Source of the DNA: an uncultured Oscillospiraceae bacterium
Lineage (GTDB): Bacteria; Bacillota; Clostridia; Oscillospirales; Oscillospiraceae
Reading direction: 5' to 3'
DNA length: 32,336 bases
Assembly: GCA_949841465.1 (NCBI GenBank)
Contig: CATKZW010000036.1
Location: forward strand, 1 to 32,336
Positions 1 to 32,336 of this stretch are shown piece by piece. The first letter of the stretch is position 1; each line of letters opens with the position of its first letter. A program made the translations under genes and the position numbers. Under the pieces are notes generated by a model, which did not search any database, had not been told where the DNA came from, and saw only the letters and a list, made by a program, of their open reading frames with translations.

Positions 1-78
1 GTGCAGAATGTGCCCCCGGTCTGTCCGCCGTGGATCCTCCAGCTCTGCCAACGCTGTCCTTAATTCTTTCACTTCCAT
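1..78 (-). CDS. partial N-terminus, possible ISAs1-type transposase
   Basis: Twenty-six codons read leftward off the window edge from an ATG at 78; the closing residues are LEDPRRTDRGHILH. A short helix followed by a DPR motif and a basic, His-containing stretch resembles the N-terminal DDE_Tnp_1-associated domain of ISAs1-family transposases, but too little is visible to be sure. The AGAGG at 80-84 abuts the ATG, so the in-frame GTG at 72 is better spaced and may be the true start. The neighbouring truncated HAD gene fits an insertion or deletion boundary nearby. It could equally be the start of an unrelated gene. Confidence 0.4.
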   Translation of the reverse strand, partial: MEVKELRTALAELEDPRRTDRGHILH

Positions 79-218
79 ACCTCTAGCTTACCATATCTCT
101 CGCTAATTTTAAATGCTGTTGCCCTGCCCTCTGCTGCCCAGCCCCTTGCGCCGGGGGATGTTTTCTGCTATCATTCGATATGGAATCAATTTCATCTATG
201 TGCAGACAGGAGGCCGCT

Positions 219-331
219 ATGGAACGCAAACTGATTTTTCTGGATATCGACGGGGCCCTTACCGAGCCGGGAAAAATGTGCCTCCCTCCTCCGGCGTGGC
301 CTTCGTGCTGACCCGGCTGTTCGGCTGTTAA
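219..331 (+). pseudogene. truncated, frameshifted HAD (Cof-type) phosphatase remnant
   Basis: A good AGGAGG (208-213) precedes ATG 219. The first frame encodes MERKLIFLDIDGALTEPGK, the N-terminus and motif I of Cof-like HAD phosphatases (consensus DxDGT, here DIDGA). It then leaves frame in a five-A run at about 273-277 and reaches a stop. In the neighbouring frame the sequence continues NVPPSSGVAFVLTRL and ends at TAA 329-331. One extra A would join the two frames. Only about 37 of the roughly 270 residues expected for the family remain, so the gene is a dead fragment with a frameshift and a 3' truncation. Bases 332-430 between this and the next gene show nothing I can name. Confidence 0.6.
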
Positions 332-430
332 GGACGCCGAGCCCTAGGAGGCCAGAAACCCGCCCGAACCCACCCTCCATCCAGTGCCGGCCCCTGTAAG
401 GCTTTGGATCAGGTTATCCAGGTAAAATAA

Positions 431-453
431 CAAAAAAACCCATCGCAGATGGG
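431..453. terminator. hairpin with A/T tract just before the amylosucrase RBS
   Basis: CCCATC-GCA-GATGGG (439-453) is preceded by seven A residues on the + strand. Read on the - strand it is a hairpin followed by TTTTTTT, a textbook intrinsic terminator shape. No - strand gene enters from the right, so it may instead act as a leader hairpin beside the AAAGAGGTG ribosome binding site of the + strand gene. Confidence 0.4.
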
Positions 454-469
454 GAAAGAGGTGCCATTC

Positions 470-2350
470 ATGACGAAGAAAGAAGAGACTTTATTCCAAA
501 CCCGGCTGGAGCGCCACTTGGACGAGCTGCGCTGGCTGTACATGGAGCTGTATGACAACGAAGCCATGTTCGACGAACTGTGCGGCGAGCTGCGGGTTTA
601 CGCGGAGGAGCGCTCCGCCGCCCTAAAGCGGCGGGACCTGGAGCGGGAGGCCGATCCCGAGTGGTACCGCTCCAACAACCTGATGGGCATGATGCTGTAC
701 ATCGACAACTTCGCCGGGGACCTGAACGGCGTGCGCAAAAAGCTGCCCTACATTGAGAAGATCGGGGTGAACCTAATCCACCTGATGCCCTTCCTGGACA
801 CCGTCCCCGGCCGCAGCGACGGCGGCTACGCCGTGGCTGATTTTCAGGCGGTGCGGCCCGACCTGGGCACCATGGACGATCTGGAGCAGCTCACCGCCGC
901 CTGCCACAAAAAGGGCGTCAACGTGTGCATGGACTTTGTCATGAACCACACCAGCCAGGACCACCAGTGGGCCAAACGGGCCCGGGCGGGGGACGGGGAG
1001 TACATGAGCCGCTACTTCTTCTTCGCCGACCCCTCCATCCCCCAGGAGTACGAGAAGACCGTGCCCCAGGTCTTCCCCACCACGGCCCCCGGCAACTTCA
1101 CCTGGCTCCCTGACTGCGGCCATTATGTCATGACCTCCTTCTACCCCTACCAGTGGGACCTGAACTACCGCAGCCCCCGTGTGTTCAACGAGATGATGTA
1201 CAATTTCCTGTTCCTGGCCAACAAGGGCATGGACATGATCCGCATTGACGCGGTGCCTTACATCTGGAAGGAGCTGGGCACCGACTGCCGCAACCTGCCC
1301 CAGGTCCACACCATCGTGCGCATGATGCGCATGATCGGCGAGATCGTCTGCCCCAGCGTCATCCTGCTGGGGGAGGTGGTGATGGAGCCCGTCAAAGTGG
1401 TGCCCTATTTCGGCACGGTGGAGAAGCCGGAGTGCCACCTGCTCTACAATGTCACCACCATGTGCACCACCTGGCACACCGCGGCCACCCGGGACACCCG
1501 GCTGCTGCGCCGCCAGCTGGACACGGTGAACGCCCTGCCCAAGCAGTACGTGTTCCTCAACTACCTGCGCTGCCACGACGACATCGGCTGGGGGCTGGAC
1601 TACGCCGCGCTGAGGCAGTGGGGCATCTCAGAGGTCCCCCACAAGAAATTCCTCAGCGACTGGTTCCAGGGCCATGTGGAGGGCAGCGTCAGCCGGGGGG
1701 AGCTGTACAACGCCGACCCCGCCAGCGGCGACGCCCGGCAGTGCGGCACCACCGCCTCCCTGTGCGGCATTGAGAAGGCGGGGTTCGAGGGGGACCAGGA
1801 AGCCATGGAACGGGCGGTGCGGTTTGATCTGACCCTCCACGCCATGATGTTCATGCAGACCGGCGTCCCTCTGCTGTACAGCGGGGACGAAATCGCCCAG
1901 ATCAATGACTACAGCTACAAGGCCGATCCCAACAAGGCGGAGGACAGCCGCTACCTCCACCGGGGAAAACTGAACTGGGAGCTGGCCGCGCACGCGGACG
2001 ACCCCTCCACCCCGGAAGGCCGGGTGTTCCAGGGGCTCAACGCCCTGGGCGCCCTGCGTAAAAACAACCCCGCCTTCAGCGCGGCGGCGGACGTGTGGAC
2101 ACTGGACACCGGGGACGACGGCCTGCTGGCCATCGGGCGGTATCTGGACGGGCAGAAAATCATCGGCGTATTCAATTTCACCGGGGAGGAGAAGTCCGTA
2201 ACCTTCCCCCATGATTCGGGAAAATTCACAGATTTAATCAGCGGAAAAAAATATATTCTGGAGGGGTTGCACATTCCCGCCTATGGGTGTTATTATATGG
2301 AGCAGAAGCAAAGCCGTGAAAGCGCCGAAGCCAAGCCCGCCGACGCCTGA
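470..2350 (+). CDS. amylosucrase-like GH13 glycosyl hydrolase
   Basis: Predicted cytosolic alpha-amylase-superfamily enzyme of the amylosucrase subgroup, which moves glucose from sucrose onto alpha-1,4-glucan and releases fructose. An N-terminal helical region (about 1-90) precedes the barrel. Barrel motifs are clear: DFVMNHTS, then nucleophile Asp260 in MIRIDAVPY, acid/base Glu302 in LLGEVV, and Asp370 in RCHDDIGWG. The HDDIGW form is typical of amylosucrases rather than maltases. A small beta domain closes the C-terminus (about 555-610). I chose ATG 470 over the in-frame ATG 449 because AAAGAGGTG at 455-463 is correctly spaced for it. It lies 52 bp before HPr and probably shares its transcript, linking sucrose or glucan use to the PTS. 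Sucrose hydrolase is an alternative activity. Confidence 0.85.
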   Translation: MTKKEETLFQTRLERHLDELRWLYMELYDNEAMFDELCGELRVYAEERSAALKRRDLEREADPEWYRSNNLMGMMLYIDNFAGDLNGVRKKLPYIEKIGVNLIHLMPFLDTVPGRSDGGYAVADFQAVRPDLGTMDDLEQLTAACHKKGVNVCMDFVMNHTSQDHQWAKRARAGDGEYMSRYFFFADPSIPQEYEKTVPQVFPTTAPGNFTWLPDCGHYVMTSFYPYQWDLNYRSPRVFNEMMYNFLFLANKGMDMIRIDAVPYIWKELGTDCRNLPQVHTIVRMMRMIGEIVCPSVILLGEVVMEPVKVVPYFGTVEKPECHLLYNVTTMCTTWHTAATRDTRLLRRQLDTVNALPKQYVFLNYLRCHDDIGWGLDYAALRQWGISEVPHKKFLSDWFQGHVEGSVSRGELYNADPASGDARQCGTTASLCGIEKAGFEGDQEAMERAVRFDLTLHAMMFMQTGVPLLYSGDEIAQINDYSYKADPNKAEDSRYLHRGKLNWELAAHADDPSTPEGRVFQGLNALGALRKNNPAFSAAADVWTLDTGDDGLLAIGRYLDGQKIIGVFNFTGEEKSVTFPHDSGKFTDLISGKKYILEGLHIPAYGCYYMEQKQSRESAEAKPADA

Positions 2351-2402
2351 GCCTGGAGCGGCCTCCCCCGGTCCGGCCATCAAAACGAAAGGAAGATCCA
2401 CC

Positions 2403-2663
2403 ATGAAGCAGTTCACCTACACCATTACCGACCCCGTAGGTATTCACGCCCGTCCCGCCGGCATGCTGGCCAAGGCCGCTAAGGCGGTGGACAGCACCGT
2501 CACCATCGCCAAGGCCGACGGCAAGTCCGCCGTGGCCACCAAGCTGATGGCGCTGATGGGCCTGGGCATCAAGCAGGGCGAGACCGTCACCGTCACCATC
2601 GAGGGCGGGAACGAGGACGCCAGCGCCGCCGCCATGGAGCAGTTCTTCAAGGATAACCTGTAA
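2403..2663 (+). CDS. ptsH: phosphocarrier protein HPr
   Basis: An 86-residue HPr, the general PTS phosphocarrier that takes phosphate from enzyme I on a histidine and hands it to EIIA domains. The active-site motif GIHARPAG carries His15 with Arg17. The start is ATG 2403, 7 bases after AAAGGAAG; a longer in-frame ATG at 2283 lies inside the upstream gene and is rejected. Aligned with Bacillus subtilis and Escherichia coli HPr through the GK...LM.L..LGI segment, the position of regulatory Ser46 is Lys47 (local sequence VATKLMALMGLGI). Phosphotransfer should be intact, but phosphorylation by HPr kinase, and hence classic HPr-Ser-P/CcpA catabolite repression through this protein, is unlikely. 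The gene is followed directly by enzyme I. Confidence 0.93.
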   Translation: MKQFTYTITDPVGIHARPAGMLAKAAKAVDSTVTIAKADGKSAVATKLMALMGLGIKQGETVTVTIEGGNEDASAAAMEQFFKDNL

Positions 2664-2668
2664 ACGCC

Positions 2669-2709
2669 GGTTGTGGGGGCGTCTGCCCGGCGGGCGGACG
2701 CCCCCAACC
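2669..2709 (+). other. long intercistronic hairpin between ptsH and ptsI
   Basis: Bases 2669-2687 pair with 2693-2709 (GGTT/AACC, GGGGG/CCCCC, CGTCTGCC/GGCGGACG) with a two-base bulge and a five-base loop. No T-run follows, so it is more likely an mRNA-stabilising or processing structure than a terminator. Confidence 0.6.
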
Positions 2710-2732
2710 ATATTGTATAGGAGGGGAACCAT

Positions 2733-4388
2733 ATGATTTTGATGCAGGGAAAAGGCGTCTCCAAGGGCGTAGTCAAGGGGCCCATCTATTTCTACCAGCG
2801 GGCTGAGGCGGCCGTGTCCACCGCCGCCGCCGCTGATATCGAGGAGGAGAAGCGCCGCCTGGAGGAGGCGAAGGCGAAATCCGCCGAACAGCTCAACGCC
2901 CTGGCCGACAAGGCCCGGGAGGAGGCCGGCGACGAGGCCGCCATGCTGTTTGAGACCCACGCCATGTTTATTGAGGACGAGGACTTCGTGGACTGCATGA
3001 ACGACGCGCTGGAGTCGGAGCACTGCGCGGCGGAGCGGGCTGTGGAGATGGCCGGGGAGCAGTTCGCCGCCATGCTGGCCGCCATGGACGATGCGTACAT
3101 GCAGGCCCGCGCCGCCGACATCAAGGACGTGGCCCGGCGCATTCTGAACAACCTGATGGGCGTGGCCGAGGGCGGCATCGACTCGGACGAGCCGGTGATC
3201 CTGGCCGCCGACGACCTGGCCCCCTCCGAGACCCTTCAGCTGGACAAGAGCAAGATCCTGGGCTTCATCACCCAGGGCGGCTCCGGCAACAGCCACACCG
3301 CCATCCTGGCCCGCACCATGGGCATACCCGCTATCTGCGGCCTGGGCGATTCCCTCAAGCAGGAGCTGAACGGCCGCACGGCCTACATAGACGGCGAGAC
3401 GGGCAAAGCAGCCATTGAGCCGGACGACATCACTCTGACGGCCTTCCAGGCCAAGCTGGAAAAGCAGCAGGAGATGAAGCTGCTGATGGAGACCATGAAG
3501 GGCCAGGAGGACGTGACCCTGGACGGCCGCCACATGATGGTCTACTGCAACATCGGCTCTCCGGAGGACGTGGCGGCGGTCCACGCCAACGACGGCCAGG
3601 GCATCGGCCTGTTCCGCTCCGAGTTCCTGTATCTGGCCGCCAGCGACTACCCCACCGAGGAGGAGCAGTTCAAGGCGTACCGGGAGGTGGCCGCCGCCAT
3701 GGACGGCAAGCGGGTGGTCATCCGCACCCTGGACATCGGCGCGGATAAGCAGGTGGACTATTTCCAGATGCAGAAGGAGGAAAACCCCGCCCTGGGCGTA
3801 CGGGCCATCCGCATCTGCCTGAACCGCCCCGAGGTGTTCCGCACCCAGCTGCGGGCGCTGTACCGGGCTTCCGCCTATGGCAAGATCGCCATCATGTTCC
3901 CCATGATCACCTCCGTGTGGGAGGTCCGGGAGTGCAAGCGGGCCTGTCAGAAGGTGATGGCCGAGCTGGACGCGGAGGGGATCCCCTACAATAAGGACAC
4001 CGAGATCGGCATCATGATCGAGACCCCCGCCTCCGTGCTGGTGGCGGAGGAGCTGGCAAAAGAGGTGGACTTCTTCTCTGTGGGCACCAATGACCTGACC
4101 CAGTACACCCTGGCCTGCGACCGTCAGGCCAACGACCTGGGCAAGTTCTTCGACCCCCACCACCCGGCGGTGCTGCGGGCGCTGAAGCTGGCCGCCGACG
4201 CCGCCCACAAGGCGGGCATCTGGATCGGCATCTGCGGCGAGCTGGGCGCGGACCTCACCCTGCTGGAGACCTTCCTGGCCATCGGCATCGACGAGCTGTC
4301 CGTGTCGCCCTCGGCGGTTCTGCCCCTCCGGGCGGAGATCCGCAAGTCTATCGCCAAGACCTGCACCCTGGAAAAGCTGGAGTGCTGA
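2733..4388 (+). CDS. ptsI: PTS enzyme I (phosphoenolpyruvate-protein phosphotransferase)
   Basis: Cytosolic enzyme that autophosphorylates from PEP and passes the phosphate to HPr. Length is 551 residues, close to the usual 570. The N-terminal HPr-binding helical region (about 30-140) is followed by the phosphohistidine motif GGSGNSHTAILAR with His188. The C-terminal PEP-binding barrel shows GLFRSEFLYL, IRTLDIGADK, NPALGVRAIR, IGIMIETPASV, FSVGTNDLTQY and the catalytic-Cys motif GICGELGAD. AGGAGGGG is 6 bases before the ATG; Met4 is a possible alternative start. It pairs with the upstream HPr; no sugar-specific EII genes lie in this window. A small hairpin (AAGAAGC/GCTTCTT, 4439-4456) follows the gene and may assist termination. 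Confidence 0.95.
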   Translation: MILMQGKGVSKGVVKGPIYFYQRAEAAVSTAAAADIEEEKRRLEEAKAKSAEQLNALADKAREEAGDEAAMLFETHAMFIEDEDFVDCMNDALESEHCAAERAVEMAGEQFAAMLAAMDDAYMQARAADIKDVARRILNNLMGVAEGGIDSDEPVILAADDLAPSETLQLDKSKILGFITQGGSGNSHTAILARTMGIPAICGLGDSLKQELNGRTAYIDGETGKAAIEPDDITLTAFQAKLEKQQEMKLLMETMKGQEDVTLDGRHMMVYCNIGSPEDVAAVHANDGQGIGLFRSEFLYLAASDYPTEEEQFKAYREVAAAMDGKRVVIRTLDIGADKQVDYFQMQKEENPALGVRAIRICLNRPEVFRTQLRALYRASAYGKIAIMFPMITSVWEVRECKRACQKVMAELDAEGIPYNKDTEIGIMIETPASVLVAEELAKEVDFFSVGTNDLTQYTLACDRQANDLGKFFDPHHPAVLRALKLAADAAHKAGIWIGICGELGADLTLLETFLAIGIDELSVSPSAVLPLRAEIRKSIAKTCTLEKLEC

Positions 4389-4475
4389 GGGATTGGCAGC
4401 AGTCCTGAACCAACCGGAAGCATATGCCGCAGAGTTGAAAAGAAGCCTTTGCTTCTTTCCAACTGCGGCGACTAT

Positions 4476-4510
4476 AAAAAGAGCCGCCCGGCTTTGTGGC
4501 TGGGCGGCTC
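4476..4510. terminator. bidirectional intrinsic terminator
   Basis: GAGCCGCCC (4481-4489) pairs with GGGCGGCTC (4502-4510). On the - strand the hairpin is followed by TTTTT, ending the gene at 4548-5078. On the + strand only TTCC follows, so termination of ptsI there is weaker. Confidence 0.8.
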
Positions 4511-4547
4511 TTCCTGTTCGCGGGGAATCGTCAGCACCGGGGCAGTA

Positions 4548-5078
4548 TTACCCCTGGGCAGGGGCGGCCTCCCCTCCGCCGGACGCTCCCGAGGGCTCCA
4601 CGGAGGCCGCTTCGCCGCCGCTCTCCTGTGCGGCGGCGCTGTTCGTGTCCTCATCGTCCAGGACGCTCTCGCAATCCTCCGGGTCCTTTTTCTCCTGCCG
4701 CATGGCCATGGCCAGCTTGTAGCCCGCCGGGTCGTTATCCATCAGGTACTTCAAATCCTCCGGCGGCACCCGGTTCCCCTTCATGATGGACGCGGCGATT
4801 TTCAGGCACTTCTCCTGCATATCCACCTGCTTGGCCAGCAGATCCAGCTCGCTCTTGCCTTCGGACTCCCGCCGGGCACGGCGCTCCGCCGCCTCCTGCA
4901 TCATCCGGTTCTGCTCTTCCAGGTAACGCAGCGCCTGCTGGGACAGGGTGCATCGGTCCGCAGCCTGCCGCTGGGGCTGGGCTCTTTGGGCAGAGGTATC
5001 GGCGGACTCCTCCTTTTTAGGCAGCGTCCTGCCCAGCTGTTCATTGCGGCGCATCTCCCGCGTGGTGCGCAGTTCCAT
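4548..5078 (-). CDS. uncharacterised charged, coiled-coil-prone protein
   Basis: A 176-residue protein that I do not recognise as a named family. The N-terminus (about 1-45) is basic and polar. A central helical section (about 55-150) is rich in Glu, Lys and Arg, with LSQQALRYLEEQNRMMQEA and a conserved-looking segment around CLKIAASIMKGNRVPPEDL...LMDNDPAGYKLAM. The tail is acidic and Ser/Ala/Gly-rich, probably disordered. No signal peptide or membrane segment is visible. ATG 5078 is preferred over ATG 5096 because AAAGGAG sits 8 bases ahead of it. It is a single-gene unit ended by the terminator at 4476-4510. Its pattern of soluble helical protein with a KxxxP-(D/E)-LKYL-like core recalls hypothetical proteins seen in Clostridia, function unknown. 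Confidence 0.7.
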   Translation of the reverse strand: MELRTTREMRRNEQLGRTLPKKEESADTSAQRAQPQRQAADRCTLSQQALRYLEEQNRMMQEAAERRARRESEGKSELDLLAKQVDMQEKCLKIAASIMKGNRVPPEDLKYLMDNDPAGYKLAMAMRQEKKDPEDCESVLDDEDTNSAAAQESGGEAASVEPSGASGGGEAAPAQG

Positions 5079-5239
5079 CTTGACCGCTCCTTTCATTCCT
5101 GTTACTCTACGGAATATATCGGAAGGTTTCGCCCTGTTGTTAAGGCCAGCGGCAGGCCGAAAAAATTTTTGCCGCCCTGTCAGGAAAACGCCCCCTCATT
5201 CGTATTGTCAGTGAAGGCGCCTTTGAAGGAGAGAGCTAC

Positions 5240-5734
5240 ATGAAACTAGATCAACAGGAAGCCGAGCGGCTGGTGCGGACCTACTCCGACCTGATCCTGC
5301 GGCTGAGCTACACCTACCTGAAGTCCACCCAGGACGGGGAGGACGTGTGCCAGACGGTGCTGCTCAAGCTGCTGACGGGGAACGAGGCGTTCGAAAGCCC
5401 CGAGCACGAAAAGGCCTGGGTCGTCCGCACCGCCATCAACGCCTGTAAGGACGAGCTGCGCGCCTTCCGGCGGAGGGCGGCGCCTCTGGACGGCGTGGCG
5501 GAGCCGGCGGCCCCGGAGCCGCCTCGGTCGGATGTGCTGGAGGCGGTGATGGCCCTCCCGGCCAAATACCGGGAGGCAATTTATCTCTTTTATTACGAAG
5601 AGTATTCGGTGAAGGAGATCAGCGGGCTAACCGGACGGAGCGAGGCGGCGGTGTCCGCCCATCTGAGCCGGGGGCGGAAAAAATTGCGGGCTATGTTAGG
5701 AGGAAGCGAATATGAACCAAATGGAGCGAAATGA
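5240..5734 (+). CDS. ECF-type sigma-70 factor
   Basis: A 164-residue extracytoplasmic-function sigma factor that directs RNA polymerase to stress or envelope promoters. Region 2 spans about residues 8-75 (YSDLILRLSYTYLKSTQDGEDVCQTVLLKLL...AWVVRTAINACKDELR). A short linker rich in Ala and Pro follows, then region 4 at about 105-155 (LPAKYREAIYLFYYEEYSVKEISGLTGRSEAAVSAHLSRGRKKLR), a clear helix-turn-helix. GAAGGAG lies about 9 bases upstream of ATG 5240. It overlaps the next gene by 23 bases, indicating translational coupling with its probable anti-sigma factor. Target genes are not visible here; autoregulation is usual for such pairs. Confidence 0.92.
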   Translation: MKLDQQEAERLVRTYSDLILRLSYTYLKSTQDGEDVCQTVLLKLLTGNEAFESPEHEKAWVVRTAINACKDELRAFRRRAAPLDGVAEPAAPEPPRSDVLEAVMALPAKYREAIYLFYYEEYSVKEISGLTGRSEAAVSAHLSRGRKKLRAMLGGSEYEPNGAK

Positions 5735-6563
5735 GCGGGAATACCAGCAGGCCATGGACGCCCTGCGGTTTTCCGGGGAGGCGAAAGCGCGCATGGCTGC
5801 AAGTCTCACCACAGAGCGGGAGGAGCGGCCTGTAAAGGCAAAACGCTTTCGCCCCCTGCGGACGGGATTGCTTGCGGCCTGCATGTGCCTGGCCCTGGTG
5901 GGGACGGCCTTTGCCGCTGTCTATCAGCTCACCGTCCAGATTAGCTCCGACGAGGAGCACGTGCGCTATATCGTATACGGCGAGGCCGTCAAGCATCCTC
6001 TGGAGGATTACAGCCCGGAGATGCAGGCGGACTATGCGGCCTTTGACCGGAGCAAGGGCGGCATCCTTCCCGGCAGGAAATTCGACGGCTGGGACGGTGC
6101 CAAGGCCTATCTGGGGGACAACATCCCCTGCGTTTGGCGGAATACGGACGATGTGGTGTGGGACGGCGAATACCGTGTGCAGATGATCCCGGATCTGACC
6201 TGGGACACCAACGATCTGCAATATGCGCATTTTTACAATAACGCACTGCTGGACTGCGGCATGAGCTGTGAAACCATGATTTATATCTATGGGCCCAGGC
6301 ATACCTACGATCAGCTTTACGGGATGGGTCAATTTCTCGGGGCAGAATACCGGCTGCTGGAGGACTACGCCATGGCCAACGGGTGCGTGGCTAAGATCAT
6401 CCTGGAAAGCGGCGCGGAGGATTGGCCCACACAGTACTCCATCGGCATTTTTATGAAAGAGGGTATGCTGTACAAGGTTTCCCTGTACGGCGGAGCTGCG
6501 GGCCAGTTCACGGATGAGGAGATGGTAACGCAGCTCTGCCAGGTCCTGGACAGCTTCTATTAA
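5712..6563 (+). CDS. single-pass membrane protein, probable anti-sigma partner
   Basis: A 283-residue protein beginning inside the sigma factor gene, with AGGAGGAAG (5699-5707) as its ribosome binding site. A charged cytoplasmic N-terminus of about 50 residues is followed by one hydrophobic segment (about 51-71, LLAACMCLALVGTAFAAVY) and a roughly 210-residue extracytoplasmic domain without a motif I can name. This layout and the overlap with an ECF sigma gene are typical of transmembrane anti-sigma factors, where the N-terminus holds the sigma factor and the outer domain senses a signal. I see no zinc-finger HxxxCxxC anti-sigma motif, so the assignment rests on topology and context. It is ended by the hairpin at 6573-6607. 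Confidence 0.75.
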   Translation: MNQMERNEREYQQAMDALRFSGEAKARMAASLTTEREERPVKAKRFRPLRTGLLAACMCLALVGTAFAAVYQLTVQISSDEEHVRYIVYGEAVKHPLEDYSPEMQADYAAFDRSKGGILPGRKFDGWDGAKAYLGDNIPCVWRNTDDVVWDGEYRVQMIPDLTWDTNDLQYAHFYNNALLDCGMSCETMIYIYGPRHTYDQLYGMGQFLGAEYRLLEDYAMANGCVAKIILESGAEDWPTQYSIGIFMKEGMLYKVSLYGGAAGQFTDEEMVTQLCQVLDSFY

Positions 6564-6572
6564 ATCCGTACA

Positions 6573-6607
6573 AAAAGCAGCCCTGTGCATAGTACAGGGC
6601 TGCTTTT
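6573..6607. terminator. bidirectional intrinsic terminator
   Basis: AAAAGCAGCCCTGT (6573-6586) pairs perfectly with ACAGGGCTGCTTTT (6594-6607) around a 7-base loop, with a T-run on each strand. It serves the + strand sigma/anti-sigma operon and the - strand birA, whose stop codon it overlaps. Confidence 0.92.
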
Positions 6608-7577
6608 ATATCATTTTCACCGTTCCGGAGGACACAATATGTGTTTTCCCGTCGTCCCCGGTCACCTGTAAAGCGAAATCGCCGTCCACCCCGGCGACCG
6701 TGCCGGTTTGGAGCGCCCCCTCCCCGTCGAAGCTGACCCGCCGCCCCAGGGTGACGCAGTGGGCGCGGTAGCGGTCCAGGTATTCCGGGCGCTTAGCCGG
6801 GAAGTCCCGGACCAGCCTGTCCAGCTCCTCCAGCAGGCACACGGCCAGGTGGTTGCGCTCCACCGGGTATCCCTCCCCCGCCAGTGAGGCGGCAATGCCC
6901 TCCAGCCCCAGGGCCCGGAAGGTCTCGCCGGTCTGGTTCATGTTCACCCCCATGCCGATGACCACGTAGTCCGGCTCCCCGCTCTCCGCCAGCAGGGTGA
7001 ACTCGGTGAGGATGCCGCACAGCTTTCTGCCGTTCAAATACAGGTCGTTGAGCCACTTGATGTCCACCGGCGCACCGCTGGCCCTTGCCGTACCCTCTTG
7101 GGCGGCCACCGCCACCCAGCCGGTGAGGGTGAGCAGGTCGGCCAGTCCCACATGGGGCCGGATGAGCACCGACAGATACAGCCCGTCCCCTTTGGGGGAC
7201 TGGAAGGACCGCCCATGGGTGCCCCTTCCGCCGCTCTGCTCCTCGGCCAGCAGGGCGGTGCCCGTGGGGAGGGACGCCGCCCGGTGCTTCAGCCATGTGT
7301 TGGTGGAGTCCACCAGCGGCTCCACCCGGACCTTCCTGGCAAACAGATTTCCTTCGCTCAGCCGCGCGGAAATGTAGGGCGCGGACAGCGCCGGAGGCGG
7401 CCCTGCCAGCCGGTAGCCCTTCCGGGTGGACGACTGGATGGGCCAGCCTGCCTGGCGGAGGGCCTCGATTTCCTTCCACACCGCCGCCCGGGTGACCCCC
7501 AGGGTGCGGCTCATCTCCTCGCCGGAGAGGTAGCCCTCAGTCCCGGCCAGCAGGGCGGCCACTTGATCCCGTTCCAC
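6606..7577 (-). CDS. birA: biotin-protein ligase / biotin repressor BirA
   Basis: Bifunctional protein that attaches biotin to carboxylase carrier domains and, through its N-terminal helix-turn-helix, can repress biotin genes. The winged-helix domain (about 1-60, LSGEEMSRTLGVTRAAVWKEIEALRQAGW) precedes the ligase domain with the biotinoyl-AMP loop motif GGRGTHGRSF, KWLNDLYLNGRKLCGIL and a C-terminal SH3-like domain. The reference motif is GRGRRGR, so Thr-His replaces two usual Arg residues. GTG 7577 is chosen because GAGGG lies 8 bases upstream; a TTG at 7592 overlapping the htrA stop (TTGA) is the alternative. It is the last gene of the response regulator, kinase, HtrA, BirA run and is translationally coupled to htrA. 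Confidence 0.92.
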   Translation of the reverse strand: MERDQVAALLAGTEGYLSGEEMSRTLGVTRAAVWKEIEALRQAGWPIQSSTRKGYRLAGPPPALSAPYISARLSEGNLFARKVRVEPLVDSTNTWLKHRAASLPTGTALLAEEQSGGRGTHGRSFQSPKGDGLYLSVLIRPHVGLADLLTLTGWVAVAAQEGTARASGAPVDIKWLNDLYLNGRKLCGILTEFTLLAESGEPDYVVIGMGVNMNQTGETFRALGLEGIAASLAGEGYPVERNHLAVCLLEELDRLVRDFPAKRPEYLDRYRAHCVTLGRRVSFDGEGALQTGTVAGVDGDFALQVTGDDGKTHIVSSGTVKMI

Positions 7578-7588
7578 GGCCGCCGCCC

Positions 7589-8872
7589 TCAATCGTCCTG
7601 GGCGGGCAGCTCGATGAGGGCAAAGGAAATCTCCAGCTCCACCCCGTCCCGCACCACGGTGCAGGTCAGCTCCCCGTCCACGCCGGTGCGGTAGAGCACC
7701 CGCCGCAGCTCCACCAGCGAGGTCACGTCCACGCCGTTGGCAGTCACAATCAAGTCGCCCGCCTTCAGCCCCGCCTCCTGGGCGGGCACGCCCTTGTTCA
7801 CCGAGGCCACCTCAACGCCCCGCCGGCCGTCCACCGTCTGGGCGCGGCACTTGATGCCCATGGCGGGCCGCCAGGTCTGGCCGGTGGCCAGAATGTGGTT
7901 GATGAAGGGCAGCGCGCCGGTGATGGGGATGGCCAGCCCCATGCCCTCCAGCACTGCGGCCTCGTCGACGGTGTCTCCGTTCTCCCGGACCAGGCCGGTG
8001 ATTTTGGCGCAGGTAATGCCCACCACCTGGCCGGATTCGTTAATCAGCGCCCCGCCGGAGTTGCCGGGGTTCAGCACCGCGTCGGTCTGGATCAGGCCCA
8101 GGGCGTTGCCGGAGGCGTCCTCGTCCCGGTCCAGGGCGGACACCACCCCCACCGACATGGAGCCCAGCAGGTAGCCCATGGGATTGCCCACGGCATACAC
8201 CCAGTCGCCCACGGCCAACTGATCGGAGTCCCCCAGCTGAGCGGGGGTGAGCTCCCGGCCGTCGGCTTCGAACTTCAAAATGGCGATGTCAAATTCCTCG
8301 TCAAAGCCGATGACCTTGGCGTTATAGGAGGTGGCGGTATCATCCAGCAGCTGCACCCGGATGGCGACAGTCTCGTCAATGATGTGGTAGTTGGTGAGCA
8401 CATACCCGGATTCGTCCACCACCACACCGGTGCCAACGCTGATGTCGCCAAAGCGGTTGGCATGGACGGCCTCCACGCACACCAGGGTGGGCAGCACCTG
8501 CTGATAGGCCTCTCTGCCGGACAGGATGGGGCCTGCGGGTTCGGTGGACAGCACCAGCAGCGGGTCCGGGTCGCCCCAGGGCAGATCGTCGGGGGACCAT
8601 CCGGGGCTGTCCTCCACCCGGTGGCTGGCCCGGGGCGGGGCTTCGTCGGGCAGGCTGGGGTTGGCCTGAGCAATGGCGTCGGCAATGCTGCCCACCGCCC
8701 AGACGCAGATGCCGCTGAGCAGGGACAGGCACAGCACAATGGCCACCAGGGGGGCAAACCACCGCCGGGCGCGGCGGGGCGGTTTCTCAGGCTCCGGCCG
8801 CCGGACGTATGGCATGGGGGGCGGAGGCGTACCGGGGCCCTGGGGCCAGCGGTGGTTGAGATAGTTATCCAT
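7589..8872 (-). CDS. membrane-anchored HtrA/DegP-type serine protease
   Basis: A 427-residue protease for misfolded exported proteins. A proline-rich cytoplasmic N-terminus (1-38) is followed by one membrane anchor (about 40-62), a linker, and a trypsin-like domain with the complete triad: His163 (LTNYHIID), Asp195 (DEEFDIAILKF) and Ser272 (NPGNSGGAL). A single PDZ domain (about 335-415, GVEVASVNKGVPAQEAGLKAGD) ends the protein. GGAGG is 8 bases before ATG 8872. It lies 87 bp downstream of a histidine kinase and its response regulator, an arrangement like the secretion-stress CssRS-HtrA systems of Bacillus, so envelope protein quality control is the likely role. Confidence 0.95.
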   Translation of the reverse strand: MDNYLNHRWPQGPGTPPPPMPYVRRPEPEKPPRRARRWFAPLVAIVLCLSLLSGICVWAVGSIADAIAQANPSLPDEAPPRASHRVEDSPGWSPDDLPWGDPDPLLVLSTEPAGPILSGREAYQQVLPTLVCVEAVHANRFGDISVGTGVVVDESGYVLTNYHIIDETVAIRVQLLDDTATSYNAKVIGFDEEFDIAILKFEADGRELTPAQLGDSDQLAVGDWVYAVGNPMGYLLGSMSVGVVSALDRDEDASGNALGLIQTDAVLNPGNSGGALINESGQVVGITCAKITGLVRENGDTVDEAAVLEGMGLAIPITGALPFINHILATGQTWRPAMGIKCRAQTVDGRRGVEVASVNKGVPAQEAGLKAGDLIVTANGVDVTSLVELRRVLYRTGVDGELTCTVVRDGVELEISFALIELPAQDD

Positions 8873-8959
8873 AGGGAGTCCTCCGATTCAGATCTGAAGT
8901 CCCTTCTTGTTCATTCTGAAAGAAAGAGCAAGAAGCAAAAAGAACGACTTTTTGATATC

Positions 8960-10387
8960 TCACGCCCGGGTCAGCGTGAAGATGAACTTGGTCACGCCGT
9001 CCTCACTGGTGCAGGTGATGTTCTCCTTGTGGCTGTTGAGGATGGTCTTGACGATATACAGCCCCAGGCCCACTCCGTCCCGGTCGGCGCTGCGGGAGTG
9101 GTCGGTCTTGTGAAACCGGTCAAATACCAGCTGCAGCTCCTCGGGGGGGATGGTCTCTCCCTGGTTGCTGATGGTGATGGTGGCCTTGGGCCCCTTCACG
9201 GTGACCCCCAGCCCCAGCACGCCCCCCTTCTGGGAGAACTTGATGGCGTTGTCCAGCAGGTTGTAGCACACCTGGGTGATGGCGTCCTGGTCTCCCCAGA
9301 CAGGGACGGGCTCATCCTCGGGGAGCTGGGCGTCCACCTCCAGGTGCTTGGCGTTCACCTTCCGCTCCAGAGTGACCAGGGCCCGGACCAGGGTCTCGCA
9401 GATGTCGAACTGCTGCTGGGCGGCCCGCTCGTCGGACTGGAGCCGGGACAGGTCCAGCATGGAGCGCACCAGCCGAGACAGCCGCCGGGTCTCCGAGGAG
9501 ATGATCTCCAGGTAGTGGCGCTCCTGCTCCGGGGGGATGGTGCCGTCCAGGATGCCGTCGGCAAAGCCGGCGATGGTGGTCATGGGGGTCTTGAGCTCGT
9601 GGGACACGTTGGCAATAAACTCCGAGCGCCGCTGCTCGCTCTTGGACAGGGAGTCGGCCATGGCGTTGAAAGCCTCGGCCAGCTCCCCCACCTCGTCCCG
9701 GCGGTTTCCCACATCCACCCGCACGTCCAGCTGGCCCAGGCCAAACTGCCGGGCGGCGGCGGCGATCTCCTTGATGGGCTGGGACTGGCGCATACTGGTC
9801 ACCGAGCTGATGATGGCGGCAATGAGCACCACTGCCAGGGTGGTGACCAGCAGGATGGCAAACAGGTCGTGCCACACCCCGCTGATGTTGGACGCGGAGG
9901 CGGACACCAGCACCAGCCCCTGGAGGTAACCGCTGCCCGCGGTGGTGATGGGCAGGCCCACCAGATACCGGGGCTCGCTGTACAGCCCGTCCAGGGTGGT
10001 CATACCCATAAAGGAGCCGTTCACCACATTGTCCACCATCTGCTGGGACAGGGGGGAGTACTGCAAATCGCTGAGGGCCGCGTCGCCGCTGGTGGCGAAG
10101 AGAATGAAGCCCTCCGGAGTGGCCACCATGACGTGGGAGTCGGACACCTTGGCCACCGAGCTGAGATAGCTCTGGAAGGCCTCGGTCTGCCACACGGTGC
10201 TCCCCCCGGTGATGACCGCGTTGGAGGTGAAGTCGGCAATATACCGGGCGTTGCGCTCCAGGGTGTCCTTTTTCTCCCGGATGGTGTACTGGTAGCTCAG
10301 GGTGGCGAAGGACGCCCCCAGCATCAGGAAGGACAGCAGCACCATGCCCACCATAGTGGCGAACTGGCGGCCGTACATGGTTTTCAA
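8960..10387 (-). CDS. membrane sensor histidine kinase
   Basis: A 475-residue kinase with two membrane segments (about 13-33 and 176-197) enclosing an extracytoplasmic sensor domain of about 140 residues. A HAMP linker (about 200-250), the dimerisation/phosphoacceptor box with His263 (FIANVSHELKTPMTT) and a HATPase domain follow (NLLDNAIKFS N-box, DRDGVGLGLYIVKTIL G-box). The chosen start is TTG 10387, which overlaps the response regulator stop as TTGA and has GAGGTGA 7 bases upstream; ATG 10378 is possible but its spacing to the same site is too long. It is coupled to its response regulator and followed by HtrA, suggesting that it senses envelope or secretion stress. Confidence 0.94.
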   Translation of the reverse strand: MKTMYGRQFATMVGMVLLSFLMLGASFATLSYQYTIREKKDTLERNARYIADFTSNAVITGGSTVWQTEAFQSYLSSVAKVSDSHVMVATPEGFILFATSGDAALSDLQYSPLSQQMVDNVVNGSFMGMTTLDGLYSEPRYLVGLPITTAGSGYLQGLVLVSASASNISGVWHDLFAILLVTTLAVVLIAAIISSVTSMRQSQPIKEIAAAARQFGLGQLDVRVDVGNRRDEVGELAEAFNAMADSLSKSEQRRSEFIANVSHELKTPMTTIAGFADGILDGTIPPEQERHYLEIISSETRRLSRLVRSMLDLSRLQSDERAAQQQFDICETLVRALVTLERKVNAKHLEVDAQLPEDEPVPVWGDQDAITQVCYNLLDNAIKFSQKGGVLGLGVTVKGPKATITISNQGETIPPEELQLVFDRFHKTDHSRSADRDGVGLGLYIVKTILNSHKENITCTSEDGVTKFIFTLTRA

Positions 10388-11070
10388 GCTGAAGTCACCT
10401 CAAATTTATAGCCCACACCCCACACGGTCTTGAGGCTCCACTGCTCGGACACGCCCTCCAGCTTTTCCCGCAGGCGCTTGATGTGCACGTCCACCGTGCG
10501 GCTGTCGCCGAAGTAGTCGAAGCCCCACACCTCGTCCAGCAGCTGGTTGCGGGTAAACACCCGGTTGGGGGAGGAGGCCAGGTGGAACAGCAGCTCCAGC
10601 TCCTTGGGGGGCGTGTCCACCCGCCTGCCGTCCACCAGCAGCTCATAGGAGTCCAGGTTGACCACCAGCTTGTCAAAGCTGAGGCGCTTTTCCGGCTGCT
10701 CCTCCTCGCCGTACCGGCGCAGCACCGCATGGACCCGGGCCAGCACCTCCTTGGTCTCAAAGGGCTTGGTGACGTAGTCGTCCGCGCCCATCTCCAGGCC
10801 GGACACCTTGTCGTCCAGCTCCCCCTTGGCGGTGAGCATGATGATGGGGGTCTTGGAGGTCTCCCGGATTTTCCGGCACACGGACCAGCCGTCCATGCCG
10901 GGCAGCATGATGTCCAGCAGCACCAGGTCGGGCTGGACGGACTGGAATTTCTCCAGGCCCACCAGGCCGTCCCCGGCCACGTGGCAGATCATACCCTCCT
11001 TCTCCAGATAGAGCCGGAGCAGGTCGGCGATATTTTTGTCGTCTTCTACGATTAAAACCGTGCGGGGCAT
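10384..11070 (-). CDS. OmpR/PhoB-family response regulator
   Basis: A 228-residue DNA-binding regulator. The receiver domain has the acidic pair VEDD (Glu9-Asp11), phosphoacceptor Asp53 in LVLLDIMLPGMDGW, Thr in IIMLTAKGE and Lys in DYVTKPF. The winged-helix output domain (about 130-225) shows TPPKELELLFHLASSPNRVFTRNQLLDEVWG and SRTVDVHIKRLREKL. It is the first gene of the four-gene - strand operon, driven by the promoter at 11147-11175, and its stop overlaps the kinase start. Confidence 0.95.
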   Translation of the reverse strand: MPRTVLIVEDDKNIADLLRLYLEKEGMICHVAGDGLVGLEKFQSVQPDLVLLDIMLPGMDGWSVCRKIRETSKTPIIMLTAKGELDDKVSGLEMGADDYVTKPFETKEVLARVHAVLRRYGEEEQPEKRLSFDKLVVNLDSYELLVDGRRVDTPPKELELLFHLASSPNRVFTRNQLLDEVWGFDYFGDSRTVDVHIKRLREKLEGVSEQWSLKTVWGVGYKFEVTSA

Positions 11071-11146
11071 GATGATACACCCTTTCTGTAAATATGCGTG
11101 CAGCCGTCACGAACGGGCGCAGCATAGCAGCTTTGATTCTTTTGTT

Positions 11147-11175
11147 ATTATAAGTCGAACGCGGGAAAATTTCCA
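11147..11175 (-). promoter_or_regulatory. sigma-A promoter of the two-component/htrA/birA operon
   Basis: On the - strand TGGAAA (11175-11170) and a perfect TATAAT (11152-11147) are separated by 17 bases. Transcription should begin near 11140, giving a leader of about 70 bases before the response regulator ATG. Confidence 0.7.
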
Positions 11176-11182
11176 CATATTT

Positions 11183-11205
11183 TTGTAAATAAACCAAATT
11201 TACAA
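11183..11205. repeat. AT-rich inverted repeat over the CDF stop codon
   Basis: TTGTAAAT (11183-11190) and ATTTACAA (11198-11205) are perfect inverted repeats around a 7-base loop containing the transporter's stop codon. It could be a weak terminator for the transporter or an operator just upstream of the promoter at 11147-11175. Confidence 0.4.
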
Positions 11206-12360
11206 GACATGTGACCGGTCCACCCCGATGACAGGCCGGCAGTCCGGCTCCCGGGCGCGCAGCTTCTCCTCCAGGGCGGCGCGCACCTCGCCGTCGGACA
11301 GGGCCACGCCGTAGGGCACCACCACGTCGAAGGCCACCTGCCCCTCCCCGCCGCAGCGGAAGTCGTGGACGGTGGCGGCGGGATCGACCTCCCGGGCCAG
11401 CTCCTCCGCCAGGGCCCGCAGCCGGTCCGACCGGGGGTCGCCCTGCTCCACCGGGTCCAGGTGGATCACCGCCTCCAGGCCGAAGCGGTCCGCCAGCTCC
11501 CGCTCCGCCCGGTCCACCACGGCGTGGAGCTCCACCAGAGAGCCGTCGGCGGGCACCTCGGCATGGACGCTCATCATCCGCCGTCCGGGGCCGTAGTCGT
11601 GGATCACCAGGTCGTGCACCCCCAGAATCTGGGGGTGGCTCAGGATAAGCCCCTCGATGTCCGCCACCACGGCGGGGTCGGGGGGCGTGCCCAGCAGGGG
11701 GTCCAGGGTGTCCCTGGCCGCGCCCCAGCCGGAGCGCAGGATGAACGCCGCCACCAGCAGCCCCAGCCAGCCGTCCAGCCGGACGTGGAAGAAGTGGGAA
11801 ACCACCAGCCCCACCAGCACCACCGACGTGGCCAGCACATCGGACCGGGCGTCCGTTCCCGCGGCGCTGAGGGCGGAGGAATCGGCCCGCCTGCCCAGGG
11901 CGGCGAAGAACCAGCCCATCCACAGCTTCACCCCGATGGAGACCAGCAGCAGCCCGGCGGCCAGTGGGGTGAGGGCGGTGCTCTCCGGGCGGAAAATTTT
12001 CTCCAGGGAGCTGCGCCCCAGCTCCACCCCCACCAGCAGGATGAGCATGGACACGCCCAGCCCCGCCAGATACTCGATGCGGCCATGGCCAAAGGGGTGG
12101 CGCTCGTCCGCCCGCTGGGAGGCCAGCTTAAAGCCCGCCAGGGTCACCGCCGACCCGGCGGCGTCGGACAGGTTGTTGAAGGCGTCGGCGGTGACGGAGA
12201 TGGCCCCCGTCAGCACCCCGGCGCACAGCTTGACGGCGAAAAGCAGCAGATTGAGCCCCAGCCCCACCCCTCCGGCCAGCAGGCCGTAGCGCCCCCGGAC
12301 GGCGGGGTCGTGGGTCTGTGTGTAGTTGGGGATAAAGCGGCGCAGGATTGCGTCCAGCAT
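11200..12360 (-). CDS. cation diffusion facilitator metal exporter, Mn-type site
   Basis: A 386-residue membrane antiporter that exports divalent metals from the cytosol in exchange for protons. Six helices span about residues 25-205, followed by a long cytoplasmic C-terminal metal-sensing region. The transport site in helix 2 is Asn62-x3-Asp66 (DAFNNLSDAAGS) and in helix 5 Asp170-x3-Asp174 (GTDARSDV). Zinc-exporting relatives use D/HxxxD plus HxxxD; an N-D-D-D set is the pattern described for manganese exporters such as pneumococcal MntE, so Mn(II) export is the best guess. HPFGHGRIEYLAG between helices 2 and 3 is typical of the family. GAGAGGAGG lies 7 bases before ATG 12360. The C-terminal extension of about 90 residues beyond the usual domain has no motif I recognise. 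Confidence 0.9.
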   Translation of the reverse strand: MLDAILRRFIPNYTQTHDPAVRGRYGLLAGGVGLGLNLLLFAVKLCAGVLTGAISVTADAFNNLSDAAGSAVTLAGFKLASQRADERHPFGHGRIEYLAGLGVSMLILLVGVELGRSSLEKIFRPESTALTPLAAGLLLVSIGVKLWMGWFFAALGRRADSSALSAAGTDARSDVLATSVVLVGLVVSHFFHVRLDGWLGLLVAAFILRSGWGAARDTLDPLLGTPPDPAVVADIEGLILSHPQILGVHDLVIHDYGPGRRMMSVHAEVPADGSLVELHAVVDRAERELADRFGLEAVIHLDPVEQGDPRSDRLRALAEELAREVDPAATVHDFRCGGEGQVAFDVVVPYGVALSDGEVRAALEEKLRAREPDCRPVIGVDRSHVL

Positions 12361-12395
12361 GGCGGAGCCTCCTCTCCGGGATTTGGGTCCTTATC

Positions 12396-12425
12396 ATAGT
12401 ATGCCCACGAAAGCACAGATAGCAA
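12396..12425 (-). promoter_or_regulatory. putative promoter of the CDF transporter
   Basis: TTGCTA (12425-12420) and TACTAT (12401-12396) on the - strand are separated by 18 bases, immediately downstream of the hairpin at 12426-12451. Confidence 0.5.
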
Positions 12426-12451
12426 TCTGCCTGGACCGCAGTCCAGGCAGA
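12426..12451. terminator. 11-bp hairpin after the mltG-U32 unit
   Basis: TCTGCCTGGAC (12426-12436) pairs perfectly with GTCCAGGCAGA (12441-12451) around CGCA. On the - strand it is followed by TTGCTATCT, a poor T-run that is also the -35 element of the next gene, so termination may be partial. Bases 12452-12515 show nothing else. Confidence 0.55.
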
Positions 12452-12515
12452 GAATGTATTCACGCATGTTTGATTCACGCTTCAATTGGCCGCGCGTCTA
12501 TTGTCGCGCTATGCG

Positions 12516-13727
12516 CTATGAGCTGGGCCGGCAGGCCCTTACGACGGACAGCGGCGGAACGGCCCGGGGCAGCTTCATATGGAACTCCATCCGGGGCCGC
12601 TTGGGCTCAATGAGCTCAAAGCCGTCCATGTCCCGCATCATGGGGGCGGTCATGGGGAAGGCGGGCACGCCGGGGCCCACCACCTCGATCTCATCCCCAG
12701 CGGCGAACTTGTTGCGCAGGGACAGCCGGGCCTCCCCCCGCCCGTCGCAGGCTGTGACAACGGCCAGCACCTGCCAGTCCCGGACGTACCGGGCGGATTC
12801 GGTGTACTGCCCCGGCTGGCCAAACCAGAAGCCGGTGGAGTAATGCCGGTGGCTGACCTTGTCCACCTCCGCCCGCCACGCCGGGTCCATGGGAAGCCCC
12901 GCCCCCGCCGCGTCCACCGCGTGGCGGTAGGCGGCGGTGGTCATAGCTGCGTAATAGGCGCTCTTGGCCCGGCCCTCGATCTTCAGCGAGTCCACCCCGG
13001 CGGCCATGAGCTCCGGGATGTGATCGATCATGCACATATCCCGGCTGTTCATGATGAAGGTCTCGCCATTTTCCTCAAATACGGGGAAGTACTCCCCCGG
13101 GCGCTTCTCCTCCATCAGAGCGTACTGGTAGCGGCAGGGCTGGGCGCAGGCCCCCCGTGAGGCGTCCCGCCCGGTCATATAGTTGCTGAGCAGGCACCGC
13201 CCCGACCAGGACACGCACATGGCCCCGTGGACAAAGCACTCCACCTCCAGCCCCTTGGGAGCTCTCGCTTTCAGCTCCGCCACCTCGTCCAGGGACAGCT
13301 CCCGGGCCAGGATCACCCGGCTGGCCCCCAGCTCGTGCCACACACGGGCCGTCTCATAATTGGTGATACCCGTCTGGGTGGACATATGCACCTGCACATG
13401 GGGCGCGTGGCGCTTGCACAGGTCCAGCACGTCGGGGCCCGCGGCGATCACCGCGTCCGCCCCGATGGCGTCCAGGTATTCCAGGTACTCGGGGAGCTTT
13501 GCAACCTCGTCGTTCCGGGCCAGGGTGTTGCAAGTCACGTGGACCCGCACTCCCTTGGCATGGGCGGCGGCCACGGCCAGGGCCAGTCCCTCCCGGTCGA
13601 AATTCCCGGCGAAGGCCCGCATGCCGTAGGCGTTTCCCGCCAGATACACCGCATCCGCGCCATAGGCCAGGGCCATGTCCAGCCGCTCCCTGTCCCCCGC
13701 GGGTGAGAGCACCTCCGGCTTAACCAT
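12516..13727 (-). CDS. U32-family protein, TrhP-like tRNA hydroxylation factor
   Basis: A 403-residue U32 (collagenase-like peptidase) family member. It has the barrel start MVKPEVLSPAGDRERL, an alternating GADAVYLAG repeat and the family signature around ECFVHGAMCVSWSGRCLLSNY, with nearby cysteines (GACAQPC) likely binding an Fe-S cluster. Family members called TrhP/YegQ make 5-hydroxyuridine in tRNA wobble positions from prephenate, although older annotations say protease. In Bacillus subtilis the mltG homologue yrrL lies near trhP1/trhP2, and the same pairing occurs here with an 8-base overlap (ATGGTTAA). The ATG 13727 start is chosen over 13784, which would lie deep inside mltG. No separate methyltransferase (TrmR) is adjacent. 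Confidence 0.85.
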   Translation of the reverse strand: MVKPEVLSPAGDRERLDMALAYGADAVYLAGNAYGMRAFAGNFDREGLALAVAAAHAKGVRVHVTCNTLARNDEVAKLPEYLEYLDAIGADAVIAAGPDVLDLCKRHAPHVQVHMSTQTGITNYETARVWHELGASRVILARELSLDEVAELKARAPKGLEVECFVHGAMCVSWSGRCLLSNYMTGRDASRGACAQPCRYQYALMEEKRPGEYFPVFEENGETFIMNSRDMCMIDHIPELMAAGVDSLKIEGRAKSAYYAAMTTAAYRHAVDAAGAGLPMDPAWRAEVDKVSHRHYSTGFWFGQPGQYTESARYVRDWQVLAVVTACDGRGEARLSLRNKFAAGDEIEVVGPGVPAFPMTAPMMRDMDGFELIEPKRPRMEFHMKLPRAVPPLSVVRACRPSS

Positions 13728-14979
13728 TGCCGCTGTAGCGCTGCACCAGCGCGTCGTGCTCGGCATAGGTGCGGGTGTACTCATGCTGTTTAGTCTCCGG
13801 GTTGAGGACGTAGTAGTAATAATTGCTCTTGTCCGGATTCATGGCGGCCAGCAGCGACTGCATACCCGGATTGGAGATGGGCCCGGCGGGCAGCCCCTGG
13901 TACAGGTAGGTGTTGTAAGGGGAGTCGATGGCGCGGTCCGCCTGGGTGGGCACCTTGCCGCCGTTGATATACACCAGGGTGGCGTCGATCTGGAGGTAGC
14001 CCACCGTCTCGGCGGTGGGGTTTTCCAGGCGGTTGTAGATGACGGAGGCAATGCTGCGGTAGTCGTTGCGCTCGTCGTTGTTGGTGCCGTCGGTCTCCTT
14101 CTCGATCATGGAGGCGATGGTGACGATATCGTGGAGGGAATACTGGGCGTCCTCCCCGGTGTACTGGGACATATACTCGTCCATTTTCGCGTCGAAGTTC
14201 ACCAGCATCTTGTTGATGACGTACTTGGGATTCTCGCCCATCTCAAAGGTGTAGGTGTCTGGGAACAGATATCCCTCCAGCCGGTGGTAGTCCCCCAGGG
14301 GACGGTCCTGGAGCCAGTCGAAGGCGTAGTCCCAATTGGCCGCCATGTCCTGGAGCCGTTCCACCGAGCACACCCCCCGGTCGTCCAGCAGGTCAAAAAT
14401 CTGGTCGATGGTGAGGCCCTCCTTGATGGTGACGTCCGTGGTCTTCCGGGTGGCGGACGACGAGCCCATGCTGGACACCAGGGCGTGGTAGTCCATCTCT
14501 GTGGTCAGCATATAGGTGCCCGGGGCGATCTTGTCTTCCGCGTGGGAAAAGGCGGCGTAGAGCTTGAACAGGAATTTGTACTGAATCAGGCCTTTTTCCT
14601 CCAGCGTGTCCACAACGGAATCGAAATCGGTGCTGTCGTCGATCTCGATCTCAATGGATATGGGCTCCTTGTTGAGGCCCAGCAGGTCGCAGGCCCAGAC
14701 CCAGCCCACGGTGGCCAGCACCCCGGAGCCGGCAATGACCAGCAGGACGTACAGGAAGGCCCCCGCCACCCGGGACAGGGCGCTGCGGCGGCGCTTGGTG
14801 GCCCTTCGGGTGTTGGACTGGGCGGGCTGGCGCTGGGGCTGGCGCTGCCCCTGCTGCGCCGGGGGGTAGTGGAGCTGGCCCTGACCCTGCCGGGGCCTGG
14901 GTTGTCCGGGGCGGGGCTGAGGCTGGCTTCGGCGGGGCTGGGACGGACCGCTCCCGCTGGGACGGCGTTCATCTGCCAT
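13720..14979 (-). CDS. mltG: endolytic murein transglycosylase MltG
   Basis: A 419-residue membrane-anchored enzyme that cuts nascent peptidoglycan strands and helps set glycan length. An unusually long Pro/Gln/Arg-rich cytoplasmic N-terminus (about 1-75) precedes one membrane segment (about 78-108). A LysM-like section and the YceG catalytic domain follow, with Glu293 in ASMIEKETDGTNNDERNDY and the substrate-site motifs VIYNRL, IDATLVY and PYNTYLYQGLPAGPISNPG. ATG 14979 has AAAGGAG 8 bases upstream and is preferred over the ATG at 15048. It is co-transcribed with the U32 gene. A -10-like TATACT lies at 15056-15051 on the - strand, but I see no good -35. Confidence 0.92.
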   Translation of the reverse strand: MADERRPSGSGPSQPRRSQPQPRPGQPRPRQGQGQLHYPPAQQGQRQPQRQPAQSNTRRATKRRRSALSRVAGAFLYVLLVIAGSGVLATVGWVWACDLLGLNKEPISIEIEIDDSTDFDSVVDTLEEKGLIQYKFLFKLYAAFSHAEDKIAPGTYMLTTEMDYHALVSSMGSSSATRKTTDVTIKEGLTIDQIFDLLDDRGVCSVERLQDMAANWDYAFDWLQDRPLGDYHRLEGYLFPDTYTFEMGENPKYVINKMLVNFDAKMDEYMSQYTGEDAQYSLHDIVTIASMIEKETDGTNNDERNDYRSIASVIYNRLENPTAETVGYLQIDATLVYINGGKVPTQADRAIDSPYNTYLYQGLPAGPISNPGMQSLLAAMNPDKSNYYYYVLNPETKQHEYTRTYAEHDALVQRYSGNG

Positions 14980-14999
14980 GCAATTCACTCCTTTAGGGG

Positions 15000-15019
15000 G
15001 ACCGGGCGGCTGCCCGGTC
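15000..15019. other. leader hairpin upstream of mltG
   Basis: GACCGGGC (15000-15007) pairs perfectly with GCCCGGTC (15012-15019). In the - strand transcript this strong hairpin ends 4 bases before AAAGGAG of mltG and could affect ribosome access or mRNA stability. Confidence 0.5.
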
Positions 15020-15077
15020 GAGGGGGGAACCAATTTTCCGGCTCCCACATAGTATAACGCAGAAACGGGGTTGAAAG

Positions 15078-15158
15078 CCGGCCGCGAGGCCGGGGAGCCA
15101 CGGGGCTCGGCTCCGGCGCCGCAGCGGATGCGGCGTCCGAGCCGGTCTCTGTGACCGG
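15078..15158 (+). ncRNA. multi-hairpin structured leader of the Cys-rich gene
   Basis: Three consecutive hairpins fill this stretch. The first is CCGGCC-GCGA-GGCCGG (15078-15093, a GNRA tetraloop). The second is a long stem, 15104-15110 with 15137-15143 and 15117-15123 with 15129-15135. The third is CCGGTC-TCTGT-GACCGG (15142-15158), whose first two bases overlap the end of the second stem. They end 12 bases before GAGGTGA, the ribosome binding site of the gene at 15185. No T-run follows, so these are not terminators. They could form a structured 5' leader or an independent small RNA. Confidence 0.45.
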
Positions 15159-15184
15159 GACATTAAATGTGAGGTGACTAAATC

Positions 15185-15403
15185 ATGTGTTGTGGTAACA
15201 ATGGTGGTTTCGGCGGGGGCTGCTGGTGGATCATCATCCTCATCCTTCTGATTTGCTGCTGCTGCGGCGGTGGCGGGAACAGCTGGGGCGGCAACAATTG
15301 CTGCTGTTGCTGCTGTGGCGGCAATAACTGCGGCTGCGGCAACAACTGCGGCTGCGGCTGTGGCTGCAACAACAACTGCGGCTGCAACGACGGCTGCTGC
15401 TGA
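15185..15403 (+). CDS. 72-residue Cys/Gly/Asn-rich small protein
   Basis: A tiny protein with 23 cysteines in 72 residues and little besides Gly, Asn and Cys. Residues 1-13 are Gly/Cys-rich. Residues 14-23 (WWIIILILLI) are strongly hydrophobic, and the rest is Cys runs (CCCC, CCCCCC) and CGC/NNC repeats. GAGGTGA (15171-15177) is well placed before ATG 15185, and base use is consistent with a true gene. The short hydrophobic core with Gly/Cys flanks loosely resembles small sporulation proteins of the YjcZ type; coat or cell-surface cross-linking or metal binding are guesses. A small hairpin (GCTT/AAGC with CCCC/GGGG, 15404-15424) and another at 15461-15482 follow. Confidence 0.7.
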   Translation: MCCGNNGGFGGGCWWIIILILLICCCCGGGGNSWGGNNCCCCCCGGNNCGCGNNCGCGCGCNNNCGCNDGCC

Positions 15404-15460
15404 GCTTCCCCCAAAGGGGTAAGCAAATGAGCCCGGCTTGTGCCGGCGAAGTACCCAACA

Positions 15461-15482
15461 GGCGGAGGGGCAACCCTCCGCC
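15461..15482. terminator. GC-rich hairpin between convergent genes
   Basis: GGCGGAGGG-GCAA-CCCTCCGCC at 15461-15482 lies between the convergent Cys-rich gene and 5-formyl-THF cyclo-ligase. Neither strand has a strong T-run, so the terminator call rests on position and stem strength. Confidence 0.5.
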
Positions 15483-15486
15483 TCCC

Positions 15487-16014
15487 CTATTCCTCAATGA
15501 GGACAAGCTTCACCGGGATGTCGAATTCCTCTCGGGGGATGCGCTCAGCCAGCCGCCCCGGACGGCACACGCACACCGTAAAGCCGGGGAAATCAGTGAG
15601 CCAGCGGTCGTAATACCCGCCCCCCCAGCCCAGGCGGTAGCCCTCCCGGTCTACCATCAGGTGGGGGATGAGGGCCACGGCGATCTCGTCCTTGCCGATG
15701 ACGGCGCAGGAGTCGTCCGGCTCGGGGATGCCGAAGCGGTTGGGGATCAGCTGCTCGATGTCCAGCACCTGACGGGCCTCCATGCCCCGGTGGGGCAGCA
15801 CCACCGGCAGGGCCACCCGCTTGCCCCGGTCCAGCAGGGCGCGGATCAGGGGGACCGTGTCCGGCTCCCGGCCGGTGCCGTAAAACACCATGACGGTGTC
15901 CGCCGCCTCCACCTGGGGCAGGGCCAGGAAGCGCTCGAACAACGCTTCCGCCTCCACCTGGGGTAGGCCGGCGGCGTGGCGGCGCAGCTCCGCCTTGCGT
16001 TCCTGGACGGTCAT
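15487..16014 (-). CDS. 5-formyltetrahydrofolate cyclo-ligase
   Basis: A 175-residue ATP-dependent enzyme converting 5-formyl-THF to 5,10-methenyl-THF, which salvages folate and removes an inhibitory folate. The N-terminus has RKAELRR for ATP binding. The hallmark GYRLGWGGGYYDRWL (about residues 125-139) forms the nucleotide/folate site, and VMVFYGTGREPDT and VALIPHLMVDREG are family-typical. It overlaps the upstream DJ-1 gene by 4 bases, so it is translationally coupled. The last residues end 5 bases from the hairpin at 15461-15482. Confidence 0.93.
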   Translation of the reverse strand: MTVQERKAELRRHAAGLPQVEAEALFERFLALPQVEAADTVMVFYGTGREPDTVPLIRALLDRGKRVALPVVLPHRGMEARQVLDIEQLIPNRFGIPEPDDSCAVIGKDEIAVALIPHLMVDREGYRLGWGGGYYDRWLTDFPGFTVCVCRPGRLAERIPREEFDIPVKLVLIEE

Positions 16015-16568
16015 GGCCGATAATGCAGTCCGGCGCGGACTCGATCGGCGGCGTCGGCGCCTGCCAGCACCTCCACCAGGGCCAGGCCGAAGTCAAACGC
16101 GGAACCGGGCCCCCGGCCGGTGACCAGCCTGCCGTCGGCCACCACGGGATGGTCCATGAAGGGGACGGCCCCGGCCTTCACCAGTTCTCCCTCCATCCCG
16201 GGATAGCACACGCAGCCCGCCCCCCTGGGCAGCAGTCCCGCCCGGGCCAGCAGGGTGGGGGCGGCGCAGATGGCCGCCAGCCAAATCTCGGGCTCCTCCG
16301 CCGCCTGACGGATGAGGGCCATGGCGGATTTGCTGCCCTCCATGGAGGCCACGCCCCCCATGCCGCCGGGGAGCACCACCATGTCGCCCGCTTTCAGCGC
16401 GGCCTCCTCCACGGGCAGGTCCGCCCGGACGGTGATATTGTGGGAGCCGGTGACGGCGCTCCCGCCGATGCCGGTGAGGGCGACGGGCAGGTCCGCCCGG
16501 CGCAGCACGTCGGCGGCGACCAGAGCCTCTGCCTCCTCAAAGCCCGCGCCCAACAGGATATAGACCAT
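16011..16568 (-). CDS. DJ-1/PfpI-family protein
   Basis: A 185-residue protein of the DJ-1 superfamily (chaperone, deglycase or oxidative-stress roles in different members). The nucleophile elbow AAICAAP carries Cys101. Glu14 in GFEEAEALVAADVLRRAD matches the Glu18 that activates the DJ-1 cysteine, and GDMVVLPGGMGG forms the glycine loop. The fold length is complete. ATG 16568 follows AAAGGAAAGG. It is the first of a pair with 5-formyl-THF cyclo-ligase. The WecG/TagA gene lies 48 bp upstream in the same direction, so a three-gene transcript is possible. Confidence 0.9.
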   Translation of the reverse strand: MVYILLGAGFEEAEALVAADVLRRADLPVALTGIGGSAVTGSHNITVRADLPVEEAALKAGDMVVLPGGMGGVASMEGSKSAMALIRQAAEEPEIWLAAICAAPTLLARAGLLPRGAGCVCYPGMEGELVKAGAVPFMDHPVVADGRLVTGRGPGSAFDFGLALVEVLAGADAADRVRAGLHYRP

Positions 16569-16616
16569 AGTGCATCTGCCTTTCCTTTATGTTATGTTGT
16601 GTGACGTATCGTATTG

Positions 16617-17339
16617 TTATTTTCCCCTGATCCTCGCGCCCACGGCGGAGGTCAGGAACAGGGGCAGCCTGGCCATGCGCCCGATGCGGGAGGGCTCCTT
16701 CATCAGCCGGTACAGCCACTCCAGCCCCAGCTTCTGGAACTGCTCCGGGGCACGTTCCACCCTGCCCGCGAACACGTCCAGGGAGCCGCCCAGGCCGACG
16801 TACAGCCGGGCTCCGGCGGCCCGGCCATTGGCGGCGATCCACTTCTCCTGCTTGGGGGCCCCCAGGCAGACAAAGACGATGTCGGCTCCGGCCGCCCGGA
16901 TGGCGTCCGCCACCGGGCCGTCCTCCTTGAAGTAACCGTCATGGGCGCCGCACACCACAAGGCCGGGATAGGCGGCCCGGAGGTTGACCGCAGCCTGCTC
17001 CGCCACCCCCGGCGCCGCGCCCAGCAGGAACAGCCGCCTGCCCGTCCCGGCCACCCGGCCCAGCAGGGCGGCGGCGAAGTCGATGCCGGGCACCCGGGCC
17101 CGCAGGGGCCTGCCCAGGATTTTGGCGGCGTAGATGACCCCCACGCCGTCGGGGATGACCAGGTCCGCGCCGGCTAAAATCTCCGCGAATTCCGGGTCTT
17201 TCCCGGCCCGCTGGACGATCTCCGGATTGGGGGTGGCCGCCAGGTGGGGGCCGTCCTCCTCCAGCAGCTCCAGCGCCCTGTCCACCGCCTCGTCCAGCGT
17301 CACATTGTCAAAGGCCACGCCCAGCACGTCCACCCGCAC
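16617..17339 (-). CDS. WecG/TagA/CpsF-family glycosyltransferase
   Basis: A 240-residue GT26 enzyme that adds an N-acetylmannosamine(-uronate) residue to an undecaprenyl-linked sugar in teichoic acid or surface polysaccharide synthesis. Family motifs are VDVLGVAFDNVTLDEAV, TPNPEIV, DLVIPDGVGV with the catalytic-type Asp, GIDFAAALL, LFLLGAAPGVAEQAA, HDGYF and FVCLGAPKQEKWI, ending in a basic membrane-proximal helix. I chose GTG 17339 because an exact AGGAGG lies 8 bases upstream and the family begins here. The ATGs at 17417 and 17372 have no ribosome binding site, and the promoter at 17384-17412 lies between them. Confidence 0.9.
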   Translation of the reverse strand: MRVDVLGVAFDNVTLDEAVDRALELLEEDGPHLAATPNPEIVQRAGKDPEFAEILAGADLVIPDGVGVIYAAKILGRPLRARVPGIDFAAALLGRVAGTGRRLFLLGAAPGVAEQAAVNLRAAYPGLVVCGAHDGYFKEDGPVADAIRAAGADIVFVCLGAPKQEKWIAANGRAAGARLYVGLGGSLDVFAGRVERAPEQFQKLGLEWLYRLMKEPSRIGRMARLPLFLTSAVGARIRGK

Positions 17340-17383
17340 GGCGCATTCCTCCTCTTTGGCATACCAATCCATTATCTTTTGGC

Positions 17384-17412
17384 ATTTTAGCACAACCTTG
17401 GAAAAAAGTCCA
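17384..17412 (-). promoter_or_regulatory. extended -10 promoter of the WecG/TagA gene
   Basis: TGGACT (17412-17407), 17 bases, then TAAAAT (17389-17384) preceded by TGC, on the - strand. Transcription would start near 17377, ruling out a translation start at 17417. Confidence 0.55.
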
Positions 17413-17783
17413 CCCATGGCGGGAAGTATTTACAGTCCGTTCAAGAAGAAGCGCGGAGAAGCGCTCAGCGAGGGAGCTTGGACCGGAGCGAGGCCGAGCG
17501 CAGGGCCCAGAGCCCTATTGGGCCCAAGACCAGGCCGAGCCGGAGGGAAAGCGACCGAACGCCCTGAGCGCTTCGCAGCGTGACAAAGAAGAAGCGCAGA
17601 GCCGTCGTGAGCAGCGCGGATGGAGCGGAGCGAGGGAAAAAGCTCAAGCCTGCGGAGCAGGCTGGTTTTTTCACGAGACGGAGCGAAGCCGCGCGTCGCG
17701 AACAGGCGCAGCGTGACAAGGAAGAAGCGCGGAGCCGTCGTGAGCAGCGCGGGAACTTGGACCGGCGCGGCGGGTCCAGCTTT
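17413..17783. repeat. non-coding spacer with 47-bp direct repeats
   Basis: Two copies of a 47-bp unit (17574-17620 and 17707-17753; CGCAGCGTGACAA...AGCGCGG) differ at only about three positions and are 133 bp apart. The core GCCGTCGTGAGC recurs a third time at 17847-17858, on the transcription start of the next operon. The stretch is purine-rich on the + strand, dense in GAGCG/GCGAG/GCGCAG words, and translates only to low-complexity Arg/Lys/Ser-rich sequence. No convincing gene, start signal or RNA gene is visible. It looks like a degenerate intergenic repeat family rather than coding DNA. Confidence 0.6.
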
Positions 17784-17805
17784 CGGAAATTTGTCGGAAA
17801 TTTGT
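17784..17805 (+). promoter_or_regulatory. tandem 11-bp repeat upstream of the ABC promoter
   Basis: CGGAAATTTGT occurs twice back to back (17784-17794 and 17795-17805), ending 11 bases before the -35 element. The one-helical-turn period and position suggest a regulator site. Confidence 0.45.
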
Positions 17806-17816
17806 GCAATTTGCCC

Positions 17817-17845
17817 TTGACATCAACGCTGTAAAGCGATATACT
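17817..17845 (+). promoter_or_regulatory. near-consensus sigma-A promoter of the ABC operon
   Basis: TTGACA (17817-17822), 17 bases, TATACT (17840-17845). Transcription should begin around 17852. The leader contains a hairpin just before the ribosome binding site: TGTGC (17876-17880) with GCACA (17912-17916), and CGCTTTG (17887-17893) with CAAAGCG (17900-17906). Confidence 0.88.
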
Positions 17846-17934
17846 AGCCGTCGTGAGCTGAAAGGCTCCATTCTTTGTGCCCCCGGCGCTTTGGCGGCGC
17901 AAAGCGATAAAGCACATTTTGGAGGAATACAAAA

Positions 17935-19008
17935 ATGAAAAAGACCGCAAAGCTGCTGGCGCTGCTTCTGGCGCTGGCCATGGCCCTGTCTTTGGCCGCT
18001 TGCTCCGCCTCCCCCAATGGCCCCGGCGAAGCCCCGGACGAAGACAACAGCGTCTCCGCCGAGAATTCCCAGCCCAGCGCCGCCCCCGAGAACAGCACCG
18101 GCCCCGCCGATAATAAGGGGAACGACGGGAAGTATGTGGTTGGCATCTGCCAGCTGCTGCCCCACCCCGCCCTGAACCTGGCCACCGAGGGCTTTAAGGA
18201 CGCCCTGAAGGCGGAATTCGGCGATAACGTGGAAATTAAGGAGGGCAACGCCGGCGGCGACCCCGCCAACTGCGCCACCATCATCGACGGCTTTGTGGCG
18301 GACAACGTGGATCTGATCCTGGCCAACGCCACCCCGTCCCTCACCGCCGCCGCCTCCGCCACCGACACCATCCCCATCCTGGGCACCGCCGTCACCAACT
18401 ACGGCATCGCCCTGAACCTGGACACCACGGAGGACAAGGTGCTGGGCGGCAACATCTCCGGCACCTCCGACCTGGCTCCCCTGGACCAGCAGGCGGCTAT
18501 GGTCAAGGAGCTGTTCCCCGACGCCAAGAACGTGGGCCTGCTGTACTGCACCGCCGAGGCCAACTCCGTCTACCAGATTGAGACCGTCCAGGGCTTCCTG
18601 GAGGGCATGGGCTACACCTGCAAGCGCTACGGCTTCAACGACGTGAACGACCTGTCCGCCGTGACCCAGACCGCCGCCGACGAGTCCGACGTCATCTACG
18701 TTCCCACCGATAACACCGCCGCCGACAACGCCTCCACCATTGCCGACGTGACAATTCCTGCCGGCGTGCCCGTCATCGCCGGCGAGGAGGGCATCTGCGG
18801 CGGCTGCGGCGTAGCCACCCTGTCCATCAGCTACTACGAGATCGGTCAGATCGCGGGGGAGATGGCCGCGCAGATCCTCAAGGGTGAGAAGAGCGTGTCT
18901 GAGATGGCCATCGGCTTCGACACCACCCTGGACAAAAAATACAATCCTGCCATCTGCGAGGCGCTGGGCCTGACCATGCCCGACGATTATATCGCCATCG
19001 AGGGCTGA
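17935..19008 (+). CDS. ABC transporter substrate-binding lipoprotein (TrpX-like)
   Basis: A 357-residue extracytoplasmic solute-binding lipoprotein. The signal peptide ends in the lipobox SLAAC, with lipidated Cys23, followed by an acidic, Asn/Pro-rich linker to about residue 60. The body belongs to the ABC_sub_bind family (PF04392): VVGICQLLPHPALNLATEGFKDAL, PILGTAVTNYG, NVGLLYCTAEANS and VIAGEEGICGGCGVATLSISYYEIGQ. Characterised relatives (TrpX of streptococci) bind tryptophan or other aromatic amino acids; the substrate here is inferred only from family. GGAGG is 9 bases before ATG 17935. It is followed by a strong terminator and then by its permease and ATPase. Confidence 0.92.
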   Translation: MKKTAKLLALLLALAMALSLAACSASPNGPGEAPDEDNSVSAENSQPSAAPENSTGPADNKGNDGKYVVGICQLLPHPALNLATEGFKDALKAEFGDNVEIKEGNAGGDPANCATIIDGFVADNVDLILANATPSLTAAASATDTIPILGTAVTNYGIALNLDTTEDKVLGGNISGTSDLAPLDQQAAMVKELFPDAKNVGLLYCTAEANSVYQIETVQGFLEGMGYTCKRYGFNDVNDLSAVTQTAADESDVIYVPTDNTAADNASTIADVTIPAGVPVIAGEEGICGGCGVATLSISYYEIGQIAGEMAAQILKGEKSVSEMAIGFDTTLDKKYNPAICEALGLTMPDDYIAIEG

Positions 19009-19032
19009 TCGAACCGGATTGTGACCTGAAAG

Positions 19033-19066
19033 CCGCGGGAAAGCGATTTCCTTTCCCGCGGTTTTT
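19033..19066 (+). terminator. intrinsic terminator inside the ABC operon
   Basis: CCGCGGGAAAG (19033-19043) pairs perfectly with CTTTCCCGCGG (19051-19061) and is followed by TTTTT. It sits between the binding-protein gene and the permease, so readthrough would set a high binding-protein to permease ratio. Confidence 0.93.
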
Positions 19067-19118
19067 GGCATAACCGCCGCACGTCTGTTTTGCCACTATG
19101 AACACTGGAGGAATGAGT

Positions 19119-20078
19119 ATGGACTTCCTGCTCTCATTTTTAAATTCCCTGCCCGGCGCCGCAGGGCAGGGGCTGGCCTGGGGTGTCATGGCCATCGGGG
19201 TGTACATCACCTACCGCGTCCTGGACGTGGCCGACCTGACCGTGGACGGCTCCCTTGCCACCGGCGGGGCGGTGTGCGCCCTGCTCATCAGTATGGGGGT
19301 AAACCCCTGGATTGCCATGCTGGCGGCGCTGCTGGCCGGGATGCTGGCCGGGCTGGCCACCGGGATGTTCCACACCCTGTGCGGCATCCCCGCTATTCTG
19401 TCCGGCATCCTCACCCAGCTGGCGCTGTACTCCATCAACCTGCGCATCATGGCCATTGGGGACGCCAGCGCCAAGACCAAGTCCTCCCTGGCCATCAGCG
19501 TGGACCGGCACAGCCTGCTGGTGTCCTCCCGGAACATCCGGAAGCTGACGCTGGAAAACCCCCTGCTGCTGCTGGCGCTGCTGGTGGCGGCGGTGATCGC
19601 AGTGCTGTACTGGTTCTTCGGCACCGAGCAGGGGTCCGCCCTGCGGGCCACGGGTTCCAACAGCAATATGGCCCGGGCCCAGGGCATCAACACCGACCGG
19701 AGCAAGGTGCTGGGCCTGGTGGTGTCCAACGGGCTGGTGGCCCTGGCCGGGGCCCTGCTGGCCCAGTATCAGGGCAGCTCCACCATCGACATGGGCCGGG
19801 GCGCCATCGTCATCGGCCTGGCCGCCGTGATCATCGGCGAGGTGCTGCTCAGCGGCGTGTTCCGCAATTTCGCGCTGAAGCTGCTCTCCTGCGTCATCGG
19901 CGCCATCATCTACTACGCCGTCATCACCCTGGTGCTCCGCCTGGGGCTGGAGACCACCGACCTGAAGCTGCTCACCGCCCTGGTGGTGGCCGTGTTCCTC
20001 ACCATCCCCTATTGGAAGGGCAAATACTTCTCCAAGGCCGTGAAACCCGCAAGAAAGGAGGAGAACACCCATGCTTGA
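19119..20078 (+). CDS. ABC transporter permease (TrpY-like)
   Basis: A 319-residue inner-membrane permease of the BPD_transp_2 (branched-chain/sugar-type) family with about eight to ten hydrophobic helices. Recognisable segments are VADLTVDGSLATGGAV near the N-terminus and the EAA-like loop GSNSNMARAQGINTDRSKVLGLVVSNGLVALAGALLAQ, which contacts the ATPase. ATG 19119 is the chosen start because GGAGGA ends 6 bases before it; ATG 19098 and 19113 are badly spaced. It overlaps the ATPase by 8 bases. With the lipoprotein and ATPase it forms a complete importer of the TrpXYZ type. I see no second promoter between terminator and gene, so it probably depends on readthrough. Confidence 0.93.
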   Translation: MDFLLSFLNSLPGAAGQGLAWGVMAIGVYITYRVLDVADLTVDGSLATGGAVCALLISMGVNPWIAMLAALLAGMLAGLATGMFHTLCGIPAILSGILTQLALYSINLRIMAIGDASAKTKSSLAISVDRHSLLVSSRNIRKLTLENPLLLLALLVAAVIAVLYWFFGTEQGSALRATGSNSNMARAQGINTDRSKVLGLVVSNGLVALAGALLAQYQGSSTIDMGRGAIVIGLAAVIIGEVLLSGVFRNFALKLLSCVIGAIIYYAVITLVLRLGLETTDLKLLTALVVAVFLTIPYWKGKYFSKAVKPARKEENTHA

Positions 20079-20865
20079 CGTGAAGAACATTTACAAGACC
20101 TTCAACCCCGGCACCGTCAACGAAAAGACCGCCCTGCGGGGGGTGTCCCTCACCCTGAACGACGGGGACTTTGTCACCGTCATCGGCGGCAACGGCGCGG
20201 GCAAGTCCACCCTGCTCAACGCGGTGGCGGGGGTGTGGCCGGTGGACGAGGGCACCATCTCCGTCGGCGGGGTGGACGTCACCCGCCTGCCGGAGCACAA
20301 GCGGGCGAAATACATCGGCCGGGTGTTCCAGGACCCTATGATGGGTACCGCCGCCACCATGCAGATTGAGGAGAACATGGCCCTGGCCGCCCGCCGGGGC
20401 CGGGCCCGCACCCTGCGCCCCGGCATCACCCGGGACGAACGGGACCACTACCGGGAGATGCTCAAGATCCTGGACCTGGGGCTGGAGGACCGGCTCACCT
20501 CCAAGGTGGGCCTGCTGTCCGGCGGCCAGCGCCAGGCGCTGACCCTGCTGATGGCCACCCTGCAAAAGCCCCAGCTGCTGCTGCTGGACGAGCACACCGC
20601 CGCCCTGGACCCCAAGACCGCCGCCAAGGTGCTGGACGCCACCGAGCGCATCGTGCAGAAGGATCACCTCACCACGCTGATGATTACCCACAACATGAAG
20701 GATGCCATTGTCCACGGCAACCGTCTCATCATGATGTACGAGGGGAACATCGCCCTGGATATCTCCGGGGAGGAGAAGAAGAAGCTCACTGTGGAGGACC
20801 TGCTGGCCAAGTTCGGCCAGGCTACCGGCTCCGATGAGGCGGACGACAAGCTGCTGCTGGGCTGA
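20071..20865 (+). CDS. ABC transporter ATP-binding protein (TrpZ-like)
   Basis: A 264-residue cytosolic ATPase that powers the importer. Walker A is GGNGAGKST (about residues 43-51), followed by the Q-loop region GRVFQDPMMGT, signature LLSGGQRQALTLLMA, Walker B LLLLDEHTAALDP and the switch His in MITHNM. AAAGGAGG lies 9 bases before ATG 20071 within the permease's end, giving translational coupling. The C-terminal about 30 residues (ISGEEKKKLTVEDLLAKFG) are typical of this ATPase subgroup. The hairpin at 20905-20942 ends the operon. Confidence 0.95.
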   Translation: MLDVKNIYKTFNPGTVNEKTALRGVSLTLNDGDFVTVIGGNGAGKSTLLNAVAGVWPVDEGTISVGGVDVTRLPEHKRAKYIGRVFQDPMMGTAATMQIEENMALAARRGRARTLRPGITRDERDHYREMLKILDLGLEDRLTSKVGLLSGGQRQALTLLMATLQKPQLLLLDEHTAALDPKTAAKVLDATERIVQKDHLTTLMITHNMKDAIVHGNRLIMMYEGNIALDISGEEKKKLTVEDLLAKFGQATGSDEADDKLLLG

Positions 20866-20904
20866 TTCTGAGGACAGAATTTGATTTCCATACCCTCAGC
20901 GCAG

Positions 20905-20942
20905 AAAACCGCCCGCATTCGGTTTGAATGCGGGCGGTTTTT
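20905..20942. terminator. bidirectional intrinsic terminator
   Basis: AAAACCGCCCGCATTC (20905-20920) pairs perfectly with GAATGCGGGCGGTTTT (20926-20941) around GGTTT, with T-runs on both strands. It ends the ABC operon and, from the other side, glnS. Bases 20943-21077 between it and glnS hold nothing I recognise. Confidence 0.95.
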
Positions 20943-21077
20943 GAGGCTTCCATTATGCGCTTGCCATCTCATCGTGTTTCGTTCACCAATGGCCGCGGCG
21001 GAACACCGGCAGGCTGCGGCCGCATTGGGCTTTGCAAAGAGCCTAAGCGTCTCACCCGGGCTCTTTTATCGGCTGCA

Positions 21078-22763
<1,686 letters not shown>

Positions 22764-22820
22764 GTCTGTCACTCCTCGTAAATAAAATAGGTAGGCTCCG
22801 GCATATTCCAAAGCCCACCT

Positions 22821-22849
22821 ATTATATCCGGTTTTATCCGGAAAAGCAA
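22821..22849 (-). promoter_or_regulatory. sigma-A promoter of glnS with 5'-end hairpin
   Basis: On the - strand TTGCTT (22849-22844), 17 bases, TATAAT (22826-22821). An imperfect inverted repeat (22788-22801 with 22808-22821) begins in the -10. A transcript starting near 22815 would open with an 8-bp hairpin GGCTTTGG/CCGGAGCC, followed by a T/A-rich stretch. The leader is only about 50 bases, and no T-box is present. Confidence 0.8.
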
Positions 22850-22886
22850 CATGCACTTTTTACAGGCATTTGGCTGAAATCCCCCC

Positions 22887-22917
22887 TTGACTCTCACGCC
22901 GCGTCATAGGGTATAGT
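22887..22917 (+). promoter_or_regulatory. MerR-type promoter with 19-bp spacer and central dyad
   Basis: TTGACT (22887-22892), 19 bases, TATAGT (22912-22917). The over-long spacer contains the perfect dyad ACGC-C-GCGT (22896-22904) with partly matching flanks. MerR-family activators bind exactly such stretched promoters, so this is a likely autoregulated promoter of the regulator that follows. Confidence 0.75.
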
Positions 22918-22939
22918 CTTGTTCAGGAGGCGAACAGCG

Positions 22940-23674
22940 ATGAGATTAACCGTCAGCGAAGCGGCAAAGCGGGCCGGCGTCAGTGTGCGGACACTGCACT
23001 ATTACGATGAGATCGGGCTGCTGAAACCGTCGGAGACCAGCCAGGCCGGATACCGTTTTTACGACGACATGGCCATGGCGGCTCTGCAGCAGATCCTGTT
23101 CTATCGTGAGCTGGACGTGCCGCTGGAGCAGATCGGGCGCATCCTGAACGCCCCCGACAACGACCGCACCGAGGCCCTGCAAAAGCACCGGACGCTGCTG
23201 CTGATGAAGCGGCGGCGGCTGGACGATATGCTGCGGCTGGTGGACGAGACGATTGGAGGCATGACCATGTACGACGAGAGACCCAAGCCCACCCAGGCGG
23301 ACTGGGAGGCGGTGAAGGAGCAGTACGCCCGGGAGGCGGCGGAGCGCTGGGGAAACACCGAGGCGTTCCTGGAGAGCCGGGAGAAGCACGCCAAATACAC
23401 CCCCGAGCAGGAGGCGCAGATCAACGCCGAGATGGAGGAGATTTTCCAGGCGTTCGGCGCCTGTGACGACCCGGAGGGGGAGTCGGCCCAGGCCCTGGTG
23501 AAGCGCTGGCAGGGGCACATCACCCAGTATCACTACAACTGCACCGACGGCATCCTGGCCTGTCTGGGGGAGATGTATGTTAACGACCCCCGGTTTCGGG
23601 AGAATCTGGACAAATATGGTCCCGGCACCGCTGAGAAGATGAGCCGGGCTATCGCCGCTTACTGCAAGAAATGA
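22940..23674 (+). CDS. MerR-family regulator, TipA-like
   Basis: A 244-residue regulator with an N-terminal MerR winged helix (about 1-70; LTVSEAAKRAGVSVRTLHYYDEIGLLKPSE, GYRFYDD) and a dimerisation coiled coil (about 75-115). The C-terminal TipAS domain (about 125-244) has the family pattern WEAVKEQYAREAAERWGNTEAF...QALVKRWQGHI. TipAS domains bind thiopeptide antibiotics or other hydrophobic ligands and trigger multidrug responses. AGGAGG is 9 bases before ATG 22940; the frame upstream to 22919 lacks such a site. No efflux pump is adjacent, so targets are unknown. The gene is monocistronic and ended by the hairpin at 23682. Confidence 0.93.
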   Translation: MRLTVSEAAKRAGVSVRTLHYYDEIGLLKPSETSQAGYRFYDDMAMAALQQILFYRELDVPLEQIGRILNAPDNDRTEALQKHRTLLLMKRRRLDDMLRLVDETIGGMTMYDERPKPTQADWEAVKEQYAREAAERWGNTEAFLESREKHAKYTPEQEAQINAEMEEIFQAFGACDDPEGESAQALVKRWQGHITQYHYNCTDGILACLGEMYVNDPRFRENLDKYGPGTAEKMSRAIAAYCKK

Positions 23675-23681
23675 ACGGAGG

Positions 23682-23713
23682 GGCCGGGCCGCGCACGCGG
23701 CCCGGCCTTTCTT
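23682..23713 (+). terminator. intrinsic terminator after the MerR gene
   Basis: GGCCGGGCCGCG (23682-23693) is the perfect complement of CGCGGCCCGGCC (23696-23707), followed by TTTCTT. Confidence 0.9.
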
Positions 23714-23756
23714 CCCGCTCCTGGAAAAAAGATTCGTCAAATTCCTCAAATAACCG

Positions 23757-23785
23757 TTGCCAAACGGCGGGGATTATTGTATAAT
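23757..23785 (+). promoter_or_regulatory. sigma-A promoter of the EF-G-like gene
   Basis: TTGCCA (23757-23762), 17 bases, perfect TATAAT (23780-23785). Transcription is expected near 23792, about 60 bases before the ATG. Confidence 0.85.
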
Positions 23786-23852
23786 TATCGATAGTGACGC
23801 TTTGGCCGCCTCGTCGGGCCTGAGCAGTAATCGTTAAGGAGTGGAACAAACT

Positions 23853-25922
23853 ATGAGCTATTCTCCCCACAATATCCGCAACATCTGCCTGCTGGGCCAT
23901 GGCGGCAACGGCAAGACCACCCTCGTTGAGAGCTTTCTGCGCATGACCGGTGTCATCGACCGTCTGGGCAAGACCACCGACGGCAACACCGTTTGCGATT
24001 ATGATCCCGAAGAGATCAAGCGCCAAATCTCCATCTCCGCCGCCGTGGCTCCCGTGGAGTACAACGGCTGCAAGATCAACGTGCTGGACGCCCCCGGCAA
24101 CTTCGACTTCGCCGGCGAGGTGGCCGAGTGCCTGTCCGTGGCCGACGCGGGCGTGCTGGTGTGCGCCGCCAAGGGCGGCATGTCCGTGGGCACCGAGCGG
24201 GGCTGGCAGCTGCTGGAGGACCGCAAGCTGCCCCGCATCGTCTACATCTCCAAGATGGACGAGGACAACATCGACTTCAACGCCGCCTTCGACGCCCTGC
24301 GGGAGCGCTTCGGCAAGAGCGTCGCGCCGCTCGTCGTCCCCATCTGGGACGCCAACAAGAAGGTCACCGGCGTGGTGGACGTGCTCCACAAGCGGGCCTT
24401 TGAACCCGCGGGCAACAAGCGCAAGGAGATCCCCATCCCCGAGGACAAGGTGTCCGTCATTGACGAGATCTACGACCAGCTGATGGAGTCCGTGGCCGAG
24501 ACCAGCGAGGAGTTCATGGAGAAGTTCTTCGGCGGCGAGGAGTTTACCTACGCCGAGATCATGCAGGGCCTGCGGGCCGGCGTGCGGGACTGCTCCCTGG
24601 TGCCCGTGGTGTGCGGCTCCTCCTTCACCGGCCTGGGCACCCTGATGCTGCTGGATATGATCGTGGACCTGCTGCCCAACCCCCTGGAGGGCATCCCCGC
24701 CTCCGCCACCGACAAGGACGGCGAGCACGAGGACTTCATCGTCTCCCAGGGCGCGGTGCCCGCCGCTTTCGTGTTCAAGACCGTGGCCGACCAGTACGGC
24801 AAGTTCTCCTTCGTAAAGGTCATCTCCGGCGACATCACCTCCGACATGACCCTGGTGAACGCCACCACCGGCCAGAACGAGAAGCTGGGCCGCCTGTATA
24901 TCATGAAGGGCAAGAAGAGCGAAGAGGTCAAGGAGCTGGGCTGCGGCGACATCGGCGCCATCGGCAAGATGGACCGCATCAAGACCGGCGACACCCTGTG
25001 CGACCAGCGCAAGTTCATCAAGCTGGACCCCATCCCCTTCGCCGAGCCCAACTTCTCCAAGGCCATCGCCCCCAAGACCCGCGGCCAGGAGGACAAGATC
25101 GCCGCCGGTCTGGGCCGTCTCAACGAGGAGGATCCCACCTTCAACGTGGTGAACAACGCCGAGACCCACCAGATGGTGGTCACCGCCGCCGGCGACATCC
25201 AGATGGACGTGCTGGTGAGCAAGCTCAAGAGCCGCTTCAACGTGGAGGCGGAGCTGTCCGAGCCCCGGGTCGCCTATCGCGAGAAGATCCGCAAGAGCGT
25301 GTCCAAGCAGGGCCGCCACAAGAAGCAGACCGGCGGCTCCGGCCAGTTCGGCGACGTGTGGATCCGTTTCGAGCCCTGCGACAGCGAGACGATGGAGTTC
25401 TGCGAGGAGGTCGTGGGCGGCGCGGTGCCCAAGAACTTCTTCCCCGCCGTTGAGAAGGGCCTGCGCGAGGCCTGCGTCCACGGCGTGCTGGCGGGCTACC
25501 CCATGGTCAATTTGAAGGCCACTCTGTACGACGGAAGCTACCACCCCGTGGACTCCTCCGAAATCGCCTTCAAGACCGCCGCCCAGCTGGCCTACAAGGC
25601 CGCCTTGCCCGAGGCGTCCCCCGTGCTGCTGGAGCCCATCGGCCAGCTGAAGGTCACCATCCCCGACCGCTATATGGGCGACGTCATGGGCGACATCACC
25701 AAGCGCCGGGGCAGCGTGTTGGGCATGAATCCCGCCGGCAACGGCAACCAGACCCTGGAGGCCGAGGTGCCCATGGCCGAGATGATGACCTACGCCATCG
25801 ACCTGCGGGCCATGACCCAGTCCAGGGGCTCCTTCACCCTGCACTTCGTGCGGTATCAGGACTGCCCCCCCGCCGCCCAGGAGAAGGCCATCGCCGCGGC
25901 CAAGGCCATGGCGGAGGAATAA
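23853..25922 (+). CDS. EF-G2-type elongation-factor-like GTPase
   Basis: A 689-residue translational GTPase of the EF-G-like (EF-G2) branch rather than canonical FusA. G1 is GHGGNGKTT. The switch I region has RQISIS in place of RGITI. G3 is DAPGNFDF, where canonical EF-G has DTPGHVDF, so the GTPase-activating His is Asn. G4 is SKMD instead of NKMD. Domains II-V follow, with domain IV recognisable from RHKKQTGGSGQFGDVWIRFEP and the loop GSYHPVDSSEIAF, and domain V from PIGQLKVTIPDRYMGDVMGDITKRRG. ATG 23853 is preferred over GTG 23841, which overlaps AAGGAG. Its cellular role is unsettled; relatives are expressed beside a true EF-G, and ribosome binding is likely. Confidence 0.93.
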   Translation: MSYSPHNIRNICLLGHGGNGKTTLVESFLRMTGVIDRLGKTTDGNTVCDYDPEEIKRQISISAAVAPVEYNGCKINVLDAPGNFDFAGEVAECLSVADAGVLVCAAKGGMSVGTERGWQLLEDRKLPRIVYISKMDEDNIDFNAAFDALRERFGKSVAPLVVPIWDANKKVTGVVDVLHKRAFEPAGNKRKEIPIPEDKVSVIDEIYDQLMESVAETSEEFMEKFFGGEEFTYAEIMQGLRAGVRDCSLVPVVCGSSFTGLGTLMLLDMIVDLLPNPLEGIPASATDKDGEHEDFIVSQGAVPAAFVFKTVADQYGKFSFVKVISGDITSDMTLVNATTGQNEKLGRLYIMKGKKSEEVKELGCGDIGAIGKMDRIKTGDTLCDQRKFIKLDPIPFAEPNFSKAIAPKTRGQEDKIAAGLGRLNEEDPTFNVVNNAETHQMVVTAAGDIQMDVLVSKLKSRFNVEAELSEPRVAYREKIRKSVSKQGRHKKQTGGSGQFGDVWIRFEPCDSETMEFCEEVVGGAVPKNFFPAVEKGLREACVHGVLAGYPMVNLKATLYDGSYHPVDSSEIAFKTAAQLAYKAALPEASPVLLEPIGQLKVTIPDRYMGDVMGDITKRRGSVLGMNPAGNGNQTLEAEVPMAEMMTYAIDLRAMTQSRGSFTLHFVRYQDCPPAAQEKAIAAAKAMAEE

Positions 25923-25935
25923 TCCGAACGCTGAC

Positions 25936-25967
25936 AAAGTGGGACGCTCTCAGAGCGTCCCACTTTA
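25936..25967. terminator. hairpin terminator after the EF-G-like gene
   Basis: AAAGTGGGACGCTCT (25936-25950) is perfectly complementary to AGAGCGTCCCACTTT (25952-25966). The trailing T-run is short. It sits 20 bases before the MazG start, so some readthrough may drive that gene. Confidence 0.8.
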
Positions 25968-25986
25968 TAAATTGGAGGGAATAGAA

Positions 25987-26325
25987 ATGAACGACAATCA
26001 GAATACAATTGCTGAACTGAAAGAAAAAATCCTTCATTTTAACGAGGCAAGAGACTGGACAAAGTGGCATAACGCCCTGCACCTTGCCATCAGCATCAAT
26101 TTGGAGGCGTCCGAGCTGTTGGAGATTTTCCAGTGGCTCGGCAAGGCCGAGGCGGATGAAGCGGCACGGGCAGCCGACCGGGAGCACTTTTTAGAGGAGC
26201 TGGCCGACGTCATGATCTACTGTATCGAGCTGGCCACCGCGTATGACGTGGATATCGCCGCCGCCATTGAGGACAAGATGAGGAAAAACGCCATAAAGCA
26301 CCCGGCAAGCCAGCCGCAGACATAG
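25987..26325 (+). CDS. MazG-like nucleotide pyrophosphohydrolase
   Basis: A 112-residue all-alpha NTP pyrophosphatase resembling the RS21-C6/dCTPase (iMazG) branch, which hydrolyses non-canonical or excess dNTPs to monophosphates. Metal-binding motifs are visible: Glu40 and Glu43 in NLEASELLEIFQW, and Glu71 and Asp74 in FLEELADVMIYCIELA. GGAGGGAA lies just before ATG 25987; the frame upstream to 25939 overlaps the terminator and is rejected. No toxin or phage partner is adjacent. It may be transcribed by readthrough from the EF-G-like gene, as no separate promoter is clear. Confidence 0.88.
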   Translation: MNDNQNTIAELKEKILHFNEARDWTKWHNALHLAISINLEASELLEIFQWLGKAEADEAARAADREHFLEELADVMIYCIELATAYDVDIAAAIEDKMRKNAIKHPASQPQT

Positions 26326-26388
26326 GTCCTCCCATCATCGGGCCTGCGGGAACTGCCAATCGTCTATAAGGGGTTCAAAAAATTTTTC

Positions 26389-26417
26389 TGTACACCGGCC
26401 AAAAGCTGTGGTAGAAT
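26389..26417 (+). promoter_or_regulatory. extended -10 promoter of queT
   Basis: TGTACA (26389-26394), 17 bases, TAGAAT (26412-26417) preceded by TGG. Transcription would start near 26424, exactly at the first hairpin of the structured leader. Confidence 0.7.
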
Positions 26418-26423
26418 ACCTGC

Positions 26424-26546
26424 GACCGACCTCCACTTCGGTCCAAACGGCGGGCAGAGAGCCGCGGGCGGGAAAGCGCGTTCCCGCCCGGAAGGGACGC
26501 CTGCCGCTGTGCCAATGCGCTGGCACTCTAAATATAAATTGGAGGT
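26424..26546 (+). ncRNA. structured queT leader, candidate preQ1-type riboswitch
   Basis: From the predicted start, hairpin A is GACCGA (26424-26429) with TCGGTC (26438-26443). A long arm follows: GCGGGCAG at 26450-26457 with CTGCCGC at 26501-26507, enclosing CGGGCGGGAA (26465-26474) with TTCCCGCCCG (26481-26490). Hairpin C is GTGCCA-ATGCGC-TGGCAC (26509-26526). The loop of hairpin A contains ACCTCCA (26429-26435), the exact complement of TGGAGGT (26540-26546), the queT ribosome binding site. That makes an SD-sequestering pseudoknot, the architecture used by preQ1-II and preQ1-III riboswitches. PreQ1-III is known in Ruminococcaceae upstream of queT. I cannot match the class consensus from memory. 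Confidence 0.6.
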
Positions 26547-26553
26547 TTTTGTG

Positions 26554-27084
26554 ATGCGCAAGTTTTCTGTCCGCGACCTGACTCTTGCCGCCATGGTGGC
26601 GGCGCTGTACACTGTGATGGGCTATTTCGCCAACATCTTTGGCCTGGATTTCGGTGTGGTCCAGTTCCGTTTTGCCGAAGCCCTTACGGTGCTGCCCTTT
26701 TTATTCCCCGCCTCCGCGCCGGGGCTGGTAGTGGGGTGCTTCCTCACCAACCTGCTCTCCCCCTACGGCCCGCTGGACTGGCTGTTCGGGACGCTGGCCA
26801 CGGCCATCGCCGCCTACCTCACCATGAAAATGCCCAAATGGTACTTGGCGGCGCTGCCCCCGGTCATTGTCAACGCCCTTATCCTCTCCCCCATGTGGGC
26901 TTGGACGGATATTGGAGCGATTACCCCCGCTTTTTGGGTGGCCTGCGGCTGGAACGCGGTTACGTTCATCCCCGCCGAGGCGCTGGTCTGCTATGTGCTT
27001 GGAACGCTTCTGCTGAAGCTGCTGCCCAAAGTCAGCGCGCTACGGCCCGCTATGCGCCAGACGGCGCAGGCCCCCTCAGTTTGA
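26554..27084 (+). CDS. queT: QueT-family queuosine precursor transporter
   Basis: A 176-residue integral membrane protein of the QueT family (PF06177), the substrate-binding S component of an ECF importer for queuosine precursors. About five to six hydrophobic helices are visible, with LTLAAMVAALYTVMGYFA at the start and the family-typical GVVQFRFAEALTVLPFLFP, GCFLTNLLSPYGPLDWLFGTLATAIAA and WVACGWNAVTFIPAEAL. GGAGG lies 8 bases before ATG 26554; the longer frame from ATG 26509 runs through the leader hairpins and is rejected. The shared ECF energising module is not in this window. Translation is probably gated by the leader at 26424-26546. Confidence 0.93.
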   Translation: MRKFSVRDLTLAAMVAALYTVMGYFANIFGLDFGVVQFRFAEALTVLPFLFPASAPGLVVGCFLTNLLSPYGPLDWLFGTLATAIAAYLTMKMPKWYLAALPPVIVNALILSPMWAWTDIGAITPAFWVACGWNAVTFIPAEALVCYVLGTLLLKLLPKVSALRPAMRQTAQAPSV

Positions 27085-27093
27085 TTCACACAG

Positions 27094-27122
27094 ACCCCGG
27101 ACGGTGGAGCGTCCGGGGTTTT
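27094..27122 (+). terminator. intrinsic terminator after queT
   Basis: ACCCCGGACG (27094-27103) pairs with CGTCCGGGGT (27110-27119) around GTGGAG, followed by TTT. Confidence 0.9.
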
Positions 27123-27186
27123 GCTATGCCTAAACCGCTGATGCGTCAAGCCCTTACCCCTGTGGGCAGCCGGGCTTGATGCGCCA

Positions 27187-28572
27187 TCATAACGCCCAGG
27201 CCTCCTTTAATAAAGCGGCGGCATGGGCCAATTCTTCCTCCGTCAGCCCCGCGAAGCCCAGCACCACTGTGGAGGGCTTTGGCTCCACGCTGTGGCAGTA
27301 GCGGCTCAAGGGGTGGATACCCACCGACTTGGCCGCCGCCCGCTCCACCAGCTCCGTTTCCGAAAACCGGGGGAGGGCGGCGAGAAAGTGCAGCCCGGCG
27401 TCCGCCCCGGAGATGGTCACGCCGGGGATCTGGGACAGCGCCCCGGTGAACAGGGCGCATTTTCTTCGGTACAGATTCCCCGTCCGCCGCAGGTGCCGCC
27501 CGTACAGCCCCTGGGTGAGGAACCGCCTCAGGCTCTCCTGCTCAAACCGGGAGACGGTGCACGCCCCATGGAAGAAGGTGGCCCGGCAGCGCTCCAGCAA
27601 TTCCGGGGGCAGGATCATGTACGCCACGCGGATGGCCGGGGCGATGGACCGGGAAAAGGTGCCCATATACACCACCCGCCCCGCCCGGTCCAGCCCCTGG
27701 AGGGCCGGGATGGGCCGGGAGGAGTAGCGAAACTCGCTGTCGTAGTCGTCTTCAATGAGCCAGCGGTCCGGAGCGGAGGCCGCCCAGTGGAGCAGGCGGC
27801 TGCGCCGTCCGGCGGGCATGGTCACCCCCAGGGGGAACTGGTGGGAGGGGGTGACGTAGGCCAGCCCCGCGCCGGAAGCGGCCAGGGCCCCCGGGTCCAT
27901 CCCCTCCCCGTCCACCGGGATGGGGACGGCCTCCCTGCCGTGGAGGGAGGCAGCGGCATAGGCGGCGGGATAGCCGGGATCCTCCAGGGCGACGGCCTTC
28001 TGTTCAGGCAGGAGCTGGAGCAGGAGGGAGAGCAGGTAGTCCGCCCCCGCGCCCACCACCACCTGCTCCGGAGTACACCGCACCCCTCGGTACTGGGCCA
28101 GCAGCTCGGCCAGGGCGGTGCGCAGGGGCAGGTCCCCCTGGGGATGGCCCCGCTGAAGCAGGCCGGGGTTTTCATACACCGCCTCCTTGGTGATCCGCGC
28201 CCAGGAGGAGAAGGGAAACACCGACGTGTCCACCGCCGAGGTGGAACAGTCATAGGCCCACCGGGAGGGGGCAGGGGAGGGGGCCGTTTCCACAGCAGAG
28301 GCGGGCGCGGCCGGGGCCGGGGGCAGCAGGTGGGCGCACACGTAGCCGCTGCGGGGCTTGGCCAGCACATAGCCCTCCGCCGTCAGGAGGGAGTACGCCG
28401 TTTCCACAGTGCTCATGCTCACCCCGGCCAGGGCGCACAGCCGCCGCTTGGAGGGCAGCTTGGCCCCCGGGGCCAGCGCCCCGGACTGGATAGCGGCGGC
28501 GATGTGGCGGTAGAGCTGGTCATACAGGGGGGCGTCCCCGCCGAACACGGGGAGGGGGAAGGAATCAGGCAT
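27187..28572 (-). CDS. MocR/PdxR-type GntR regulator with degenerate aminotransferase domain
   Basis: A 461-residue fusion of a GntR winged helix (about 10-80; APLYDQLYRHIAAAIQSGALAPGAKLPSKRRLCALAGVS, split for clarity at the HTH) to a fold-type I aminotransferase domain (about 105-455). Members usually bind PLP through a lysine in GTFSK and sense vitamin B6 or related amines. Here the motif is MGTFSRSIAPAIR, so the Schiff-base lysine is Arg308, encoded CGG. Other pocket elements persist (TPSHQFPLG, IEDDYDSEF, VAYMILP). AAAGGAGG is 9 bases before ATG 28572. It is divergent from an ECF S-component gene, with an operator-like repeat between them, so it probably controls that transporter, but by a ligand mode other than internal aldimine formation. 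Confidence 0.92.
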   Translation of the reverse strand: MPDSFPLPVFGGDAPLYDQLYRHIAAAIQSGALAPGAKLPSKRRLCALAGVSMSTVETAYSLLTAEGYVLAKPRSGYVCAHLLPPAPAAPASAVETAPSPAPSRWAYDCSTSAVDTSVFPFSSWARITKEAVYENPGLLQRGHPQGDLPLRTALAELLAQYRGVRCTPEQVVVGAGADYLLSLLLQLLPEQKAVALEDPGYPAAYAAASLHGREAVPIPVDGEGMDPGALAASGAGLAYVTPSHQFPLGVTMPAGRRSRLLHWAASAPDRWLIEDDYDSEFRYSSRPIPALQGLDRAGRVVYMGTFSRSIAPAIRVAYMILPPELLERCRATFFHGACTVSRFEQESLRRFLTQGLYGRHLRRTGNLYRRKCALFTGALSQIPGVTISGADAGLHFLAALPRFSETELVERAAAKSVGIHPLSRYCHSVEPKPSTVVLGFAGLTEEELAHAAALLKEAWAL

Positions 28573-28588
28573 GGGCAGCGGCCTCCTT

Positions 28589-28721
28589 TCCGGACGCCTT
28601 CGGCATCCCTGGGAGCGTCATTGGGCCCGTGGCCCAACGACCGCTCCGGACGCCTTCGGCGTCCCTGGGAACGTCATTGGGCCTGCGCCCCAACGACCGC
28701 TCCGGACGCCTTCGGCGTCCC
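28589..28721. repeat. tandem 56-bp palindromic repeats (2.4 copies)
   Basis: Units at 28589-28644 and 28645-28700 plus a 21-bp third start at 28701-28721. Each unit holds two palindromes: GGACGCC-TTC-GG(C)(A/G)TCC and GTCATTGGGCC...CCCAACGAC. The array lies between the divergent MocR and ECF genes, upstream of the promoter region. The single C-to-A-type change in the first arm of unit 1 leaves a G-T wobble only in - strand RNA. It resembles REP/BIME-type extragenic palindromes. Confidence 0.85.
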
Positions 28722-28744
28722 ATCTGACCTCTTAAAAAAGTTGA

Positions 28745-28782
28745 AAACTGGGACTGGAAGCAATGCCAGTTTGGCCTATAAT
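28745..28782 (+). promoter_or_regulatory. operator-like repeat and weak promoter for the ECF gene
   Basis: A perfect TATAAT (28777-28782) has only CTGGAA as -35 at 17-base spacing. AAACTGG (28745-28751) and CCAGTTT (28766-28772) form an inverted repeat, with a further ACTGG (28753-28757) as a direct repeat. The sites cover the -35 region, which fits a promoter activated by the divergent MocR regulator. Confidence 0.6.
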
Positions 28783-28829
28783 AACACCAAGACGAGGGGC
28801 CGTCAAGGCCCCGGAAGGAGTTGGAACAG

Positions 28830-29420
28830 ATGAATCAATCCAAAAACAGGAGGGCCGTCCTGATGATCTGCATGGTGGCCATGATGGCGGCGCTGGTGGC
28901 CGTGGGGTCCAACGTGCCGAATATCCAGATTCCCTCGCCCCTGGGCACCAACCGGTTTCACCTGGGCAACGTGATGTGCGCCCTGTCCGGCCTGCTGCTG
29001 GGGCCTTGGTGGGGCGGGCTGGCCTCCGGACTGGGCTCCGCCCTCTACGACCTGCTGATGGACCCCACCCGGATCACGGACACCCCGATCACCTTTGTCA
29101 CCAAGGGCCTGTACGGCGTGGTGGCGGGCGCGGTGTACTTCAAGGCGTTCAAGGGGAAGAGCAATTACTGGTCTGAACTGACGGCCAGCGCGGCGGCGGC
29201 GGCGGCCTATATCGTGATCTATCTGGGCAAGAGCTTCTTTTACAACGGCCTGCTGCTCCAGGGGCTGAGCGCCGACGCGGCATGGCTGGCAGTGCTGGGC
29301 CGGGCGCCGTCCTCCCTGTTCAACGGCATCGTGGCAGTGATCTTTGCCCCTGTTCTCGGCATGGCGCTTCACAAGGCCATGAAAGCGGCCCACCTGGAAC
29401 AGCTGACGGCCACCGGCTAA
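28830..29420 (+). CDS. ECF transporter S component
   Basis: A 196-residue membrane protein with about six helices, the vitamin-binding subunit of an energy-coupling-factor importer. Helix 1 (LMICMVAMMAALVAVGS) is followed by the family-typical FHLGNVMCALSGLLLGPW and GGLASGLGSALYDLLMDP, then FVTKGLYGVVAGAVYF and C-terminal helices. GGAAGGAG precedes ATG 28830 by about 10 bases. The divergent MocR/PdxR-type regulator suggests a pyridoxine-like (PdxU-type) or amine-containing substrate, but specificity cannot be read from sequence. The EcfA/EcfT module is not in the window. Confidence 0.85.
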   Translation: MNQSKNRRAVLMICMVAMMAALVAVGSNVPNIQIPSPLGTNRFHLGNVMCALSGLLLGPWWGGLASGLGSALYDLLMDPTRITDTPITFVTKGLYGVVAGAVYFKAFKGKSNYWSELTASAAAAAAYIVIYLGKSFFYNGLLLQGLSADAAWLAVLGRAPSSLFNGIVAVIFAPVLGMALHKAMKAAHLEQLTATG

Positions 29421-29480
29421 CACGCACGAAAACCGTCAGGGACAGGCGTCCCTCATCTTTCGGCCACTGCCCGCTGCATC

Positions 29481-29585
29481 ATGCCTGATATCCTCGCCTT
29501 CTACGAGAGCGAAGAGGGCCAGCGGGAATTTGCTGAGTGGAAGAAACAGCGGGAAAACGAGGAGCAGGCGGCCAAAGCGGGGTAA
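29481..29585 (+). CDS. 34-residue possible small protein
   Basis: ATG 29481 opens a 34-codon frame (MPDILAFYESEEGQREFAEW, then a Lys/Glu/Gln/Ala-rich tail) ending at TAA 29583-29585. Composition is that of a soluble amphipathic helix, and the EGQxEFxxW pattern looks like a real protein rather than noise. No ribosome binding site is visible, and it lies in frame downstream of the ECF stop codon, so it could be a remnant of a longer gene. The terminator at 29591 follows immediately. Low confidence. Confidence 0.4.
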   Translation: MPDILAFYESEEGQREFAEWKKQRENEEQAAKAG

Positions 29586-29590
29586 ACAGG

Positions 29591-29634
29591 AAAAGGGTGG
29601 ACGCACCGTGTAAACGGCTGCGCCCGCCCTTTTC
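29591..29634 (+). terminator. intrinsic terminator
   Basis: AAAAGGGTGG...CGCACCG (29591-29607) pairs imperfectly with CGGCTGCGCCCGCCC (29615-29629), followed by TTTT. It ends the ECF/small-ORF transcript. Bases 29635-29791 show nothing I can name. Confidence 0.7.
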
Positions 29635-29791
29635 GCGTTTATGGGGTCTGCTGCTGCTTCCGTGGACCTCTTGGCCTGGAGGTTGGCTTGCGCTCCACCC
29701 CGTTTCGGAAGTAAGTGCTTTCGTATCGGTCAAATAAAACCAATAATCCGAACCCATCTCCTATCGGAAACAGGTTCGGACTATATGGGTT

Positions 29792-29878
29792 TGGTGCGCG
29801 AGGCGGGAGTCGAACCCGCACGCCCTTGCGAGCACTGGCACCTGAAGCCAGCGAGTCTACCAATTCCACCACTCGCGC
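29792..29878 (-). tRNA. tRNA-Leu (anticodon CAG)
   Basis: On the - strand GCGCGAG (29878-29872) pairs with CTCGCGC at the 3' end, followed by discriminator A and an encoded CCA (29794-29792). The anticodon arm is CTGGC-TTCAGGT-GCCAG, giving anticodon CAG for codon CTG. A long class II variable arm (TGCTCGCAAGGGCGT) and GTTCGACTC T-loop confirm leucine identity. Length is 87 including CCA. Confidence 0.95.
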
Positions 29879-29917
29879 ATCTGTTACGTTTGTGTGCTGT
29901 CGTTCAGCACGAGACAT

Positions 29918-29946
29918 ATATTAGCACACTAAGCCCCGGTTGTCAA
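29918..29946 (-). promoter_or_regulatory. promoter of tRNA-Leu
   Basis: On the - strand TTGACA (29946-29941), 17 bases, TAATAT (29923-29918), about 40 bases upstream of the tRNA 5' end. Confidence 0.9.
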
Positions 29947-30354
29947 CAGTTTTTCGCGGAGATTTTTGCGGGAGATTTTTGCTTTGTAGATTTTTGCTTT
30001 TAAAAGGCTACGCTCTGAATTGCGTACGCAGCATTATGCCCAATCCAAATTCAGGGACGTGTTCCGTCTGCGGTATGGGGAACCGCCCCCTGCACCAGGC
30101 GTCAATTTCTTCACGAGCATCCGCACATCATTGCCGCACGGCCCCCGACCCTCGGCTCTGTGGGCAAAGGTATTTGGTCCCTGCTGGGAAAGCCTTCCTG
30201 AGCATTGCAAAATAAAAGTACCTGAACGCCAAGGCTTTCTGATACTTTAATCCTGTTTCATATTAAAACCGCGGCTGGATTGTATATAACCCGGCCGCGT
30301 GAAAAACAGCCCATGAGCACCTAGATTTCAGTCAAAATTTTTGTAATTGTGGGC
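29947..30354. other. gene-free spacer with short repeats and hairpins
   Basis: No convincing gene on either strand. Three copies of GATTTTTGC occur at 29961, 29974 and 29989. GAAAGCCTT (30188-30196) is the perfect complement of AAGGCTTTC (30231-30239), and AAAGTA inside that interval can instead pair with TACTTT just beyond it, giving mutually exclusive stems. CGCGGCTGG (30270-30278) pairs with CCGGCCGCG (30291-30299). On the - strand this is followed by TTTT, an intrinsic terminator shape reading leftward, although no gene on that strand enters from the right. The purpose is unclear. Confidence 0.5.
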
Positions 30355-30381
30355 TAAAGTTTTAAGAAATGAAGCCGATAT
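30355..30381 (+). promoter_or_regulatory. sigma-28 (SigD/FliA) promoter of the flagellin unit
   Basis: TAAA (30355-30358), 15 bases, GCCGATAT (30374-30381) matches the flagellar sigma-28 consensus fully. Transcription is expected near 30388, leaving a leader of about 380 bases before the flagellin ATG. Confidence 0.93.
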
Positions 30382-30442
30382 AATAAACTGAACACAGGAA
30401 AAAACCCGCTTAAAAAGCAAAAGGCTAAGGAGATTTATTATA

Positions 30443-30571
30443 TTGAGGCTGTTCCTTCTCCCAGAGGAGTCCCTATCCATCAATGGCAGCATCGTCATTT
30501 AGCTCTCCCGGGTGGCCGGGGTGCGGACCCGCCTGACCATTGAGCTCAACCGCATCGCCCCTGTGTTCTGA
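30443..30571 (+). pseudogene. csrA: CsrA-like reading frame interrupted by an in-frame TAG
   Basis: AAGGAG (30427-30432) precedes TTG 30443 by 10 bases. The frame reads MRLFLLPEESLSINGSIVI, then TAG (30500-30502), then LSRVAGVRTRLTIELNRIAPVF and TGA at 30569-30571. Without gaps this aligns to CsrA around ESIxIGxxIxI, VxGxxVRIGIxAP: EES-LSI-NG-SIVI, then V-AG, and the R-L-x-I-E strand that carries the RNA-binding arginine. csrA sits directly upstream of flagellin in Bacillus (fliW-csrA-hag), so the context fits. At 43 codons it is shorter than normal CsrA (about 60-75), and fliW is absent here. It may be a decayed csrA, a readthrough gene or, less likely, a chance match. Confidence 0.5.
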
Positions 30572-30601
30572 GCGAAGGAGACTGCGCCGCAATAACATTT
30601 G

Positions 30602-30769
30602 ATTTCATCCGGTTGCGCGAGCCGGCTGAAATATAGTACCGCGATACGCCCCGGCAGTCTGGCCAGATACCGGGAAACGGCGCACCACCATTGTGCCGGA
30701 GCATGGAAGCATCGGCACCCCATGTCGCATACCCCCAAAAACATTTTATTGAAAGGAAGCTTTAAAATG
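30602..30769 (+). promoter_or_regulatory. hairpin-rich flagellin leader with GGA motifs
   Basis: ATTTCA-T-CCGGTT (30602-30614) pairs with AGCCGG-C-TGAAAT (30620-30632). GTGCCG (30693-30698) pairs with CGGCAC (30713-30718) around a loop with GGA at 30698-30700 and 30705-30707. CATTTTA (30742-30748) pairs with TAAAATG (30763-30769), enclosing the ribosome binding site AAAGGAAG (another GGA) and including the start codon. GGA in loops and over the Shine-Dalgarno is what CsrA binds in hag leaders, so this is a plausible CsrA-regulated leader. Confidence 0.6.
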
Positions 30770-32336
30770 AGGATTCAGCACAATATTATGGCTATGTCTG
30801 CCTATCGCAACTACACGAACAACGTGTCCGCGATGAAGAAGAACCTGGAGAAGCTCTCCTCCGGCTACAAGATCAACCGCGCCGGCGACGACGCCGCTGG
30901 TCTGGCCATTTCCGAGAAGATGCGCGCCCAGATCACCGGCCTGGAGACCGCCCAGAAGAACGCGAAGGACGGCATCTCCCTGGTGCAGACCGCCGAGGGC
31001 GCCCTGACCGAGGTTCACGACATGCTCAACCGTATGGTGGAGCTGGCCACCCAGTCCGCCAACGGCACCTACGACGACACCACCGACCGCTTCCAGCTGC
31101 AGAAGGAGATGGATCAGCTCCGCTCCGAAATCAACCGCATCGCCGACAGTGCCAACTTCAACGGCATCAAGCTGCTGGACGGCTCCCTGGGCAGCGGCAC
31201 TGTTTCCGGCAACATGAACGTCACCGTCATCAACGACGCCGAGAACCAGACCAGCACTCAGACCGCTGCCAAGGGTGTGTACACCCTGGACCTGAGCGAA
31301 CTGAAGGCCGCCAACAGCGGCTCCGCCACCGGCACAATCGACGTCAAGATCGGCGGCGTGCATGTGGCGACGATTTCCGTCGGCCCCAACACCTCCTCCA
31401 CGGCTATCACCCTGGGAACCGCCGGCTCTGCCGCTACCACCTCCTCTGTTAAGATCGCCGGCGTGACCTTCACGGTTGCGAAGACTGGCACCACTGGCTT
31501 GACCCTGACGATGGCCGCCACTCCCACCGAGGCGTTCAAGGGCGACATGACCGTGTCGTTTACGGCTGGGTCCACGGCCGTCACGTTTGACGACAAGGGC
31601 GGCACCATCCAGCTTGAAATCACTACGGCGCCCAACGCGGGGTCCAACCGCGTGTTGGCCAACGGCTACTTCGCCCTGTCCAGCAGCATTGTCGAGGGGT
31701 CTACCATCAATATCGACGGCACCGAAAAGACCTTTACCTTCGATGGCAGCAAGACCGGCAGCAACTATATCAACCTGAGTGATATGAAGCCGGGCAAGCT
31801 GGATATGGCTGTTGTCGCTCAGCGGACGGTCAACGCCTTTGGCACCGGCACCACCAACTTCTATGTCACGGGCAACAACAAGGACGGCAACATCTACCTC
31901 AGTGAGAAGGTCGCCAACGTCAGCAACGGCAAGGCCACTTGGGACCTGACCGCTGATGGCAGCTGGGACGGCGTGGTGAAGTACGCGGCGGGCAGCGTCG
32001 GCGGTTCCACCAGCGGCCTGACCCTCCAGATCGGCGACACCGCTGAGAGCTATAACCAGCTGAACGTGACCATCAACGACTGCCACACCTCCTCTCTGGG
32101 CATCGGCAGCATCAAGATCAGCGATCAGGCCAGCGCTCAGTCCGCCGTTGACGCCATCAAGCAGGCGATTAACTACGTGTCTGACGTCCGCGGTACTCTG
32201 GGCGCCACTCAGAACCGTCTGGACCACACCATCAACAACCTGTCCGTGATGACCGAGAACATCCAGGACGCCGAGTCCACCATCCGCGACGTGGACGTGG
32301 CCGAGGAAATGATGGCCTACACCAAGAACAACATCC
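30767..32336 (+). CDS. hag: flagellin, 3' end beyond the window
   Basis: A flagellin running off the right edge after 523 codons. The conserved N-terminal D0/D1 region is intact: MRIQHNIMAMSAYRNYTNN, LEKLSSGYKINRAGDDAAGLAISEKMRAQI, AEGALTEVHDMLNRMVELATQSANGTY and NRIADSANFNGIKLLDG. The Salmonella TLR5-contact Arg90 and Leu94 equivalents (NRMVEL) are kept; Arg92 is Val. A long Thr/Ser/Gly-rich variable D2/D3 section (about 150-440) follows, including a cysteine (codon 32081-32083, about residue 439) that is uncommon in flagellins. The C-terminal D1 starts again around SAQSAVDAIKQAINYVSDVRGTLGATQNRL. AAAGGAAG lies 7 bases before ATG 30767. Expression is from the sigma-28 promoter. Confidence 0.95.
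   Translation, partial: MRIQHNIMAMSAYRNYTNNVSAMKKNLEKLSSGYKINRAGDDAAGLAISEKMRAQITGLETAQKNAKDGISLVQTAEGALTEVHDMLNRMVELATQSANGTYDDTTDRFQLQKEMDQLRSEINRIADSANFNGIKLLDGSLGSGTVSGNMNVTVINDAENQTSTQTAAKGVYTLDLSELKAANSGSATGTIDVKIGGVHVATISVGPNTSSTAITLGTAGSAATTSSVKIAGVTFTVAKTGTTGLTLTMAATPTEAFKGDMTVSFTAGSTAVTFDDKGGTIQLEITTAPNAGSNRVLANGYFALSSSIVEGSTINIDGTEKTFTFDGSKTGSNYINLSDMKPGKLDMAVVAQRTVNAFGTGTTNFYVTGNNKDGNIYLSEKVANVSNGKATWDLTADGSWDGVVKYAAGSVGGSTSGLTLQIGDTAESYNQLNVTINDCHTSSLGIGSIKISDQASAQSAVDAIKQAINYVSDVRGTLGATQNRLDHTINNLSVMTENIQDAESTIRDVDVAEEMMAYTKNNI

Follow-up and report, generated by a model that had tools for sequence, protein, structure and literature searches.

Upstream of queT, the gene for a queuosine precursor transporter, lies a conserved RNA. 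We take it as a candidate OFF switch that responds to preQ1 at the level of translation, with class I ancestry and a new domain in loop L3. We put the probability of this reading at roughly two in three. In the proposed mechanism, the transcript would begin with hairpin P1, whose pyrimidine-rich loop would pair with the Shine-Dalgarno (SD) sequence to give the pseudoknot PK1 and block ribosome entry. An abundant supply of an imported queuosine precursor, most likely preQ1, would most likely turn queT translation off. The ancestor would have been a class I preQ1 pseudoknot in the style of type III whose L3 gained a kissing-loop domain, and the class I contact features would then have changed within the genus of the organism studied here, an uncultured Oscillospiraceae bacterium. 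We refer to the whole stretch of its DNA that was analyzed, 32,336 nucleotides, as the window.

The gene at 26554-27081 encodes QueT by its match to PF06177 (E 5.4e-37). Its leader is 122 nt long (26424-26545) and starts just past a promoter-like -10 box (Table 1); among 133 distinct leaders, 130 have TANNNT 4-9 nt before P1. In DNA letters P1 reads GACCGA-CCTCCACT-TCGGTC (26424-26443). A preliminary description of this DNA had noticed, correctly, that ACCTCCA (26429-26435) and the queT SD, TGGAGGT (26540-26546), are exact reverse complements. It had also placed ACCTCCA in the loop of the first hairpin; strictly, CCTCCA is looped, because the A at 26429 pairs within the P1 stem. The GC-rich stems that it saw in between are P2/P3 (26448-26506) and P4 (26509-26526). 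It had overlooked the kissing loop between P3 and P4 as well as the conserved internal loop, and it did not name class I, whose type III style offers the closest core. The leader's fold is equaled or bettered by 3 of 200 dinucleotide shuffles. A minimum-energy prediction limited to nested pairs forms the loop-SD helix and sacrifices P1; the program excludes pseudoknots, and one is needed to have both. At gathering level, Rfam finds tRNA alone in the whole window. A MazG-like gene (PF12643, 25984-26322) ends about 100 bases upstream of the leader. Elsewhere in the window, a tandem repeat with a 56-base unit in 2.4 copies (28589-28721), which includes GGACGCCTTCGGCGTCC, precedes a gene for an ECF transporter S-component (28821-29417), and 15253-15402 holds short tandem repeats whose periods are 18, 30, and 45 bases.

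Table 1. Features of queT and its leader, in window positions.
Feature	Position	Strand	Basis or remark
Promoter-like TGTACA-17-TAGAAT, TG before -10	26389..26417	+	Sequence; transcription probably starts near 26424
P1 hairpin GACCGA/UCGGUC, loop CCUCCACU	26424..26443	+	Sequence; fourth pair in relatives AU, UG, UA, CG, or GC
Anti-SD ACCUCCA, 5' strand of PK1	26429..26435	+	Complementarity; in the genus 99.4% of cells paired, 5/6 pairs invariant
Joint CAAA 3' of P1	26444..26447	+	Comparison of long leaders
P2 (26448-26455 with 26499-26506), encloses P3	26448..26506	+	Covariation, fold
Conserved internal loop, 5' side, AGAGAGCCG	26456..26464	+	GCCG invariant in 28 alignment rows
P3 hairpin, apical loop AGCGCG	26465..26490	+	Both-side changes in 5/7 counted pairs
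Kissing loop, P3 side, GCGCG	26476..26480	+	Loop-pair permutation test, covariation
Conserved internal loop, 3' side, GAAGGGAC	26491..26498	+	GGWAGGRAC in 28/28 genus leaders
P4 hairpin GUGCCA/UGGCAC	26509..26526	+	Covariation, fold
Kissing loop, P4 side, UGCGC	26516..26520	+	96.4% of cells paired; 0/2000 permutations as good
UCUAAA between P4 and SD	26527..26532	+	Invariant in 28 alignment rows
Shine-Dalgarno UGGAGGU, 3' strand of PK1	26540..26546	+	Complementarity to P1 loop
queT, queuosine precursor transporter	26554..27084	+	PF06177, 127.7 bits

Comparison of related sequences backs P1 to P4, the kissing loop, the internal loop, and a strict link to queT. A leader with a loop-SD pseudoknot of the preQ1 riboswitch kind had been proposed 5' of queT, and this is supported across the genus: 42 genomes contain 29 full-length queT genes, and the leader is upstream of all 29. 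QueT is matched in 30 of the 42, and in 29 the match is strong and covers the whole model; the thirtieth match (G015, 38 bits) lies inside an 840-aa frame. Model R1, built from 28 distinct genus leaders, matches the same 29 genomes at a single place each and nowhere else in the 42; since it was built from these leaders, what is informative is that no other place matches. RNAalifold, unaided, recovers P1-P4 from the 28 leaders, with both-side changes in 11 of 28 pairs. When the pseudoknot and kissing pairs are included, 99.2% of cells in the genus alignment pair. Covariation in the stems of queT relatives, suggested earlier as a check, is present as compensatory changes, with double changes at 13 pairs. 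The covariation score is 0.194 versus 0.108 for shuffles and at most 0.062 for slid structures; none of the tests takes account of relatedness, which can raise values such as 0.194. A measure of further standard pair types did not exceed shuffles in the genus alignment (177/500) or in the test on relatives (329/500).

PK1 itself is almost without covariation in the genus and shows a few consistent changes in relatives. Since SD sequences are constant, PK1 can covary little, and the parallel check suggested for ACCTCCA/TGGAGGT, whose bases hardly vary, says little. Loop CTCCA and SD GGAGG are invariant in the 28 distinct genus leaders; the end positions vary, and the U of UGGAGG is missing in 5. 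Across leaders, the complementarity that an H-type pseudoknot of loop and SD would need is retained with little variation in its bases, and in leader L140 the loop and SD are altered in concert (CCCA with UGGG). The match could be due to chance, as a pyrimidine-rich loop easily fits an SD and the constant SD leaves PK1 little room to covary. However, the match is kept in 28 of 28 genus leaders, relatives occur in 20 of 106 genera, and loop and SD change together in L140, so coincidence is a very improbable explanation.

The kissing loop has its own record of change. Between the apical loops of P3 and P4 there are complementary runs of 4 to 7 in all 38 distinct loop pairs. The mean run is 5.71 versus 4.68 when loops are exchanged between sequences, and the duplex energy is -9.4 versus -6.9 kcal/mol for swapped loops; none of 2000 permutations matches either value, with the mis-cut loops of L007 and L077 both kept in the test. 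Concerted changes at kissing pairs include GCGUG/CACGC, UGUACC/GGUACA, UGUGCC/GGCACA, and GCGUCA/UGACGC.

Beyond the genus, R1 matches at least 46 of 300 family genomes, in at least 20 of 106 genera, and its 43 matches outside the genus lie immediately 5' of queT in every case (27 by coordinates, 16 by HMM). A second model, R2, derives from 33 short forms found in other genera. It finds the window leader (37.7 bits, E 1.5e-5). Among 394 order genomes it matches at least 25, including two from a different family; QueT is next at all 19 loci first found by this order-wide search. Because R1 and R2 searches of more than 40 genomes scored few candidates per genome, these counts are lower bounds. 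A pattern scan of one genome per species across 84,980 species returned 82 stretches, 79 with QueT directly downstream and three that end before any downstream gene could show. Flavonifractor, Pseudoflavonifractor, Oscillibacter, Dysosmobacter, Candidatus Evtepia, and many MAGs are among them. At least 150 QueT places were listed in the family, and 123 of those listed have no R1 match. R2 finds 37 of the 123 at E < 5e-4 (14/40 and 23/83), and 26 look preQ1-I-like (8/40 by eye, 18/83 by pattern). By the tests used, 60 of the 123 show neither the R2 motif nor a preQ1-I look-alike; at least 8 of these 60 resemble the plain core described below by eye, L291 and L293 included. Two further loci, L259 (the L153 place) and L258 (the L313 place), combine the TTCGTTCGG joint with a P4-like hairpin and the tail, but the stretch that was matched shows no clear P1 hairpin. 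We found no report of this queT leader RNA in the literature searched, which covered few subscription papers; a term search of the main text of PMC11109978 and PMC8632094 found no mention of preQ1, queuosine, or queT.

The preliminary description had likened the leader to preQ1-II/III riboswitches and considered it a possible member of preQ1-III or a divergent variant. An SD pseudoknot, the linkage to queT, and the occurrence of preQ1-III in the same order speak for a canonical riboswitch of one of these classes, but membership in either is almost certainly wrong and already refuted at the sequence level. With E-values up to 10 allowed, none of the Rfam preQ1 models of any class, RF01054 (preQ1-II) and RF02680 (preQ1-III) among them, matches window positions 26300-26700 or any of 20 relatives. 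RF02680 also has no match in 300 family genomes, with few candidates scored in each. Of 384 order genomes it does match 6; these all belong to a different family, and their RNAs differ in sequence. R1 and R2 reach no better than E 0.8 on six preQ1-III loci. The topology differs as well: in preQ1-III the P4 stem-loop carries the anti-SD and a distinct pseudoknot lies on the 5' side, and here the anti-SD is in the first hairpin. Covariance models and topology together rule out membership in either class. The leader adds a large variant to the preQ1-type leaders of Oscillospiraceae, one that by the searches run is not in Rfam 15. A loop motif UGGCGG is shared by P4 of some type B leaders (L170, L189, L046) and the loop of the 3' hairpin in preQ1-III (L263-L267).

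For class I, RF00522 (preQ1-I) finds nothing in the window, the 20 relatives, or 10 loci with plain or one-hairpin forms. However, the E. coli yhhQ leader (L352, 2676-2711), which fits the published type III riboswitch, is itself unmatched by any Rfam family, RF00522 included, at E up to 10, so the RF00522 result says nothing on type III. Among the look-alikes picked by eye, 7 of 8 match RF00522 below gathering (17-30 bits) at E 0.0038 to 5.6, values that make most of them weak individually. Gathering-level annotation would miss these queT leaders (L121, L129, L130, L133, L142, L154, and L156).

Leaders in the family form a series: a plain core, a core with one hairpin in L3, a core with P2 and P4, and the full kissing-loop domain. 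We infer that they arose in this order. The plain form L335 reads GGCUGG-UUUCCACAC-CCAGCC followed by UAAUAAAAAAUGGGAGG, and L277, L291, and L293 are similar; R2 gives the four E-values of 1.1e-5, 4.3e-4, 0.0076, and 0.054, respectively. These four loci are candidates for plain type-III-style preQ1-I pseudoknots in Oscillospiraceae. A single hairpin lies within L3 in L257, L261, L262, L285, L304, and L305. P2 with P4 makes up short types A and B, and P2 with P3, P4, and the kissing loop makes up the long forms. The core of the relatives (TTTCCACAC and AAAAAATGG) resembles that of the E. coli yhhQ leader, with loop TTCCCTCAC and tail AAAAAGG; this E. coli stretch is 36 nt and, from its length and place, is probably the published 36-mer. 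The class I type III core, as described in PMC11625349 and PMC10622847, agrees with that of the relatives. In the published description, the type III linker that runs from P1 to the A-run varies in both length and sequence, and this is the linker that the inserted domain occupies. Living relatives span a pseudoknot of about 40 nt to a kissing-loop RNA of 122 nt on one gene. A size series on the same gene makes riboswitch domain growth, and the possible loss or transfer of a ligand site, testable stepwise.

How much of the class I core survives in the genus? We scored four features: a U at the start of the loop, a C at its end, a G-C pair closing P1, and at least four A before the SD. All four are present in 24 of 26 independent short leaders and 18 of 24 independent long leaders from outside the genus; the 54 short leaders known from the pattern scan alone carry the loop by construction and were kept separate from these counts. 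Among the 28 genus leaders only L007 has all four. The loop starts with U in 26/26 short, 22/24 non-genus long, and 7/28 genus leaders and ends with C in 24/26, 21/24, and 3/28, respectively. The A-run, with one U allowed between, is found in 25/26, 19/24, and 1/28, and the G-C closing pair in 5/28 genus leaders. The window loop, CCUCCACU, does not show the UU after the 5' strand of P1 and AC before its 3' strand that define type III, and AAAUU precedes GGAGG where type III has 4-5 A directly before the SD GGA. We therefore do not class the window leader as type III, although it may work like one.

The fading of these contact features in most genus leaders could mean that ligand binding was lost and that the leader is now a constitutive brake on queT translation. 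PK1 would fit a brake in that all six of its pairs in the window are Watson-Crick, whereas in short forms the outermost pair is U-G in 33/33 and the next in 23/33. However, the same 28 genus leaders retain the internal loop and UCUAAA, and the joint after P1 is CAA, A or C, then C in 28/28 genus and 24/25 other long leaders. (The long-form label itself demands GCCG and a GG..AGG..A stretch, so we cite conservation of the internal loop from the unfiltered genus alignment.) Internal loop and joints invariant or nearly so in 28/28, together with 96.4% of kissing cells paired, are more than a brake needs, and we regard that explanation as unlikely.

A different idea concerns the place of the ligand site. 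The pocket at the junction of P1 and the pseudoknot may have decayed in the genus and the kissing-loop domain may now sense preQ1, a relocation of the ligand site to which we give modest odds. Proposed parts of such a site, put forward just as tentatively, are GCCG opposite GGAAGGRAC in the internal loop and the joints CAAMC and CUCUAAA. If it were true, a new preQ1 aptamer class would have grown inside an older one and then replaced it, and intermediates with both sites would survive in sister genera.

What does the leader sense? Genes of the queuosine pathway point to preQ1. QueA matches all 42 genus genomes, and QueF matches two (G001 and G002). QueC has some match in 20, above the cut-off in 16, and spanning the model in 3 (G001, G002, and G039). 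The 29 genomes with the RNA and queT comprise 29 with QueA, one with full-length QueC, and none with QueF; G001 and G002 are without queT and without the RNA. QueA requires preQ1-tRNA. With QueA present, QueF absent, and full-length QueC in a single genome, the precursor imported by QueT is probably preQ1. The RNA is absent from 13 genus genomes, and 11 of these likewise have QueA but neither full-length QueC nor QueF (many assemblies are incomplete), so other import routes may exist.

A change of ligand is a further reading. The final loop base is U in 24 of the 28 genus leaders, the window among them, C in 3, and A in 1, and C-to-U type changes alter specificity in purine riboswitches. If the ligand-reading base went from C to U, the window RNA could sense a compound that resembles adenine or diaminopurine; it might also sense a protein. 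A base that varies inside the genus is, however, ill-suited to set a new specificity, the gene remains queT, and the genomes resemble those of preQ1 salvagers; a ligand other than preQ1 seems to us quite improbable. The faded class I features and the scant covariation of PK1 do weigh against a preQ1 switch, as does the U that ends the window loop: in E. coli, a C15U mutant reportedly has the weakest preQ1 recognition (PMC10622847).

A preQ1 OFF switch is still the best explanation. PMC12519234 describes a preQ1-I riboswitch of Listeria queT that represses translation, and this precedent, together with an SD that lies within PK1, suggests translational OFF control here. PK1 would be the switching element, with preQ1 as the ligand that favors it, and the inserted domain would either stabilize the fold or join in binding. 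For the window RNA itself, the ligand, the direction of control, and the binding site are all inferred.

The leader shares features with several known systems. Like preQ1-II (RF01054), it precedes queT, would hide its SD in an anti-SD/SD pseudoknot helix, and has an extra P4 hairpin off the main stack, but it is unmatched by that model, and its domain is set apart by a kissing loop and by a conserved internal loop. With preQ1-III (RF02680) it shares the queT leader position, a length of about 100 nt, two pseudoknots, and the bacterial order; the placement of the anti-SD, the sequence, and the unmatched model set the two apart. The preQ1-I look-alikes in other genera of the family, below gathering for RF00522, also lie 5' of queT with a hairpin, an A-rich tail, and an SD, but their loop is UUCGNRACCWUCC and most were seen without an inserted domain. 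The closest likeness is to preQ1-I type III, as in E. coli yhhQ. Its pyrimidine-rich loop UU...AC, the G-C pair closing P1, the A-run directly before the SD GG, the SD pairing, and the precursor transporter downstream all recur in the relatives. The long forms differ in that L3 carries the P2-P4 domain of about 80 nt, and most contact features are lost in the window's genus. Moreover, type III is reported nearly only from Pseudomonadota.
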